From: Mariniphaga sp.
GTDB lineage: Bacteria > Bacteroidota > Bacteroidia > Bacteroidales > Prolixibacteraceae
Direction: 5' to 3'
DNA: 61,402 nucleotides
Assembly: GCA_024636975.1 (NCBI GenBank)
Contig: JAGXGA010000031.1
Coordinates: 1 to 61,402 of the forward strand
The notes below the pieces were generated by a model. It had not been told where the DNA came from. It searched no databases and saw only the letters and a program-made list of their open reading frames with translations. Position 1 is the stretch's first letter. Every line of letters begins with the position of its first letter. The position numbers were made by a program, and so were the translations under genes. Below are positions 1-61,402 of this stretch, piece by piece.

Positions 1-76
1 GGTTTGATAAAACTGTTTGTTTTGATGGAATCAAATATTGAATATTTCTTGCTAAATTTGTAAAAATGAGAAGCTC

Positions 77-301
77 ATGATTAATTATAAGGAAATAATA
101 AAGAGGAACCCTAACAAACGGTTTGGAAAACCATGTATCCGAAATACAAGAATTACTGTTTTCGATGTGCTTGGCTGGTTAGCTGCCGGAATGAGCTATG
201 ATGAAATAATACATGATTTTCCTGAATTGACCAAGGATGACATAAGAGCTTGTTTAGCATATGCAGCCGACAGGGAACATAAATTACAACATGCTTCATG
301 A
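77..301 (+). CDS. DUF433 family antitoxin
   Basis: This 74-residue protein has the DUF433 layout: an N-terminal stretch with a GKPCIRNTRITV motif, then a helix-turn-helix-like part (VLGWLAAGMSYDEIIHDFPEL) and a short tail with DIRACLAYA. DUF433 proteins are small DNA-binding antitoxins usually encoded just before a PIN-like toxin. Here the stop codon overlaps the start of the DUF5615 gene (ATGA), so the two are translationally coupled. By family analogy it should neutralise its partner and repress the pair. Nothing looks truncated. Confidence 0.85.
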   Translation: MINYKEIIKRNPNKRFGKPCIRNTRITVFDVLGWLAAGMSYDEIIHDFPELTKDDIRACLAYAADREHKLQHAS

Positions 302-648
302 AGTTGTTATTTGATCAAAATATTTCTTTTCGAATTGTATCTAAACTGAAGAGCTATTATACGGATTGCAAACATGTTTCTGATGTTGGATTAAATGATG
401 CAGAGGATCATGTTATATGGCTATTTGCAAAAGAAAATGATTATTCTATCGTGACTTTTGATTCGGATTATTTTGATATTAGCTTAATAAAAGGACATCC
501 GCCAAAAATTATCTGGATTAGAACAGGTAATCTGACTACAATAGAAATAACAGATTTAATGATTAAGTACTTTGATTCCATAGTTTTATTTTTAACTGAT
601 CCGAACCAGAAGGAAATTGCATGTAAAGAACTTGAATACTGGAAATAG
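298..648 (+). CDS. DUF5615 family PIN-like toxin
   Basis: The 116-residue product opens with KLLFDQNIS, the first acidic strand of a PIN-like fold, followed by a HVSDVGLNDAEDHVIW segment and IVTFDSDYFD, which carry the other expected acidic residues. DUF5615 proteins are compact PIN-like ribonucleases paired with DUF433 antitoxins. The 4-base overlap with the upstream gene supports a toxin-antitoxin operon. The gene appears full length. Toxicity is inferred from the family. Confidence 0.85.
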   Translation: MKLLFDQNISFRIVSKLKSYYTDCKHVSDVGLNDAEDHVIWLFAKENDYSIVTFDSDYFDISLIKGHPPKIIWIRTGNLTTIEITDLMIKYFDSIVLFLTDPNQKEIACKELEYWK

Positions 649-897
649 GATGTAAGTATTTGGCCTTGCATGTCCGGGACTCCTTATTATTCAAGATTTA
701 CAAGTACGGTTTTGTTTTGGGTCGCTTTGAGCGATCAGTAAAAAAAGACTAAATCGCAAAAAACTTCTCCCGTTGTCAACATCGTACAACGATTTCATCC
801 GCAACGGTCTGGCATTGACACCCACCTTCCACCGCGCCTTCGACCGGGGTCTTATTACTATATCGGATAATTACAAGGTGCTGGTGCATCCGCAACA

Positions 898-937
898 TTC
901 AGCAGCTGTCCGACCAGTTGGCGGATCAGCTGCTGAA
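898..937. repeat. 40-nt palindrome, family 1
   Basis: A hairpin with outer arms TTCAGCAGCTG and CAGCTGCTGAA and inner arms TCCG/CGGA and CCA/TGG. It sits inside the HNH remnant at the point where the protein homology is interrupted. A second copy occupies 2670-2709 in the equivalent place in copy C. Confidence 0.8.
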
Positions 938-956
938 TTATTAGCGTGTTAGGTTA

Positions 957-987
957 TTGAGCAGGTGAACTCAAGTCACCAGCTCAA
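957..987. repeat. 31-nt palindrome, family 2 (TTGAGCAGGTGA type)
   Basis: An imperfect hairpin with arms TTGAGCAGGTGA and TCACCAGCTCAA around a short loop. Further copies lie at 2729-2759, 3841-3869, 4981-5011, 5025-5055, 10634-10664 and 17322-17352, so this is a dispersed extragenic palindrome family of the accessory zone. Confidence 0.85.
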
Positions 988-1094
988 TCAGGAATCCGGC
1001 AGTATGAAAACAGGGAGCTTCACCTTCCGGGCGATGAGCGGTTATATCCTTCGGTAAAGAGTTTGAGGGAGCACTGGGGGAGGTTTGGGTGGAG

Positions 1095-1219
1095 TGTCTG
1101 AACCACGATTCACAGGATTAAAGGATTGGCAGGATTAGGAAACTGCTTTTATTAACTGAAGTGCCTTATTTTGGGGCATCAGGGAAATCATGGCAATCAT
1201 GTAAATCAGGGTTCAGACA
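1095..1219. repeat. Fold-back element 1 (TGTCTGAACC ends)
   Basis: The left end TGTCTGAACC followed by a GATTCACAGGATTAAAGGATT run is mirrored on the right by AATCATGTAAATCAGGGTTCAGACA, giving an imperfect inverted repeat of about 40-50 bases per arm around a short core. No reading frame lies inside. It directly follows the HNH tail of copy A. A second element of the same type spans 5165-5441. Confidence 0.7.
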
Positions 1220-1227
1220 GTTTTGAT

Positions 1228-1322
1228 ATCCGGCAGTATTTCACCTTCCGGGCGATGAGCGGTTTTATCCTTCGGTGAAGAGCCTGAGGGAGCACAGAGG
1301 GAGGTTTGGGTGGAGTTTCTGA
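1228..1322 (+). pseudogene. HNH endonuclease tail remnant, copy B
   Basis: Only the last ~30 codons of the HNH protein are present: the bases correspond to the tail (DERFYPSVKSLREHRGRFGW) seen in copies A, C and E. The end runs into a TCCCGA...TCGGGA palindrome (1325-1340). Confidence 0.65.
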
Positions 1323-1324
1323 CC

Positions 1325-1340
1325 TCCCGACAGATCGGGA
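1325..1340. repeat. Palindrome family 3 (TCCCGA/TCGGGA)
   Basis: A small hairpin TCCCGA-CAGA-TCGGGA placed just after the HNH tail. Similar copies follow the HNH tails of copies C (2907-2922) and E (5174-5189), each at the same distance from the tail. Confidence 0.75.
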
Positions 1341-1511
1341 CAAGATATGTTTATGGGTTTAAAGGACACCAGGCGAACTTCGATAAGATAATTGCCGGGT
1401 GCGGATGTTCCCTGGGTTTCAGGTGGATTAAGTAAAGAATTGTATCTTTGCCTGAACAAAGAAGCAGTATAAGCAAGTGAGACAAACGTTTCTTTTTCCA
1501 GGAAAATAAAT

Positions 1512-2369
1512 ATGGATTTACAAGAATTGCAGAGGCATCTGGACAGGTTTATGCATGAGGAAAATAACCAGACAAGAGCGGAGTTTGAAGGTTATTCCTC
1601 TTCAGAAATGCATTTTATATTAAATTTTCCATTTAACCCCGGTAGCCCGATAATCGTGCAGAATCTTCCGGATGAAGAGTATCGTGAAATTCCAATCTTT
1701 AACCAGGTCAATTACCTTATTCAGAAAATTGTACAAATGGGTGAGATAAAACTTACCGCAAAAGGATTTCTGCCCACTCAGATTGTTGCAGACCTGTATG
1801 ACCAGGGGTATTTAAAAGATTATTGGATTGAAAAGAAAAGATCAAGATTGTTTAAGGAGTCCGATTCGATGTCAATCAACCTGACCCGCATACTGGTGGA
1901 ACTGTCGGGGCTTACCAAAAAACGGAATGGCAGACTGAGCATTACACATAATGGAAGAAAAATCGCTGCCAGTAACGGGAAATTATTTAATACAATCCTG
2001 AACACTTTTACAACTAAATTTAACTGGGCTTATTACGACGGCTATGGCGATAACAAAATAGGCCAGTTGGGTTATGGGTTTACCTTCATTCTGCTGGCCA
2101 AGTATGGCAGTGAGAAAAAACCGGATTCTTTTTACGCAGAAAAATATATGAAAGCTTTTCCCCGGCTGAAGGAATCGGTAGAATCAGAATATGATGCGGG
2201 GAAAAACTATACAGCCCGGTGTTATTCAACAAGAACATTCGAAAGATTTCTGAATTATTTTGGTGTGATAGTGATTGAAGAAGAAGGGAAAGGCCTTGAT
2301 TCAATCAGATATATCACAAAAACAGATTTATTTGACCGGCTGTTTAAAATTATGCCTCACAGGGACTAA
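1512..2369 (+). CDS. Unrecognised protein with winged-helix-like centre
   Basis: A 285-residue soluble protein with no signal peptide or membrane segment. I do not recognise it as a named family. Around residues 75-150 the pattern KLTAKGFLPTQIVADLYDQG, ILVELSGLTKKRNGRLSITH and NGRKIA resembles winged-helix segments in plasmid-borne or DNA-binding Bacteroidota proteins. The rest is mixed alpha/beta. The frame is long and clean, with plausible codon use and an ATG after an AT-rich leader, so it is probably a real gene despite the decayed surroundings. No partner gene is adjacent. Confidence 0.75.
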   Translation: MDLQELQRHLDRFMHEENNQTRAEFEGYSSSEMHFILNFPFNPGSPIIVQNLPDEEYREIPIFNQVNYLIQKIVQMGEIKLTAKGFLPTQIVADLYDQGYLKDYWIEKKRSRLFKESDSMSINLTRILVELSGLTKKRNGRLSITHNGRKIAASNGKLFNTILNTFTTKFNWAYYDGYGDNKIGQLGYGFTFILLAKYGSEKKPDSFYAEKYMKAFPRLKESVESEYDAGKNYTARCYSTRTFERFLNYFGVIVIEEEGKGLDSIRYITKTDLFDRLFKIMPHRD

Positions 2370-2437
2370 ACCCTGTGTGGTCTGCAGAAGCAGGCTTTTC
2401 TCCTTCCCGCTCCGGGCTTTGGCCATGCCCGAAATCT

Positions 2438-2569
2438 GAAGAAATTAAATTTTTATTTTCTCAATTTGAAGCCGCTGCCTCTGAATTAGAAGGCATAGAA
2501 TGTTGGAGTGCCCGCGAATTACAGGTTTTATTAGGATATAGTAAGTGGGAGAATTTTGAGAAAGTTCTA
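2438..2569 (+). pseudogene. dinD-like (BRO-N type) 5' fragment
   Basis: The frame reads EEIKFLFSQFEAAASELEG, IECWSARELQVLLGY and SKWENFEKVL, which is the start of DNA-damage-inducible protein D / BRO-N proteins (the CWSARELQ..LGY..W.NF signature). After about 44 codons the homology stops abruptly and the sequence continues as HNH endonuclease C-terminus. It is a chimeric scar rather than a working gene. Confidence 0.75.
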
Positions 2570-2669
2570 TCCGCAACGGCCTGGTATTGTCGCCCACCTT
2601 CCACCGCGCTTTTGACAGGGGATTTATTGCCATTTCGGTTAACTACCGTGTGTTGGTACATCCGGAACT

Positions 2670-2709
2670 TTCAGCTGCTGTCCGACCAGTTGGCGGATCA
2701 GCTGCTGAA
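2670..2709. repeat. Palindrome family 1, copy 2
   Basis: Same 40-nt hairpin as at 898-937, with two changes in the left arm, inserted at the equivalent codon of the HNH remnant. Confidence 0.75.
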
Positions 2710-2728
2710 TTTTTAGCCTTTAAGATCA

Positions 2729-2759
2729 TTGAGCAGGTGACCTCAAGTCACCAGCTCAA
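2729..2759. repeat. Palindrome family 2, copy 2
   Basis: TTGAGCAGGTGA...TCACCAGCTCAA hairpin, 19 bases after palindrome 1 exactly as in copy A. Confidence 0.8.
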
Positions 2760-2906
2760 GTATCCCCAACTGAATGATTACAATCCGCCATCCGGAATCC
2801 GGCAGTATGAAAACAGTGAGCTTCACCTTCCGGGCGATGAGCGGTTATATCCTTCGGTAAAGAGTCTCAGGGAGCACAGAGGAAGGTTTGGGTGGAGTGT
2901 CTGAAC

Positions 2907-2922
2907 TCCCGCCAGATCGGGA
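2907..2922. repeat. Palindrome family 3, copy 2
   Basis: TCCCGCCAGATCGGGA, a degenerate form of the hairpin following HNH tail copy B. Bases 2925-3016 hold a few degraded fold-back-like words (GGATTAAAGGAT) and nothing else. Confidence 0.65.
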
Positions 2923-3016
2923 CAAGCTTTGATTTTTTGGATTAAAGGATGAGCATGATTAAGGAGCTGTCGTGCGTAAGGTGTTGGCATGTTGGGAATC
3001 AGGGAATCGCTGCTTA

Positions 3017-3322
3017 TTATCCAATCGAGATATTTAACTGTCTTCCCAATCCAATTTCAATTAATTTGTAGTATGTTGAAATCTGAATATCACTTTGTCC
3101 CCGCTCAATTCTTGATATATAACTCTTTTTTGTTCCAGTCTTTTCTGCAAGTTCCTCCTGGCTTAAATTTGCCTCTTTTCTTGCTTCTTTCAGCATAACT
3201 CCCAATCTGAATGCTAATGAATCTGCATCATATCTATCTCTTGACGGAGTCCCTTTTTCTCCATATTTTTCTTTTAACAAGTCTTCGAAATCAGTTATAT
3301 TCTTCATCTTATTGTCCTCCAT
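3017..3322 (-). CDS. XRE-family HTH antitoxin (HigA-like)
   Basis: A 101-residue protein with a Cro/CI-type helix-turn-helix around residues 46-95 (LGVMLKEARKEANLSQEELA, KTGTKKSYISRIERGQSDIQ) behind a charged N-terminal arm. It follows a RelE/HigB-like toxin gene and its start lies 14 bases inside that gene, the usual toxin-first HigBA order. It is expected to bind the toxin and repress the operon. It looks intact. Confidence 0.85.
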   Translation of the reverse strand: MEDNKMKNITDFEDLLKEKYGEKGTPSRDRYDADSLAFRLGVMLKEARKEANLSQEELAEKTGTKKSYISRIERGQSDIQISTYYKLIEIGLGRQLNISIG

Positions 3323-3653
3323 ATTTTTCTTTCAAATACTCTTTTTTCAATTTCTCAGCCATTATTATCTCCGCATGAGGAGTTTTCTGAGTCTTTTTCA
3401 CAAAACAGTTTGTCAAAACAACAAGGTCTCCTTTGTCCTGAAAGCAAAGAATCCGGATACTCTTAAAAGCCGTAATAACCCGGATTTCCCAAATTCCATC
3501 TGTATTTGCAAGCAACTTGTAAAATTTCTTTGGAACTTGCCTTTCAAATCGAACCAGATCAAGAACGTATTCAATTTTCATTTGAATCTTTAAATCCTGA
3601 TTCTTATAAAAATTTTTAAAGTAATCCTTGTATGCGATTATCCTTCTAACCAT
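3309..3653 (-). CDS. RelE/HigB-like toxin (Gp49 family)
   Basis: A 114-residue protein reading IIAYKDYFKNFYKNQDLKIQ, YVLDLVRFERQVPKKFYKLL, DGIWEIRVITAFKSIRILCF, VVLTNCFVKKTQKTPHAEI: the phage-derived Gp49-like / HigB toxin pattern with a WEIR strand and a KKTQKTP loop. I place the start at the ATG at 3651-3653 rather than further upstream, because the longer frame adds an unrelated low-complexity stretch that runs into an HNH repeat. The family inhibits translation by cleaving mRNA at ribosomes. The operon partner is the HTH gene overlapping its 3' end. Confidence 0.82.
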   Translation of the reverse strand: MVRRIIAYKDYFKNFYKNQDLKIQMKIEYVLDLVRFERQVPKKFYKLLANTDGIWEIRVITAFKSIRILCFQDKGDLVVLTNCFVKKTQKTPHAEIIMAEKLKKEYLKEKYGGQ

Positions 3654-3761
3654 AAACGCAAAGTTAACTAATAGGTTTACTTGTAGTGAAAAAAACAAGA
3701 TTTTTTTTGGTTGCCGTTTCTTTGGAATTGCAGCAACTGTAGGATTGCAACCCACCATCAG

Positions 3762-3838
3762 GAATCCGGCAGTATGAAAACAGTGAGATTCACCTTCCGG
3801 GCGATAGGCGGTTTTATCCTTCGGCGAAGGGCTTGAGG
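3762..3838 (+). pseudogene. HNH endonuclease tail remnant, copy D
   Basis: About 75 bases match the final codons of the HNH protein (GIRQYENSE..LPGDRRFYPSAKGLRE), with a small deletion. A family 2 palindrome (3841-3869) abuts the end. Confidence 0.6.
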
Positions 3839-3840
3839 GA

Positions 3841-3945
3841 GCTCAGGTGACCTCAAGTCACCAGCTCAAGGTACTTTTGTTGCCGGTTCGGAGCACCCGG
3901 AAGCAGCGATTTTTTATCGCTGATTAATTCCGTTGCCGGATATTG
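3841..3945. repeat. Composite repeat: palindrome 2 plus GGTACT/GGTTCGGAGC unit
   Basis: Palindrome 2 is followed by GGTACTTTTGTTGCCGGTTC, GGAGCACCCGG and an AGCGAT/ATCGCT hairpin. The same order (palindrome 2, GGTACT...GCTGGTTCGGAGCGACC, AACGCTGATTA) recurs at 10634-10722, showing that the composite travels as a unit. It lies just past the 3' end of the PIN gene and could act as its terminator. Confidence 0.65.
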
Positions 3946-3958
3946 ACAACCGGCCTTT

Positions 3959-4372
3959 TTAAATCGTTTCAATAAATTGTTTAGCTGTCATTGCCGGCAA
4001 CTTCGAACCTTTATAATCCTTTAGATTTCTTGTTATAATTAATTCCTGTTCGTTTTCAATTGCCGTAAAATATTGAAGTCCATCCTCAAAATTTAAAAAA
4101 GTTTCGTCATTTAAAGCCAATCCAATAATTTTATCGTCCAGGGGCAATATGCGTAGAATAAGTTTAAGTTTTCTTAAAATCGATTTCGCTTTGCTGGCAT
4201 TCATTTGTCTTAATAATGCATAACTGGTATTTGCAATAGTTAAAGATGAAACCGATAATTCTACTTGTTTTTTGTCAGCAAGGGAAAATAATTCCGCTGC
4301 TTCTTCAAAAAAGGGGTCTCTCCGTGATAGTAAATCAATGACAATATTGGTATCAATGAATAATTTTTTCAT
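3959..4372 (-). CDS. PIN-domain toxin (VapC-like)
   Basis: A 137-residue PIN protein: KKLFIDTNIVIDLLSRRDPF carries the first Asp and the N-I-V-I-D segment, SVSSLTIANTSYALL the middle helix, and NFEDGLQYFTAIEN the second acidic cluster, ending with IITRNLKDYKGS. These are the four-acid PIN nuclease signatures, so it should be an active RNase toxin. The DUF6364 antitoxin gene is upstream on the same strand but 116 bases away, with a palindrome between, unlike the usual overlap. Confidence 0.88.
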   Translation of the reverse strand: MKKLFIDTNIVIDLLSRRDPFFEEAAELFSLADKKQVELSVSSLTIANTSYALLRQMNASKAKSILRKLKLILRILPLDDKIIGLALNDETFLNFEDGLQYFTAIENEQELIITRNLKDYKGSKLPAMTAKQFIETI

Positions 4373-4403
4373 CCGTACAAAATTTATTTTTAATGGTAGG
4401 ATG

Positions 4404-4424
4404 CCTGCCTGCTGGTCAGGCAGG
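4404..4424. repeat. CCTGCCTG/CAGGCAGG palindrome
   Basis: CCTGCCTG-CTGGT-CAGGCAGG, a perfect 8-bp hairpin in the spacer between antitoxin and PIN toxin. It is distinct from families 1-3 but of the same general kind, and looks like an insertion that separated the two genes. Confidence 0.8.
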
Positions 4425-4488
4425 GAACTTACAATGAATTTTGTTCATGTGTTTTTGTGAATATCGCATTCCAAAATTCATGTTCGTT

Positions 4489-4740
4489 TTATTTATACTT
4501 TTCTTCTAAATAACCACGATACTCTTTTTTATAATCAAAATCAGAAGGCAAATCAATTACTCCACTTAAGCTCTCAACCAGTGGAGTAATTGAAATCCGT
4601 TTCTCCTCTTCTTTTTGTTTAGTAATACTATCAAGATAAGATTCAATCATTTTAGAAAGACTAATATTATGACTACGAGCATATTTTTTAGCTCTTTCGA
4701 TTACATTATTATTTAATCTCAAAGTTAATTTTGTTTCCAT
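4489..4740 (-). CDS. DUF6364-type ribbon-helix-helix antitoxin
   Basis: An 83-residue protein starting ETKLTLRLNNNVIERAKKYA and RSHNISLSKMIESYLDS, a ribbon-helix-helix DNA-binding fold as in DUF6364 antitoxins, then a flexible acidic tail that probably binds the toxin. It pairs with the PIN protein downstream. The start ATG is followed directly by the conserved ETKLTLRL strand. Confidence 0.85.
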   Translation of the reverse strand: METKLTLRLNNNVIERAKKYARSHNISLSKMIESYLDSITKQKEEEKRISITPLVESLSGVIDLPSDFDYKKEYRGYLEEKYK

Positions 4741-4897
4741 AACCTATTAACTAAAAATTACGTACAAATATATTAAATCAATACGTCATTTGCAAGATTT
4801 ATTGCCCTCCAGGCTTGTTGCCAACCATGAAATGGATTCACATTTGTTGAAAGAATTAAGTTGATTATACCGGTGCTGGTGCACTCTCAACTGAAAT

Positions 4898-5165
4898 TTC
4901 CATCGTGTTTTCGACCGGGACCTCATTGCCATTTCTGATGATTACCGGGTACTGTGTCGGAATTATTGTGATTGGAGAAATTGAGCTGGTGTCTTCAGTT
5001 CACCTGCTCAATTGATGAATTTTATTCACCAGCTGAACTCCAGTCAGCAGGTGAACTTCCGGAATCCGGCAGTATGAAAACAAGGAGATTCACCTTCCGG
5101 GCGATGAGCGGTTTTATCCTTCTGTTAAGAGTTTGCAGGTGCACAGGGGGTGATTTGGGTGGAGT
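4898..5165 (+). pseudogene. HNH endonuclease C-terminal remnant, copy E
   Basis: A degraded copy: HRVFDRDLIAISDDYRVL is readable near 4901-4955, then two family 2 palindromes (4981-5011 and 5025-5055) interrupt, then the tail (SGSMKTRRF in another frame, matching the GIRQYEN...LPGDERF segment) follows up to 5165. The spacer 4741-4897 contains nothing recognisable. Confidence 0.65.
4981..5055. repeat. Two family 2 palindromes in tandem
   Basis: TTGAGCTGGTGTCTTCAGTTCACC...CTCAA (4981-5011) and TTCACCAGCTGAACTCCAGTCAGC...GTGAA (5025-5055) lie 13 bases apart inside HNH copy E, in the place occupied by palindromes 1 and 2 in copies A and C. Confidence 0.75.
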
Positions 5166-5441
5166 GTCTGAACTCCCTCCAGATCGGGACAAGCTATGGT
5201 TCACAGAATTAAAGGATTGGATTAGGAGGAGCTGAGATGGTGGTTTTTTATTTCACCTGCTCAATTAACTACTTCATTTGTATTGTTCAGCAGCTGATGG
5301 ATGTCGTCCCTGCTTTTCCCAGGGTGTGATGCAAAATTTTGGCGGCTATGGCTTGATTGACTGTAGGGATGGCATCCTTTTCGTGCCTTTATTGGAGGCA
5401 TCAGGATAATCATAAAAATCGGGAGAATCAAGGTTCAGACA
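5165..5441. repeat. Fold-back element 2 (TGTCTGAAC ends)
   Basis: The left end TGTCTGAAC (with palindrome family 3 at 5174-5189 lodged in it) continues as GGTTCACAGAATTAAAGGATT. The right end AGAATCAAGGTTCAGACA is its inverted counterpart. The interior carries a further inverted repeat, GGATGTCGTCCCT (5299-5311) against AGGGATGGCATCC (5365-5377). No coding sense is visible. Confidence 0.65.
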
Positions 5442-5448
5442 TTTGGGA

Positions 5449-5528
5449 ATCCGGCAGTATAAAAACAAGGAGCTTTACCCTCCGGGCGATGAGCGGTTTT
5501 ATCCTTCACTGAAGAGTCTGAGGGAGCA
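5449..5528 (+). pseudogene. HNH endonuclease tail remnant, copy F
   Basis: The tail codons (GIRQYKNKEL..PGDERFYPSLKSLREQG) are readable, and the segment then changes into the leader of the zinc-ribbon gene at 5586. The same tail-to-gene arrangement occurs in copy H. Confidence 0.65.
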
Positions 5529-5585
5529 AGGGTACCATTTGGTTACAGGTAAGATTATTATCTTTAGGGAATACATTGGATACGC

Positions 5586-5882
5586 ATGAAGCATTTGAAG
5601 AAAATACAACTGAATGAATTTCAGCTGGAACGTTTGCTCAGCGATGAGGAGAAACACACCTACAGGTTTATCATGGAAACAAATGTTTTCTGCACCAGCT
5701 GCGAGGATACCTGCCCTGAAGGTGCTGACGCAGAGTCGGTGTGGCTTAACCGCTTTAACGACATTCATACCGAGGGCCGCTGCAGGTTTTGCGGTAAAAG
5801 GGTGGCACGGATCATTGAATTTGGCGAACACGAAAGTTTTTACGATAAGGCCATGGAATTTAGGAAATCACTGGAGAATTAA
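5586..5882 (+). CDS. Small zinc-ribbon protein, copy 1
   Basis: A 98-residue cytoplasmic protein: an N-terminal helix (KIQLNEFQLERLLSDEEKHT), then FCTSCEDTC and CRFCGKRVARIIEFGEH. The CxxC pairs about 30 residues apart form a plausible zinc ribbon. Similar small proteins of unknown function occur in Bacteroidota. A near-identical copy lies at 8813-9100; the two differ mainly at the C-terminus. Both are preceded by the end of an HNH endonuclease remnant, suggesting the ancestral neighbour was that endonuclease. Purifying selection seems plausible because both copies kept an open frame. Confidence 0.75.
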   Translation: MKHLKKIQLNEFQLERLLSDEEKHTYRFIMETNVFCTSCEDTCPEGADAESVWLNRFNDIHTEGRCRFCGKRVARIIEFGEHESFYDKAMEFRKSLEN

Positions 5883-5910
5883 GCTGTTGCGGCTTATTGA
5901 TTTATCCCTT

Positions 5911-6166
5911 TTAATCTTTTACACAGCGACAAGAAAATCCAAACGCAACTGGAGCTACATCTCTATAAGTACCTAACCCTCTACCAAAACCTCTGGCAAA
6001 GTGGGTTGAAGTCCAATATGAGGCTTCCTTACCCAGTTCTTTAAATTGTCCTTCCTGCTGCGTATTGCTAAGTGGTTTTCCTACCCGATATCCACCAGGG
6101 TCTGCAGAAAATCCACTTTCATTTGAACTGGTACCAAATGATTCCCAAAAAGAACTTGCGGTATTT
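5911..6166 (-). pseudogene. FISUMP-domain protein 3' remnant
   Basis: The minus-strand frame ending at the TAA at 5911 reads FWESFGTSSNESGFSADPGG, then WTSTHFARGFGRGLG and FGFSCRCVKD. This is the C-terminal signature of FISUMP (Fibrobacter succinogenes major paralogous) domains (SGFSA.PGGYR ... W.S... GFS.RCV.D). Stops appear upstream of about 6166 and there is no start, so only the last ~85 codons of an exported protein survive, convergent to the zinc-ribbon gene. Confidence 0.75.
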
Positions 6167-6217
6167 TATTATTCAAGTATTTTTGTCGCTATGCGGCAAA
6201 AAGCCGGTTATTTTAAA

Positions 6218-6829
6218 ATGATTCAGAAAAAAAACAATTGGGTTAAAATTTTTCGGGGGATACACATTTACGGAGGTTTATTAAGTATGGTGTATCTTTT
6301 AGTTGTGGGGGTGAGTGCTCTTAATTTTCAACACAATTTTCTGCCCGAGCAACCTGTTGACACCATAAGCTATACGCAAACCATTGAGTTCGATCCTACA
6401 CTTAAAATTGATTCACTGGCTAAAATTATCCGGAATGAGCTGGGCATAAAAGGTCATTTACCGCCGTGGGAGTTCAGAGAGAATAACCAGGGTATGGTGC
6501 GTTTTGCTATATTTCGCCCTGCACGGATTTATGAGGTAAAACTCAACAGGAACAGTAGTCGTATTCATATTGATGAAATTCATTTTAGCCTCGGGAGAAT
6601 ACTGCGGGCACTTCATTTTGGCAGCATTAAAAACCAACTGGGCGATATCCTGCTCAATATTTGGTCCTGGTATGGTCAGATTTCAGCGATGAGTGCATTA
6701 TTGGCAATAGTTTCCGGTATTTATTTATGGTTTAAATATGCAGTAAAATCACGGAGACAGTGGATTACTGTCATAGCTTCCGGTGTGGGTTCAATCATTT
6801 TTATCCTTTATATATGGCTGATAGGATAA
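6218..6829 (+). CDS. PepSY-associated membrane protein, first of pair
   Basis: I start this 203-residue protein at the ATG at 6218 (IQKKNNWVKIFRGIHIYGGL); the longer frame upstream overlaps the FISUMP remnant. It has a first membrane helix (LLSMVYLLVVGVSALNFQHN), an external loop with a FDPTLKIDSLAKIIRNELGI PepSY-like segment, and a RALHFGSI...AMSALLAIVSGIYLWFKYA helix, ending with a third helix. Such PepSY_TM proteins occur with siderophore or heme uptake, where they are proposed to reduce iron or modulate peptidases. It overlaps the next gene by 16 bases. Confidence 0.7.
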   Translation: MIQKKNNWVKIFRGIHIYGGLLSMVYLLVVGVSALNFQHNFLPEQPVDTISYTQTIEFDPTLKIDSLAKIIRNELGIKGHLPPWEFRENNQGMVRFAIFRPARIYEVKLNRNSSRIHIDEIHFSLGRILRALHFGSIKNQLGDILLNIWSWYGQISAMSALLAIVSGIYLWFKYAVKSRRQWITVIASGVGSIIFILYIWLIG

Positions 6830-7407
6830 ACAGTAATCGTTTGATGCGAAAAATTCATTTTGTGGCAAGCATATTGATTTTTGCATTTGCCCTGTTGTTT
6901 GTTTTCACAGGACTTATAATGAGCAAGGGCAACTTGTTTACTCATGGTAAAGCGCAAATAACCCGGAATATACTTCCATTGAATTACACCCCCGATACCA
7001 CCCGGATGGACCAGTTTGGCGAAGAGATTAAAGAACGTCTTGAAATATCAGGCCGAATGAATTACACGAGAAACCGGAAGAATGAACTTGTTTTTACCTG
7101 GTACCGGCCAATGGTAAGCAATGTGGTTACTGTTAGTCCTGCCCTTGACAGTATGTCGGTGGAACGCAGGGAAATGTACACCTTTCTGGAAGCAAACACA
7201 AGGATTCATCGGGTTCATGGTTATGAAGGGGGGACACTATATGTCATCTGGGCTGTCCTTGTCGATTTAACAGCCGTTGCGATGATCGTTTTTGTAATCA
7301 CAGGCTTTTTGATATGGTTCCGACGAAGAAAAAAATGGTTTTATGGTTGGTTCATAATGGTTCCCACCTTTATCCTCTTGCTTATTATGTATATTTTTTT
7401 GAAATAA
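6814..7407 (+). CDS. PepSY-associated membrane protein, second of pair
   Basis: A 197-residue protein with an N-terminal helix (FVASILIFAFALLFVFTGLI), an external domain, and two C-terminal helices (VDLTAVAMIVFVITGFLIWF, then VPTFILLLIMYIF). HRVHGYEGGTLYVIWAVLVD resembles the conserved His-containing segment of PepSY_TM helices. A later ATG at 6844 is also possible. It is co-transcribed with the preceding gene and probably forms a two-subunit membrane complex with it. No TonB receptor is nearby. Confidence 0.68.
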   Translation: MADRINSNRLMRKIHFVASILIFAFALLFVFTGLIMSKGNLFTHGKAQITRNILPLNYTPDTTRMDQFGEEIKERLEISGRMNYTRNRKNELVFTWYRPMVSNVVTVSPALDSMSVERREMYTFLEANTRIHRVHGYEGGTLYVIWAVLVDLTAVAMIVFVITGFLIWFRRRKKWFYGWFIMVPTFILLLIMYIFLK

Positions 7408-7620
7408 GTGACTTGAACCATTGTTTCCCCTTCCGGAGACAAGGCCGGTCTGTAGTTCTAAATTTAAACCGGATACAGATATTTTCAGTTTTTACTACAC
7501 CGGGGGGATAGGGGGTTGATGTCCTGATACCTGGCATAAATGCCAGGGGTATTGTCCGGGTACGACTGATAGATTTCATGTTGTTCAGTTTATATTGTTG
7601 GTTATGAACAGGATGGATTA

Positions 7621-7646
7621 CTAACCCCGGTGTTTTGACCCGGGGT
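7621..7646. repeat. CTAACCCC hairpin repeat
   Basis: CTAACCCCGG...CCGGGGT. The same CACTAACCCC-plus-complement design occurs at 10724-10750 (CCCCAGTTT/AAACTGGGG) and 17235-17263 (CCCCGGCTTT/AAAGCCGGGG). The stem sequence varies but the leading CTAACCCC is kept. Confidence 0.7.
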
Positions 7647-7647
7647 A

Positions 7648-7709
7648 TTTAAGCTGGTGGTCGTCAGAATGACCATGAACCATCGGTTCCCGGGCTCATC
7701 ATTCACTGT
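7648..7709. repeat. Dispersed repeat TTTAAGCTGGTGG...CCGGGCTCATCATTCA
   Basis: The words TTTAAGCT(A/G)GTGGTC and CCCGGGCTCATCATTCA recur in the same order at 12329-12386 with a different middle. It follows directly on the CTAACCCC hairpin, so the two may be one longer repeat. Confidence 0.6.
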
Positions 7710-7765
7710 GCAGGCACCGGATGACTTTTGTACCAGGTGGAGTAAGGGCAGGTTCATCCGTATTA

Positions 7766-7850
7766 AACATTGTACAACGATTCCATCTGTAACGGCCTGG
7801 CATTGTCGCCCACCTTCCACCGTGCCTTCGACCGGGGTCATATTGCCATG
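7766..7850 (+). pseudogene. HNH endonuclease core remnant, copy G
   Basis: TACAACGATTCCATC...GCCACCTTCCACCGTGCC and following bases encode a slightly damaged YNDSICNGLALSPTFHRAFD plus RGHIAM. Only the final HNH motif is present, with no tail. Confidence 0.65.
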
Positions 7851-7924
7851 AAAAAGACTATTGCATGGTTATTACCCCCGGTGACCCTGGGTATAAATGC
7901 CGGAGTTAGTGGTTCGGTTCCATT

Positions 7925-7978
7925 CATAACGACTTTAAGAATCCACCTAAAAATAGATTGTCAGGATTGATTGGATAA
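7925..7978 (+). pseudogene. hcp 3'-end remnant
   Basis: The bases ending at the TAA at 7976-7978 encode NPPKNRLSGLIG, which lines up with the C-terminus NSPQSRLSGLTR of the intact Hcp at 12537-13076, and the nucleotide match extends a little upstream with one frameshift. It therefore looks like the surviving end of a second hcp gene placed 67 bases before the DUF6623-like gene. Confidence 0.6.
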
Positions 7979-8045
7979 AAGCTGAAAAGATTCTTTTGAT
8001 TTTCTGGAAATTTTTGAATATATTAGGAACTATTCCTGATAAATT

Positions 8046-8645
8046 ATGGGAAATAATATAAATCGAAATATAACAAATAAGAGAAACCTGTCACCAGATT
8101 CTGCCTCTCCGCCACAACTAAAATATGCGGCCTGGACACATGGTGTTTCTGCACAGGTTGAGCGACCAAATTTTCTTATTGCACACAAAAACAGTATTTG
8201 CACTGTTGATGACGGAGATGCATGGTGTGGAATTTTACGACAAGGGAATGGAGCAAAATTCTATGGTGAACCGAATACCAATAACTGGTTTCATTTTGCA
8301 CTAAATGCGCCGGTTATTTTAAACGGAACAAGGTTAAAACTATCAAAAGTCTTTGTTCTTTTTGCGTGCGAGGTTTTCATCCCGCATGATGACCCGGTTC
8401 CACGGTATGGTACAAAAATTAACAGTGTTCATGTATGGGATGGCGCTACAAGAATAAAGACCTTTGACAATCTTGATCTGTACGGGGGGTATAAGACGAT
8501 CAAGGAAAACGTAAATCAATTTATCCTGGAGCCTGCAATACCTGTTTACTACGGAATCAATATTTCTGTAGGAGTCTCGTTTTTTGGAACTTATATAATA
8601 AACCATAAGATTAAATTTTACGCTGCCGGGGGAGATTTTATTTAA
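8046..8645 (+). CDS. DUF6623-like protein
   Basis: A 199-residue protein without signal peptide. Its pattern, WTHGVSAQVERPN, a Gly-rich segment, NNWFHFALNAPVILNGTRLK, KVFVLFACE, INSVHVWDGATRIKTFDNLD, YGINISVGVSF, KIKFYAAGGDFI, resembles my recollection of DUF6623, a beta-rich family of unknown function. It stands alone between repeats, but the hcp tail immediately upstream raises the possibility that it was once encoded behind an Hcp tube protein as a cargo. That link is inference. Confidence 0.6.
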   Translation: MGNNINRNITNKRNLSPDSASPPQLKYAAWTHGVSAQVERPNFLIAHKNSICTVDDGDAWCGILRQGNGAKFYGEPNTNNWFHFALNAPVILNGTRLKLSKVFVLFACEVFIPHDDPVPRYGTKINSVHVWDGATRIKTFDNLDLYGGYKTIKENVNQFILEPAIPVYYGINISVGVSFFGTYIINHKIKFYAAGGDFI

Positions 8646-8724
8646 TTGTATCCGGTATTCCCTGACCTTTCTCCTCCAACTGCACAGTTCTGCGATTCCG
8701 GAAAATTTAAATATGTATTATTTT

Positions 8725-8770
8725 TATCCTTCTGTAAAAAGTTTGAGAGAGCACACGGGGAGGTTTGGTT
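8725..8770 (+). pseudogene. HNH endonuclease tail remnant, copy H
   Basis: TATCCTTCTGTAAAAAGTTT and the following bases encode YPSVKSLREHTGRFG, the last codons of the HNH protein, then merge into the leader of zinc-ribbon copy 2, as copy F does before copy 1. Confidence 0.65.
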
Positions 8771-8812
8771 ACTGGTAAGATTATTATCTTTACGGAAATA
8801 CTTTTTATATGA

Positions 8813-9100
8813 ATGAAGCATTTGATGAAAATACAACTGAATGAATTTCAGCTGGAACGTTTGCTCAGCGATGAGGAGAAACGCACCTACAGGTTTATCA
8901 TGGAAACAAATGTTTTCTGCACCAGCTGCGAGGATACCTGCCCTGAGGGTGCTGACGCAGAGTCGGTGTGGCTTAACCGCTTTAACGACATTCATACCGA
9001 GGGCCGCTGCAGGTTTTGCGGTAAAAGGGTGGCGAGGATTATTGAATTTGGCGGACACGATAGTTATTATTCCAGGGTCGAGGAATTTAGTAAGCCGTAG
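8813..9100 (+). CDS. Small zinc-ribbon protein, copy 2
   Basis: A 95-residue near-duplicate of the 5586 gene with the same FCTSCEDTC and CRFCGKRVARIIEFG motifs. The two sequences are almost the same from the leader (GTAAGATTATTATCTTTA) through residue ~80 and then diverge (GHDSYYSRVEEFSKP here), so the duplication breakpoint lies inside the last ~15 codons. It starts at the ATG at 8813, which matches copy 1. Function unknown. Confidence 0.72.
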   Translation: MKHLMKIQLNEFQLERLLSDEEKRTYRFIMETNVFCTSCEDTCPEGADAESVWLNRFNDIHTEGRCRFCGKRVARIIEFGGHDSYYSRVEEFSKP

Positions 9101-9189
9101 TGTAATTGAAGTATTGGCTTGGTTCCTGTTCGATGTAAAGGCGGGAGTAGTTTTATGATCAGATGGAGAATTTGGATTTCAGCCCAAGG

Positions 9190-9357
9190 TTATCCTTTTT
9201 CGCTAATTCTTTTCAGCTTTGATTTATCAATTACACTAAAATCTTTCCCCGACATATTGATTAATCCGTCAACTTTAAATTTTTTCAGCTTACGGATCAT
9301 TGTTTCAGTGCTCATGCCCGATAATTCACTCCTGTGTTTAATCCTTTCATCCGGATA
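9190..9357 (-). pseudogene. Crp/Fnr-family regulator, C-terminal HTH remnant
   Basis: The minus-strand frame reads HRSELSGMSTETMIRKLKKF, KVDGLINMSGKDFSVID and KSKLKRISEKG before a TAA. This is the recognition-helix end of Crp/Fnr proteins (S.T.ET.IR.LK.F...GLI...GK...I). The fragment begins directly after the kinase stop codon and in the same frame, so it is a fused scrap with no sensor domain. Confidence 0.7.
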
Positions 9358-10284
9358 CTATTCATGCAGGGGCAGCGTTAAAGAAAATGTACTCCCCTTA
9401 TTTACGGTACTTTCCACATACAGTTTTCCATCCTGCAACCCGGCAAATTCTTTGCATAATATCAAACCCAGCCCTGTGCCTTGTTCATTTGCAGTACCGT
9501 TTGTGGAACAGGCTTTTTCAGGCTTAAAAAGAGATTGTACTTTTTCTTCATTCATCCCGGTTCCGTTATCGGTTATGTTGATTTTCAGGAAGGCTTTATC
9601 TGCTTCATGAAATTTTTCAGTTGAAACTGAAACCGTTCCACCTTCATGGGTAAATTTTATTGCATTGGAAATGAGATTTCGTAAAATTGATCGTGTAAGA
9701 TGTTTGTCGGCAATAACCGTTTCGTTGTTAATTAGGGTACTGTTTAATGCGATATTCTTTTGATTTGCCCACATTTGGAATTCTGATATCAGCGGGGCTA
9801 TTTCTTTTTCGAAATATACTTTTTCCTTTGTGACAGCTGTTTTCCCTGATTGTGATTTAGACCATTCCAGCAAATTCTCCAAAAGGTTATAAAGATTGTC
9901 AGACGAATCTTTTAGGTCAGCCAGTAATTCTTTACGTTTTGCATCATCCAGGTTATCATAGTCTTCCAGAATCAGGCTGTTTAAAGATTTCTGGCCGGCC
10001 ACCGGCCCCCGAAGATCGTGCGCCAGAACAGAAATGAATTTATCCTTCATCTCATTCAGTTCCTTTAACTGTTGGCCTGTTGTTTCCAGTAACTCTTCCT
10101 TGTTCTTTTTTTCAGTAGTATCGTATGCGTTAAATATTATCCTGTTGTGCGCTTTAGGGCTTAAACGCGAAGTAAACCAATGATTTTTATTTTCGATAGT
10201 AAGCGGGTATTCAATGATTACCAGTTCTTTGGTATCGAGGCATTTTTTTATCGCGGACAGAAAAAAGTCGGCTTTTAGTTTTGC
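9358..10284 (-). pseudogene. PAS sensor histidine kinase, 5'-truncated
   Basis: The readable part starts near 10284 with the end of a PAS domain (KNHWFTSRLSPKAHNRIIFN, then AYDTTEKK), a linker, a HisKA domain (FISVLAHDLRGPV, phospho-acceptor His), and a complete HATPase domain (NLISNAIKFTHEGG, DNGTGMNE, GTGLGLILCKEF). A TGA at 10285-10287 closes the frame, and NHIDLDEQ continues the kinase upstream in another frame, so a frameshift and loss of the sensor region are likely. An internal ATG at 10050 could still give a 230-residue cytoplasmic kinase core. Confidence 0.7.
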
Positions 10285-10633
10285 TCATCGAGATCTATGT
10301 GGTTATTAATTTTTGGATTTGTTCTTTACCTGCCAAAAATAATATATAACTTCCATTAAAACTATTTTCACAGGATAACAGGTAAGTTATTAGCTGTACT
10401 ACTTGGAATATGGGCGTACCTTTAGCCTACTGCTGGTAGACCAGAGTTCAGAATGGGGACAGGGAAGGTTGATGGGGCTCACTTTTTACTATGGTGGCGC
10501 TGAATGACTTTTGAACGAATTGGAGTCCGGGAAGGTTCTCTGTCAACGTCTTTTGGTAATTTAAGTATGTACCCGGTTGGTTAATTGCAGTAAGGGCTAA
10601 GCCAGTTTTTAGGATAGCATCCCTGTCAGTTAA

Positions 10634-10722
10634 TTGAGCAGGTGACCTGGAGTCACCAGCTCAAGGTACTGCAGTTGCTGGTTCGGAGCGACCGGGTTCA
10701 GCGGGTTTCTAACGCTGATTAT
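10634..10722. repeat. Composite repeat, copy 2
   Basis: Palindrome 2 (10634-10664) followed by GGTACTGCAGTTGCTGGTTC, GGAGCGACCGGG and a CAGCG/CGCTG hairpin, matching the order seen at 3841-3945. Its right end joins the CTAACCCC hairpin. Confidence 0.65.
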
Positions 10723-10723
10723 C

Positions 10724-10750
10724 ACTAACCCCAGTTTTTTAAACTGGGGT
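10724..10750. repeat. CTAACCCC hairpin, copy 2
   Basis: ACTAACCCCAGTTTTTTAAA then CTGGGGT: a 9-bp stem CCCCAGTTT/AAACTGGGG. It may terminate transcription, but its main interest is membership of the CTAACCCC family. Confidence 0.7.
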
Positions 10751-10886
10751 TTTGAATGCCTGGAATTTTAGACCAAACCGGCCTTTCAGTAAAGGCGGTC
10801 TAAATGTTATTGAAAATAATTCATAACAGATACGCAACTTTCTTATCCATTCCCGCATCTTGTTGGTAGAAGTAATAAAGAGACAA

Positions 10887-11255
10887 ATGAAGAAGCTTAT
10901 TTTTAGAATATTTATTCTGTTCGTTCTGGTCAGTTGCTCAAAAGAAGAGGTTGCAACCGACAATGTGAATATCCGGTTGTTTAATGTGGGCGAAGTTGAA
11001 TTTCAGGATATAAAATTCAGTCCCTCTGCAGGTATTGTCAGTTTTGGAGATTTGGCTCCTGACCAGTATTCTGAGTATAAAAATTTTAATAGGGCTTACC
11101 GGTATGCCTACATCAGTTTGACGGTGAATGACAGCATGTATGCATTGCAACCCGTTGATTATGTAGGTGAAACTCCCCTTACCAATGGAAATTACACCTA
11201 TCGGCTGAATTTTAACAACGATGATAAGCTGACGTTTGTACTGGTGGAAGATTAA
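10887..11255 (+). CDS. Small lipoprotein of unknown function
   Basis: A 122-residue product starting KKLIFRIFILFVLVSCSKEE, a lipoprotein signal peptide with the lipobox LVSC at about residue 16. The mature part is a short beta-rich domain (NVNIRLFNVGEVEFQDIKFS, YRYAYISLTVNDSMYAL, YTYRLNFN). I chose the ATG at 10887 because it puts the signal peptide at the N-terminus. It is probably anchored in the outer membrane or facing the periplasm. No neighbour suggests a role. Confidence 0.75.
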   Translation: MKKLIFRIFILFVLVSCSKEEVATDNVNIRLFNVGEVEFQDIKFSPSAGIVSFGDLAPDQYSEYKNFNRAYRYAYISLTVNDSMYALQPVDYVGETPLTNGNYTYRLNFNNDDKLTFVLVED

Positions 11256-11334
11256 GCTTGCCGGTAGTAAACCCCCGCAATGTAAGGACATCCTTTTTCC
11301 GCTGTCATAGGCAAAGAGGTATGGGGGCTGGCGT

Positions 11335-11449
11335 TAATCTGAGCACCGATATTATACCTTTTCATAATCCTTGGCAAAATTTGATAGACGGCGTTGATTT
11401 GTTCACTCCTGATTTTATGGAAAGCAGAAACCAGGCCTCACAACGGTGA
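11335..11449 (+). pseudogene. AbrB/VapB-type antitoxin tail remnant
   Basis: The frame reads IIPFHNPWQNLIDGVDLFTP and DFMESRNQASQR before a stop. AbrB-fold VapB antitoxins often end with W..L...LD.F..DFM..RNQP, so this looks like the toxin-binding tail of such a gene. The DNA-binding half is not readable upstream and no VapC follows. Confidence 0.45.
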
Positions 11450-11518
11450 CACTGTTGCTGCCCGCCCTGCTGAACCGTTCGGACGGGGTTGCATGGTGCT
11501 GGTGTTTTTTAGTTTGTT

Positions 11519-12251
11519 TTAGTCTGATTTAGTCTGATGTTTTTCAAATATTTCTGCATAATATTTCTCAATAACAGAAATTTCCTTATCCGACAATTCA
11601 TCAAAATCTTTTTGCCATTTCCTTTTAGACAACTTTCCTTTATTTTGGTCCAGTAATTTTATAAGTAAATCAACTCTGGTATCCGGAAAAGTAAGTAAAG
11701 AATTTATAGCATTACTTAACATGTCATATTTTTCCAGGTAATCAATCTCTATGGGTATAATCCAGGTTATTGTTTCTTCAACGCATTCGTAAAGAAATTC
11801 TGCCTGAAGTGTCAGATCGAAAATAAGGATATAAATCGATAGTGTCGTTGAGTATATTAATATTATGACTTATTGTTGGCTCCCAATCAATTAAATCTAA
11901 TCTTTGAGATGAATAGTCTTCCAATACTTCCTGGTAATCGCTGATTCGTTCCAGAATTGCATAGGAAACCGGGAACATATCCCGTTTTGTATATCCCCTC
12001 CAATTTAAGATGTGATGAATCAGGTATCGATGAATCCTTCAATTGCCATCAGTAAGGGGATGAATAAAAACAAATCCAAAAGCAATGGTTGCTGCTGTAA
12101 GTACAGGATCATAGTCACTGTTTTGAAGGATGTTATTTGTTAGTTGAAAAAAATGTAATGACATGTTTTTCAATTCAATGTAACTGCTGAGAAGTGATAG
12201 GGATAACATCCCGTTATAGCTTTGAAGTTGGTTGGACAGTATGCAGCGCAA
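11519..12251 (-). pseudogene. Fic-domain protein, broken
   Basis: Three consecutive frames make one Fic protein: ILSNQLQSYNG... to FGFVFIHPLTDGN, then an in-frame TGA (12039-12041), RIHRYLIHHILNWRGY and MFPVSYAILERISDYQEVLE, then a single-base frameshift near 11830 (YFRSDT for YFDLT), then IPIEIDYLEKYDMLSNAINS and a tail to KSD. The TGA replaces the Gly of the HPFxDGNGR AMPylation motif, one base from GGA. The N-terminus is missing upstream of about 12251. The family AMPylates target proteins; this copy should be dead. Confidence 0.82.
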
Positions 12252-12328
12252 TAAGTATCATGATATTATATGTAACATTTACGCCGCAGAAAAAACCTCT
12301 CTTAAATTAGCTATTTACATACAGTCTG

Positions 12329-12386
12329 TTTAAGCTAGTGGTCAGGATGTATATTCCATTCCTGCCCGGGCTCATCATTCAATGAG
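12329..12386. repeat. Dispersed repeat, second copy of the 7648 element
   Basis: TTTAAGCTAGTGGTCAGGAT ... GCCCGGGCTCATCATTCAAT, with the same bordering words as 7648-7709. The surrounding spacer 12252-12536 is otherwise featureless. Confidence 0.55.
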
Positions 12387-12536
12387 TTGGTACAGATTGC
12401 CTTTCTCCTGAGCTGAAAAGAAATACCAAATCTTTAATTTGACTAGGCTTTTGAACAAATTTGTTTTAACTTACATAAAGTATTAAAATTACAGGAGTAC
12501 GTTTTAAGCATAATTATTAATCCAAAAAACAGTACT

Positions 12537-13076
12537 ATGGCACTAAATGCATACATGAGGTTAACTTCAGAAGTACAAGGCGAAATAAAAGGTTCAGTAA
12601 CACAGGCTGGCCGGGAAGATTCTATAATGGTTATTGGATATAGTCACGAAGTTGATTCGCCCCGCGACGCAGCTTCCGGGCTTGCAACCGGTAAAAGGCA
12701 ACACAAACCATTAGTTGTAACAAAGGAAATTGATAAATCAACTCCCCTGTTAATGAGTGCGTTAATTAATAACGAGAATATAACTGATATGGAGTTACGG
12801 TTTTGGCAACCTTCAAGAACTGGTAAAGAGCTTCAATATTATACCATTCAATTGCAAAATGCCCGTATTGTAAATATACAACAGGAAATGTTGAATAACC
12901 AGTACCCGGAAAACATGCGGCACAAAGAGAGGGAGCACATTTCATTTGGTTATCAAAAAATAATTTGGACTTATGAGGATGGTGGAATTACAGCAGAAGA
13001 TAATTTAAATGATCCTTCTGTAACTTCAACTGTAAGAAATTCACCTCAAAGTCGATTGTCCGGATTGACCAGATAA
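12537..13076 (+). CDS. hcp: T6SS tube protein, Hcp/TssD family (orphan)
   Basis: A 179-residue protein with the Hcp pattern: ALNAYMRLTSEVQGEIKGSV, IMVIGYSHEVDSPRDAASGL, TGKRQHKPLVVTKEIDKSTP, YYTIQLQNARIVNIQQEM, ISFGYQKIIWTYEDGGITAE. Hcp forms the hexameric tube of type VI secretion systems and can carry cargo. The Hcp core ends near residue 155 and is followed by a short tail ending RLSGLTR that is also seen in the relic at 7925. No other T6SS gene is in the window, so this is an orphan whose main apparatus would be elsewhere. It appears intact. Confidence 0.85.
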   Translation: MALNAYMRLTSEVQGEIKGSVTQAGREDSIMVIGYSHEVDSPRDAASGLATGKRQHKPLVVTKEIDKSTPLLMSALINNENITDMELRFWQPSRTGKELQYYTIQLQNARIVNIQQEMLNNQYPENMRHKEREHISFGYQKIIWTYEDGGITAEDNLNDPSVTSTVRNSPQSRLSGLTR

Positions 13077-13095
13077 AAATGAATCAACTTTTTAT

Positions 13096-13154
13096 GGATA
13101 GCATCCCTTTTTTCTATTTAGCGTACCTGCAGGAAACGGCCAGGGATGCCATCC
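13096..13154. repeat. GGATAGCATCCCT inverted repeat
   Basis: GGATAGCATCCCT (13096-13108) is mirrored by AGGGATGCCATCC (13142-13154) with a 33-base loop. The same arms occur at 5299-5377 and a single arm at 10612. It follows the hcp stop and could serve as its terminator. Confidence 0.6.
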
Positions 13155-13274
13155 GTCCAATGCCGCTGCATGTTCAGAGCAACGGGTCAATTCAGCTGCT
13201 GACCAAAGTTCAGATGTAGTTCAGATTTCCTGCACTCAAATTTAGCAGGTAAGCTGTTGTTCCACACATGTGAT

Positions 13275-14168
13275 TTAATCACCGGGCATAATTAATTTGT
13301 ATGCCTTCACCTGGTTTTTAAAAAATGTGGGCACATAAAGGGTTTTGTTTTGAATCGAATAATCGAGGTCTGCTGCATTTTCTTCCGAAGCTTCGGTGTC
13401 AGAAAGCGTTGTGGTTTCTCCATTGGCAGAAACATAAAATATTTTACCGGCCCAGCTTGTAGTTAAATATCCGCCATTTCCCACTGGAGCAATTGCATCG
13501 CCATGGCCCATATTTTCGGCAATAATATTTTCTTCTTTGGAATTATGGTCTATCTCTTTAAACTGACTGCCGGCACTGGTAATTAAAAGTATCCGGTCTT
13601 TTTCCCAAAACAATCCATTAAAACGTTCGCCTTCTTTACCTTGAAAATACACGTCAACATTCCCATTTTCCAGGGCATATATTTTTTGTGAATTCGACCC
13701 CGAAACATACACAACCCCATCGAGCCCTACTGAAATGTCATTTAACTGCGGTTCACCTTCAAATTCTGTTTTATTAATGATTTCACCGGTTTCAAGGTTT
13801 GCTTCCACCAACACATCTATGTCGGCAATAAAAAGGGAACTTCCCAACATTCCCATTCCTTTAGGGGCATTTAAACCTTCTATCCATTTCAGTTCTGTGA
13901 TGTTGCCCTGCATGTCCATTTTTGATATAAATCCGTTGCCGTCTTTCTCCCAGGGGTTTAAATTTACATTCGAAACATACAAAACATTACGTTCGCGATC
14001 TATCAAAACTGACTCAGGGGTTCGTAAAAGTGTGTCCGATTCCCACAGCAATTCAATTTTAGCAGAAGGGTCCGCTTCCTGGGTTTCTGTTTTTGCAGTG
14101 TCTTTCCTGTTTGTTGAATTGCATGAAAACAAGGTAGATAATACGAAAGTGATTAAAAAAAATTTCAT
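13275..14168 (-). CDS. SMP-30/gluconolactonase-like lipoprotein
   Basis: A 297-residue lipoprotein (KFFLITFVLSTLFSCNSTNR, lipobox LFSC) with beta-propeller blades: PESVLIDRERNVLYVSNV, LNAPKGMGMLGSSLFIADID, VLVEANLETGEI, LNDISVGLDGVVYVSGSN, NGLFWEKDRILLITSAG, ENAADLDYSIQNKTLYVPTF. This is the SMP-30/gluconolactonase/LRE-like layout; the family hydrolyses lactones using divalent metal, but I cannot confirm the metal ligands. It stands alone on the minus strand. Confidence 0.75.
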   Translation of the reverse strand: MKFFLITFVLSTLFSCNSTNRKDTAKTETQEADPSAKIELLWESDTLLRTPESVLIDRERNVLYVSNVNLNPWEKDGNGFISKMDMQGNITELKWIEGLNAPKGMGMLGSSLFIADIDVLVEANLETGEIINKTEFEGEPQLNDISVGLDGVVYVSGSNSQKIYALENGNVDVYFQGKEGERFNGLFWEKDRILLITSAGSQFKEIDHNSKEENIIAENMGHGDAIAPVGNGGYLTTSWAGKIFYVSANGETTTLSDTEASEENAADLDYSIQNKTLYVPTFFKNQVKAYKLIMPGD

Positions 14169-14253
14169 GATATACTGTTTGTTATTGTTTCATTCAACTA
14201 ATCATACATTAAAGGTAATTCATTTTGACCAATGATCAGCATCTCCCGGTGGG

Positions 14254-14931
14254 TTATCCTTCTTCATCCAGTTCTTCAAACGGCAGAACTGTACATTCGT
14301 ATTCCATGATTGTAAATTCGTTTTTAGTAAGCCATTTTTCAGAAATTGTTATTGAATATATATTGTTGCCCTTGTTTTGCAGATCCCATACAATACCTTC
14401 TGCCTCAGGAAAGGGTGCCCGACCCTCAAGTTGGTCGCTAAGTAACCGGTTGAGCAAATTGTTTTCTGAAAGTCCCTGACTGAGCGCTTTTAACGCGGTT
14501 TCCTCTGCTATCTCCACCGGGGCATTGTGTTCGTCTGTTATTTCGAATTGTACGATATTTACCTTTGCCTGGGGGAACTTTCCGTTATAGGCTTTGTAAA
14601 GTAGCTGATTGATGATGAACAAGTCATGGTGAAGCTTGATATCAGTATAATTCTCTGAGACTTTTACCCGCAGCATTTCGTGCGAAATATTATCAATTTG
14701 TCCTTCGGCTAAACTATCCGAAAGCTTGTAATCAAGCAGAATAGCGGCTGCCTCGTTTGGTTCATAATCGGAAATGGCCATAAAAAGGTATTCCTTCAAT
14801 TCTGTAGTTTTTACTTGTTCCGCATCGGCGAACTCAAATCTTTCCAGTAATTCCTTAAAGTCGTCATTATTCCATGCGCCTTCCAGCTCATCAGTCGATT
14901 TTATATCGGTTATTTTTACTAAATACTTCAT
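14254..14931 (-). CDS. Hypothetical cytoplasmic protein
   Basis: A 225-residue acidic protein with no signal peptide, membrane segment or recognised domain. Landmarks are KYLVKITDIKSTDELEGAWN at the N-terminus, EYLFMAISDYEPNEAAAILL, and a C-terminal beta segment (YSITISEKWLTKNEFTIMEY). The frame is clean and codon use is ordinary, so it is very likely expressed. It is separated from the lipoprotein gene by about 85 bases on the same strand. Confidence 0.7.
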   Translation of the reverse strand: MKYLVKITDIKSTDELEGAWNNDDFKELLERFEFADAEQVKTTELKEYLFMAISDYEPNEAAAILLDYKLSDSLAEGQIDNISHEMLRVKVSENYTDIKLHHDLFIINQLLYKAYNGKFPQAKVNIVQFEITDEHNAPVEIAEETALKALSQGLSENNLLNRLLSDQLEGRAPFPEAEGIVWDLQNKGNNIYSITISEKWLTKNEFTIMEYECTVLPFEELDEEG

Positions 14932-15224
14932 ACATAAACTTTTTGATTTCTACTTATTTAACTACCACAATGGAAATTGGTTCATTTTTAATGAACCCAA
15001 TAATGAAGATTGATATAACTGGCCTTTTTTTATCTTTCAGGAATTACCAGGTTCAATGAAGTAAATCTTCTTGTTTAAATGCTTTATTTTTTCTATATTT
15101 CAATTTTACCAGTGAACAATGGTTTATCAGGAGTGAATAGCTCTTACGGATGAAATTTTTGCTCAGGAATTATTAAAAATGAACGCAGGCTGCCGTTCAG
15201 CCAGGCACTTGTAATTAATAACAA

Positions 15225-16493
15225 ATGAAATCAAAAATCAACTTTTTTATAGTAACCGTTTTGATACTGGCTGTGTTTACCCAATGCGAAAAGGACAAGG
15301 TATTTGAAAATATACCTGGTATACCGGATGAGAATTTCCTGCAAGCTCTAATAAACAGGGGTTATGATTTGAATAACGACAGCATAATAAGCAAAGAAGA
15401 AGCAGAAGCGGTTACTTTTTTAAATGTTAAAGGCGCTGATATTTCGGATTTTACCGGGATTGAATACTTTATTAATCTGGAAACATTAATATGCAGTGAA
15501 AACAAGTTATTAACCCTGGATATTTCAAATAACACGAGGTTAAATATACTGGATTGCAGAGCGAACCGGATACACTTTATAAATTTTGGCAACACTGAAC
15601 TTGAGGAATTATATTGCAGCAACAATGGGTTGAAGATGCTGGATGTGTCGGTTATTCCCTCATTAAAAAAGATGGATTGCAGTAAAAATTCAATTGTCTC
15701 ATTGAATGTTTCCCAAATTGTTGCTTTGACTGAACTTAATTGCAGTGAAAATAAGCTGACTGAACTGGATGTATCGGATTGTATTTCTTTGCAAAAATTG
15801 AATTGCTATCATAACAGACTCTCCTCTGTTGATGTTTCAGGAAACAGCATTTTGACGTTTTTAGATTGTAATGTCAACAACCTAACTGAAATAGATGTTA
15901 CCGGGAATACAATTTTGGAGTATTTAAATTGCAGCAACAATCGTGAATTGACAAAACTGGATGTTACACAGAATTCCTTTTTAAACTATCTGGCATGTTC
16001 TTCCAGCCCGGTGGGATCAGTTGATGTTTCAAAGAATATTTATTTAAGAGAGTTATTATGCGGTAACAGTCAGCTTGATTCATTAAATGTTTCAAATAAT
16101 ACATCATTGGAATACTTATATTGTGCACATAATAATTTAATGGATTTGGATGTTTCTGAAAACATGGAACTGGTTGATCTGAATTGTGAATATAATCCGT
16201 TATACAATCTGGATGTATCAAAAAACAGTAAACTCACCTCATTAAGCTGCCGTGCCAATGAATTAAATTATTTGGATGTAACGAATAATCCTCTGTTGAA
16301 TTTGCTTGTTTGCTCTTCCAATTCATTGGACAGTTTAAATCTTTCCCGGAATGAAGAAATTCGAATCTTATGGATTGAAGACATGCCGGATTTAAACAAG
16401 GTTTGTGTTTGGACCTTTCCTTTTCCACCGGAGAATCTGCAATTAAAAAAAGCAAACAGTCCTGAAGTTTATTTTTCGACCGATTGCAGTTAA
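15225..16493 (+). CDS. Leucine-rich repeat lipoprotein
   Basis: A 422-residue exported protein with a lipoprotein-type signal peptide ending AVFTQC. After NIPGIPDENFLQALI it has an EF-hand/dockerin-like loop (DLNNDSIISKEEA, residues ~50-62), then about 14 LRR units of roughly 21 residues with consensus LxxLNCSxNxLxxLDVSxNx. The regular Cys in each unit and the LDVS ladder are typical of Bacteroidota and Listeria-like surface LRR proteins used in adhesion or protein binding. The sequence ends with a capping segment (VCVWTFPFPPENLQLKKANS) and lacks a T9SS tail. Confidence 0.85.
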   Translation: MKSKINFFIVTVLILAVFTQCEKDKVFENIPGIPDENFLQALINRGYDLNNDSIISKEEAEAVTFLNVKGADISDFTGIEYFINLETLICSENKLLTLDISNNTRLNILDCRANRIHFINFGNTELEELYCSNNGLKMLDVSVIPSLKKMDCSKNSIVSLNVSQIVALTELNCSENKLTELDVSDCISLQKLNCYHNRLSSVDVSGNSILTFLDCNVNNLTEIDVTGNTILEYLNCSNNRELTKLDVTQNSFLNYLACSSSPVGSVDVSKNIYLRELLCGNSQLDSLNVSNNTSLEYLYCAHNNLMDLDVSENMELVDLNCEYNPLYNLDVSKNSKLTSLSCRANELNYLDVTNNPLLNLLVCSSNSLDSLNLSRNEEIRILWIEDMPDLNKVCVWTFPFPPENLQLKKANSPEVYFSTDCS

Positions 16494-16620
16494 TGTATCT
16501 ATTTAATTAAAAAACAAGATATTAATAATATAAACGAATGAATTTACCGCCGCACAATAATTTCCCGGTGCTTAAAGGCGCGAATATCATTTTAAGATTT
16601 GAACTTACAAATAATTTGAA

Positions 16621-17109
16621 ATGATGTCCTCCACTAAGCCAGTTTTTCGGAGTGGCCGGTTGAATGATCTGCAGGAGATGCAACAATTGTTTGTTGGAAC
16701 AATTGAGTCAGTATGTTCATCGGACTATAATCATGAGCAGATCCGGGCCTGGACTTCAGGAATCGAAAATGAACAGCGCTGGCGTGAAGTTTTGATGCAT
16801 CAGTTCGTTTTGGTTGCCCTGATCAGGGAATGTATTGTTGGGTTCGGTTCACTCGCAAAGGGAGGTTGTATTGACATGCTTTATGTGCATAAAAACTTTC
16901 AGGGGAAAGGCATAGCAACTGCAATTCTGAAGCTGCTTGAAGATGAAGCCTTACGCCTTCACTATGTGAAATTGTTTTCGGATGTAAGCATAACCGCAAA
17001 AGGCTTTTTTGAAAAGGCGGGATTTAAGGTCGTAAATGAACAGTTGAATTTACGGCAGGGAATAGGGCTAATGAATTTCAAAATGGTGAAAGATCTGGCC
17101 AACAGGTGA
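16621..17109 (+). CDS. GNAT-family N-acetyltransferase
   Basis: A 162-residue protein with the GNAT order: FRSGRLNDLQEMQQLFVGTI, a DYNHEQIRAWTSG substrate segment, LVALIRECIVGFGSLAKGGC, IDMLYVHKNFQGKGIATAIL (strand 4 and the Q/RxxGxG/A acetyl-CoA loop), and FFEKAGFKVVNEQLNLRQG. This subfamily has ELAA/PhnO-like relatives; the substrate is unknown. The start ATGATG at 16621 is preceded by an AT-rich leader. Its 3' flank runs into the duplicated O-acetyltransferase leader. Confidence 0.85.
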   Translation: MMSSTKPVFRSGRLNDLQEMQQLFVGTIESVCSSDYNHEQIRAWTSGIENEQRWREVLMHQFVLVALIRECIVGFGSLAKGGCIDMLYVHKNFQGKGIATAILKLLEDEALRLHYVKLFSDVSITAKGFFEKAGFKVVNEQLNLRQGIGLMNFKMVKDLANR

Positions 17110-17180
17110 TGAGAAACTAATCTGTAACATTGTTGTTACATCCTGTATCACATTGTTGTTATATATTTAAGTAGCCGGAA

Positions 17181-17240
17181 ATGAGAACAGAAAAAGAGGA
17201 AATGCTTTCAGGAGAGCTTTATAATCCGCTTGGTCACTAA
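17181..17240 (+). pseudogene. Sugar O-acetyltransferase 5' fragment
   Basis: RTEKEEMLSGELYNPLGH then a stop. This is the start of the maa-type gene at 18976 (KTEKEKMLSGELYDALDPDL), including the shared leader CATTGTTGTTACAT. The fragment is cut at codon ~18 by a CTAACCCC hairpin. It shows that the leader and start of the acetyltransferase gene were duplicated and that the barrel-protein gene now lies between the two copies. Confidence 0.75.
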
Positions 17241-17263
17241 CCCCGGCTTTCAAAGCCGGGGGT
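17235..17263. repeat. CTAACCCC hairpin, copy 3
   Basis: CACTAACCCCGGCTTT-C-AAAGCCGGGG: a 10-bp perfect stem. It terminates the truncated acetyltransferase fragment. A family 2 palindrome follows at 17322-17352. Confidence 0.75.
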
Positions 17264-17321
17264 CAGGATGTTTGGGGACCAGTCCGGCCCGGGGTTTCAG
17301 CCCTTTATTCACTCAGGATAA

Positions 17322-17352
17322 TTGAGCAGGTGACCTCAAGTCATCAGCTCAA
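17322..17352. repeat. Palindrome family 2, last copy
   Basis: TTGAGCAGGTGACCTCAAGT and CATCAGCTCAA: one base off the consensus arm. It is the rightmost member seen. The remaining spacer to 17653 holds nothing recognisable. Confidence 0.75.
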
Positions 17353-17653
17353 GATACCATCCTAATTGAGCCATTTTTTATTAGTGGAATTTTTATGTGG
17401 GTGAGAACGATTCCTTTAAAAACCACTGACATTCCGGCTATATTTATAACTTATTTTAAAGTCCTAATGTAATTGATTAATGCCCATAATTTGAAGTGAA
17501 TCATCAAATGCCATCCATGCCATCAGCATCGTAACCGGTGCTTGGTTTTTCACCACTTATCTGTTTTTGGATTACTGCAAAACTTTATTTAATTTCACCG
17601 ACTAAACATAAACTTATGTTTCAAAAAAACTATTGATTCCAAACCTGCTTATA

Positions 17654-18886
17654 ATGAAAAAACACCTTTTGTTTGCAGCAATTTTTGCTTTTATATATAC
17701 TGATACCTTGTCGCAGATAGGATTTGAAAGAGGATATTTTATTGATGAATCCAATGAGAAGTTTGAGTGCTTAATACGAAACAGGGACTGGAACAGGAAT
17801 CCTAATGAATTCTTATACAAATTAACGAATGACGATCCGGTTCAGAAAGCTGTTATTCAGACGGTAAAAGAATTTGGGGTCCCCGGATCTTTTAGATATA
17901 TCAGGGCAACCATCGATATCGACAAGTCGGGTGATTTAACCAGCACAATCAGTACGGTCCGGGAACCCCTGTTTCAGGAAGTAACAGTATTTCTTAAGGT
18001 GCTGGTTGAAGGAAAAGCACCATTATTTATGTTTTCAGAAAAAAATTTAACCCGGTTTTTATTTAAAACCCGTAATTCAGAAATAGAACAACTGGTGTAT
18101 AAACGCTATATGGCAAATAATTATGATGCAGCAACCGGATTACTCAGCGAAAAGAGGGTTTCAGTTAATCTTGATTTCAAAAATCAACTGTATGGTAATT
18201 TTAAAAATCATGGTATTACGGTTGCCGACATTCAGGATGTAAATTATCAGCAAAGAGACCTTGAACGTTTTTTCATGAAAGTTAATGGCGATATGGGGCA
18301 GGTCTATCAAAACAACGGTAAGAAAGATTTATTTAACCTGTCGTTAAGACCGGGTGTAAACTTTCACAATTTAACTCTAACTCATAATCGATTCGAATCG
18401 ATGAATACCGATTTTGGGTTGAACATGAATTTTAGGTTTGGTGTTGAATTCGAATTTATTTTACCCTTTAACAAAAATAAGTGGGGATTGATTATAGAAC
18501 CTACCTACCGTTATTATTTCCCTGAAGCGCCCTCAGCAAAAAATTTCATTTCAAAGGTAAACCACGAATCAATAGAAGTTCCGGCAGGAATAAGGCACTA
18601 CTTATTTTTAAACGATAATTCAAAACTTTTTGTAAATGCCTGCTTTGGATACGATTTTACCAACAGTTCAGATCTGACGCTCTTTTTTAAGAATGACGGA
18701 AGAACGTTTGACAGCTGGCAGATTATTACCGGAACCTACTTAGCCGCAGGTGCCGGTTTTAAATACAAAAACCGGTATAGTATGGAAGCACGGTACAATA
18801 CAGGACGAGATATATTAACACTACATAAATACTGGTTTTCAAGCTATAATACTTTTTTCGTAACCTTTGGGTATACATTGTTTTAA
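17654..18886 (+). CDS. Exported outer-membrane beta-barrel protein
   Basis: A 410-residue protein. I use the ATG at 17654, which gives a proper signal peptide (KKHLLFAAIFAFIYTDTLSQ). The N-terminal half is a mixed domain (FIDESNEKFECLIRNRDWNR, YIRATIDIDKS). The C-terminal ~200 residues alternate aromatic and polar positions and end in TFFVTFGYTLF, a C-terminal aromatic beta-strand typical of barrels inserted by BAM. Such proteins are common in Bacteroidota and lack assigned functions. Direct repeats of CATTGTTGTTACAT lie on either side (about 17137 and 18958). Confidence 0.75.
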   Translation: MKKHLLFAAIFAFIYTDTLSQIGFERGYFIDESNEKFECLIRNRDWNRNPNEFLYKLTNDDPVQKAVIQTVKEFGVPGSFRYIRATIDIDKSGDLTSTISTVREPLFQEVTVFLKVLVEGKAPLFMFSEKNLTRFLFKTRNSEIEQLVYKRYMANNYDAATGLLSEKRVSVNLDFKNQLYGNFKNHGITVADIQDVNYQQRDLERFFMKVNGDMGQVYQNNGKKDLFNLSLRPGVNFHNLTLTHNRFESMNTDFGLNMNFRFGVEFEFILPFNKNKWGLIIEPTYRYYFPEAPSAKNFISKVNHESIEVPAGIRHYLFLNDNSKLFVNACFGYDFTNSSDLTLFFKNDGRTFDSWQIITGTYLAAGAGFKYKNRYSMEARYNTGRDILTLHKYWFSSYNTFFVTFGYTLF

Positions 18887-18975
18887 ATTTTACGTGTCAA
18901 AACTTTTACCTCGTTACCGGGTCTGAAAGACGGTTAAGTGAAACTATGCCTGTATAACATTGTTGTTACATTATT

Positions 18976-19548
18976 ATGGTGTCGGTAAAGAAAACAGAAA
19001 AGGAGAAAATGCTTTCAGGAGAGCTCTATGATGCGCTTGATCCTGACCTTTCCAGAGATCGGTTGCAGGCCAGACTGCTTATCAAGGAATTGAACGATAC
19101 AAGAGAAGACGAAGAAGATCAAAGGAAATCAATCCTAAAGAAATTGCTTCCCAATGCAGGTGCAGATTTATGGCTGCAACCACCATTTTATTGCGATTAT
19201 GGTTCAAATATTATCACTGGCAATGGTGTTTTCTTTAACTTCAACTGTGTGGTGCTGGATGTGATGCAGGTAAAAATTGGTAACAGAACATTGTTTGGAC
19301 CAAATGTACAGGTATATACAGCAACACATCCGGTAAATTATAAAGAGCGGTCATCGGGTCTGGAATATGCAAAACCTGTTACGATAGGTGAGGATGTCTG
19401 GATCGGCGGAAGTGTGGTTATATGTCCGGGCATTTCCATCGGTGACCGAACAGTTATAGGAGCCGGCAGTGTGGTAACAAAAGACATTCCTTCCGATGTT
19501 TTTGCTGCAGGTAATCCATGTAAAGTTATCCGGAACCTGGAATATTAA
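18976..19548 (+). CDS. maa: Sugar O-acetyltransferase (maltose acetyltransferase type)
   Basis: A 190-residue LbH acetyltransferase: N-terminal Mac domain (EKEKMLSGELYDALDPDLSR), then left-handed beta-helix hexapeptides (IITGNGVFFNFNCVVLDVMQ, IGNRTLFGPNVQVYTATHP with the catalytic His, IGEDVWIGGSVVICPGISIG, VIGAGSVVTKDIPSDVFAAG NPCKVI). The family transfers acetyl from acetyl-CoA to the 6-OH of maltose, glucose or galactosides. It looks complete. A partial copy of its start lies at 17181. Confidence 0.9.
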   Translation: MVSVKKTEKEKMLSGELYDALDPDLSRDRLQARLLIKELNDTREDEEDQRKSILKKLLPNAGADLWLQPPFYCDYGSNIITGNGVFFNFNCVVLDVMQVKIGNRTLFGPNVQVYTATHPVNYKERSSGLEYAKPVTIGEDVWIGGSVVICPGISIGDRTVIGAGSVVTKDIPSDVFAAGNPCKVIRNLEY

Positions 19549-19666
19549 ATCAAAATAACAAAAGACAAATTTCAAAAGACAAACAAGACACCATAGTTAG
19601 AGTAAGCTTAAGTGACTTTTATATTCAACTGTTGTAATCCAATATGTTTAGATTTTAAAGTCAGAC

Positions 19667-19894
19667 TCATTTTTTTAAGTGCTGCTGCGATTTTCCCCAC
19701 CACTTTCCTGCTTGCCTGAATATCTTTTTTGTGGCGCTCTCCACCGATTTACCCGCTTTTCGGTAAGCATCACTCTGATGTATTTTATCTGCTGCATCGT
19801 CAATAAATTCTTCTGCCTTATCGATCCACTGGGTTGTTTTATCCGGATTGCTATCCTCGTTCTTTTCCGGTTTCTGTTTGCTTTCCTGCTCCAT
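19667..19894 (-). CDS. Small charged helical protein
   Basis: Reading from the ATG at 19892-19894 gives 75 residues: EQESKQKPEKNEDSNPDKTT, WIDKAEEFIDDAADKIHQSD, AYRKAGKSVESATKKIFRQA, GKWWGKSQQHLKK. It is a highly charged amphipathic helical protein with an acidic first half and a basic, Trp-containing end. The longer upstream frame is less plausible. There is no known family; general roles in stress or membrane association are only guesses. Confidence 0.6.
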   Translation of the reverse strand: MEQESKQKPEKNEDSNPDKTTQWIDKAEEFIDDAADKIHQSDAYRKAGKSVESATKKIFRQAGKWWGKSQQHLKK

Positions 19895-20181
19895 GTGTAT
19901 TCTTATATTGTTTGTAACTTCTCCAAATATAGCCATTGTCAGTGAGCATTTGCATTGATGAAAGGTTTTTTCATGAATAGAAATTGTTCCAAACATTTAT
20001 CCGGTAGTATCCATTGACGAAAAGCCAGCATTACATAATGAATTAAATAACTTTTTCAATTCAGACTAAAAAATCTTTTATTTATTGCTGCCTGTTGAAT
20101 TTTAATATGTAACTTGCTATAATACTAACAAACAACAAATTATAATCGTGTATCATATTTATAAATTTAAAACTCAATTTG

Positions 20182-21375
20182 ATGAAGTCAAAATTCTTTT
20201 TATTTATGGTTTTGTTTGCACTGACTGGTTATGTGACAAACGCCCAAAGCACGGGAGGAACTACTGCAAATGCTGATTTGGAGAAAGTAGCCGCTGAACT
20301 GGTAAATAATTGTGCTGGTATTTCGGAAGGAGATATTGTGATGGTTTCGGGAGGAGTCAAGGACATGGAATTACTTGAAAACATTGCTGTTAACGTGCGT
20401 AAGAAAGGAGCTTTTCCTCTTCTAACTGTTAACAGTGATCGCCTCACCCGGAAAATGTATACTGAGGTGCCTGAGAAATACGATTCACAGGCTCCCAAAC
20501 TGGGAATGCACATGGTAAAATTTATTACAGCTCAAATCGCTGTATCATCTGATGAATCACCTGATTTACTTGCTGATATTCCACCGGAACGGTTTAAAAC
20601 ACGAAGAGATGCAAGTAAGCAATTAAGGGATTATGTCGAACAAAATCCGATTAAAATGGTAGCCCTGGGAAACGGTATGTATCCCACAAAAGCCAATGCC
20701 GATGAGTTTGGAATTCCTCTTAATCAGTTGACTGAGATTTTCTGGTCAGGAGTAAACGTTGATTATAATAAATTATCTGCCACCGGAAAGAAGCTTGAAT
20801 CGCAGCTTGCAAATGGAAATGAGCTGGAAATTACAAATAAAAACGGTACCAGCTTAAAAGTAAAGGTAAACGGCTGCCCGACATTTTGCAGCGATGGGAT
20901 TATCGGGGAAGAAGACATTAAAAAAGGTTCGGCGGGATATTCAGTTTACCTGCCTGCAGGCGAAGTTTACCTTGCACCGGTTGCCGGCACAGCAAACGGG
21001 AAGGTTGTTGTGGACAATTTCACTATTATGGGTAAACCGGTTGAAGGATTAGTTATGGAGTTCAAAAATGGAAAGGTGGTTTCCATGGATGCAAAAACCA
21101 ACCTGGAATTATTAAAGAAATATTATAAAACGGGTGAAAAGGGAATGGATGAATTCAGTGTTATTGATTTTGGCATTAACCCAAATGTAGTGATACCTGA
21201 AGGAAGTAAGTTACTTACCTGGATGCCGGCAGGAATGGTTACCGTGGGGGTTGGTAACAATATGTGGGCGGGTGGTAGCAATGATGCCTCCAACGGATTT
21301 AGTTTCTTTATTCCCGGCAGCACGGTAAAACTGGATGGCAAGACACTGGTTGAGAACGGCAATTTGAAATTATAG
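20182..21375 (+). CDS. Exported M29-like aminopeptidase homologue
   Basis: A 397-residue secreted protein (signal KSKFFLFMVLFALTGYVTNA). It follows the M29 aminopeptidase fold: LVNNCAGISEGDIVMVSGG, LPAGEVYLAPVAGTANGKVV, IMGKPVEGLVMEFKNGKVV, then a glycine-rich end with WAGGSNDASNGFSF. By eye the Glu of PAGEVY is kept, but the later EK..GT.HIALG and HWD segments of active M29 enzymes are replaced by WMPAGMVTVGVG and NGFSFFIPG, so several metal ligands seem absent. It may be a binding or structural relative instead of a peptidase. It begins at the ATG at 20182. Confidence 0.75.
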   Translation: MKSKFFLFMVLFALTGYVTNAQSTGGTTANADLEKVAAELVNNCAGISEGDIVMVSGGVKDMELLENIAVNVRKKGAFPLLTVNSDRLTRKMYTEVPEKYDSQAPKLGMHMVKFITAQIAVSSDESPDLLADIPPERFKTRRDASKQLRDYVEQNPIKMVALGNGMYPTKANADEFGIPLNQLTEIFWSGVNVDYNKLSATGKKLESQLANGNELEITNKNGTSLKVKVNGCPTFCSDGIIGEEDIKKGSAGYSVYLPAGEVYLAPVAGTANGKVVVDNFTIMGKPVEGLVMEFKNGKVVSMDAKTNLELLKKYYKTGEKGMDEFSVIDFGINPNVVIPEGSKLLTWMPAGMVTVGVGNNMWAGGSNDASNGFSFFIPGSTVKLDGKTLVENGNLKL

Positions 21376-21403
21376 TTGAGTTGCTTTAAAAAACACCATT
21401 CTG

Positions 21404-22138
21404 ATGGCAAGAATATTCATTACCGGCTCGGCCGATGGGCTGGGGCATCTTGCAGCAAAACACCTTGTGAAGGAAGGGCACAAGGTTGTGTTGCATGCGC
21501 GAAATGAAAACCGTGGTAACGATGCTCTCGGTAAGGTGCCAGGTGCAGAAAAGGTTCTGGTAGCTGACCTGACTGAAGTGGAGGAGGTAAAACGGCTGGC
21601 TGATGAAGCCAACGCATCAGGCACTTTCGATGCAGTAATTCACAATGCAGGAGTATACCGGACTGCCGGTGAGCTCATCTTCAAGGTAAATACCCTTGCG
21701 CCTTATATTCTGACCTGCCTGATGAACAGGCCTGAACGATTGATTTACCTCAGTTCGGGTTTGCACATGCAGGGTGATCCCGGCCTGAGCGGATTCGATA
21801 ATGGTAGTGTTAATTACTCTGATTCTAAACTTCATGTGATCCTTCTTGCAAAGGCGGTAGGCCGAAAATGGCAGGGGGTTTATGCCAATGCGGTGGATCC
21901 GGGATGGGTACCAACTAAAATGGGTGGGCCTGGTGCTCCCGGCAACCTTGAAAAAGGCATTCAAACCCAAATGTGGCTTGCAGTCAGTAACGATGGTGAG
22001 GTTAAGGTTTCTGGTCGCTACTTTTATCACAAAAAAGAAAAAAGGTACCTTGATGAAGCTGATGATGTGAAAGTGCAGGAACGGTTTCTGCAGCTGTGCG
22101 GGGAAGCGTGTGGTGTGAGGTTTCCGGGTGATGAATAA
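21404..22138 (+). CDS. Short-chain dehydrogenase/reductase
   Basis: A 244-residue SDR: NAD(P)-binding TGSADGLGHLAA at the N-terminus, DAVIHNAG (NNAG equivalent, residues ~77-84), LIYLSSG, and the catalytic NYSDSK (Tyr-x3-Lys) followed by YANAVDPGWVPTKMGG. It is expected to reduce or oxidise a small carbonyl/alcohol in the cytoplasm. It begins 28 bases after the M29-like gene and may share its transcript. It resembles retinol-dehydrogenase-like SDRs in the PGWVPTKM segment. Confidence 0.88.
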   Translation: MARIFITGSADGLGHLAAKHLVKEGHKVVLHARNENRGNDALGKVPGAEKVLVADLTEVEEVKRLADEANASGTFDAVIHNAGVYRTAGELIFKVNTLAPYILTCLMNRPERLIYLSSGLHMQGDPGLSGFDNGSVNYSDSKLHVILLAKAVGRKWQGVYANAVDPGWVPTKMGGPGAPGNLEKGIQTQMWLAVSNDGEVKVSGRYFYHKKEKRYLDEADDVKVQERFLQLCGEACGVRFPGDE

Positions 22139-22503
22139 AATATTATAGGATACTCATTCTGAAGCTACTCATAACAATTATATTTAGGGTTTGATAGAGT
22201 GATGTGCTTGCTGACTTTTTTCATGGGGGTTAGTTTGGTGTTAATGAACTTGTGCGTCCGAACAGTAAGCTCTTCATAATTCGTGTTGATCCTAAACGCT
22301 TCAGGTTCCTGACATTGTCAGGAGCTGCGCATGCTGACAATTCTTAGCGACCGTGCATTAAACATCCGCGATTTAACGAACTGCTTGCTGCCCACTGCCG
22401 CTGCTTACTAAATAATTTAGTCTGTTCTACTCATATTATATTGAAATTGTAGTCAATATTAATTAAAAAAGGTTATATTTAATATACTATAATACGCCAT
22501 ATT
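22139..22503. other. Gene-free spacer
   Basis: 365 bases with no coding sense. One short hairpin CCTGACA-TT-GTCAGG occurs near 22310-22322. An AT-rich stretch before 22504 probably contains the kinase promoter. Confidence 0.5.
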
Positions 22504-24288
22504 ATGGGTAGCAAAAAACCAAAAAGTAAACGAACTTTTAATCAGAAGTTTCGATATAAGAACCTTGAACTGTATGCAACCCCTGTCATGCTCTCAGGAT
22601 TAATCATTACAGTATTAATAACCTTTGCAGTATATAACCGGGTAAACTATCAGGATAGAAGGAGCCTCAATTTTACTGCACATGAAATTCAGCAGCAATT
22701 AATTGCCCGGCTTGAGGCACATGCACTGATGCTTAGGGCGGGAATAGCATATTTTGCCCTGTCGGATACCGTTACCCGCACCGACTGGAGGGAATACGTC
22801 GCCCATGCACGCATCGACAGGTACCTGCCTGATGTACAGGGGATCGGATATTCGATGATTGTTCCGGGCAGCCAGCTGGAGCAGCACACTAGCAGGGTCA
22901 GAGAGGAAGGGTTTAACGGGTATTCCGTATTACCTGATTATGCCAGGGAATTATATACCTCCATCGTATTTGTTGAGCCGTTTACGGGCAGGAATCGTCA
23001 GGCAATTGGGTACGATATGCTAACCGAACCGGTTAGAAGAGAGGCAATGGAATTCGCACGGGATTATGATGTTGCTACACTTTCCGGAAGAATTCGGCTT
23101 GAAAGGGATACCAATGGTGAGGAACTCTACGGTTCACTGATGTTTGTACCTCATTATGAGACTGAACGGCCTCTCAACACAATCGGACAGCGACATGAGG
23201 CCATAAGGGGGTGGCTGTACAGCCCTTACCGGCTGAATACCTTAATGCGCGATATATTTTCCTTAACAAATGAAGGTTCCAACATCCGCTTGCAGATATA
23301 CGATGAAGTACTGTCGGATTCGACCCTGTTGTATGACAGTTATGGGATTGGTTCAGATTACCTGATGAGGTTTGGCTACGATGAACATCTGCTTCCGGTT
23401 AATTTTAACGAAAACCGGTGGATCCTGCAGTTTTTCAGACCCCGGTCATTTCCTATCCTGACTTTAATTTCACTTATAGTCGGGATAATAATAAGTGTAC
23501 TGCTGTATTTGCTTACGATTGTGTTTTCAAAAATTGCCATACGGGCACAGCAAATCAGGGCTAACAACAAAGAGCTAAAAAATTTGAATGCCACCAAGGA
23601 CAAGTTCTTCTCAATAATTGCACACGATTTAAAAAGTCCATACAATGCTGTCCTGGGGTTCAGCGATATTCTTTTCTCACATGCAGAAAACATGGACCGG
23701 CAGGAAATTAAAAGGCTTTCGGAAATAATCAGGCATTCATCGGAATCAGCAGTTGAGTTGTTATCCAACCTGATGGTATGGTCGCAGTCGCAAACCGGCA
23801 GAATAGAATATATGCCTGAAAAGTTGAATATTGCCGATTTGATAAATGAAGTGGCATCTTTATTTGTTGATTTAGCCCGGCAAAAAGATATTGTTATTGA
23901 ATCAAAGCTACCTATGGAGACTTTTGTTTTTGCCGACCGGGAGATGGTGAATACGGTACTGCGGAATTTAATAACGAATGCCATAAAATTTACTTACCCC
24001 GGTGGTATAGTTACTGTTTCGGCCGTTAAGCAGGGGCAGGAATTGATTGTTTCGGTAGCTGATACGGGGATAGGCATACCAGAGGAGAACATACGGGATT
24101 TGTTCCGAATCGATAAGAACTACACCACTGCAGGCACAAAAAAAGAAAAAGGTACCGGTCTTGGTTTGATACTGTGCAGGGAATTTGTAGAAAGGCATGG
24201 AGGAAAAATTTGGGTGGAAAGTAAAACAACGCCGTCATCCGAAAGTGGTTCAATATTTTCATTTACCCTTCCTGCTGCTTCTGTTTGA
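22504..24288 (+). CDS. CHASE-domain sensor histidine kinase
   Basis: A 594-residue membrane kinase: first helix about residues 22-45 (LSGLIITVLITFAVYN), periplasmic CHASE domain (~60-240; DVQGIGYSMIVPGSQLE, VEPFTGRNRQAIGYDM), second helix about 312-338 (LISLIVGIIISVLLYLLTIV), coiled linker, HisKA (FFSIIAHDLKSPYNAVLGFS, phospho-His), and HATPase (NLITNAIKFTYPGG, DTGIGIPEENI, GTGLGLILCREFV). CHASE domains bind small extracellular ligands. No response regulator is adjacent, so it is an orphan kinase. The C-terminus is complete. Confidence 0.92.
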   Translation: MGSKKPKSKRTFNQKFRYKNLELYATPVMLSGLIITVLITFAVYNRVNYQDRRSLNFTAHEIQQQLIARLEAHALMLRAGIAYFALSDTVTRTDWREYVAHARIDRYLPDVQGIGYSMIVPGSQLEQHTSRVREEGFNGYSVLPDYARELYTSIVFVEPFTGRNRQAIGYDMLTEPVRREAMEFARDYDVATLSGRIRLERDTNGEELYGSLMFVPHYETERPLNTIGQRHEAIRGWLYSPYRLNTLMRDIFSLTNEGSNIRLQIYDEVLSDSTLLYDSYGIGSDYLMRFGYDEHLLPVNFNENRWILQFFRPRSFPILTLISLIVGIIISVLLYLLTIVFSKIAIRAQQIRANNKELKNLNATKDKFFSIIAHDLKSPYNAVLGFSDILFSHAENMDRQEIKRLSEIIRHSSESAVELLSNLMVWSQSQTGRIEYMPEKLNIADLINEVASLFVDLARQKDIVIESKLPMETFVFADREMVNTVLRNLITNAIKFTYPGGIVTVSAVKQGQELIVSVADTGIGIPEENIRDLFRIDKNYTTAGTKKEKGTGLGLILCREFVERHGGKIWVESKTTPSSESGSIFSFTLPAASV

Positions 24289-24301
24289 TCTTTTATGAAG
24301 A

Positions 24302-24386
24302 TTGACAGTTGCTTGGGAGGAGTTGATAATTGTTCGGTTATTACCCTTAACGAACTTTTATCTAACAACCAACAAGCAACTGTCAA
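24302..24386. other. Nested inverted repeat, possible terminator or structured RNA
   Basis: A perfect 14-bp inverted repeat, TTGACAGTTGCTTG (24302-24315) and CAAGCAACTGTCAA (24373-24386), encloses a second hairpin GTTCGGTTA...TAACGAAC. It begins 13 bases after the kinase stop. The loop is longer than in simple terminators, so it may also be a small mobile repeat. Confidence 0.65.
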
Positions 24387-24542
24387 ACCATTACCTGACA
24401 AAGTGTTACATTTTTTCATCTTTAAGGCAGTGGTGTCAAAATTGTGGGTATATGAGAGACGGGTTTATTAGTTTGCCCCGATAAAAATTTGATAAAACAC
24501 TTTAAAGTCTTATATTGCATTGATACATGAAAATATATCATT

Positions 24543-24875
24543 ATGAAAAGTAAATTACACTTAACCTTATTAACTTTATTAATAGCAGCAGGTATAATGT
24601 CCTGTAACAAAGATGAAGATAATGATGGTACACCCTGTTCGTTATCATGGTCAACAGCAGTTTCAGACGAGATTAATGCCATGTCTTCAGCAGCACAGGC
24701 TTACGGCACCAATCCTACCCCGGCTAATTGCATTGCATATAAGGAGGCGGCGCAGGCATACCTGAATGCCCTCAGACCTTTCGGCGATTGCACCTTACTT
24801 ACCGGTCAGGAAAGGGTTGCCTGGGAAAATGCCCTTACACAGGCTCAGGAGGATATAGATAATAACGACTGCTAA
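24543..24875 (+). CDS. Small Cys-rich lipoprotein
   Basis: A 110-residue lipoprotein: signal LHLTLLTLLIAAGIMSC (lipobox GIMSC), an acidic Asp/Glu linker (NKDEDNDGTP), then an alpha-helical mature domain with SAVSD-like helices and paired cysteines (CSLSW, NCIAYKEAAQAY, GDCTLL, NNDC), which could form two disulfides. The function is unknown. It is monocistronic. Confidence 0.75.
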   Translation: MKSKLHLTLLTLLIAAGIMSCNKDEDNDGTPCSLSWSTAVSDEINAMSSAAQAYGTNPTPANCIAYKEAAQAYLNALRPFGDCTLLTGQERVAWENALTQAQEDIDNNDC

Positions 24876-25107
24876 CTTTTTACTTTACGTACCCTTTTTG
24901 AGAAAAAATCTGTAGTACCACCTTTGGAAATTTCAATAAAAGATAGTTTTTGATATCAGATATATACATGCTTGCAACTGCAATGTGGGTTAAGACGACA
25001 TTCAGCTTTAATGACGTGGTATCAGAACTTGATTTTTTTTTATTTTACCCTCAAAATGATTATATTTACTTTAAAAGTAAATAACTAAATTTCCAAATCC
25101 TGAATCG

Positions 25108-26214
25108 ATGAACCTTTTTATTAATCACAGACCGGGATCATATAGTGATCGCTGGTTAGACTATTGCCAAAGAAATAGCATTCCATTTAAAATTATCAAC
25201 TGCAGAGATACAGACATTATCAATCAGCTTGTAGATTGTAGTGGATTAATGTGGCATTGGGACCTGACGGATTTCAGGGCAGCTTTGTTTGCCCGGCAGC
25301 TTACAATATTGCTTGAAAAAAAGGGAATCAAGGTTTTCCCGGATGTAAATACCTCATGGCATTATGATGATAAAATAGGGCAGAAGTATCTTCTGGAATC
25401 TATTAACGCTCCAATGGTGAAGACATATGTATTTTATACAAAAGAAGATGCTTTGAAATGGGCAGAAACAGTTTCATTTCCAAAAGTTTTTAAGCTGAGA
25501 TGCGGGGCCGGGTCCTCGAATGTAAGGTTAACAAAAAGCAAAAATCATGCAAAGAGACTAATTCGAAGGGCCTTTGGCAAAGGATTCAAACCAATTGATC
25601 CTATTGGTCGGGTGAAAGAACGATTCTGGATGTTGAAGCGTGACCGAAACCTGAAAGCACTCAAGCTGGTTGCAGGTGGTTTTGCCCGTTTGGTGTTGCC
25701 CAATGAGAAGGAAAAATTTGCTCCTAAGGAAAAAGGTTATATCTATTTTCAGGATTTTATTCCTGATAATAATTACGATATACGGTTAAGTGTTGTGGGT
25801 AATCGTTGTTTTGGAGCCATAAGATATTGCAGGCCCAATGACTTCAGAGCTTCGGGGAGCGGATTACTGAGTTTTGATCCTGAATTGATTGGTTCAAGTA
25901 TAGTTAAGCTGGCTTTTGATCTTGCTGGAAAACTGGAATCGCAGTCAATGAATTTTGATTTCATACTTGATGGGGAGGAGCCTAAAATTATTGAAATTAG
26001 TTATTGTCAGCCCGTAAATGGCTGGGATGATTGCCCGGGTTACTGGGATAGCGATTTAAACTGGCATGGTGGCCAGTTTCAGCTGCAGAAATTTATTATT
26101 GAAGATTTTATACAGCAGTTATCTCTTATGTCCAAAGAAGAAAAGAAACCTGTTCAAAAAGAAATCAGGATAATGAATACGACAGATTCAGTTAATCCTG
26201 TTTCAACCGATTAA
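25108..26214 (+). CDS. ATP-grasp ligase-like protein, tandem copy 1
   Basis: A 368-residue protein. N-terminal domain: NLFINHRPGSYSDRWLDYCQ, IINCRDTDIINQL, GLMWHWDLTDFRAALFARQL. ATP-grasp: KVFPDVNTSWHYDDKIGQKY, FPKVFKLRCGAGSSNVRL (nucleotide loop, residues ~124-141), FDIR-type segment NNYDIRLSVVGNRCFGAIRY, and FDFILDGEEPKIIEISYCQP with the acidic Mg ligands (~294-308). This is a RimK/glutathione-synthetase-like carboxylate-amine ligase fold. Similar genes occur near polysaccharide clusters, which suggests attachment of an amino acid to a sugar or peptide; the substrate is unknown. A paralogue follows 103 bases later. Confidence 0.82.
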   Translation: MNLFINHRPGSYSDRWLDYCQRNSIPFKIINCRDTDIINQLVDCSGLMWHWDLTDFRAALFARQLTILLEKKGIKVFPDVNTSWHYDDKIGQKYLLESINAPMVKTYVFYTKEDALKWAETVSFPKVFKLRCGAGSSNVRLTKSKNHAKRLIRRAFGKGFKPIDPIGRVKERFWMLKRDRNLKALKLVAGGFARLVLPNEKEKFAPKEKGYIYFQDFIPDNNYDIRLSVVGNRCFGAIRYCRPNDFRASGSGLLSFDPELIGSSIVKLAFDLAGKLESQSMNFDFILDGEEPKIIEISYCQPVNGWDDCPGYWDSDLNWHGGQFQLQKFIIEDFIQQLSLMSKEEKKPVQKEIRIMNTTDSVNPVSTD

Positions 26215-26317
26215 AATTAGAAAGTTCCCCGGTTGTGTATATGTAGTGTTATTTTAATAATTACTTTTGGACATTCACTCCATTCATTAAATAACTAAAC
26301 AAATAAATTTCGAATCG

Positions 26318-27424
26318 ATGAAACTATGTATTAACCACCAGCCAGGATCTTACAGCGATCGCTGGATTGATTATTGCCAAAGAAATGGCATTCCATTTAA
26401 AATTATCAACTGCAGAGATACCGACATCATTGATCAGCTTGAAGATGGCAGTGGATTAATGTGGCATTGGGACCTGACGGATTTCAGGGCAGCCTTGTTT
26501 GCCCGGCAACTTACAATATTGTTTGAAAAAAAGGGAATCAAGGTTTTTCCTGATGTAAATACCTCATGGCATTATGACGACAAGATAGGGCAGAAGTATC
26601 TTCTGGAAGCTATTAATGCTCCGATGGTGAAGACATATGTATTTTATACAAAAAAAGATGCTTTAAAATGGGCAGAAACAGTTTCATTTCCAAAAGTTTT
26701 TAAGCTGAGATGCGGGGCGGGGTCATCGAATGTAAGGTTGGCAAAAAGTAAAAATCATGCAAAGAAACTAATTCGAAGGGCCTTTGGCAAAGGATACAAA
26801 CCAATTGATCCTATAGGTAGGGTGAAAGAACGATTCTGGATTTTAAAGCGTGACAGAAACCTGAAAGCACTCAAACTGGTTGCAGGTGGTTTTGCCCGTT
26901 TGATGTTGCCTAATGAGAAGGAAAATTTTTCACCTAAAGAAAAAGGATACATTTATTTTCAGGAATTTATAGCTCATAATTCCTATGATACACGTCTTGT
27001 GGTAATTGGCAATCGTTGTTTTGGTCTGCGCAGGTATTGCAGACCTGGAGATTTCCGTGCATCAGGTAGTGGATTGCTGGATTATAATCCTGATTCAATT
27101 GATATCAGAATGGTTGAGATAGCCCATGAAACGGCTGTAAAACTTAGGTCACAATCAATGGCATTTGATTTTATTCTGGATGAATCTGTCCCTAAAATAA
27201 TTGAGATCAGTTATTGTCATCCCATCGATTTTTTAGATAAATGCCCTGGTTACTGGGATCGTGATTTAAACTGGCACGAAGGAAGTTCCCTGGCACAGGA
27301 GTTCATTCTTGATGATTTTGTGCAATCGTTAAACCTGTTTTCCGAAAAGACAAAATTGCCTGAAACAAAAAGCACAATTGAAATGAATATGCCAGATTCT
27401 GAAAAAATTGTATTGATCGATTAA
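26318..27424 (+). CDS. ATP-grasp ligase-like protein, tandem copy 2
   Basis: Same length (368 residues) and plan as its upstream neighbour: KLCINHQPGSYSDRWIDYCQ, HWDLTDFRAALFARQLTI, FPKVFKLRCGAGSSNVRLAK, YDTRLVVIGNRCFGLRRYCR, AFDFILDESVPKIIEISYCH. The N-terminal 250 residues are almost unchanged, while the acceptor-side segment after ~residue 225 and the C-terminal tail differ. That pattern is expected if the two enzymes share a nucleotide core but use different substrates. Even the leader (ATAACTAAA...TCGAATCGATG) is duplicated. Confidence 0.82.
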   Translation: MKLCINHQPGSYSDRWIDYCQRNGIPFKIINCRDTDIIDQLEDGSGLMWHWDLTDFRAALFARQLTILFEKKGIKVFPDVNTSWHYDDKIGQKYLLEAINAPMVKTYVFYTKKDALKWAETVSFPKVFKLRCGAGSSNVRLAKSKNHAKKLIRRAFGKGYKPIDPIGRVKERFWILKRDRNLKALKLVAGGFARLMLPNEKENFSPKEKGYIYFQEFIAHNSYDTRLVVIGNRCFGLRRYCRPGDFRASGSGLLDYNPDSIDIRMVEIAHETAVKLRSQSMAFDFILDESVPKIIEISYCHPIDFLDKCPGYWDRDLNWHEGSSLAQEFILDDFVQSLNLFSEKTKLPETKSTIEMNMPDSEKIVLID

Positions 27425-27598
27425 TTAAAGAAAGCTTTCCGATTGGTTTTATTATCTGTTTTGAATTATTTCAAGATGGTTTAAACATTTGTTTTCCTTG
27501 ATTCTTAGGTGTAAATAAACATTATTATCTGTCCGGGCATTTGAATATTCCTGGATGATGTTATTTTAGTGCCATGAATAATTGATTAAACTGCTGCC

Positions 27599-29266
27599 AT
27601 GAGATTTTTTTATCGTGCATTTTTTATAATTATTTTTTATGCAGGCGTTAATTGCCTTCAGGAACTAAATGCTCAAACCGCTGGCATCGAAACGGTTCAG
27701 ATACACGTGGATGAGGTGCATCAAACCATCACAGGCTTTGGTGCCTCGCTGGCCTATTATGAAAACTGGCTCACCGCTCATCCCAATCGTTCAGAAATAT
27801 ATAATGTCATTTTTAGTGAACTGAGCCTCGATATCCTCAGGGTACGAAATGCATACGGATACGATGATGGCATGGTAGGTCGGGTAAAACAGTTTGCTGC
27901 CGGAGCAGAAAAGGCACTTGGTCATCCCATCGATATAATGACTACATCATGGGGGCCGCCTGCGGGTCTGAAAAGCAATAACGACAAAAGCAATGGCGGT
28001 ACACTTCGGTATACAATCGACAATAATAAAGTGCAGTTTGACTATGCCGGTTTTGCACAGTGGTGGAAGGAATCACTTGATGAATACAATGCCAACGGTA
28101 TTTTTCCAAAGTATGTAAGCATACAAAATGAGCCCGATTGGAAGGCTGACTATGAAAGTTGCCTGATGAGGCCTTCAGAAATAGTGAATACCAAAGATAC
28201 CCTGGCCGGATACAATAAAGCGCTTGATGCAGTTTTTGATACCCTTATGCAACGAGAGAATCTTCCCTTGCTCATCGGTCCTGAAACAATTGGCATCGGA
28301 TACAATGCGGTGGAAAATTATGTCAACGCGCTCGACCTTCAGAAGCTACACGCGATAGCACATCACCTTTACCATGGCGCTGAAGGAGGCACCATTGCCA
28401 ATGATCCCTTCACCTCATCGAACTATAAAAAAGTGGGTAATTTTCATCCTGAGGTGCCCCATTTCCAGACTGAATATTCGCGTGAGAGTTGGTTTACCCT
28501 GGCAGGGATGATATTCCAGTCGCTTGTTCAGGAAAATGTTACTGCTTTCCTATACTGGGATCTGATCTGGAGCGAAGGTGGTCTGGTGAACCTCCATTTT
28601 CCGTGGGACAGGTCGAGGTGGACCAATTCAAAAGGATATAACCGCACAAAGGACTTTTACGTATTTAAGCATTACTCCCGCTTTATACACCCGGGTTGGA
28701 AAAGAACAGGCACTTCACTCGATAATCAGCTGCTCAAAACAGCCTCATTTACAAGTTCCTCCGGCGATTCGGCTTCATTTATTGCGGTCAACCGGTCGGC
28801 AACCGATACATTCAGGGTCAGGCTCCAGGTTCCGGGGTATACGATTGAAGAGGCAACAGCCTATTCAACAACTGAAGACAGTAATTTTGTCAGCACCAAT
28901 TATCTGGCAGATACTCTGCTGCTTGTTCCTCCTAAATCAATAAACACTGTTGAACTTCGCCTGACAGTCTTAACTACGGCAGAAAGAATGCAGTCGGGCA
29001 GTCAGCATTTTGATGCAACTGTATATCCGAATCCCTTTTCACAATCAGCACATATCCGCCTTGTTTCAGATGAAGGTTCAGAAATTCAGCTCGAAGTGTA
29101 CAGTATGTCCGGCAACCGGATGTATGAAAGGAAGCTGGGATTTTTTACGGAAGGAACTCATCAGATTGCATTAACTAAAAATGAACTGATACCCGGGGCT
29201 TACATTTTCAGGATTATTGGCTCCCATGGAAAATCGGCCCAGGGCAAGTTCGTTGTTTTGGAATAG
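27599..29266 (+). CDS. Secreted GH30 glycosidase with T9SS C-terminal domain
   Basis: A 555-residue protein with an N-terminal signal (RFFYRAFFIIIFYAGVNCLQ) and a GH30 TIM barrel: HQTITGFGASLAYYENWLTA, LDILRVRNAYGYDD, TTSWGPPAGLK, catalytic acid/base in VSIQNEPD (E178) and nucleophile in HFQTEYSRE (E292). A beta-sandwich side domain follows, then a type IX secretion sorting domain (VYPNPFSQSAHIRL ... GSEIQLEVYSMSGNRMYERK ... PGAYIFRIIG). The GH30 family includes glucuronoxylanases and beta-glucosidases. The RNAYGYDD and PAGLK motifs suggest the GH30_8-like xylanase side. It should be secreted or cell-surface bound. Confidence 0.9.
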   Translation: MRFFYRAFFIIIFYAGVNCLQELNAQTAGIETVQIHVDEVHQTITGFGASLAYYENWLTAHPNRSEIYNVIFSELSLDILRVRNAYGYDDGMVGRVKQFAAGAEKALGHPIDIMTTSWGPPAGLKSNNDKSNGGTLRYTIDNNKVQFDYAGFAQWWKESLDEYNANGIFPKYVSIQNEPDWKADYESCLMRPSEIVNTKDTLAGYNKALDAVFDTLMQRENLPLLIGPETIGIGYNAVENYVNALDLQKLHAIAHHLYHGAEGGTIANDPFTSSNYKKVGNFHPEVPHFQTEYSRESWFTLAGMIFQSLVQENVTAFLYWDLIWSEGGLVNLHFPWDRSRWTNSKGYNRTKDFYVFKHYSRFIHPGWKRTGTSLDNQLLKTASFTSSSGDSASFIAVNRSATDTFRVRLQVPGYTIEEATAYSTTEDSNFVSTNYLADTLLLVPPKSINTVELRLTVLTTAERMQSGSQHFDATVYPNPFSQSAHIRLVSDEGSEIQLEVYSMSGNRMYERKLGFFTEGTHQIALTKNELIPGAYIFRIIGSHGKSAQGKFVVLE

Positions 29267-29271
29267 AAAAG

Positions 29272-29323
29272 CTTTCAGGAGGGTTACTCCTTTGATCTGG
29301 TCAAAGGCAAACTGGCCTGAAAG
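29272..29323. terminator. Nested hairpin after the GH30 gene
   Basis: CTTTCAGG (29272-29279) pairs with CCTGAAAG (29316-29323), enclosing CCTTTGA-TCTGG-TCAAAGG. It begins 6 bases past the GH30 stop. It lacks a T-run, so a stabilising or terminating role is inferred. Confidence 0.6.
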
Positions 29324-29578
29324 GCTGGAATCCGGAGGAAATTTCCACAAGCGCAATTAACAAGTTGTGCTAAAAACTCATGAACATGCCAATACTCTGC
29401 AAATTTAACCCTTACTTTCCCTTTTGTTCGGACATAGTTCCCGGGCTGTTAAATCTTCTGTCCGGTTATCACCTGTTATGCCGATCGCTAACCCCATCTT
29501 ATTAACGAAGTCGTAGTGCGGGACGAAAAGAGTCAGGAAATGGTTGAATTTGACAGACTTGCTTCACTTTTTGGAGAA

Positions 29579-29781
29579 CAATGCAGTACAACAAAAGAGG
29601 TAACATCCTCCTACCAGGGCATAATTTAATATGTATTTTAGTCGTAGTTTATTCGTGGTATATTCGTAGTTTCTTCGCAAATTCGCGAATTTAATACGAA
29701 TAAACTACGAATATATTACGAGTAAATAACGAATTTGATTATAGCCTGGTAGTAATGTGGTACTATTTTGGTGGAGCATTG
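29579..29781. repeat. Long imperfect inverted repeat (~200 bp)
   Basis: The centre is the perfect palindrome AAATTCGCGAATTT (29679-29692). Outward, CGTGGTATATTCGTAGTTT mirrors AAACTACGAATATATTACG, and further out CAATGC...CTACCAGGGCATAAT mirrors ATTATAGCCTGGTAG...GCATTG. The similarity may extend to about 29550 and 29815. No reading frame lies inside. A fold-back or MITE-like element is the simplest reading; a long RNA hairpin is possible. The rest of the 29324-30122 spacer holds only the two hairpins listed next and a short unconvincing frame at 29819-30010. Confidence 0.7.
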
Positions 29782-29977
29782 CTTCAAGGTTTGACTTTGT
29801 TGTCGTGGAGCCATAATTTTGCCTGTGGCGGATCAAATAATGCACGAGGTATTGGTAAATTCTGGATACGGGTTTGTATATGCCGGATGGATAAAGCCTG
29901 ACCCTGCCTCTTACATTACTGGGTATTATGCAAAGTGTAATCCTTCACAAAACTTTATGCGATTGAGGATCCATAAA

Positions 29978-30047
29978 AAAGACTTTAGCTGCATTTATAA
30001 ACGTATTTAAGAAATTATAAATAGGATTAAATGCGGCTAAAGTCTTT
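29978..30047. repeat. AAAGACTTTAGC hairpin
   Basis: AAAGACTTTAGCTGCATTTA (29978-29997) is complementary to TAAATGCGGCTAAAGTCTTT (30028-30047) with one mismatch, giving a 20-bp stem. A second smaller inverted repeat, GTTTTTC..CCGGTGGCTA against TAGCC..GGTGGAAAAAC, follows at 30059-30113. Either could stop transcription converging from both sides. Confidence 0.65.
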
Positions 30048-30058
30048 CACTGTTAAAA

Positions 30059-30113
30059 GTTTTTCAACCGGTGGCTAAAGCTAATGGCAATAGCCAACGG
30101 TCGGTGGAAAAAC
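30059..30113. terminator. Hairpin at the 3' end of the collagen-like gene
   Basis: GTTTTTCAACCGGTGGCTA and TAGCCAACGGTCGGTGGAAA (then AAC) form an imperfect stem with GTTTTT and GGAAAAAC at the base. It lies 10 bases past the stop of the minus-strand gene at 30123. Confidence 0.55.
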
Positions 30114-30122
30114 CAGCATAGA

Positions 30123-30704
30123 CTAGAGTGATTCCTTATCAAGATTAATTCTGACTTCAGGCTGAACAAGTGCAGGATTAATTTCAAGAGATTTCATCAA
30201 CAGATTGTAATCATCAATTTCGAGACCTTTTTTGGCTGCAAAATCAGCTGGCAACACTACTATTCTCAACACCTGGTCGAGTGCTTCTTCAGGCAGCAGT
30301 TCATCGAAATTGGTGTTTCCATCAAGGAAAATCTGCACATCAGTGAAGGTGTGGTCGTAATTGTACTGCAAAAGGGTACTGTCGGGAAGTACAGCTGTCT
30401 GGGGCAATAAGCGCCATACATCAAGCATACTGCCATCTTCTGCTTCAGCTTGTTCCCATAGAATATAAACCAAAATAACATCGCTTTCAAACACTTCTAT
30501 CGTGTTGGGAAATTCAAAATATAACTTAAAGTCGTTTTCAGGCAGAAAGTCACCCTCAATTTCAAATACGGAAGGAAGTAATAAACCACCATCCTCTCCA
30601 TCAAATCCAGGTTCCCCCGGAGGTCCCGGAGGGCCCTGTGGTCCTTCGCAGGCAGCAAATAGTGCTACGGCAAATAAAAGAATAAGGCGAGTAATTGTTT
30701 TCAT
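30123..30704 (-). CDS. Lipoprotein with collagen-like segment
   Basis: A 193-residue lipoprotein: signal TRLILLFAVALFAAC, then a short collagen-like run GPQGPPGPPGEPGFDGEDGG (residues ~21-40), then a soluble domain (SVFEIEGDFLPENDFKLYFE, VILVYILWEQAEAEDG, FDELLPEEALDQVLRIVVLP). Short Gly-Pro-Pro stretches right after the lipobox are frequent in Bacteroidota lipoproteins and probably act as a rigid spacer or trimerisation element on the cell surface. Its function is unknown. It is divergent from the PqqD operon and separated from it by a promoter-sized gap. Confidence 0.82.
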   Translation of the reverse strand: MKTITRLILLFAVALFAACEGPQGPPGPPGEPGFDGEDGGLLLPSVFEIEGDFLPENDFKLYFEFPNTIEVFESDVILVYILWEQAEAEDGSMLDVWRLLPQTAVLPDSTLLQYNYDHTFTDVQIFLDGNTNFDELLPEEALDQVLRIVVLPADFAAKKGLEIDDYNLLMKSLEINPALVQPEVRINLDKESL

Positions 30705-30819
30705 GATTTCAATTTTAATGTTAAACAGATGATTGAAATAAGCAACATTAGTGCCAAATCTTTTTAGTGAAATAAAGTTTCTATTAGTGCAAGGATTTCA
30801 TTTTAATTGTGTCAGAAGA

Positions 30820-30900
30820 ATGCATATAGCTGTAATAAGTTTGATTTTCTGCATAGTATTGGAAATAAATTATATAAATTCGATGAGGATAAAGTTCTGA
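30820..30900 (+). other. 26-codon open frame upstream of the PqqD gene
   Basis: An ATG at 30820 opens a frame reading HIAVISLIFCIVLEINYINS and MRIKF, ending 50 bases before the PqqD-like gene. It has the right size and place for a precursor peptide, but the region is AT-rich, there is no clear leader/core layout, and codon bias is uninformative. I list it only because the operon has a PqqD-like protein and no other candidate substrate is seen. Confidence 0.2.
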
Positions 30901-30950
30901 AGGAAGATGTATTTTTTTTTGCAATAAATTATTGATAATTATAATGTAAC

Positions 30951-31214
30951 ATGAAGATAATAAAAGAAATAAAAATCAGCGATAACGGTTTTGTTTTTAA
31001 TTCAAATACGGGAGATTCATTTAGTTTGAATTCCACTGGGCTGGAGCTTATACAACTGATTTCTCAGGAGAAGGAAATTGAGGAAATAAAGGAAGTATTT
31101 ACCACACGGTTCGATCTGGATGAACTGACATTTGAGAAGGATTTCTATGAATTTTGTTCTTTACTTAAACTCCATGGAATTATAGCCCGGGAGAGTACTT
31201 CCGAATTTAATTGA
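30951..31214 (+). CDS. PqqD-like peptide-binding protein (RRE fold)
   Basis: An 87-residue stand-alone protein: IIKEIKISDNGFVFNSNTGD, SFSLNSTGLELIQLISQEKE, EEIKEVFTTRFDLDELTFEK, DFYEFCSLLKLHGII. This is the PqqD layout: N-terminal beta-hairpin, then winged-helix segments, with the N-G...LN.TG..I..L motif. PqqD proteins and RiPP recognition elements bind precursor peptides and deliver them to modifying enzymes. It is the first gene of a tight operon with an ATP-grasp enzyme and a decarboxylase, so a role as substrate chaperone is inferred. Confidence 0.8.
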   Translation: MKIIKEIKISDNGFVFNSNTGDSFSLNSTGLELIQLISQEKEIEEIKEVFTTRFDLDELTFEKDFYEFCSLLKLHGIIARESTSEFN

Positions 31215-31222
31215 GGCATGCA

Positions 31223-32269
31223 ATGAAGAAACAAGAAATAACGCTGGCTGTAAGCGGCCTGAACAACACAGATAACCCGGGTCCGGGAGTCCCGTTTATT
31301 CGTGGGTTAAAAGAATCGGAGGAATTCGATGTGCGGGTAATCGGGTTGGTTTATGAGAACCTGGAGCCGGGTATCTATATGGAAGACTTGTGCAGCCGCA
31401 TTTTCCAGGTTCCCTATCCATCATCAGGGTCGGATGATTTGATTGAACGGATTGAGGATATTCACCGTCAGGAAAATATTGATGTATTGGTTCCTAATTT
31501 CGATGCAGAACTTTATTCATTCATGAAAAACGAAGAGCGGTTGCTTAAACAAGGGATTCATACGTTCCTGCCTACATTTCAGCAGTTTCAGGAACGGGAA
31601 AAGCACCGGCTGCCTGAATTTGGTAAGAAATACGGAATAAAAGTGCCTGCCAGCCTTAATCTTGGTAGCCTGGGACAGATAACTGAATTGGAAGATAAGT
31701 TTGATTATCCGGTAATGGTGAAGGGACAGTTTTACGATGCTTACCTGGCCACCAATAAAGAGCAGGTTAAGCAGGCTTTCATGAATATTTCTGCCAAATG
31801 GGGCTTTCCTGTCATTGCGCAGGAGTTTGTTTCAGGTACCGAAGTAAATGTGGTTGCTCTTGGAGATGGTCAGGGCAACACTGTAGCAGCGGTTCCAATG
31901 CGTAAACAATACACCACCGATAAGGGAAAAGCCTGGGGTGGCATTACACTGGCTGATGAAAAAATGATGCATCTTACCCGTTCGTTAATAAAGCAAACCC
32001 ATTGGAGAGGGGGTATGGAGCTTGAACTGATTAAAACACAGACCGGAGAATATTACCTGATTGAAATAAATCCACGAATACCAGCCTGGGTATATCTTGC
32101 TGTAGGTGCTGGTCAGAACATTCCTGAAGCTTTGGTGAAGCTGGCACTCGGCATGGAAGTTAAGCCAATGCATACCTATAAAATCGGAAAAATGTTTGTA
32201 CGATACTCTTACGATATGATTGTAGATCTTGAAAAGTTTGCTGCCATATCAATGAACAAAGAAATATGA
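31223..32269 (+). CDS. ATP-grasp ligase (carbamoyl-phosphate-synthase-like)
   Basis: A 348-residue protein from the ATG at 31223. N-terminal domain TLAVSGLNNTDNPGPGVPFI, RVIGLVYENLEPGIYMEDLC, DVLVPNFDAELYSFM. ATP-grasp fold: YPVMVKGQFYDAYLATN, FPVIAQEFVSGTEVNVVALG, MELELIKTQTGEYYLIEINP with the Glu/Asn Mg site and R-I-P loop (~276-297), ending PEALVKLALGMEV. The ATP-grasp fold makes carboxyl-phosphate intermediates and ligates them to amines. It starts 8 bases after the PqqD stop and overlaps the decarboxylase start by four bases. The substrate is unknown. Confidence 0.85.
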   Translation: MKKQEITLAVSGLNNTDNPGPGVPFIRGLKESEEFDVRVIGLVYENLEPGIYMEDLCSRIFQVPYPSSGSDDLIERIEDIHRQENIDVLVPNFDAELYSFMKNEERLLKQGIHTFLPTFQQFQEREKHRLPEFGKKYGIKVPASLNLGSLGQITELEDKFDYPVMVKGQFYDAYLATNKEQVKQAFMNISAKWGFPVIAQEFVSGTEVNVVALGDGQGNTVAAVPMRKQYTTDKGKAWGGITLADEKMMHLTRSLIKQTHWRGGMELELIKTQTGEYYLIEINPRIPAWVYLAVGAGQNIPEALVKLALGMEVKPMHTYKIGKMFVRYSYDMIVDLEKFAAISMNKEI

Positions 32270-33612
32270 CCATGGAAAAATCAACCTATGAAAAACCGGT
32301 AATTAATAAGATTACTGCAGGAGTTCCCAGCAAATTCGGTCTGCCGGTTAAACCGAAATATATTGCCGCTATTGATGGTATAGCAGTTTCGGCACTGATT
32401 GAAAAATACGGATCTCCCTTATTTGTGTTCTCAGAAAAGACAATAAAGACTACTTATGCTGATGCACGTCGTGCCTTTGAAACCCGTTATCCTAAGGTAC
32501 AGTTTGCCTGGTCGTATAAAACCAATTACCTTGATGCCATATGCTCTGTGTTTCATGACGAGGGAGCCTGGGCAGAAGTGGTTTCCGGTTTTGAATTTGA
32601 AAAGGCACTGGCCCTTGGGGTAAATGGCTCACAGATATTGTTTAACGGACCGGAAAAGTCGGTTGAAGACTTAACCCTGGCCATTAACCACAATGCCTGT
32701 ATACACATCGACCATTTCGATGAGCTTTACCTGCTGATTGAGCTAACCCGAAAACTTGACAAAACGGCGCGGGTGGCTATCAGGGTGAATATGGATACGG
32801 GTATTTATCCCATGTGGGACCGGTTTGGTTTTAACTATGAAAACGGTGAGGCATGGAATGCAATCAACCGGATTATGCTGGCTGAAAAACTCGATCTTAC
32901 GGGATTGCATACCCATATAGGCACATACATTATGGCTACAACTGCCTACGCAGTGGCTGCAGCTAAGCTTGCGAACCTGTATATGGCCATACACCGCAAG
33001 TTTAATTACTGGCTTAAGTACCTTGATCTTGGTGGCGGATTTGCATCCAAAAATACTCTGAAAGGATCCTATATGCCAGGTTCCGAAACCTGCCCCTCCT
33101 TCGATGAATACGCCGAAGCCATTTCCAACGCCCTTATTTCTTCGGAGATACCTCACGAGAACCTGCCTGCCCTTTTTCTGGAAACCGGCAGGGCGTTGAT
33201 TGATGATGCAGGCTATTTGCTTACCACTGTGCTGGCAAATAAACGGCTTTCGACAGGGCGGAGAAGTATGGTTATCGATGCCGGGGTAAACCTCCTGTTC
33301 ACTTCTTTTTGGTACAATCTGGGCGTTTATACAAGTAACCCGGGGTCTGATCAGGTAGAAGAAACTACTATTTACGGCCCGTTGTGCATGAATATTGATG
33401 TTGTACGTGATGCCATTAATTTTCCGCATGTTAAGACCGGCGATCAGCTTGTAATCGAAAGGGTAGGAGCATATAATGTGACTCAATGGATGCAGTTTAT
33501 AACCTATCGCCCAAATGTGGTATTGATTACCAGCAACGGAAATGCACATGTAATCCGAAGAAAAGAGAATCTGGAGACAATTAAAAAACAGGAATCAAAA
33601 ATCGAAAAATGA
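32266..33612 (+). CDS. PLP-dependent group IV (DAP/ornithine-type) decarboxylase
   Basis: A 448-residue alanine-racemase-fold decarboxylase. PLP Lys in FAWSYKTN (K85), HTHIGT (H217), glycine-rich phosphate site LDLGGGFA (256-260), phosphate site ETGRALI (E306), substrate-site GPLCMNIDVV (C374 and D378) and VGAYN (Y403). All catalytic positions are present. The closest named families are diaminopimelate and carboxynorspermidine decarboxylases. As a pathway enzyme after the ATP-grasp ligase it may remove a carboxyl group from a ligated amino acid. The ATG overlaps the ligase stop (ATGA). Confidence 0.88.
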   Translation: MTMEKSTYEKPVINKITAGVPSKFGLPVKPKYIAAIDGIAVSALIEKYGSPLFVFSEKTIKTTYADARRAFETRYPKVQFAWSYKTNYLDAICSVFHDEGAWAEVVSGFEFEKALALGVNGSQILFNGPEKSVEDLTLAINHNACIHIDHFDELYLLIELTRKLDKTARVAIRVNMDTGIYPMWDRFGFNYENGEAWNAINRIMLAEKLDLTGLHTHIGTYIMATTAYAVAAAKLANLYMAIHRKFNYWLKYLDLGGGFASKNTLKGSYMPGSETCPSFDEYAEAISNALISSEIPHENLPALFLETGRALIDDAGYLLTTVLANKRLSTGRRSMVIDAGVNLLFTSFWYNLGVYTSNPGSDQVEETTIYGPLCMNIDVVRDAINFPHVKTGDQLVIERVGAYNVTQWMQFITYRPNVVLITSNGNAHVIRRKENLETIKKQESKIEK

Positions 33613-33622
33613 AAGCCATTTC

Positions 33623-35854
33623 ATGCATATGACGGATGCCCTTCGCGGGAGAGATATTATGCATTCAATCCTGAACAGCTATTCGCAGGTATTTTTTTCT
33701 ACCTCGAAAACACTGGCTGTGTTTCTTATGGGTATCAGCTTTTTTGATTATGGTGCAGGCATTGGTGGCTTGGTGGCTGTATTGGTGGCTAACCTGCTTG
33801 CCTGGCAAATGGGGTATAATTCCTGGTTTTTACGTTCTGGTTTATACGGGTTCAATGCCTTGTTGGTTGGTCTGGGTGTGGGGTTGTTTTACCAACCATC
33901 ACTACAGGTTTATGTACTGATAATAGTTTCGGCACTCACCTGCTTTTTTCTTACAATTGTTTTTCAGGGCGTACTTGGGAAATATGGCCTTCCTTTTCTA
34001 AGTGTGCCTTTTTTGCTCACCATCTGGATTGTCGCCCTCTCTGCAGGCAGTCTTTCAGCACTGAACCTGAGTGAGCGGGGCATTTTTGTGTACAACGAGC
34101 TTTATTCCATCGGAGGTACATTCTTTGTTGATTTGTACGACTTTCTCGAAAAAGGTATTAGCTCTACATTTATACGAATTTATTTCCGTTCGCTGGCTGC
34201 TATTTTTTTCCAGACTCATCTACTTGCCGGCATAATAATCGCACTTGGATTGCTGATTTACTCACGCATTACATTTGTGCTTTCCATGCTGGGCTATGCA
34301 GTGGCTTATTTATTTTATTGGTTGGCAGGCATTGAATTCGATTCACTGGGGTATACTTTTATCGGTTTTAACTACATTCTTACAGCCATAGCCCTGGGAG
34401 GCTATTACCTGGTGCCCGGCAGAGTCAGTTTCGGCTGGATTATTTTATTGCTTCCGGCAGTGGTTCTTATTACCACCAGCACCCAGCAGTTGTTCCAAAT
34501 GTTCCGGATTTCTCCCTACTCGCTGCCGTTTAATGCTATTGTGCTGATGTTTCTGTATGCATTGAAATTGCGGGAGCAGCGCTCCCGGTACCTGATAGAA
34601 ACGCCTGTTCAATTGGGTGAGCCGGAGAAGAACCTTTACCTGTATTCTGGAAACATGAATCGTTTTCCGGCAGCTTATCCGGTTTCAGCAGCATTGCCTT
34701 TTTTCGGAGAGTGGACAGTAAGCCAGGGGCATAATGGTGATTTTACACACAAAGGTGCCTGGCGGCAGGCCTGGGATTTTGTGATCAACGACAGCGGAGG
34801 GCAACAATTTAAAAATGAGGGTGATTTTGCCGACGACTATTACTGCTTTGGCAAAGCTGTTTTGGCACCTGCTGATGGCACAGTTGCCGAAGTAATTAAT
34901 TCCATTACCGATAATGCAATTGGTGATGTAAATACCAAAGATAACTGGGGAAATACGGTGATTCTAAAGCACAACGACTTTCTGTATTCTAAACTGAGCC
35001 ACCTGAAATATCATTCGGTGGAAGTAAAACCAGGCGATTTGGTAAAGAAGGGGCAGCTGATTGCCCGTTGCGGTAATTCTGGCAGGTCACCTTATCCTCA
35101 TCTGCACTTTCAGTTTCAGACTAATCCTTATGTGGGTTCCGTTACTACCGATTATCCTTTTGGCCATTACTTGCTGCATGAAAAAGGGGGATATTCCCTT
35201 CAATCGTTTGATTTCCCAAAGAAAGGCCAGGTGCTGGTTAACCCGTCAAAGAATGAAGTATTAAAAAAGGCACTCCATTTTATTCCTGGCAGGCAGATCC
35301 TTGTTTCAGTAAAAGTGGAATCGGAAAAAGACAAATGGAAAAAGTTGGAGGGTGATTATAAATGGGTGACAGAAACCGATGTTTACAATACCACATTCTT
35401 AAAGTGTTTGCAAACCGGCGCACTGGCTTATTTATACAACCAGGGAGACATGCATTTCTTTACTAATTTTCAGGGGAAAAAGCCTTCGCCCCTGTTTTGG
35501 TTATATTTCACATTGTTTAAGGTACCTTTGGGTTTTCAGGCCAACAGCAGGATTAATGATATTCTGCCCGTTCACCTTCTTTATGGTGGGGTGCTGAAAA
35601 TATTTCAGGATTTTGTGGCTCCGTTATATCTTTTCCTTAAAGCTGAATATCAGCTTGTGATGAAACAAACAGGTGACGTTCTGTCGTCGGATAAGGTTCA
35701 ATTTGAAACCGTGGTAAGTAGGAAGGCAGCAGGAAGAACCATTGATGTTACAAAAAGTCTTGTCTATATATTTCCTGATGGCACATTTGAAATAAATTTG
35801 GAAACTGATAAGGCAAAGATAAGGATGATATGCAAAAACGAATCGGAATCATAG
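33623..35854 (+). CDS. Urea-transporter/M23 peptidase fusion
   Basis: A 743-residue fusion. Residues ~20-320 form a urea-transporter fold with about ten membrane helices; GLYGFNALLVGLGVG (73-87), LPFLSVPF (123-130) and SPYSLPFNAIVL (298-308) match the pore motifs repeated in the two halves of UT proteins. Residues ~365-520 form an M23/LytM-like domain: THKGAWRQAWDF (candidate ligands H376 and D385), AVLAPADGTV, YSKLSHLKYHSVEVKPGDLV, and SPYPHLHFQF (H493, H495). A C-terminal soluble domain continues to 743. A start at 33659 is also possible. The fusion suggests that a small neutral product passes the inner membrane and meets a periplasmic peptidase. Confidence 0.82.
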   Translation: MHMTDALRGRDIMHSILNSYSQVFFSTSKTLAVFLMGISFFDYGAGIGGLVAVLVANLLAWQMGYNSWFLRSGLYGFNALLVGLGVGLFYQPSLQVYVLIIVSALTCFFLTIVFQGVLGKYGLPFLSVPFLLTIWIVALSAGSLSALNLSERGIFVYNELYSIGGTFFVDLYDFLEKGISSTFIRIYFRSLAAIFFQTHLLAGIIIALGLLIYSRITFVLSMLGYAVAYLFYWLAGIEFDSLGYTFIGFNYILTAIALGGYYLVPGRVSFGWIILLLPAVVLITTSTQQLFQMFRISPYSLPFNAIVLMFLYALKLREQRSRYLIETPVQLGEPEKNLYLYSGNMNRFPAAYPVSAALPFFGEWTVSQGHNGDFTHKGAWRQAWDFVINDSGGQQFKNEGDFADDYYCFGKAVLAPADGTVAEVINSITDNAIGDVNTKDNWGNTVILKHNDFLYSKLSHLKYHSVEVKPGDLVKKGQLIARCGNSGRSPYPHLHFQFQTNPYVGSVTTDYPFGHYLLHEKGGYSLQSFDFPKKGQVLVNPSKNEVLKKALHFIPGRQILVSVKVESEKDKWKKLEGDYKWVTETDVYNTTFLKCLQTGALAYLYNQGDMHFFTNFQGKKPSPLFWLYFTLFKVPLGFQANSRINDILPVHLLYGGVLKIFQDFVAPLYLFLKAEYQLVMKQTGDVLSSDKVQFETVVSRKAAGRTIDVTKSLVYIFPDGTFEINLETDKAKIRMICKNESES

Positions 35855-37158
35855 CAGTTTTGATCCTGCTGAGCCTGTTAATCCGGGCACAGCAGAAGCT
35901 GAACTACCCGGAGGTGGATAAAACTTCCTATGAGCTTTACCATCAGGGGAGCTGGAAGGAGTTGATACAGTATGCCGGGGAAGCCCGTAAGCAGGGGATT
36001 GACTTTTTTTATTTGCAGGTACGAACCGGAATAGCTTATTACAACCTGAACCGATACCGGACCGCAAGTGACTGGTTTCTTAAAGCCTGGGAGAGGGATC
36101 AGTCTTTTGAATGGTTGCAGGAATATGTTTATTATAGCCTTCTTTTAGGAGGAAGAGACTATGAAGCTTACAAGGTGGCAGATGATTTTACGCCTGGTAT
36201 GAAGAAAAAAATAAGGTATACTCCAGGTAAGCTTTCAGGCGCAGGACTGGAAGCAGGCTACAGCTTCAATCCCGGTTATGATGATTTAAAAGCTGTTTCT
36301 CATGGCCAGCAGGCAGGAGTGGGAGAAAATTATGGTGAAGCTTTTTACCTGAAGGATTATCATTTTGAATCGCTGGATTTAAGCCACCGGATCGCGCCAG
36401 CCATCAGCATAAATCACAATCTTACCTATGTTGGAATCAATCGGGAGGAGCATATTGACTGGGGGGATAAAAATACTTTTTCTGCTAATACCAAGCAGTT
36501 TCAGTATTTTGTTAACCCTATTCTTGTGCTGGGGAGAAAATGGTATGTAGCACCTTCACTGAGCCTGATCTGGGGAGATTTCTCCTATGTCACCGGGGGC
36601 ATAAGCGGAAACAGGCGATTTTTTGGAAACAGTATGGTAAACTATCGCGATCTGGTATTTTCAACTTCCACATGGACGCATATGGGTATTTTTTCACCCG
36701 GCATTGAATACAACTATGGAAACATTTCCGATACAGGTTTCAGACAGTATTCGTTGTGGCTTACTGCTTACCCTTTTTCTAATCTCAATCTATATTTCAC
36801 ACCCCGTATTTATTTTAAAAGTGATGATGAAAACGGTTTTGGATACAATACCTTTGGCATTACGGGGGGCTTGCAGATGGGACCTGTCCATTTTTACGGG
36901 CAGTACCTGAATGGTGATATGGAGGACTTTATTGAATCGGCAGGATTAGTAGTATCTAACTTTCCCGGCACTTCGAAACAAAAGATTTCGGGTAGCCTCT
37001 ATTACCCGACTGGTAAAAAATACCGGTTCGTTATGCGTTATATTTCGCAGGATGTTACCGAAACATATAGGGTCTATTCAAATGGGATAAGAACCAATTC
37101 ATTGAATTACAAATACGATAAACATACATTTACAATCGGAATATCATGGAACTTATAA
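35830..37158 (+). CDS. Exported protein with TPR-like N-terminus and OM beta-barrel
   Basis: A 442-residue exported protein (signal IGIIAVLILLSLLIRAQQ). Residues ~25-115 contain TPR-like helices (SYELYHQGSWKELIQYAGEA, YNLNRYRTASDWFLKAWERD). Residues ~135-442 are alternating aromatic strands ending TFTIGISWNL, typical of an outer-membrane barrel. It overlaps the preceding gene by 25 bases and the next gene by 13, so all are co-translated. As the last membrane step in the operon it is a candidate export channel or receptor. Confidence 0.78.
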   Translation: MQKRIGIIAVLILLSLLIRAQQKLNYPEVDKTSYELYHQGSWKELIQYAGEARKQGIDFFYLQVRTGIAYYNLNRYRTASDWFLKAWERDQSFEWLQEYVYYSLLLGGRDYEAYKVADDFTPGMKKKIRYTPGKLSGAGLEAGYSFNPGYDDLKAVSHGQQAGVGENYGEAFYLKDYHFESLDLSHRIAPAISINHNLTYVGINREEHIDWGDKNTFSANTKQFQYFVNPILVLGRKWYVAPSLSLIWGDFSYVTGGISGNRRFFGNSMVNYRDLVFSTSTWTHMGIFSPGIEYNYGNISDTGFRQYSLWLTAYPFSNLNLYFTPRIYFKSDDENGFGYNTFGITGGLQMGPVHFYGQYLNGDMEDFIESAGLVVSNFPGTSKQKISGSLYYPTGKKYRFVMRYISQDVTETYRVYSNGIRTNSLNYKYDKHTFTIGISWNL

Positions 37159-37769
37159 GATTTAAATTCCTTTTGCTCCTGGTGTTTGCTTCAGTGATGC
37201 CGGCTATTGCGCAAATAAATCAGGAATCGCTGGAACAGGCATTTGCCAGAAGTTATGAACTTGAGAATATGAATGATTTTGTTGCTTCAGCCAATGAACT
37301 GAAAAAAGTTTACGATCCATCATCGTATGAAATAAATTTAAGGCTGGGTTGGTTGTGCTACAATGCCGGAGAGTTTGATGAATCGGAAGCCTATTATGAG
37401 GAGGCTCAGCAATTGAAGCCTTATTCCGAAGAAGCCAGGTTCGGATTAATACTTCCCATGGCTGCACTTGGAAAATGGGAGGAAGTGATTGCACTTTACA
37501 ATGAAATTCTTGAAATTCATCCCAATAATACCATTGCCATGTTCCGACTGGGAATGATTTATTATGAACGTAAGGATTACCAAAAAGCTATGCCTCATTT
37601 TAAGAAAGTAGTTGATCTTTATCCTTTCGATTACGATGGATTGCTGATGCTGGCCTGGACTTCCTACTTTACAGGTAATTACAACCAGGCAAAAATTCTG
37701 TTTAATAAGGTGAAACTCAACAGACCGGGCGATGCTTCAGCAAATGAAGGTTTACAGCTAATGCGCTAA
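37146..37769 (+). CDS. Exported TPR protein
   Basis: A 207-residue secreted protein (signal RFKFLLLLVFASVMPAIAQI) with about four tetratricopeptide repeats: NLRLGWLCYNAGEFDESEAY, RFGLILPMAALGKWEEVIAL, AMFRLGMIYYERKDYQKAMP, GLLMLAWTSYFTGNYNQAKI. TPR arrays bind proteins. Being coupled to the barrel gene suggests a periplasmic partner of that barrel. It is the end of the operon. Confidence 0.85.
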   Translation: MELIRFKFLLLLVFASVMPAIAQINQESLEQAFARSYELENMNDFVASANELKKVYDPSSYEINLRLGWLCYNAGEFDESEAYYEEAQQLKPYSEEARFGLILPMAALGKWEEVIALYNEILEIHPNNTIAMFRLGMIYYERKDYQKAMPHFKKVVDLYPFDYDGLLMLAWTSYFTGNYNQAKILFNKVKLNRPGDASANEGLQLMR

Positions 37770-37842
37770 ATAGTTCCTGATTCCTGCTAATGAATTGTTC
37801 ATTTCAACGTAATATTAATTTAAATAAAAAAACCTTTTTGCC

Positions 37843-38139
37843 ATGAAAAAACCAATCCTGAACAGTTTACTTCTGTTGATGGCAGCAGCAGGCTATACAC
37901 AGGTTACACTTGAACATACGTACAACTATTCTGCTGCACTTGTAAAATTTGAAACACCAGGTTATAAGTATTACCTTATGGATGTTGCCGGCGCACAATG
38001 CCGCATATACAACCTTGACCATTCATTGTATAAAACCATTTCCTGCAATGTTCCTGCCGATAGCTACCTGGCCGATGTCAGGCACCTTTCTGAGAAAGTG
38101 TTTGACAATGATGAGGGAATTGAGCTGGTATATACTTAA
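37843..38139 (+). pseudogene. Truncated exported T9SS-substrate-like protein
   Basis: A 98-residue frame with a signal peptide (KKPILNSLLLLMAAAGYTQV) followed by TYNYSAALVKFETPGYKYYL, MDVAGAQCRIYNLDHSLYKT, and VRHLSEKVFDNDEGIELVYT. Larger Bacteroidota proteins with this N-terminal domain continue for a further ~200 residues and end in a T9SS sorting tail. Here a stop follows directly, and the next 150 bases do not carry the expected tail in any frame, so the 3' part is lost. It may still be a short secreted protein. Confidence 0.6.
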
Positions 38140-38314
38140 GCTGATCTTGAATAATCCTTTTATGAGTCCTGTATCAGAATACAATCCACGATTAAGGAAA
38201 TCTTTTCTGAGCCAACAAACCACAATTTTTATAAGTTGGAAAACAACATTATATATATAGTGCATGTTTTTGTCAATTATCAGGATATTAGAAAAATAGA
38301 ATGATTCTATTTTC

Positions 38315-39310
38315 TCAATATTCCGGTCGTAAGTACCGATAGGTTTCTGCAATTTCATCCAGAATTTCATTTACCTCTGCATTGGTTTCCGATCGTAGCA
38401 GCTTGATTTTTAGCTCCCTGAAGTTTGGCAACCCGGGGAAATATTTTGCAAAATGGCGCCGCATCATCAATATTGCCGACAGCTCGTTGTCTTTCCAATC
38501 GAGATTAAGCTGCAGTTGTTCCCTCACATTTTCCACAATCTCAGCTACAGTAGGTGTTGGCAATATTTCTCCTGTTTTAAGATAATGTTTTACTTCCCTG
38601 AAAATCCAGGGGCGGCCAATGGAAGGGCGTCCGATCATCAGGGCATCAACACCTGTCTGCTCCAGCAGCATTTTAGCTTTAATGCCGCTGGTAATATCAC
38701 CGTTGCCAATTATGGGTATTGTTATCTGCGAGTGGTTTTTTACTTCACCTATAAGTGTCCAGTCGGCCTCCCCGGTATAAAGCTGCTCGCGTGTACGGCC
38801 ATGAATGGCAAGGGCTGCAATGCCGGCATCCTGAAGACGCAGGGCTGCTTCCAGTATGGGCTTATTGTTTGCATCCCATCCCAGCCGGGTTTTTGCTGTA
38901 ACCGGCACCTTAACCGCTTTCACTATTTCTGCCGCCATCTGTTGCATTTTGGGTAAATCGAGCAGGAGGGCTGCTCCTGCACCATGCCTGATGATTTTTT
39001 TCATGGGGCAACCAAAATTGATGTCAATGAAATCGGGTTGCAGTGTTTCGGCAACCTTTGCTGCATCTACCATCGACCGGATGTTGTGCCCGTAAATCTG
39101 TATGGCAACCGGCCGGTCGAAGTCGAAAAGCACCATCTTTTCCTGCGATTTTTTAACATCACGCACCAACGCCTCCGACGATACAAACTCGGTGTACATC
39201 ACATCAGCGCCGTATTTCTTACACATCCACCGGAACGATTTGTAAGTGACATCTTCCATAGGGGCCAGAAACAGCGGTGTATCATTTAATGTGAAGGGTC
39301 CTATCTGCAT
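38315..39310 (-). CDS. dusB: tRNA-dihydrouridine synthase
   Basis: A 331-residue DUS flavoprotein of the NifR3/DusB type: FLAPMEDVTYKSFRWMCKKY, YTEFVSSEALVR, DINFGCPMKKIIRHGAGAAL (catalytic Cys), VTAKTRLGWD, LAIHGRTREQLYTGEADW, IPIIGNGDITSGIKAKMLLE, GVDALMIGRPSIGRPWIFRE. It reduces uridines in the tRNA D-loop with FMN and NADPH. It lies 3 bases after mntP on the same strand. It appears complete, with the usual C-terminal helical domain (LMMRRHFAKYFPGLPNFREL). Confidence 0.95.
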   Translation of the reverse strand: MQIGPFTLNDTPLFLAPMEDVTYKSFRWMCKKYGADVMYTEFVSSEALVRDVKKSQEKMVLFDFDRPVAIQIYGHNIRSMVDAAKVAETLQPDFIDINFGCPMKKIIRHGAGAALLLDLPKMQQMAAEIVKAVKVPVTAKTRLGWDANNKPILEAALRLQDAGIAALAIHGRTREQLYTGEADWTLIGEVKNHSQITIPIIGNGDITSGIKAKMLLEQTGVDALMIGRPSIGRPWIFREVKHYLKTGEILPTPTVAEIVENVREQLQLNLDWKDNELSAILMMRRHFAKYFPGLPNFRELKIKLLRSETNAEVNEILDEIAETYRYLRPEY

Positions 39311-39313
39311 TTT

Positions 39314-39886
39314 TTACACAAGCCAAATATGTTCAACCAGTATTTTTACACCAATTACCATCAACACAATTCCTCCCAGCAGGATTGACTGACGGCTGTG
39401 TTTCGCCGGAATGCTTTTCCCGCATAACATGCCAAGCATGGAAGCCAGAAAAGTGACCATGCCAATAATCACTACCGGATATATTATTGACATTTCAAGT
39501 ACGCCGAAACTCAGACCTACTACCAGTGCATCAATACTGGTCGCTACTGAAAGGCCAAGTACTACACGCAGGCTCAACGAATTTATTGCATTAGTGGAAT
39601 CCATAGGTTGCTTCCCTTCCATCATCATTTTTAACCCAATGAAAGCCAGTAAAATAAATGCTATCCAATGATCGAAAGCTCCGATGTACTGGTGAAGTTT
39701 TATGCCTGCATACCATCCTGCTACTGGGAAAAGGGCCTGGAAAACGGCAAGTGAAGAAGCGATGGGTACTGCCTCCCAAAATCTGATTTGCTTCCTGACA
39801 AGTCCACACGAAACCGACACAGCAAAAGAATCGAAACTTAACCCTGTTCCAATCAGAAGATATAGTAACAACTGAGAATAAGTCAT
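39314..39886 (-). CDS. mntP: Manganese efflux pump MntP
   Basis: A 190-residue inner-membrane protein with six helices and the MntP motifs: GTGLSFDSFAVSVSCGLVRK in helix 1 and VATSIDALVVGLSFGVLEMS in helix 4, each with the conserved Asp used for Mn2+. A middle cytoplasmic loop with GLKMMMEGKQP separates the two repeats. It exports Mn2+. It is followed at 3 bases by dusB, and the leader lies in the divergent gap before the ECF sigma gene. A riboswitch (yybP-ykoY type) is not evident. Confidence 0.92.
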   Translation of the reverse strand: MTYSQLLLYLLIGTGLSFDSFAVSVSCGLVRKQIRFWEAVPIASSLAVFQALFPVAGWYAGIKLHQYIGAFDHWIAFILLAFIGLKMMMEGKQPMDSTNAINSLSLRVVLGLSVATSIDALVVGLSFGVLEMSIIYPVVIIGMVTFLASMLGMLCGKSIPAKHSRQSILLGGIVLMVIGVKILVEHIWLV

Positions 39887-40004
39887 GGCGTAAAAAGGTG
39901 CAAAAATATAGTTTTCACCGTATAAAAAAAGAATAAATGTTAGTTTTCAATAATAGGCTGGTTCTGTTGTTATAAATTTGATCGCCGATCGTCCCTATTA
40001 TCAA

Positions 40005-40538
40005 ATGACTGAAGAAGAGTTTAAAAATATTGTGCTGCCGTTTTCCCGTAAATTGTATCCGTTGCTGAAAGGGATACTTAAGGATGAGGAGGAAACACGG
40101 GATGCCCTGCAGGAGCTGATGCTGAAACTGTGGCGCAACAGAAATGAACTGGATAAATGCCACCATCCCCAGGCTTACATTATTACAATGGCCAAAAATT
40201 ACAGTTATGATGTATTGAAAAAGAAACGGCCGCTGAGGATGAGTGAGAATGGAAGCAGGGAACACCTGAACCTTGAGGCGGATGAACTGAATCCTGATAT
40301 GAGGGAAAAATACGAACATGTAAAGAAAATTATAGAAGAATTGCCCGAAAAGTACAGGGAAGTCATCCGGTTAAGGGACATTGACGGATTTTCATTCGAA
40401 GAGATACATGAATTTACAGGGCTGGAAATAACCAACATACGGGTAGTCCTGTCAAGGGCACGGCAAAGAGTGAAGGAGGAGATAAAAAAAATTTACGATT
40501 ATGAAGACAAAAGACAAACTACTGGAAAGCTATTATAA
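40005..40538 (+). CDS. ECF-type RNA polymerase sigma factor
   Basis: A 178-residue sigma-70 family protein with the ATG at 40005. Region 2: LYPLLKGILKDEEETRDALQ, ELMLKLWRNRNELD, YIITMAKNYSYDVLKKKRP. Region 4: KYREVIRLRDIDGFSFEEIH, FTGLEITNIRVVLSRARQRV. This is a Bacteroidota ECF sigma. It overlaps the following gene by 38 bases, and that gene encodes the membrane protein expected to be its anti-sigma factor. Confidence 0.9.
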   Translation: MTEEEFKNIVLPFSRKLYPLLKGILKDEEETRDALQELMLKLWRNRNELDKCHHPQAYIITMAKNYSYDVLKKKRPLRMSENGSREHLNLEADELNPDMREKYEHVKKIIEELPEKYREVIRLRDIDGFSFEEIHEFTGLEITNIRVVLSRARQRVKEEIKKIYDYEDKRQTTGKLL

Positions 40539-40935
40539 GGGAGAAACATCCATTGAAGAGGAAAGTCAGCTTAAGGAACTGATTCTGCAGGAAGAAGCAG
40601 GTTCGACCGAAAAAGATGCATTCAGCTGGTACCTTCATGCAGGCAGTGTACCCAACGACCTGGAAGCATCGCTCTTTGAAGGAATAAAAAAGAAAGAGCA
40701 AAAAAATAACAGCCGGAGAATGTTTATTTACAGTATTTCCTCAGTTGCCGCTTCAGTGGTATTAATCGTTGGATTGTTCCTGGGCATCAGGGCCGACCGC
40801 CTCCGTAAAATGGAAAACGATTTCTTCGTGATGGAACATGCACTCTACCAGATTTCCGAAAGCATTCAACCTGAGGAGCAGGAGGAAATGCTTGTGCTTT
40901 GGGTAGATGAAAATGTAGAAATAATAATAAATTAA
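40501..40935 (+). CDS. Membrane anti-sigma-factor-like protein
   Basis: A 144-residue protein with a cytoplasmic N-terminal helix-rich part (KDKLLESYYKGETSIEEESQ, LKELILQEE), a single membrane helix near residues 74-95 (FIYSISSVAASVVLIVGLFL) and a short periplasmic tail. The N-terminal pattern is usual for Bacteroidota anti-sigma partners. Gene overlap with the sigma gene supports the pair. There is no zinc-binding HxxxCxxC motif, so it is a non-ZAS type. Confidence 0.75.
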   Translation: MKTKDKLLESYYKGETSIEEESQLKELILQEEAGSTEKDAFSWYLHAGSVPNDLEASLFEGIKKKEQKNNSRRMFIYSISSVAASVVLIVGLFLGIRADRLRKMENDFFVMEHALYQISESIQPEEQEEMLVLWVDENVEIIIN

Positions 40936-40945
40936 ATAAAAAGCC

Positions 40946-41899
40946 ATGAAAACAATTCTTTTGATTTTAATGATTTCGTTCCTGACAGTACCCTCTTGGG
41001 CGCAGAAGGATTTGTTCGGAAACCTTACCACCAAATACGCTGAAAAAGATGGATTTAGTGCGAGCAGAATAAGCAGCGACATGTTCGAACTGTACCTTAA
41101 GAAACGTAATATTGATGGTGATTCTCCGGTATACGAAGCACTTAGAAACCTCGATAACATTTTGGTTGTTTCCCAGACCAGTTACTTTACAAGCAGGGCG
41201 GTGAACCCTGACAGTGCAGTGCAGAATGCTGATGTGAAGGCAATACACCAGGATATTCTGAAGCACTATGAAAACAATAACTATACATTGTTTAAAACCG
41301 AAAAACAAATGGGTGAGGAAGTGAAGGTGTTCCTCAAAAAAAGCAGAGATAAGATAGAATCGCTGGCATTGGTAATAAACTCCGACAGGGCTACCAACCT
41401 GGTTGAGTTGCAGGGTGAAAACATAAATTTATCAACGGTATCGGAATTAAATAAGGCGCTAAACCTGCGCGGACTTGAAAACCTGTATAAAATTAATAAC
41501 CCCGGTGCCCGGGGATTTTACCTTCCAGCTCCTCCTGCCCCTGATGTGCCTTCGGAAGAACAAATCAGGGAAATGGTGGAAAAGCAGCGAGAACTCATTG
41601 AAAAGCAAAGTCAACTTTCTGAAGAGCAACGGCAGAAAATTGAAATACAGACAAGAATTATGGCTGATAAGCAACGTGAAATGGCTGAGAAGTATAGGGA
41701 GATGGCCGAAAAATACCGTCGGCAGCCTATCTTTTTGAGCACTCCGGGCGACAGCGTCGAATATTATATCGACGGTAAAAAGGCTGATGCCGAAGCAATG
41801 AAAAATATAAGTCCTGAGGACATTGAACGTGTGGAAGTAAATAAGGCAAAAGGTGAGAACAACAATAAAGGAACCATTCGTATAACCACCCGTAAATAA
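40946..41899 (+). CDS. DUF4252 protein with coiled coil and plug-like C-terminus
   Basis: A 317-residue exported protein (signal KTILLILMISFLTVPSWAQK). Residues ~25-170 match DUF4252 (a family of small exported proteins often downstream of sigma/anti-sigma pairs). Residues ~205-265 are a charged coiled coil of repeating REL/EKQ units (REMVEKQRELIEKQ, REMAEKYREMAEKYRR). The last ~40 residues (SVEYYIDGKKADAEAMKNIS, EDIERVEVNKA, GTIRITTRK) resemble TonB-receptor plug/BlaR-associated strands. It begins 10 bases after the anti-sigma gene. It likely senses or signals envelope state; the extension is unusual for the family. Confidence 0.8.
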   Translation: MKTILLILMISFLTVPSWAQKDLFGNLTTKYAEKDGFSASRISSDMFELYLKKRNIDGDSPVYEALRNLDNILVVSQTSYFTSRAVNPDSAVQNADVKAIHQDILKHYENNNYTLFKTEKQMGEEVKVFLKKSRDKIESLALVINSDRATNLVELQGENINLSTVSELNKALNLRGLENLYKINNPGARGFYLPAPPAPDVPSEEQIREMVEKQRELIEKQSQLSEEQRQKIEIQTRIMADKQREMAEKYREMAEKYRRQPIFLSTPGDSVEYYIDGKKADAEAMKNISPEDIERVEVNKAKGENNNKGTIRITTRK

Positions 41900-41923
41900 T
41901 TGACCGTAAAAAAAAGACTGTCT

Positions 41924-41946
41924 GAAAGGAGAGCCTTTCTTTTTTT
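41924..41946 (+). terminator. Rho-independent-like terminator
   Basis: GAAAGG-AGAG-CCTTTC followed by a run of T (41940-41946), 25 bases past the DUF4252 stop. It closes the sigma operon. A short A-run before the stem would let it act in both directions. Confidence 0.75.
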
Positions 41947-42211
41947 ATAGATATAAATTTGCAGCACCTAAATTTACCGGGTTAAATCAACGGGCACGGA
42001 CGATGTCAATTATTCCTGCCTGTAGAAGGGCATAAGGTATTTTTTAAAGCAACATAAAAGCAAGTCTAAAAGCACAGAATTCTTTGCGCTTTTGTTTAGG
42101 TTGGGATAAAATACAATCGTCCTCCGTAAAAATGAAGGATTTTATAAAAAGTGGAATGGTTAAAATTTTTTAAATTGCTAAAAGTTATAACATGACTTTA
42201 ATTAACCAAAA

Positions 42212-44647
42212 ATGATAAAATGCTCCATCGTTTTTTTACTGTTTATTTCATTTTCCTGTATGCAAACTGATGCACAAACTGATTATTTTATTTTTGGAAA
42301 AAATGAAATGGCCGAATGGATTACGGATGGCAGGGAACTCCCGTCATATGATTCACTGTACTACCTCGATTGGCCGTCGCCACTATTTAGAAAAGAATTT
42401 ATAGTGGATAATGAAGTAGAAAATGCAACAATTTATATTACGGCTGCCGGTTATTATAAGGCAACCTTAAATACTCAGCCGGTTGGAAAAAATGTTCTTG
42501 ATCCTGCATGGACTGATTACAGTAAACGGATTTATTATTCTGAATACGACGTTACATCTTCAATGGTTAAAGGAACCAACTGTTTGGGGGTTTCTCTGGG
42601 CAATGGATTTTATAACCCACTCCCGCTGCAGAAATGGGGACACAGAAATTTAAGAAACGATCTAAAAAAAGTTGGAAAGCCTGCTTTTATTGCAAAACTT
42701 ACAATAAAATTCAAAAACGGGAAAACACAAGAAATTGTATCAGATAATACCTGGAAATTTGCATTAGGTCCTTTAGTTCAAAACGATGTCTATATTGGCA
42801 ATGTTTATGATGCCCGTAAGGAAATTCGGGGATGGAATACTCCCGGCTATGACGATACTTCCTGGAATTTTGCACAAAAAGGGGAAAGCCCGGGAGGAGA
42901 ATTGCAAAAAGCATTTTTTCCACCTGTTCAGATAGTAAAGGAGTTAACGCCGGTTGAAATTTATTCACCTGAAAAAGGAATTTTCATTGCAGATATGGGA
43001 GTCAATTTTACCGGCAACTACAAAATAAAAATATCAGGAAACAAGGGAGATACTGTTACTTTCAGGTTTGGCGAAAGAGTATATGAAGATGGAAAACTGA
43101 ATCCGCTGACCACAGTTGCAGGACAAATTAAACGTAAAGGTATGGGCGGTCCGGGTGCCCCTGATATAGCCTGGCAAACCGATAGTTATATAGTTGGAGA
43201 TACTGCAGCAACATGGTTTATCCCTGAATTTACCTACCACGTTTATCGGTATATGGAGATAACAGGACTTACTAAAAAACCTCAAATTTCTGATATAAAA
43301 GGATTTTTTATTCATTCAAATGTCAGGAATAAAAGTAGTTTTTCCTGCTCTTCCGATCTGTTAAATTCAATTCAGGAGGCCACTAAAAGAACTTTTCTGG
43401 CAAACCTGGTAAGCGTTCAATCCGATTGCCCTGCAAGGGAAAAATTTGGTTACGGTGGAGATGTGAACGCAACCAGCGAATCGTTTATATACAATTTTGA
43501 TATGCAGGCATTCTATCGCAAAACCATTTACGACTGGGTAGATGCCATGAATGATTCCATGTTTGTTGACACTGCCCCGTATACCGGAATAGAATATTGC
43601 GGAATCAGCTGGGAGTCAGCATTTCTTATTACACAGTACTATCTCTGGTTATACTATAATGATATAGAAATAATAAAGGAACTTTATGAATTGGATAATA
43701 AGTGGATGGATAAAGCGGAACAGATTCACCCGGGTGGTATTGTTGAGAAAGGCCTCAGCGATCATGAATCAATGAAGCCTGTACCAGTGCAATTGACAGG
43801 GACTGCTCATTATCTGCAATGCTCCCAAATTATGAAAACATTTGCCGGGGTGATAGGGGATATGGAGAATGAACAGAAATATGAACAGTTATCCGAAAAA
43901 CTTAAAAGCCTTATAAAAACTGAATTCTGGGATAAACCGGTAAAGGGGGAAATAAACCGGCAGACATTGTTTTCTACCCTGCTTTATCACGGAATTATTC
44001 CTGAAAAGGATTTGAATGCTGCACGGGATTCTTTATTAATGGCCGTTAATAATGGACCTTCCGGCCATTTTAATACTGGAATATTTGGAACCAAATATGT
44101 TTTGGAAGTGCTTTCAGAATATGTTAGCCCCGAAATAGTATTTGATATTGTTAACAGCACAGAATTTCCGGGATGGGGATTTATGATTGATAACGGAGCA
44201 ACCACAATTTGGGAAACATGGAAGGAGAGTGATGATACATACTCGAATTGTCATCCCATGTTTGGTACAGTAACTGAATGGTACTATCGTTGGCTGGCAG
44301 GTATTAAACCAGATCCTGAGAATCCGGGATTTGAAGAATTTTTCATTACTCCACATATGCCCGAAGGCCTTGAGTATGTAAACTGTTCATACGAATCACC
44401 ATTTGGTGAAATCATATCAAACTGGAGGTTGGAAAAATCAGGTGGATACATTTTTGAAATTAAAGTACCGCAGGGTAGTGAGGCAAAACTAATTTTACCC
44501 ACAAAAGAAAAATATCAGGTAAGTCTGGAAAGGGGAGGTGAAAAATTGGATATGCAGGCTTTTAAAAATCAGGGTAAAGGTTTTAGACTCAATGAAGGAG
44601 ATTATATCGTTACTGCATTACCCCTGAAATGGCTTGATGCAAAATAG
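42212..44647 (+). CDS. GH78 alpha-L-rhamnosidase
   Basis: An 811-residue exported enzyme (signal KCSIVFLLFISFSCMQTDAQ). The N-terminal part has the Bac_rhamnosid_N beta-sandwich (PLFRKEFIVDNEVENATIYI, GYYKATLNTQPVG, LDPAWTDYSKRIYYSEYDV). The (alpha/alpha)6 barrel carries the family signature SDCPAREKFGYGGD (~residues 406-420) with a catalytic Glu/Asp region, then GWGFMIDNGATTIWETWKE. A C-terminal beta-sandwich completes it. It releases terminal rhamnose from glycans or polysaccharides such as rhamnogalacturonan. It stands alone, without SusC/D partners. Confidence 0.93.
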   Translation: MIKCSIVFLLFISFSCMQTDAQTDYFIFGKNEMAEWITDGRELPSYDSLYYLDWPSPLFRKEFIVDNEVENATIYITAAGYYKATLNTQPVGKNVLDPAWTDYSKRIYYSEYDVTSSMVKGTNCLGVSLGNGFYNPLPLQKWGHRNLRNDLKKVGKPAFIAKLTIKFKNGKTQEIVSDNTWKFALGPLVQNDVYIGNVYDARKEIRGWNTPGYDDTSWNFAQKGESPGGELQKAFFPPVQIVKELTPVEIYSPEKGIFIADMGVNFTGNYKIKISGNKGDTVTFRFGERVYEDGKLNPLTTVAGQIKRKGMGGPGAPDIAWQTDSYIVGDTAATWFIPEFTYHVYRYMEITGLTKKPQISDIKGFFIHSNVRNKSSFSCSSDLLNSIQEATKRTFLANLVSVQSDCPAREKFGYGGDVNATSESFIYNFDMQAFYRKTIYDWVDAMNDSMFVDTAPYTGIEYCGISWESAFLITQYYLWLYYNDIEIIKELYELDNKWMDKAEQIHPGGIVEKGLSDHESMKPVPVQLTGTAHYLQCSQIMKTFAGVIGDMENEQKYEQLSEKLKSLIKTEFWDKPVKGEINRQTLFSTLLYHGIIPEKDLNAARDSLLMAVNNGPSGHFNTGIFGTKYVLEVLSEYVSPEIVFDIVNSTEFPGWGFMIDNGATTIWETWKESDDTYSNCHPMFGTVTEWYYRWLAGIKPDPENPGFEEFFITPHMPEGLEYVNCSYESPFGEIISNWRLEKSGGYIFEIKVPQGSEAKLILPTKEKYQVSLERGGEKLDMQAFKNQGKGFRLNEGDYIVTALPLKWLDAK

Positions 44648-44832
44648 TAAGGATAAAAAGGGAGTTTTAATGGTTTTACCTCGCCGGCGCACATTTATAT
44701 CGCATGGTATTATTTAGCAGCAATAGCGCCATCCGGTTAACATTCCTTCCTGAAACAAAAATTTGTATATTTTACCGATATTAAATCAAACCTTTACCCC
44801 TGGGTTTTGTTACTGCTATAACTATATTTCTC

Positions 44833-44853
44833 AAAGGATAATTATTATCCTTT
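44833..44853. promoter_or_regulatory. 21-bp perfect palindrome, predicted PerR box
   Basis: AAAGGATAATTATTATCCTTT is a perfect palindrome (10-1-10) ending 14 bases before the perR start codon. Its AT-rich shape (ATAATTATTAT core) fits Fur/PerR boxes. It should control perR-katG by autoregulation. The binding protein is inferred from position and shape. Confidence 0.75.
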
Positions 44854-44867
44854 AAAAGTAATTATCT

Positions 44868-45302
44868 ATGAGCACTGAAGAGATAACCGGCAAGCTTACA
44901 GAGAAGGGATTGAAAGTAACTCCCCAGCGTATGGCCATTTATGAAGCAATTGTAAAACTTAAAAACCATCCGACTGCAGAAAACATCAGCGAATACATCC
45001 GGAAGAATCATCCTAATATTTCGGTAGGAACAGTATATAAGGTGCTTGATGTGTTTGCCGAAAACAGGTTGATTCAAAAAGTTAAAACAGAAAAGGATGT
45101 GATGCGTTATGATGCCATTGTAGAAAATCATCACCACATTTATTGTTCCGATTCCGACCGGATTGAAGATTATTTTGACAATGAACTTAATGATCTGCTT
45201 GAAACATATTTTAAAAAAAAGAAAATACCTGATTTTAAGGTGGAAGATATCAAGTTACAGATAATCGGGAAGTATATACAGAATAATGAAACATTAACTT
45301 AA
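44868..45302 (+). CDS. perR: PerR/Fur-family peroxide-responsive repressor
   Basis: A 144-residue Fur-family protein: winged helix (GLKVTPQRMAIYEAIVKLKN, HPTAENISEYIRKNHPNISV, GTVYKVLDVFAENRLIQKV) and a metal site around RYDAIVENHHHIYCSDSDRI. A CxxC structural zinc pair is missing at HIYCSDSDRIEDYFD, which is usual for Bacteroidota PerR proteins as I recall. It is expected to repress oxidative-stress genes and to derepress when its metal-bound His is oxidised. katG follows 12 bases downstream, so they form one operon. Confidence 0.85.
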   Translation: MSTEEITGKLTEKGLKVTPQRMAIYEAIVKLKNHPTAENISEYIRKNHPNISVGTVYKVLDVFAENRLIQKVKTEKDVMRYDAIVENHHHIYCSDSDRIEDYFDNELNDLLETYFKKKKIPDFKVEDIKLQIIGKYIQNNETLT

Positions 45303-47651
<2,349 letters not shown>

Positions 47652-47703
47652 ATTGTATTAACCTGCAGGTTTTAATTAATCGTAACCAGGTTTATTTTAC
47701 GAT

Positions 47704-47773
47704 AAAAGGCAGGCATATTTGCATTTCATGAAGCCCTTTCATCAGGCTGAATTGCAAATTGCCTGCCTTTTTT
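47704..47773 (+). terminator. Terminator after katG
   Basis: AAAAGGCAGGC (47704-47714) pairs with GCCTGCCTTTTTT (47761-47773), with a further inner match (ATTTGCATTTCATGA against TGAATTGCAAAT). The T-run follows the stem, so this is a good intrinsic terminator. Confidence 0.85.
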
Positions 47774-47920
47774 ATTCAAAAGAAAACTAAAGCAAGGCTA
47801 TTAAGAAATAAATATGATGTAATGGGTTCCTTTTACTCTGAAAAGCTCACATGTCCCCCGCATCCCACCTGTCCCACTGCCTCTCTCAGCAAAAGAAAAA
47901 AGAACCTGCCTGCAATGGGC

Positions 47921-47980
47921 AAAAAATTCTGCCGCAATGTACAATTTGTTTTCTGATTCTTTTTTACCTTACCTTTGAAC
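47921..47980 (+). promoter_or_regulatory. Promoter-like dispersed repeat, copy A
   Basis: AAAAAATTCTGCCGCAATGT, ACAATTTGTTTTCTGATTCT, TTTTTACCTTACCTTTGAAC. It shares the AAATTCTGC..CAAAGCA.CATTTGTTT..ATCTTT pattern with copies at 50421, 54201 and 59960. It contains a Bacteroidota-type -33 TTTG (47945-47948) and a -7-like TACCTTTG (47970-47977). It lies upstream of the CBS/HEPN gene. Confidence 0.6.
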
Positions 47981-47986
47981 TTTTAA

Positions 47987-48004
47987 CTAAACCATATGGT
48001 TTAG
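47987..48004. promoter_or_regulatory. 18-bp perfect palindrome, candidate operator
   Basis: CTAAACCATATGGTTTAG, 10 bases after the TACCTTTG box. A related imperfect site, ATAAACCAAATGGTTATA, lies at 60021-60038 after copy D of the same repeat. A repressor operator is the simplest reading. Confidence 0.5.
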
Positions 48005-48120
48005 AAAAGAGAACTTTCAAATAATACCCGCTGCACATAACAAAACGTAATTTCTGGTTTTATTTCTAAGATTCCGCAATTGAGATGCATATAATCTATT
48101 TGTGATTGTTAATTTAAGAA

Positions 48121-49104
48121 ATGATGATAAGCAATAAATTAAAAAAAATAGTTCAGGAAATAAAAGAAACAGATAAAGAATTTGAGGTCACTCCCAGGGA
48201 ATTATTTTTGTTTTTTAATTTCGAGAAACGAACCAAAGGGAACCGTAGTGATGTAAATGAATTTTTAAATGAAAATCAACTTGAAGTTGTTCCCGATTAC
48301 ATGACAAGCAGGGTAGATGAAAAAATTACACTTAGGCATAAAAAAAGGGCCAAAAGTAAAAAAACTATCGAACCCATTCAAAGAATTCAGCTGCTTGATT
48401 CGGCAAATACACCTCCGGCTACTGTTACAAGAGAAGCACAGTTAAAAGAAGCAATGACTTTAATGATGATGAATAACTTCTCCCAATTACCTGTAGTTTC
48501 TGGCTCGAGAACAGTACATGGAGTAATAACATGGGAATCGATCGGATATGGACTTACCAACGGCAGTGAATCTGATTTGGTGAAAGATTTCATTTCAAAT
48601 GATGTTACTATATTAGATTATAAAACTCCGCTTCTTGATGCAATCTCTACTATTCTGGAAAAAGAATTTGTGCTTGTACAAAAATCAGATAAATCACTGT
48701 GTGGCATTGTAACACTGGCTGATATCAGTGCTCAGTTTTTAACTGTTGCAGAACCTTTTATTCTCCTTGAACAGATAGAGAATCATATCAGACAACTCCT
48801 TGATGGAAAGTTTCTTGTGAATGAATTAAATGAATATTGTAAGATTGGCGATATGGAAAGAGAAATCGAACATATTGATGATTTAAGTTTCGGTGACTAT
48901 GTAAGAATAATCGAAAAGCCTGAACATTGGGACAGATTACAACTTAGTATTGAACGTACCCATTTCATTAAGCATCTCGATAAAATCAGGGAAATCAGAA
49001 ACGATATTATGCATTTTGATCCTGAAGGCATCAGTACAGAACAAAAAGCAGAGTTGGTGAAAATGGCTAATTTCTTGTCCGAAGTAATTAAATTTGAGCC
49101 TTAG
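48121..49104 (+). CDS. CBS-pair protein with HEPN-like C-terminal domain
   Basis: A 327-residue cytoplasmic protein. Residues ~1-85 form an unrecognised N-terminal helical part (EFEVTPRELFLFFNFEKRTK). Residues ~88-207 are a CBS pair (TPPATVTREAQLKEAMTLMM, FSQLPVVSGSRTVHGVITWE, FISNDVTILDYKTPLLDAIS, LCGIVTLADI), which normally binds adenosine nucleotides. Residues ~215-325 end with IREIRNDIMHFDPEG. The R-N-x3-H motif (R293 to H298) matches the HEPN RNase signature. A nucleotide-gated RNase is inferred; no antitoxin is evident next to it. Confidence 0.7.
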   Translation: MMISNKLKKIVQEIKETDKEFEVTPRELFLFFNFEKRTKGNRSDVNEFLNENQLEVVPDYMTSRVDEKITLRHKKRAKSKKTIEPIQRIQLLDSANTPPATVTREAQLKEAMTLMMMNNFSQLPVVSGSRTVHGVITWESIGYGLTNGSESDLVKDFISNDVTILDYKTPLLDAISTILEKEFVLVQKSDKSLCGIVTLADISAQFLTVAEPFILLEQIENHIRQLLDGKFLVNELNEYCKIGDMEREIEHIDDLSFGDYVRIIEKPEHWDRLQLSIERTHFIKHLDKIREIRNDIMHFDPEGISTEQKAELVKMANFLSEVIKFEP

Positions 49105-49365
49105 AGAAGCGATTTATCGCGTCTCTATCACCGCACTAAACCATCCTTATCCCCCGATCGTGTTGGAATAACCAAAAACAAAAATCCGATGGTAAACGCT
49201 AATTTTTCCCGTTTTTTAACTGGTACAAAGGCAGTATTAAAGTTTTGAACTTTGTTAAAGCGGAAGGTTGTTTAACATTAGCAAAGAATTATTATTGAAT
49301 ATAAAAATTTTGAAAAATCATAAACTAAAACTAAATTTAAACCTTCACTTGTAAAATAATTAATC

Positions 49366-50328
49366 ATGCCTTGCACATCTGTGAAACCGGTTATTACCAA
49401 TCTGCCTGGATCATTATCCATATTTGCCTTCCTGTTCTTCTTTGCTGTTTCTGCAATGGCGCAGGACGGCACCATTTATCCGCTTGACGCCCCGGCTGAA
49501 CCGGATGCCATACCACTGGGCACCGGCAATGTGGATGGACAAACCGCACCCGAGACCTGGTTTCGCCAGTGGGGTGATCCTATGGCACGGAATATTTCCG
49601 CTGCAACCCTCACCCCTTTTCTGCCTGAACCGGGTAAAGCAAACGGTGCAGCTGTTATTGTAGCCCCGGGGGGTGGCTTCCGGTGGCTGTCGATGGGAAA
49701 CGAAGGTTGGGAGGTCGCAGAAGAACTTACCGCTAAGGGAATCGCCGCCTTTGTGCTCAAATACCGGTTGCACCCAACACCGGAATCGCTTGATGATTTT
49801 AAGGAATCGATGAACAGAACCTTCGCCCCCCCGGCCGATTCTTCTGGCTCACCGGCAGGTGTAGAACCGCCCCGGCCACGTCGGGACTTGTCTGATCAGC
49901 TTGAAGATGCTGAAGCCGCCTACAACCTTATTATAAGGCGGGCGGAAGAATGGGGCATCGATACCGCGAGGATTGGTATGATTGGCTTTTCTGCCGGTGC
50001 CGGTCTTACCATGCACGCCACCCTTAACTCAAAGCTCATGAAATTGGCATTCATCGGCCCCATTTATGGCGGTATGGGCCCTGTTGAAGTACCAAAGAAT
50101 GCTCCGCCTATGTTCAACGTTATTGCATCCGATGATTTTCTTTTCAGGGGCAAGATGGGCGTGATAGAATCGTGGTATGAAGCAGGCCTGCCGGTAGAAT
50201 TTCACCTGTACCAGAATGGCGGTCATGGGTTCGGCCTTGGTAATCCCGACCGGACAAGTAACCGCTGGTTCGATGCCTTCATTCACTGGCTTGATGTGAA
50301 TGACTTTCTAAACAAACCTGGAGGATGA
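49366..50328 (+). CDS. Secreted alpha/beta hydrolase (esterase)
   Basis: A 320-residue exported esterase with a signal (SLSIFAFLFFFAVSAMAQ). Hydrolase fold: AAVIVAPGGGFRWLS (oxyanion hole), FVLKYRLHP, IGMIGFSAGAGLTM (nucleophile S209), NVIASDDFLFRG (Asp), and YQNGGHGFGLG (His). The HGG-like APGGGF segment and G-F-S-A-G elbow fit the acetyl-xylan-esterase/BD-FAE lipase group, which removes acetyl groups from plant glycans. It is monocistronic. Confidence 0.88.
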   Translation: MPCTSVKPVITNLPGSLSIFAFLFFFAVSAMAQDGTIYPLDAPAEPDAIPLGTGNVDGQTAPETWFRQWGDPMARNISAATLTPFLPEPGKANGAAVIVAPGGGFRWLSMGNEGWEVAEELTAKGIAAFVLKYRLHPTPESLDDFKESMNRTFAPPADSSGSPAGVEPPRPRRDLSDQLEDAEAAYNLIIRRAEEWGIDTARIGMIGFSAGAGLTMHATLNSKLMKLAFIGPIYGGMGPVEVPKNAPPMFNVIASDDFLFRGKMGVIESWYEAGLPVEFHLYQNGGHGFGLGNPDRTSNRWFDAFIHWLDVNDFLNKPGG

Positions 50329-50420
50329 TCAACTCAGCCATTTAATTTATACTCTGGGACAATTGGACTAGTGGGACATTGTCCTACTTGTTACGCATGT
50401 CCAACCCTGATATGGCATGG

Positions 50421-50480
50421 AAAAAATTCTGTCCTAAAGCATCATTTGTTTATTATTTCTTTATTATCTTGCTTCTTTGA
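50421..50480 (+). promoter_or_regulatory. Promoter-like dispersed repeat, copy B
   Basis: AAAAAATTCTGTCCTAAAGC, ATCATTTGTTTATTATTTCT, TTATTATCTTGCTTCTTTGA. Same pattern as copy A, ending about 28 bases upstream of the small GldL-like gene. It includes TTTG (50445-50448). Confidence 0.55.
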
Positions 50481-50508
50481 TTTTCATTATACCATAAAAT
50501 CAAAACCG

Positions 50509-50721
50509 ATGAACAATAAGAAAATTGGAAAAATCATGAATGTGTTATTTGGATTATCCAGCTCATTGATCTTAATAGGTACAATTTTTAGATTGCAACA
50601 CTGGCAGTATGGTATTGAGATTCTGTGGCTCGGTATTATAAGCGGTATAATTTTAAGCAGTTATGAAATTACAAGATTAAAGAAAATTATAAAACAGTTG
50701 GAGAAAGACTTACATGGCTGA
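50509..50721 (+). CDS. Small two-helix membrane protein, GldL-like
   Basis: A 70-residue protein from the ATG at 50509: IGKIMNVLFGLSSSLILIGT, IFRLQHWQYGIEILWLGIIS, GIILSSYEITRLKKII. Two membrane helices joined by F-R-L-Q-H-W resemble the N-terminal hairpin of the gliding/T9SS protein GldL (IFKIQHW). The GldL C-terminal cytoplasmic part is missing, so this is a stand-alone relative of unknown function. The longer upstream frame is not used, because it would read through copy B. Confidence 0.65.
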   Translation: MNNKKIGKIMNVLFGLSSSLILIGTIFRLQHWQYGIEILWLGIISGIILSSYEITRLKKIIKQLEKDLHG

Positions 50722-50821
50722 ATAGAAATTATATACCGTTTGGCAATACCTGGCATTTTGCTTAATGTTTTTTTCTAACTTTGAATAAGAAAATCAGTAA
50801 ATAGGCCATATTACCTGTGTC

Positions 50822-51514
50822 ATGAAAGCTCCGTTTACAACAGAACAGTTCTTTTTGGTTTTTGAAGAGTACAATACATCGGTATTTCCAGCCCAGCTAA
50901 TAATTCTACTTCTTGGGCTGATCATGTTTTGGGTAGTGGTTTCGAAGCAAAAAGTCAAAGATCAAACCGTTGGAGGTATATTGGGCATACTGTGGATTTG
51001 GATGGGAGCTGTGTATCAGATCAGATTTTTTGCAATCATAAACCCTCCGGCCTATGCTTTTGGAAGCTTATTTATTGTGCACGGGATATTTATTTTAATT
51101 GAAACATTTGGCAGGAAAAAACTTGTATTTCATTATAATGGCCGGATAAAGGATAATTTATCTCTTTTCTTTATTCTTTTTGGTTTAATTATTTACCCTG
51201 CTATAAGTTTCTTATTGGAAGGAAATTTATCGCATACCATTTCATTTGGATTGCCTTGCCCTACTACCATTGCAACTTTTGGTTTTTTTATGCTTGCTGA
51301 TAAAAGGTTTTCCAAATACCTGCTCATAATTCCTTCACTGTGGGTCTTAATTGGTACTACCGCCGCATTGCAGTTTGGAGTTTACCAGGATTTTATGCTC
51401 ATTCTTGCCGCAGTTATTGCGAATACTTATATTTTAAGAAATAAGGGGGATGTGCCAAAAAAAAGGAAGAACCAGCAGATGCTAACCGTTAAAAATATCT
51501 TTGAAAGAAGATAA
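50822..51514 (+). CDS. DUF6064 membrane protein
   Basis: A 230-residue integral membrane protein with about seven helices: QLIILLLGLIMFWVVVSKQ, GGILGILWIWMGAVYQIRFF, AFGSLFIVHGIFILIETF, LSLFFILFGLIIYPAISFLL, PTTIATFGFFMLA, LLIIPSLWVLIGTTAALQFG. The sequence GLPCPTTIATFG is a hallmark of DUF6064. Function unknown. It begins 101 bases after the GldL-like gene and precedes a dihydrofolate-reductase-like gene by 12 bases. Confidence 0.82.
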   Translation: MKAPFTTEQFFLVFEEYNTSVFPAQLIILLLGLIMFWVVVSKQKVKDQTVGGILGILWIWMGAVYQIRFFAIINPPAYAFGSLFIVHGIFILIETFGRKKLVFHYNGRIKDNLSLFFILFGLIIYPAISFLLEGNLSHTISFGLPCPTTIATFGFFMLADKRFSKYLLIIPSLWVLIGTTAALQFGVYQDFMLILAAVIANTYILRNKGDVPKKRKNQQMLTVKNIFERR

Positions 51515-51526
51515 ATAAGAAAAATC

Positions 51527-52045
51527 ATGAGGAAGATAGTTTATTACGTTGCAAGTTCATTAGACGGTTTTATTTCAGGTCCGGATGATGATGTAAGTGG
51601 TTTTGATGTAACAGGAAATGGAGTTGACAAGTATTTGGCAGACTTAGCAAATTTCGATACCGTTATAATGGGCAGGAGTACTTATGAATTTGGCTATAAA
51701 TATGGAATACAACCGGGACAACCTGCTTACCCACATATGAAACATTTTATTTTCTCTAATAATTTGAAACTTGAAAATCCTGATCCAAAGGTCCAGCTGA
51801 AGAAAATTGATCTTAACGAGATAGATCAAATACAAAAGCAAGAAGGTACTGATATATATTTATGTGGCGGTGGACAATTTGCAGGTTGGCTTTTAGAGAA
51901 TCGAAAAATTGATATTCTTAAATTGAAGCTGAATCCGTTGATTTTAGGTGGAGGAACAAAGCTATTTGGTAAGTCCGCTAAAAAATACAAACTGAAATTA
52001 ATTTCCACAAAAGACTATGAGCACGGTTTGCAAATTATAACCTAA
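51527..52045 (+). CDS. Dihydrofolate-reductase-family protein (RibD C-terminal type)
   Basis: A 172-residue protein of the DHFR/RibD-C superfamily: RKIVYYVASSLDGFISGPDD, FDTVIMGRSTYEFGY, HFIFSNNL, TDIYLCGGGQFAGWLL, KLKLNPLILGGGTKLFGKS. The NADPH-binding YLCGGGQ loop is present. These stand-alone versions reduce pterin or flavin precursors or unknown substrates. It is 12 bases downstream of the DUF6064 gene and so in the same operon. Confidence 0.88.
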   Translation: MRKIVYYVASSLDGFISGPDDDVSGFDVTGNGVDKYLADLANFDTVIMGRSTYEFGYKYGIQPGQPAYPHMKHFIFSNNLKLENPDPKVQLKKIDLNEIDQIQKQEGTDIYLCGGGQFAGWLLENRKIDILKLKLNPLILGGGTKLFGKSAKKYKLKLISTKDYEHGLQIIT

Positions 52046-52103
52046 AAAATCGACTATCATAAATGCTAAAAAACTTCTAACTCCAATTTTAAATACATGA
52101 ATT

Positions 52104-52544
52104 ATGAAAACCTTTGGTTTCTTATTGATCAGTTTCACTTTTGTGATTTCAATTGCATACGGGCAGTCAAATGATGAAAAAAAAAACAGGCAATTGGAAA
52201 AGCACTGGACCGAATTACTTGACAAGGGTGATACAACAGCATTATTAAAAATATGGTCGGAGAACTACGTGGTTAACAATCCAAATGGAAGAATTGTGAC
52301 TCCTAAAGATATTGTAGCACTTATGAGAAGTGGACATAAATTCCCCTCAGTTAAAAGAATTATTGAAAACATTACATTCATTCAGGACATTGCGGTTGTA
52401 ATGGGCAAGGAGTTGCAACAGCCTGAAAACATGACAACGAATACTGAGGAATGGATACCACGGAGATTCACCAATGTCTGGATAAAAACTGAAAATGGAT
52501 GGCAGCTGGCAGCAAGGCAGTCATCAAAAGTAAGTGCTGAATAG
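52104..52544 (+). CDS. Exported NTF2-like protein (DUF4440 type)
   Basis: A 146-residue product with a signal peptide (KTFGFLLISFTFVISIAYGQ) and an NTF2-like/SnoaL fold: KHWTELLDKGDTTALLKIWS, ENYVVNNPNGRIVTPKDIVA, IENITFIQDIAVVMGKEL, FTNVWIKTENGWQLAARQ. DUF4440 proteins have a cone-shaped fold that binds small molecules. No catalytic residues are obvious. It begins 58 bases after the reductase. Confidence 0.82.
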   Translation: MKTFGFLLISFTFVISIAYGQSNDEKKNRQLEKHWTELLDKGDTTALLKIWSENYVVNNPNGRIVTPKDIVALMRSGHKFPSVKRIIENITFIQDIAVVMGKELQQPENMTTNTEEWIPRRFTNVWIKTENGWQLAARQSSKVSAE

Positions 52545-52658
52545 CCGAACAGCGTTTATTAAATTTTTAAAACCACCAAATCTTGTTGTGTGGAACATAC
52601 GCACTATTGTTAGTGGCAAGTGTGAGTACCACCTGAGCAGAAATTAAGAAGGTTTAAT

Positions 52659-52946
52659 ATGAGGATAGACAAAAATGAAATTCTGAATAAAATTTGCTAC
52701 ACAGAACTCGTTTATGATCGAATAAACAAAAAGCTGAATTGCAAATATTCCAATTCTGAAATTGAAAAAATGCTTTATGAGATTATTCATGATTCAGATG
52801 AAAATCTCTTTCAAAAAACAGGAAAAAATATCTATCTTACCAATTCCGAACACAATTTAAGATTAACAATAAACTCGAATACATATAGAATTATTACTGT
52901 TGATAAAATTGATAAATTAATAGATTTTAACAATGGAACAAAATAA
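52659..52946 (+). CDS. DUF3781 protein
   Basis: A 95-residue cytoplasmic protein: NEILNKICYTELVYDRINKK, EKMLYEIIHDSDENLFQKTG, KNIYLTNSEHNLRLTINSNT, YRIITVDKI. The G-K-N-(I/W)-Y-(L/V)-x-N...L-T-IN-S...YR-(V/I)-ITA/D pattern identifies DUF3781. The function is unknown. Its 3' end overlaps the arr gene start by 14 bases, suggesting a common cassette. Confidence 0.85.
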   Translation: MRIDKNEILNKICYTELVYDRINKKLNCKYSNSEIEKMLYEIIHDSDENLFQKTGKNIYLTNSEHNLRLTINSNTYRIITVDKIDKLIDFNNGTK

Positions 52947-53382
52947 GAGCAATCAAATATCACACGGACAGGGTGCAACACCTTTTGCACAGACTTATTT
53001 TCACGGGACACGGGTCGAATTAAAAGCAGGCGACCTGATTGAACCTGGTTTCAACTCGAATTACGGACAAAGAAAAAATGCAAAATATATTTTTCTTACA
53101 GCTACTTTAGATGCTGCTGTTTGGGGTGCAGAACTTGCATATGGTGAAGGACGTGAAAAAATTTATTTGGTTGAACCAACAGGACCAATTGTAGATGATC
53201 CTGACCTGACTGATAAAAAATTTCCGGGAAATCCAACAAAGTCTTATCGCTCGACCTATCCTTTCCGGGTTGTGGGTGAAGTTACAAATTGGCAGGGACA
53301 CGCACCGGAACAGGTTAAAGTTATGAAAGAACACCTTGAACGACTTAAGGAACAAGGTATTGATTCACTAAACGATTATTAA
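52933..53382 (+). CDS. arr: Rifampin ADP-ribosyltransferase
   Basis: A 149-residue Arr enzyme: FAQTYFHGTRVELKAGDLIE, FNSNYGQRKNAKYIFLTATL, DAAVWGAELAYGEGREKIYL, VEPTGPIVDDPDLTDKKFPG, NPTKSYRSTYPFRVVGEVTN. The FHGT, YxxxAxxxxxxxWGAE and PNPTxSYR elements of Arr are all present. It inactivates rifampicin by transferring ADP-ribose from NAD+ to a hydroxyl of the drug. It overlaps the DUF3781 gene by 14 bases. The product should be active. Confidence 0.95.
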   Translation: MEQNKSNQISHGQGATPFAQTYFHGTRVELKAGDLIEPGFNSNYGQRKNAKYIFLTATLDAAVWGAELAYGEGREKIYLVEPTGPIVDDPDLTDKKFPGNPTKSYRSTYPFRVVGEVTNWQGHAPEQVKVMKEHLERLKEQGIDSLNDY

Positions 53383-53435
53383 ACCAACCATTCCCTGTTA
53401 TTGTTAGAATAAATCCTATTGCAAACAACAACAAC

Positions 53436-53993
53436 ATGAAATTATCACCAAAAGAACGCGATGAACTTATCAGCACATTAAAAACCCGCTTTGAAAATAA
53501 TACGCACCGGCACAAAGGCATTGAATGGGCCGGTGTGCAGGCAAGGCTGGAGGATAAGGCAGCCGAAAAGAAGCTGTGGACGCTGAATGAGATGGAGCAG
53601 ACCGGTGGCGAACCCGATGTGATTGGAGTGGATGAGGCTACAGGCGAATGCCTGTTCTGCGATTGCTCTGCAGAAAGCCCCAAAGGCCGCAGGAGTCTGT
53701 GCTTCGATGAGGATGCTCTTGCATCACGAAAGCAGAACAAACCTGAGGGCAGCGCTGTTGGCAGGGCAGCCAAAATGGGCATCGGATTGCTTTCTGAAGA
53801 GCAATACCGCGAGCTGCAAAAACTTGACAGTTTCGATTTGAAAACTTCAAGCTGGGTAATTACACCCACTGAAATCCGGAAACGTGGCGGCGCCCTCTTC
53901 TGCGATCGCCGTTACGACCATGTATTTGTTTACCATAACGGAGCCGAATCGTATTACGGTGCACGGGGGTTCCGTGGCATGCTGAAGGTGTAA
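53436..53993 (+). CDS. DUF4256 protein
   Basis: A 185-residue cytoplasmic protein: LSPKERDELISTLKTRFENN, HKGIEWAGVQARLE, LWTLNEMEQTGGEPDVIGVD, TGECLFCDCSAESPKGRRSL, KTSSWVITPTEIRKRGGALF, DRRYDHVFVYHNGAESYYGA. These segments match DUF4256, whose function is unknown. Cys residues in ECLFCDC could bind a metal. It sits 53 bases after arr. Confidence 0.88.
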   Translation: MKLSPKERDELISTLKTRFENNTHRHKGIEWAGVQARLEDKAAEKKLWTLNEMEQTGGEPDVIGVDEATGECLFCDCSAESPKGRRSLCFDEDALASRKQNKPEGSAVGRAAKMGIGLLSEEQYRELQKLDSFDLKTSSWVITPTEIRKRGGALFCDRRYDHVFVYHNGAESYYGARGFRGMLKV

Positions 53994-54200
53994 GGCTGCG
54001 GAGTCGGCATAATTTGGTCCTTTTCTGCTTTAGGAGATGAAGGAAAACTCATAAAAAAAGCTTTAGGATACTATCGGCTGGAAGCATTTCGTCTCATTCG
54101 TCACACAAGTCCAACTCAAAAATTTGATTAACCACCAGACTGGCTCATATGCGGTTCTTGGATAATACGAACAGCTGATCAATCCAATCCACCTCCTTCC

Positions 54201-54258
54201 AAATTCTGCCTGCAAAGCACCACTTGTTTTTAAAATCTTTTTTACCTTTCTATACCTA
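54201..54258 (+). promoter_or_regulatory. Promoter-like dispersed repeat, copy C
   Basis: AAATTCTGCCTGCAAAGCAC, CACTTGTTTTTAAAATCTTT, TTTACCTTTCTATACC. The -7-like TACCTTTC (54243-54250) lies 21 bases before the ATG of the GH9 gene. It is the closest copy to a start codon, hence the promoter idea. Confidence 0.55.
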
Positions 54259-54270
54259 ATTATAATCAAT

Positions 54271-56802
54271 ATGAAGAATCTAACATTATTATCACTTGCA
54301 GTGCTGCTGTTAGCGGCAAGCAATTATACCTCGGGCCAGGATTTGAAACTCAATGATCTTGAATATTTCGAGACGCAAGGCGTCAATGTTCTTGTATACA
54401 GTAATCTTTTTACAGGAGGCTTTAACGATGAGAAGACGGCCGGGATAGAATTGATTCACCATGGAGTCAGAACATCGCAGGGTGGCGCTGTGAGGCTTTC
54501 CAGCACTCCGGAGCAGTGGGATCTTGTTCCTGAAATACCAACCCGGACAGTTGATCGTGAGTCGAATACTATTGAGGCTATATTAAGGTATGAAGATTAT
54601 GATTTTGATTCGCGGGTGGTTGTTACTGCTAAGGGAAAAGGTGTCGAGATAGCTGTTTACCTTAATGAACCCGTTCCCGCGGAACTTGAAGGAAGCGCCG
54701 GATTTAATCTTGAGTTTCTGCCCTCGCAATATTGGGGAAAAACCTATTTGATGGATGGGCGTATCAATCGTTTCTCCCGCTATGTGGTAGGGAACACTAT
54801 TACGAGACCTGACAGTGAAAAACCTAAGCAATTTAAGGGATATATTACTTCCGACGACAGGGGAACCGGCAAATTAATCGAACCGCTTCCTTTGGAAACC
54901 GGACGTACATTACTTCTTGCACCTGATGAACCCAAACGAATGGTGAAAATCACCTCACATGATGCCGACCTTATGCTTTTCGACGGTCGTGTGCTGGCAC
55001 AAAATGGCTGGTATGTAGTCCGCAGTCTGCTTCCGGCAGGAAAAACAGGTAAAGTTTTAACCTGGACAGTTGAACTAAATGCCATTAACGGTTGGATAAG
55101 AGAGCCAAATATTGGTTTCTCCCAGGTGGGCTACCTCCCTTCGCAACCAAAAGTCTCTGTCATTGAACTCGACAAGAAAGCCAAACCGCTTGCAAAAGCA
55201 TCGATATTTAAAATAGGAAACGACGGCACGGAAACAGAAGTATTCAGCGCCAAAATCGAACCCTGGGGTGACTATTACAAATATCACTATGTAAAATTCG
55301 ATTTTTCTTCAGTTAACACCCCCGGCATATACTATATTCAGTATGGCGACTTAAAAACAAATAACTTTTTAATAGAAAATAATGTTTACGATAAAATCAC
55401 CGACGCCACCAGCGATATATGGATCCCAATACATATGAATCACATGTTTGTAAACGAGGCATACAGGGTATGGCACGGCGAGCCTTTTAAGGAAGGTTAT
55501 CTGCAGGCTCCGCCAAACACCGATCATTTCGACCTTCATGCACAAGGACCAACAACCGAAACCAAATATAAAGCGCTGGAATTGATCCCCGGATTAAACA
55601 CTGGTGGTTTTTTCGATGCCGGAGATTTTGATATCGAAACAGGATCAAACATTGGCGTGGTGCAAAACTTTGTTCAGACATGGGAATATTTCAAACCTCA
55701 ACGCGATCAAACTTTTGTTGATCAGGAACAACGTTATGTTGATCTTCACCGTCCGGATGGTACGCCTGACATATTACAGTTTATTGAGCATGGAACAATG
55801 AACCTTGTTGCTCAGGCAGAGATTATCGGTCACATGGCACAAACGCTCTCTAACTCTGTTCTCGATAATTACCATCACCTGGGTGACGCAGCCTCAATTA
55901 CTGACGGCCTTCCCTATAATCCGCACCTTGGTCCTTATGAAGTAGCCCCTGACGGCCGGTCGAGCGGAGTTAAGGATGATATGTGGGCATTTACAAACCG
56001 CAATCCCGGCCTCGATCTCAGGGCAGCAACAATGTTTGCCGCAGCAAGCCGGGCATTGAAGGGATACAACGACGACCTTTCCGAAAGAGCATTGTACCAG
56101 TCAAAAAGACTTCTGAAGGAGGCAACGGAATTACTTGCCAATGAGCCACAGGATCGGCGTGGCTGGGGAAGAGGATCAGCAGATATTTCCACCAATCTTC
56201 AACTCTACATCTCAACCGGGGAGCAACAATATGCCAATAAATTTCAGGAATTATTGTGGCCAGCACTTGAGCGTAGTGTCAGTGGCAATATTTTGACGGC
56301 AATACATGGCATACCCCATATGGATCCAACCTTTAAAGAAAAGCTCCGGCCGTATGTTGTAAAGTACAAGGAATACATCGACGGGCTGGAAAAGGATAAT
56401 CCATACGGAGTACCCATCGGTCTGGGTAACTGGGCAGGAAGCGGAGGCGTGGTGAACTTTGGTACCACTATTTGCTTTGCCAACCAACATTTCCCTGACA
56501 TTGTAGATGCCAGCCATGCTTTCAAATCAACCAACTGGCTGTTTGGCTGCCATCCTTATCACAACTATTCGTTAGTGGCAACAGTGGGCGCCGCTCGTCC
56601 CAAAGAAGTCTTTTATGGAAATAACAGGGCCGATTTCTCATTTATCCCGGGCAATGTTGCTCCGGGTATACTATTCCGGCAACCCGACCACTTTGAAAAC
56701 TACGACGACTGGCCATTTCTTTGGGGACAAAACGAAGGCACGATTGGTGGAAATACAAGTTATTTAATATTTGGATCAGCTTTTAAGGATTTGATAAAAT
56801 AA
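54271..56802 (+). CDS. GH9 cellulase / endoglucanase
   Basis: An 843-residue secreted enzyme (signal KNLTLLSLAVLLLAASNYTS). Residues ~25-270 are a family-specific N-terminal domain; residues ~275-365 are an Ig-like CelD_N domain (NIGFSQVGYLPSQPKVSVIE, PGIYYIQYGD). The (alpha/alpha)6 barrel has NTGGFFDAGDFDIETGS, with the catalytic Asp pair of GH9, and near the end FLWGQNEGTIGGNTSYLIFG with the catalytic Glu. GH9 enzymes hydrolyse beta-1,4-glucans. It is directly followed by a GH3 beta-glucosidase gene 54 bases downstream, giving a two-step cellulose or beta-glucan breakdown set. Confidence 0.9.
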   Translation: MKNLTLLSLAVLLLAASNYTSGQDLKLNDLEYFETQGVNVLVYSNLFTGGFNDEKTAGIELIHHGVRTSQGGAVRLSSTPEQWDLVPEIPTRTVDRESNTIEAILRYEDYDFDSRVVVTAKGKGVEIAVYLNEPVPAELEGSAGFNLEFLPSQYWGKTYLMDGRINRFSRYVVGNTITRPDSEKPKQFKGYITSDDRGTGKLIEPLPLETGRTLLLAPDEPKRMVKITSHDADLMLFDGRVLAQNGWYVVRSLLPAGKTGKVLTWTVELNAINGWIREPNIGFSQVGYLPSQPKVSVIELDKKAKPLAKASIFKIGNDGTETEVFSAKIEPWGDYYKYHYVKFDFSSVNTPGIYYIQYGDLKTNNFLIENNVYDKITDATSDIWIPIHMNHMFVNEAYRVWHGEPFKEGYLQAPPNTDHFDLHAQGPTTETKYKALELIPGLNTGGFFDAGDFDIETGSNIGVVQNFVQTWEYFKPQRDQTFVDQEQRYVDLHRPDGTPDILQFIEHGTMNLVAQAEIIGHMAQTLSNSVLDNYHHLGDAASITDGLPYNPHLGPYEVAPDGRSSGVKDDMWAFTNRNPGLDLRAATMFAAASRALKGYNDDLSERALYQSKRLLKEATELLANEPQDRRGWGRGSADISTNLQLYISTGEQQYANKFQELLWPALERSVSGNILTAIHGIPHMDPTFKEKLRPYVVKYKEYIDGLEKDNPYGVPIGLGNWAGSGGVVNFGTTICFANQHFPDIVDASHAFKSTNWLFGCHPYHNYSLVATVGAARPKEVFYGNNRADFSFIPGNVAPGILFRQPDHFENYDDWPFLWGQNEGTIGGNTSYLIFGSAFKDLIK

Positions 56803-56843
56803 ACAGATTGTTTTTGAGCAGGGTCAAAAGAAAAAAAAACAAC

Positions 56844-56849
56844 AGGAGG
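56844..56849 (+). promoter_or_regulatory. Strong ribosome binding site for the GH3 gene
   Basis: AGGAGG, 7 bases before the ATG at 56857. Such a full Shine-Dalgarno is rare in this window, where most genes have AT-rich leaders. It supports the 56857 start over the later ATG at 56875. Confidence 0.75.
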
Positions 56850-56856
56850 TAAATCA

Positions 56857-59358
56857 ATGAACTTATTTAAAAACATGAATTCATCAAAAAAAAACCACTT
56901 TAACCTGGTGCTACTGGCAGGTGTTGCTACTTTACTTTGTGCCTGCTCTAATACAGAAGATTATCCCAAAGAACCGGATCGTCCCGGATCCAGCAAAGTC
57001 AGGTGGACGGAATCAGTTATGCCGGAAGGTTGGACGAAGGTAACAAATGAGGGCGGAACTACCCTCGGATATTCAGGTAACTCAGGTCTTCAGCTTATTC
57101 AGGTTGACGGATTCGACTTCAAAGATCTCAACAGGAACAATCTGCTGGATCAATTTGAAGACTGGCGTTTAGACTTTGAAACACGGGCTAAAGCCATGGT
57201 TAACGAGATTCCGGTTGAACAGATGATGGGCATGAAGATGAATCCATTCGGTAGGTGGACTGTTAATCCTGATACTTTAGATACTATAATTAAGAATTCC
57301 CTGGACTTGGGTTATCGACAACTGCGGGCTCCCCGCGGGGGATCTGCAGACGCGAGAACAAAAGTTAATTGGAATAACATGGTACAGGAGTACATTGAAA
57401 GCCTTGGTAATATCGTCTGTATACCCGCAGTCTGGATAGATGATCCCAGAACAGGAGACGTATCCGGATGGCCATGCAACCTTGGTTTAGCGGCAACATT
57501 TGATCCTGAAGTTGGAGCTCAATACGGCAGATTGATGTCAGAAGAATGGCGTGCTATGGGGATCTCCATGCAGGTCGCTACACAAATGGATCTGGCTGCA
57601 GAACCAAGATGGAAACGTATTCCCGGAACGTTCGGGGAAGACCCTGCCCTTGCAATGGATATGGCCAGGGCCATAATCAACGGATGGCAATCAACCTACG
57701 ATGAGGAAGGAAATGATTTGGGCTGGGGCAAACACAGTGTGAACAATCAAATGAAACACTTCCCCGGCGATGGCGCCGCAGAAGGTGGTCGCGAATCGCA
57801 TACCCGTGACGGGGCATACAACGTATTCCCGGGCGGTCAGTTTTTTACTCATATCCTGCCGTTTATCGCCTGTATGGATTTGCCAGGAAAAACCAAAACA
57901 GTTTCAGCAGCTATGATCAATTATTCCATCGGCATAGAGGCGGATGGTTCGCCAGTAGGAGGAGAGCGGTTGGGTACCAGCTTCAGTCCATACAAAATCA
58001 ACCAATTGTTGAGAGAAAAGTACGACTGGGATGGCTATATCCTGACTGACTTTGGTATACTTACCAGCAAGGATTATGGTGTTGAAAATTTAACCCAGGC
58101 TGAAAAAATGCTGGCCACACTTGAAGCAGGATGTGATGCCTTCGGAGGTGAGGGCGGAGACGGACAGAAAAGTGTTGATTTAGCTATGGAAGCATACAAA
58201 CTCGGGGTCGCCAGACTTGGTGAGCCCAAAATGAATGAAATCATGAAGAAATCTACTGAAAGGATACTGAGAACCCACTTCAATATCGGCATAGTAGATA
58301 ATCCATATCTCGATCTCAAAGTAGCAGAAACGGTCCCCAACAACACGGAGCATAATGCGGCAGGACACCAGGCACACCTTAAGTCGGTTGTGATGCTGAA
58401 AAACAGTGCCGGCATAATTCACAAGGCATCGGCAGAAGGAGAAAAACCCAGGGTGTATATCCCCAGGATATATTTGGCAGCTACCGGCGGGTGGACCAGA
58501 ACCCCGGCATCCGCAGAGCCTGGATTTGATTTAAAAATAGCCGGAGAATATTACAATGTACTTACTGATGAGCTGGCCGTTAGATTTACAGGCCCCGCTG
58601 ATAAAGAAGGAAATCCAACCCTTTTGCCTGATGATATCCTGCGTGCCTCCAAAGAAGAAATTGCCCGATGCGATTTTGCCCTGGTCAGGATAACCAGCCC
58701 TAAAAACGGAAATCCTACCTTCATGGAGTCGGGAGGTAAGAGGGATGGGGGGCCGGGATCCGTAGGAAGTATAACAGATCGTGAAGAGTTTACATATCTT
58801 CCAATTTCTCTGCAATATCGTCCATATACTGCAGATTCGGAATTTGTACGTCGGGAATCCCTGGGGGGAGACATGATTAAGGTGACAGAGAACGGTTCGG
58901 AGAAACTTGTAAAGGAAAATCGATCATATTTTGGGGAGACGGGAATCATTACCAATGAAAGTCACCTTGATCTTGTGCTAAACACCGCATCTGTAGCAGA
59001 CAAAGTTATTGTTGCACTGGACGTGTCAAATCCTATGATCCTTGAGGAATTCGAAAGCGAGGTTGATGCAATCGTGATAGGATTCGGAGGGAACAGGTCA
59101 GACTATCTGCCCGACAAAGTATTTCTTGAGATTATTACCGGTCAGGTAGAACCGTCAGGGCTGTTGCCAGTTCAGATGCCTGCGAATATGGAGACGGTAG
59201 AGGCGCAATTCGAAGATGTGCCCCGTGATATGGAATGTTACACAGACAGTGACGGCAACACCTATGACTTTGCATTTGGACTGAACTGGTCGGGGGTGAT
59301 AAATGACGACCGAACCGCTAAATATAATGTTCCTCCGATTGCAGGTGAACCACTATAA
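56857..59358 (+). CDS. GH3 beta-glucosidase-type lipoprotein
   Basis: An 833-residue lipoprotein: KKNHFNLVLLAGVATLLCAC gives the lipobox LLCAC. GH3 barrel: YRQLRAPRGGSADART, IVCIPAVWIDDPRTGDVSGW, GISMQVATQMDLAAEPRW, RIPGTFGEDPALAMDMARAI, KHFPGDGAAEGGRESHTRDG, and the nucleophile region YDWDGYILTDFGILTSKDYG (Asp of TDFG). A second alpha/beta domain and a fibronectin-like end follow (FGGNRSDYLPDKVFLEI, YDFAFGLNWSG). It should cut cello-oligosaccharides at the cell surface or in the periplasm, complementing the preceding GH9 enzyme. Confidence 0.9.
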   Translation: MNLFKNMNSSKKNHFNLVLLAGVATLLCACSNTEDYPKEPDRPGSSKVRWTESVMPEGWTKVTNEGGTTLGYSGNSGLQLIQVDGFDFKDLNRNNLLDQFEDWRLDFETRAKAMVNEIPVEQMMGMKMNPFGRWTVNPDTLDTIIKNSLDLGYRQLRAPRGGSADARTKVNWNNMVQEYIESLGNIVCIPAVWIDDPRTGDVSGWPCNLGLAATFDPEVGAQYGRLMSEEWRAMGISMQVATQMDLAAEPRWKRIPGTFGEDPALAMDMARAIINGWQSTYDEEGNDLGWGKHSVNNQMKHFPGDGAAEGGRESHTRDGAYNVFPGGQFFTHILPFIACMDLPGKTKTVSAAMINYSIGIEADGSPVGGERLGTSFSPYKINQLLREKYDWDGYILTDFGILTSKDYGVENLTQAEKMLATLEAGCDAFGGEGGDGQKSVDLAMEAYKLGVARLGEPKMNEIMKKSTERILRTHFNIGIVDNPYLDLKVAETVPNNTEHNAAGHQAHLKSVVMLKNSAGIIHKASAEGEKPRVYIPRIYLAATGGWTRTPASAEPGFDLKIAGEYYNVLTDELAVRFTGPADKEGNPTLLPDDILRASKEEIARCDFALVRITSPKNGNPTFMESGGKRDGGPGSVGSITDREEFTYLPISLQYRPYTADSEFVRRESLGGDMIKVTENGSEKLVKENRSYFGETGIITNESHLDLVLNTASVADKVIVALDVSNPMILEEFESEVDAIVIGFGGNRSDYLPDKVFLEIITGQVEPSGLLPVQMPANMETVEAQFEDVPRDMECYTDSDGNTYDFAFGLNWSGVINDDRTAKYNVPPIAGEPL

Positions 59359-59379
59359 TAAACTGTTAAATATAACAAC

Positions 59380-59757
59380 ATGGAAAATCAAAACATACTT
59401 GGATTAAGAACAGCCATCTATAAAGTTGGTGATATTGATAAAGCAAAAAGTTGGTACGCAAAAACCTTTGAAACGGATCCATACTTTGACGAACCATTCT
59501 ATGTTGGATTTAATATTGGTGGTTACGAACTGGGGCTGCTTCCTGAAGAGAATCCAACAACTGAAAAACAGGAAAGCGTATTTACTTATTGGGGAGTGAA
59601 CGAAATTGAAAAAGTCTATAATCATTTTCTTGATGCTGGTGCAATTGAGCACGAAAAACCGCATAGTGTTGGCGGACCTCTTATGGTTGCATCTGTAAAA
59701 GATCCCTGGAGAAATATTATAGGATTTATTTATAATCCTGTATTTAAGTTAGAGTAG
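59380..59757 (+). CDS. VOC-family (glyoxalase-like) protein
   Basis: A 125-residue small protein: LGLRTAIYKVGDIDKAKSWY, AKTFETDPYFDEPFYVGFNI, GGYELGLLPEE, VNEIEKVYNHFLDAGAIEHE, VASVKDPWRNIIGFIYNP. This is the paired beta-alpha-beta-beta-beta VOC fold used by glyoxalases, dioxygenases and antibiotic-binding proteins. The metal-ligand pattern (E near the C-terminal end of each half) is only partly recognisable. It begins 21 bases after the GH3 stop. Confidence 0.85.
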   Translation: MENQNILGLRTAIYKVGDIDKAKSWYAKTFETDPYFDEPFYVGFNIGGYELGLLPEENPTTEKQESVFTYWGVNEIEKVYNHFLDAGAIEHEKPHSVGGPLMVASVKDPWRNIIGFIYNPVFKLE

Positions 59758-60249
59758 TAGAAATCTATTGGCACCAGTTAGGGAGTTTGCAGGTGTTATA
59801 GCAGGTCAAATTGTTGTACTTAAATGTGGCATACTACTATCTTATAAGCACCTGATTCCGGGTCTTATCAATGAAGTAATTGGGTTAATACCGCAGAAAT
59901 GTTTATACGACAGTTAGTACAATCTATTAAGCTGCTGCAATCCCGGTTCAGGCAACTTCAAAATCTGCTGCAAAGCATCATTTGTTTATTTAATCTTTTA
60001 TATCTTTCCCTGAAATTTTTATAAACCAAATGGTTATAGAGGGTGTACCTTTCCCCCGAATTGGAAAATGTGCAAAAATTGGGACCACTGACCCCGCAAT
60101 TTCAATTACCAAATTAATGAGAAAATAAAAAATGATTGGAATGGCTAAAGCAGAAAAAATAACGGATTTATACATCAAATTAAGCTAACGATAAGCACAG
60201 CGGAAAATTAGGAACTGAACAAAGATAAATATTATCAAAAATCACTTAT
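59758..60249. other. Gene-free spacer before the nuclease gene
   Basis: A 492-base gap. It holds copy D of the dispersed repeat and its operator-like palindrome, listed separately. A small minus-strand frame at 59990-60178 overlaps these and is not convincing. Otherwise AT-rich with no motif. Confidence 0.5.
59960..60038 (+). promoter_or_regulatory. Promoter-like dispersed repeat, copy D, with palindrome
   Basis: AAAATCTGCTGCAAAGCATC, ATTTGTTTATTTAATCTTTT, ATATCTTTCCCTGAAATTTT, then ATAAACCAAATGGTTATA (60021-60038). TTTG (59981-59984) and TATCTTTC (60001-60008) are separated by 16 bases as in copy C. It lies about 210 bases upstream of the nuclease gene. Confidence 0.55.
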
Positions 60250-61281
60250 ATGATTATCAAACCGATTTCGATAGACGGCGACAAATGCAATGAATTGATA
60301 AAAATTGATGAATCAACTTCAGGATTGCATGAGAATTGGCTTCAAAAAGTGATTCATGAGAATCCGCAAACCTATCCGATTGAAAACTCTTTAAATTTTG
60401 GACAAAAAATAATTTCATTAGGACGTGAGATAAATAGTGGAGCCGGATATATAGATATATTACTTTTAACATCAAATGCGGATTTGATTATTGTGGAAAC
60501 TAAACTATGGAGAAATCCTGAAAAATCCAGAACTGTTTTAGCTCAAGTAATCGATTATGCAAAGGAATTAAGTCACTGGGGATATGATGATCTTAATGAT
60601 GCCGTAATTTCTGCACAAAGAAGTAGTAAATTAGATAAAATTCATTCATTAAAAGAATTTGTTACTAACGGGTTTCCTAATCAGCACCTAACTGATTTTC
60701 TTGATAAACTTTCACAAAATCTGCAGACTGGATTATTAAACCTTAGCATCATAGCAGACAAAATTTCTCCCAATTTACTTCTGCTTTCTGAAACAATTCA
60801 AAGTTCACCAGGATTAAATTATAATTTATCATTAATTGAAATGAAGTTGTTTAAATATAATAATGAGATAATTCTAATCCCTGATATTGTTGGAAAAACA
60901 AAAGAAGTAGTGAGGGGTGTAGTTAAAATAAAATACGAACAGGAGAAACCCCAAGTTGAGATTAAATATTTGGAGACTGATGAACTTCAAAAATCAAAAA
61001 ATAAGACAGATCGGGAAACTTTCCTTTCACAATGTCCTGAGGATATTTCCTCAATTTTAGAAGGATACCTTGATTGCTGGCAAAAAAATCAAGATTTATT
61101 GGTTTATTGGGGTGTAACTGGACTAAGTGTAAGACAGCATCAAAATGATAAATGGACAACTTTGATTGATATTTATCCTGATAGTATTTCGTTGATTACT
61201 AAGCAGATGGCAGACAATGCACAAATTCCTGAAAAGATATATAACGATTATCTTGGAGTACTATTTAGTGTCTGTCCATAA
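60250..61281 (+). CDS. PD-(D/E)XK-type nuclease-like protein
   Basis: A 343-residue cytoplasmic protein. The N-terminal half has a PD-(D/E)XK core: YPIENSLNFGQKIISLGREI, then SGAGYIDILLLTSNADLIIV (D69) and ETKLWRNPEKSRTVLAQVID (E83, K85 and Q99). The arrangement D-x13-ExK-x13-Q resembles the NucS/DUF91-like and restriction-associated nuclease group. The C-terminal half is unassigned, with FLSQCPEDISSILEGYLDCW and a hydrophobic end. It could be a DNA repair or defence endonuclease. No methylase or other partner is visible before the window ends. Confidence 0.75.
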   Translation: MIIKPISIDGDKCNELIKIDESTSGLHENWLQKVIHENPQTYPIENSLNFGQKIISLGREINSGAGYIDILLLTSNADLIIVETKLWRNPEKSRTVLAQVIDYAKELSHWGYDDLNDAVISAQRSSKLDKIHSLKEFVTNGFPNQHLTDFLDKLSQNLQTGLLNLSIIADKISPNLLLLSETIQSSPGLNYNLSLIEMKLFKYNNEIILIPDIVGKTKEVVRGVVKIKYEQEKPQVEIKYLETDELQKSKNKTDRETFLSQCPEDISSILEGYLDCWQKNQDLLVYWGVTGLSVRQHQNDKWTTLIDIYPDSISLITKQMADNAQIPEKIYNDYLGVLFSVCP

Positions 61282-61402
61282 AGTACGATTTTTTTAACTT
61301 TTTTCTTTTGGAGTTTTATTCCGATTATTTATTGAGTAATATTCAATGTAACTTTTTCCTGTTATTCCATTTTTTTGTTGTTTTTATCATTTTTTTCTCT
61401 CA
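61282..61402. other. Window end, no feature
   Basis: An AT-rich stretch with T-runs and no coding sense in either direction. The next gene lies outside. Confidence 0.5.

Follow-up and report, generated by a model that had tools for sequence, protein, structure and literature searches.

Six adjoining genes in a Mariniphaga sp. contig belong to a set that many environmental Bacteroidota share and that is not confined to a single class of the phylum. The set recurs as a linked group of constant order, with conserved catalytic residues. Culturable carriers include Prolixibacter, Draconibacterium and Cyclobacterium. With the gene order kept across classes, the cassette likely does something worth keeping. 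We favour, at somewhat less than an even chance, the reading that the six genes form one conserved cassette for making and exporting an N-acyl amine. Literature searches aimed at the cassette found no published description of the six-gene set, in agreement with the original prediction that no pathway of this composition had been described. Throughout, the window means the whole 61,402-nucleotide stretch of DNA that was analysed (contig JAGXGA010000031.1, forward strand). Its relevant features are as follows.

30951..31214, + strand: PqqD-like small protein, 87 aa (PF05402)
31223..32269, + strand: ATP-grasp ligase, 348 aa from ATG 31223, or 352 aa from TTG 31211 (PF15632, PF02655)
32266..33612, + strand: alanine-racemase-fold PLP decarboxylase, 448 aa (Orn_Arg_deC N and C); start may be 32272
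33623..35854, + strand: urea-transporter (UT)-M23 fusion, 743 aa (UT PF03253 and M23 PF01551)
35830..37158, + strand: gene 5, predicted outer-membrane protein, 442 aa, N-terminal TPR and 14-strand barrel (signal peptide by eye; AlphaFold2)
37146..37769, + strand: gene 6, TPR protein, 207 aa (TPR families; signal peptide by eye)
37843..38139, + strand: remnant, 98 aa, of a 260-aa type-IX-secreted protein, N-terminal third only (HMM)
30123..30704, - strand: divergent collagen-like lipoprotein, recurring in near relatives only and probably not a core part

The genes had been described as overlapping or abutting throughout. The 25-base overlap between genes 4 and 5 and the 13-base overlap between genes 5 and 6 are as claimed, whereas the ATGA overlap at 32266 may be only apparent: the Met3 column of the decarboxylase is Met in 10 of 12 alignment rows (window counted in), so translation may start at 32272. 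In most aligned relatives of the ATP-grasp protein the start lies at, or close to, the position matching ATG 31223. Scans for promoters and terminators yielded no more than they did on shuffled sequence.

The cassette is conserved as a unit

Conservation of gene order across Bacteroidota had been set beforehand as the check on whether these genes are one functional unit. Named-genome loci were kept as the best 80 of at least 586, a set that leans towards close relatives. Fifty-three of these 80 are long enough for all six genes, and 48 of the 53 carry all six in order. Among the same best 80 loci, the gene overlap between the UT-M23 and outer-membrane proteins is kept in 48 of 61 pairs and that between the outer-membrane and TPR proteins in 54 of 59; the TPR gene follows gene 5 in order in 55 of the 80. 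One locus counted as an order exception, L106, lost its PqqD frame to our overlap filter, although that frame scores 113 bits; several cassette genes are split at this locus. Some of loci L021-L038 and of L149-L182 come from the same genomes as L040-L119.

In a phylum-wide sample of 395 Bacteroidota genomes, the ATP-grasp gene occurs in 34 and the UT-M23 fusion, scored by open-frame length, in exactly those 34 (Fisher p 7e-50; co-occurrence p-values ignore shared ancestry). A further 11 genomes have a UT match, all without the ATP-grasp gene. Pairwise distances of the decarboxylase and the UT-M23 fusion correlate with a rho of 0.91. The fusion is split into two frames in genome G044, and a second, split copy is present in G163. 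In this sample the TPR gene follows the UT-M23 gene in 17 of 34 regions, and gene 5 is missed by its HMM in 16 of the 30 whole regions; in 14 of 34, an ORF of 269-309 aa, weakly related to gene 5 (hhalign probability 44), adjoins the TPR gene instead. At L030 two ORFs lie between the decarboxylase and the UT-M23 gene. At L038 the UT-M23 gene is on the opposite strand, upstream of the PqqD gene and separated from it by other ORFs; this locus also has a broken decarboxylase.

Each of the cassette's domain families is common on its own, as a chance grouping of unrelated housekeeping genes would have it. Given that 48 of 53 whole loci (from the best 80 of at least 586) keep the order and that ATP-grasp and UT-M23 genes co-occur exactly in the 395 genomes, that explanation has a negligible probability, and we reject it; the claim of one functional unit is borne out. 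An AraC-type regulator gene lies directly upstream in just 14 of 62 loci and is therefore not a fixed part of the cassette.

The enzymes resemble a ligase-decarboxylase pair

The decarboxylase's best match among solved structures is the N-citrylornithine decarboxylase FigC (7kh2, E=1.6e-78), at 268 bits against 130 for BtrK. We counted residues on distinct sequences, comprising 111 decarboxylases from 113 rows and 108 UT domains from 113 rows. Lys85, His217, Arg309, Cys374, Met375 and Tyr403 of the decarboxylase are present in all 111 distinct homologues, and the FigC catalytic residues Lys63 and Cys354 are likewise kept in every one. The FigC residues R290, M355 and Y383 are kept in 111 of 111, T327 in 110 and Y331 in 108; in the docking model published in PMC7857480, these five make contact with the amide side and chain. 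In contrast, the citrate-contacting His357 and Arg387 of FigC are replaced by Ile377 and Gln407 in all 111, and the T330 position is Trp in 110. As judged from that docking model and residue matching, the substrate is probably an amino acid conjugated through an amide to an acyl group other than citrate.

The protein scores 235.7 bits against the FslC/FigC family NF041039 (cut-off 500) and 224.2 bits against LysA, the meso-diaminopimelate decarboxylase family TIGR01048 (cut-off 297.9). With the decarboxylase under these curated cut-offs, polyamine and lysine synthesis were rejected as roles; a siderophore pathway was rejected because both citrate anchors are missing from every one of the 111 distinct homologues. 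Clusters resembling, by eye, a TonB-dependent receptor and an RND pump each adjoin only 8 of 98 loci.

The ATP-grasp protein is above the cut-offs of PF15632 and PF02655, and its nearest solved chain by profile is 2pn1, a carbamoyl-phosphate-synthetase (CPS)-like ATP-grasp. The EINPR motif, K171 and an N-terminal G-x-N-x-x-D-x-P-x-P-G motif are invariant across 26 rows whose identity to the window is 38 to 78%. With these motifs invariant, and with the catalytic and amide-side residues of the decarboxylase kept in the proposed comparison with a known active site, the two remain a plausible ligase-decarboxylase pair, as originally suggested.

The first product had been called a RiPP-recognition-type fold, and it does match PF05402 above cut-off (E=1e-7; 32.6 bits against 23.4). 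G13, F14, F16, G21 and N27 are invariant in a 25-row alignment. The same rows have no invariant Ser, Cys or Lys and a ragged C-terminus, and so give no sign of a carrier protein; that role was rejected for want of a conserved attachment residue.

A urea-channel fold is fused to an M23 domain

The UT domain matches PF03253 at 1.9e-56 (191.8 bits against a cut-off of 25) and the M23 domain matches PF01551 at 2.5e-16. In the predicted structure (pLDDT 87.2) the UT fold spans the first 315 residues or so, and Foldseek matches the model to 3me1 at 2e-14 and to LytM/M23 chains from about 1e-6. M23 residues H376, D385, H460, H493 and H495 are invariant in 38 of 38 rows. The zinc ligands (His, Asp and HxH) and a catalytic His are present, with roles assigned by eye, and the zinc site of this putative peptidase is intact by sequence.

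The UT pore differs from that of stand-alone transporters. At what we take, by dvUT pore numbering, to be positions Thr130 and Glu187, the cassette UTs carry Ser in 105 of 108 and Ala in 88 of 108 distinct sequences; eight stand-alone UTs (of 10 genomes) have Thr in all, with Glu in six and Gln in two. Against the urea-transporter equivalog the domain scores 115.7, below the cut-off of 274.6. Strong urease matches (E < 1e-50) occur in one of 34 cassette genomes versus six of 10 genomes with stand-alone UTs. Five more cassette genomes have weak matches of 23-25 bits, just over the family cut-off, which are likely other amidohydrolases.

In solved UTs the N- and C-termini both lie in the cytosol, and K315 (97%) and R317 (100%) follow the last UT helix in 38 rows. 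This charge pattern suggests that the M23 domain may sit on the cytosolic side, where it would fit poorly with simple export processing. The original assignment of inner-membrane, periplasmic and outer-membrane parts is thus upheld for the UT fold and the barrel model, whereas a periplasmic M23 domain is doubtful.

Gene 5, gene 6 and neighbouring genes

At E 0.01, gene 5 matches nothing in Pfam or NCBIfam. AlphaFold2 predicts TPR repeats and a 14-strand barrel (mean pLDDT 91.9), for which Foldseek gives weak resemblance to FadL, EstA and BcsC.

A type-IX-secreted protein, missed by the original prediction, recurs beside a minority of cassettes. In the window it has decayed to the remnant at 37843..38139, which matches residues 2-98 of 265 of the family HMM (E=3.4e-43); no continuation appears among the matches listed in the genome scan. 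The secreted proteins were sorted into two families, which may yet be one (hhalign probability 12 between them); the protein at L173 matches both weakly. In 3 of 40 cassette genomes the type IX secretion system (T9SS) sortase falls short of its cut-off; carrying the cassette therefore does not require type IX secretion.

The collagen-like lipoprotein has no Pfam match and occurs at 9 of 98 loci, in close relatives only (at least two pairs are one genome counted twice). Leaving it out of the unit, as first proposed, is reasonable.

A proposed mechanism and its alternatives

For the N-acyl amine cassette, we propose that the ATP-grasp enzyme would join a carboxylic acid other than citrate to an amino-acid side chain by an amide bond, with the PqqD-like protein perhaps assisting it as a small partner or docking subunit. 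The decarboxylase would then take the free alpha-carboxylate off the conjugate to leave a primary amine, by analogy with FigC, SbnH, BtrK and MccE acting on their conjugates. This product could leave through the UT-fold channel, be acted on by the zinc site of the fused M23 domain and cross the outer membrane via the TPR-barrel and TPR proteins, with the type-IX-secreted protein possibly acting alongside in some lineages. The model is weakest on what the PqqD-like protein does, on which way transport runs, and on what the M23 domain does and which side of the membrane it faces. UT channels pass small, flat, neutral molecules; an acyl amine need not be one, which speaks against its export.

A fuller envelope system can also be drawn, in which cytosolic enzymes pass a non-citrate decarboxylated conjugate through the repurposed UT and M23 domains and the TPR-barrel to the surface, to act with or be joined to the type-IX-secreted protein; we hold this doubtful. 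It is also unlikely, in our estimation, that the amine conjugate is put on peptidoglycan, lipid A or a surface protein, possibly via the type IX sortase, while M23 opens or trims the wall. The intact zinc site, the weak likeness of the TPR-barrel to exporters such as BcsC and the type-IX-secreted protein beside some cassettes would suit such envelope modification, but no glycosyltransferase, flippase or transferase is encoded among the six genes, most loci lack the secreted protein, which is decayed in the window, and the side of M23 is uncertain.

A RiPP pathway, in which the PqqD-like protein recognises a ribosomal peptide, the ATP-grasp enzyme and decarboxylase tailor it and M23 removes the leader, seems rather improbable. 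PF05402 membership points that way, as does the homologous decarboxylase MccE, which tailors a peptide-nucleotide (PMC7857480), and forward-strand small-ORF clusters of three loci each exist (L104/L113/L115, L160/L179/L180 and L045-L047). However, across 700 bases upstream of the PqqD gene, the gene gaps and 600 bases downstream, no small-ORF cluster extends beyond 11 of 114 loci, and the larger clusters are, by eye, antisense to a neighbouring gene or pieces of the secreted protein. With no small ORF common to the 114 loci beside the cassette, the modified peptide once suggested as a product loses ground, though a precursor could conceivably lie further off or be peculiar to one lineage. Uptake of urea or a urea-like compound through the UT, for metabolism by the ATP-grasp enzyme and decarboxylase, is more improbable still. 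The UT fold and the nearness of the ATP-grasp to CPS-like chains would suit it, but a strong urease match is found in one of 34 cassette genomes, the pore residues are changed and an outer-membrane TPR-barrel would be unusual for so small a nutrient; urea import was rejected on the first two points. Anti-phage defence was also rejected, the six proteins giving 0 PADLOC matches at E 0.001.

Comparison with known systems

The cassette brings together a defined ligase-decarboxylase pair, predicted to act on an amide-linked substrate other than a citrate conjugate, with a urea-channel fold in another use and an outer-membrane TPR-barrel lacking a Pfam family. The UT-M23 fusion, never apart from the ATP-grasp gene in the 395 sampled genomes, serves as a genome marker for the system and, if the fuller envelope system drawn above is real, would be a new transporter class limited to that system.

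The closest parallel is rhizoferrin synthesis by FigA/FigC (FslA/FslC), in which a ligase makes an amino-acid amide conjugate and an alanine-racemase-fold decarboxylase, the nearest solved relative of ours by sequence, acts on it. There the ligase is a NIS synthetase rather than an ATP-grasp enzyme, and an MFS transporter stands where the cassette has UT-M23 and the TPR-barrel; the cassette decarboxylase also lacks both citrate anchors and reaches 235.7 bits of the 500 required. In butirosin synthesis (BtrJ/BtrK/BtrI), BtrJ, which we take to be the ATP-grasp ligase, likewise precedes a homologous decarboxylase acting on a bound amino acid. The cassette's six genes hold no acyl-carrier protein domain, and BtrK (solved as 2j66/7ru7) is the more distant match, at 130 bits against 268 for FigC. 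The cassette has no MccB-like gene among its six, MccB being presumably the partner of MccE in microcin C, and no common peptide precursor was found beside it. The likeness to MccE lies in a homologous decarboxylase that tailors a conjugate (PMC7857480). The cassette UT shares its fold with bacterial urea transporters such as dvUT, but is fused to M23, has changed pore residues, rarely accompanies urease and scores 115.7 against the 274.6 of their equivalog.

Conservation of the six-gene unit

We re-examined the window and confirmed the six open reading frames and the domains given to them in the original prediction. The cassette encodes, in order, PqqD, an ATP-grasp protein, a PLP decarboxylase, a urea-transporter domain fused to an M23 peptidase domain (UT-M23), gene 5, and a TPR protein. 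ATG 31223 is the most likely start of the ATP-grasp, not TTG 31211. The gene overlaps are as first described, but the one at ATGA is possibly unused, since the decarboxylase start may instead be 32272. Other features of the window are listed below; T9SS denotes type IX secretion.

Features outside the cassette
22504-24288, + strand, CHASE-domain histidine kinase
30123-30704, - strand, lipoprotein with collagen-like sequence (GPPGPP), oriented divergently to the cassette and recurring in near relatives only
37843-38139, + strand, N-terminal remnant of a T9SS-tail protein (first 98 of 265 residues), matching a first family of which other genera carry whole copies next to the cassette
39978-40538, + strand, sigma-70-family (ECF-like) factor

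The decarboxylase was searched for in 40 genomes, comprising the window's own and relatives, with an orthologue defined by a best piece of at least 57% identity. Orthologues are present in 20 of the 40 (the window's own counted), and regions were taken around 18 of these. All six genes occur in the right order in 14 of the 18 regions, and in 12 of the 12 that are of sufficient length. Two regions count against a fixed unit: L038, which has a broken decarboxylase and has UT-M23 upstream of PqqD on the opposite strand, and L030, where two ORFs separate the decarboxylase from UT-M23.

Named genomes were also scanned, which turned up at least 586 related places; the best 80 were kept as loci. Of these 80, 53 extend far enough in both directions, and 48 of those 53 hold the complete ordered set. 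The five exceptions are L071 (decarboxylase alone), L091 and L094 (TPR gene not recognised; gene 5 of L091 reaches the contig end), L099 (UT-M23 present only as a piece), and L106 (several split genes, with a PqqD frame that is present but was removed by the overlap filter). Record titles among the best 80 include Prolixibacteraceae, Draconibacterium, Cyclobacterium, Rhodonellum, Mariniradius, Aquiflexum, and Balneolaceae, and three records are titled Marinimicrobia or Neomarinimicrobiota. Conservation of the gene order in other genomes, left to be checked by the original prediction, held in most of these whole loci and in all 12 whole relative regions. The six-gene unit is real and conserved.

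Co-occurrence across the phylum

In a wider sample of 395 genomes drawn evenly across the phylum, the ATP-grasp (threshold E 1e-60) is present in 34 and the UT domain in 45. The UT match lies within a long frame of 535-769 aa in 33 genomes, and in G044 the fusion is divided between two frames; these 34 genomes and the 34 with an ATP-grasp are the same set. The remaining 11 UT-bearing genomes, all without an ATP-grasp at this threshold, have frames of 280-332 aa (10 genomes) or a weak broken match (one). Excluding the window's own, 33 genomes yielded 34 regions, with G163 carrying two copies. PqqD, ATP-grasp, decarboxylase, and UT-M23 are ordered in all 34, a large ORF lying between the first two in L166. 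Thirty regions are whole: 12 have all six genes, in 16 every gene except gene 5 is recognised, and in L150 and L165 the TPR gene is unrecognised as well. Evolutionary distances run parallel among ATP-grasp, decarboxylase, and UT-M23 (rho 0.88-0.91; other cassette gene pairs, 0.57-0.86).

No Pfam or NCBIfam model matched gene 5 at E 0.01. Its predicted structure (mean pLDDT 91.9) begins with a TPR region and continues into a 14-strand barrel, and its Foldseek matches (FadL, EstA, BcsC) are weak and generic. In 14 of the 34 phylum regions an ORF of 269-309 aa borders the TPR gene at its end. This ORF aligns to the gene 5 barrel over 210 columns (E 2e-4, probability only 44), so the barrel may have split off and moved there.

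An optional T9SS-tail protein

In 16 of the best 80 loci from at least 586 places, the cassette contains or adjoins all or part of a T9SS-tail protein (about 260 aa), and a second family is found in 11 of 34 phylum regions. Among the 40 relatives, seven match the first family in its N-terminal part; all seven are cassette genomes, and none of the 20 others has a match. Five matches lie in the cassette or within about 2 kb; the other two are on a different contig, in genomes whose cassette contig stops short. As in the window, the first-family gene is broken in the relative G001. Of 33 cassette genomes, the query's own counted, 13 carry the second family, versus 0 of 13 others; in one of the 13 carriers, G163, it is remote from the cassette. 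The T9SS-tail protein is a seventh, optional part of the cassette. A T9SS sortase scores above cut-off in 37, not all, of the 40 cassette genomes examined for it, so type IX secretion is not a requirement of the cassette. A secreted protein at L173:9489-10307 weakly matches both secreted-protein families and may link them.

The UT-M23 fusion

UT-M23 (743 aa, 33623-35854) was modelled with a mean pLDDT of 87.2, and nearly all of the 50 Foldseek rows listed for it are urea transporters and LytM/M23 chains. The C-terminal domain, residues about 520-743 (35180-35851), is beta-rich and has no Pfam family. In M23, the residues for zinc binding and catalysis do not vary (38/38 rows). At what we take to be the pore positions by dvUT numbering, Ser replaces the first-half Thr in 105 of 108 distinct cassette sequences, and Ala replaces the second-half Glu in 88 of 108. 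Pore residues differ in the stand-alone UTs (eight, from 8 of 10 genomes), which have Thr in all eight and Glu in six or Gln in two. A strong urease match (E < 1e-50) is found in 1 of 34 cassette genomes and in 6 of 10 stand-alone-UT genomes (p 2e-4); a further five cassette genomes match weakly, near cut-off. The last UT helix is followed by K315 (97%) and R317 (100%), and both ends of known UTs lie inside the cell. This arrangement would place the M23 domain in the cytosol, which is only a hint because other loops also carry positive charges.

Predicted chemistry and comparison with known systems

The original prediction knew of no described pathway of this composition, and we found no published account of the UT-M23, PqqD, ATP-grasp, and decarboxylase set; as far as these searches go the unit is undescribed, although their coverage of subscription literature was thin and an earlier description is possible. 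Of the products first proposed, a small molecule that is made and moved is likely; a modified peptide (RiPP) is less so. Conserved residues suggest what the cassette chemistry would be. Both the EINPR motif and an N-terminal GxNxxDxPxPG motif are present in all 26 aligned rows of the ATP-grasp, the most distant being 38% identical to the window. Outside the cassette, two neighbouring 368-aa ORFs (25108-26214 and 26318-27424, both +) are weakly RimK-like ATP-grasps.

The decarboxylase scores under the curated cut-offs of both FslC and LysA, and its nearest solved chain is FigC, the N-citrylornithine decarboxylase of the rhizoferrin pathway (PMC7857480; see also PMC8503589). In the docking described in PMC7857480, R290, Y331, T327, M355, and Y383 lie near the amide and chain, and H357 and R387 contact citrate; the same paper names SbnH, AcsE, MccE, and BtrK as homologues acting on conjugates. 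Each residue of the amide and chain group is kept in 108-111 of 111 distinct cassette decarboxylases. H357 and R387 are replaced by Ile and Gln in all 111, and the T330 position is Trp in 110. This pattern points to a substrate that would be an amide-conjugated amino acid with an acyl group other than citrate.
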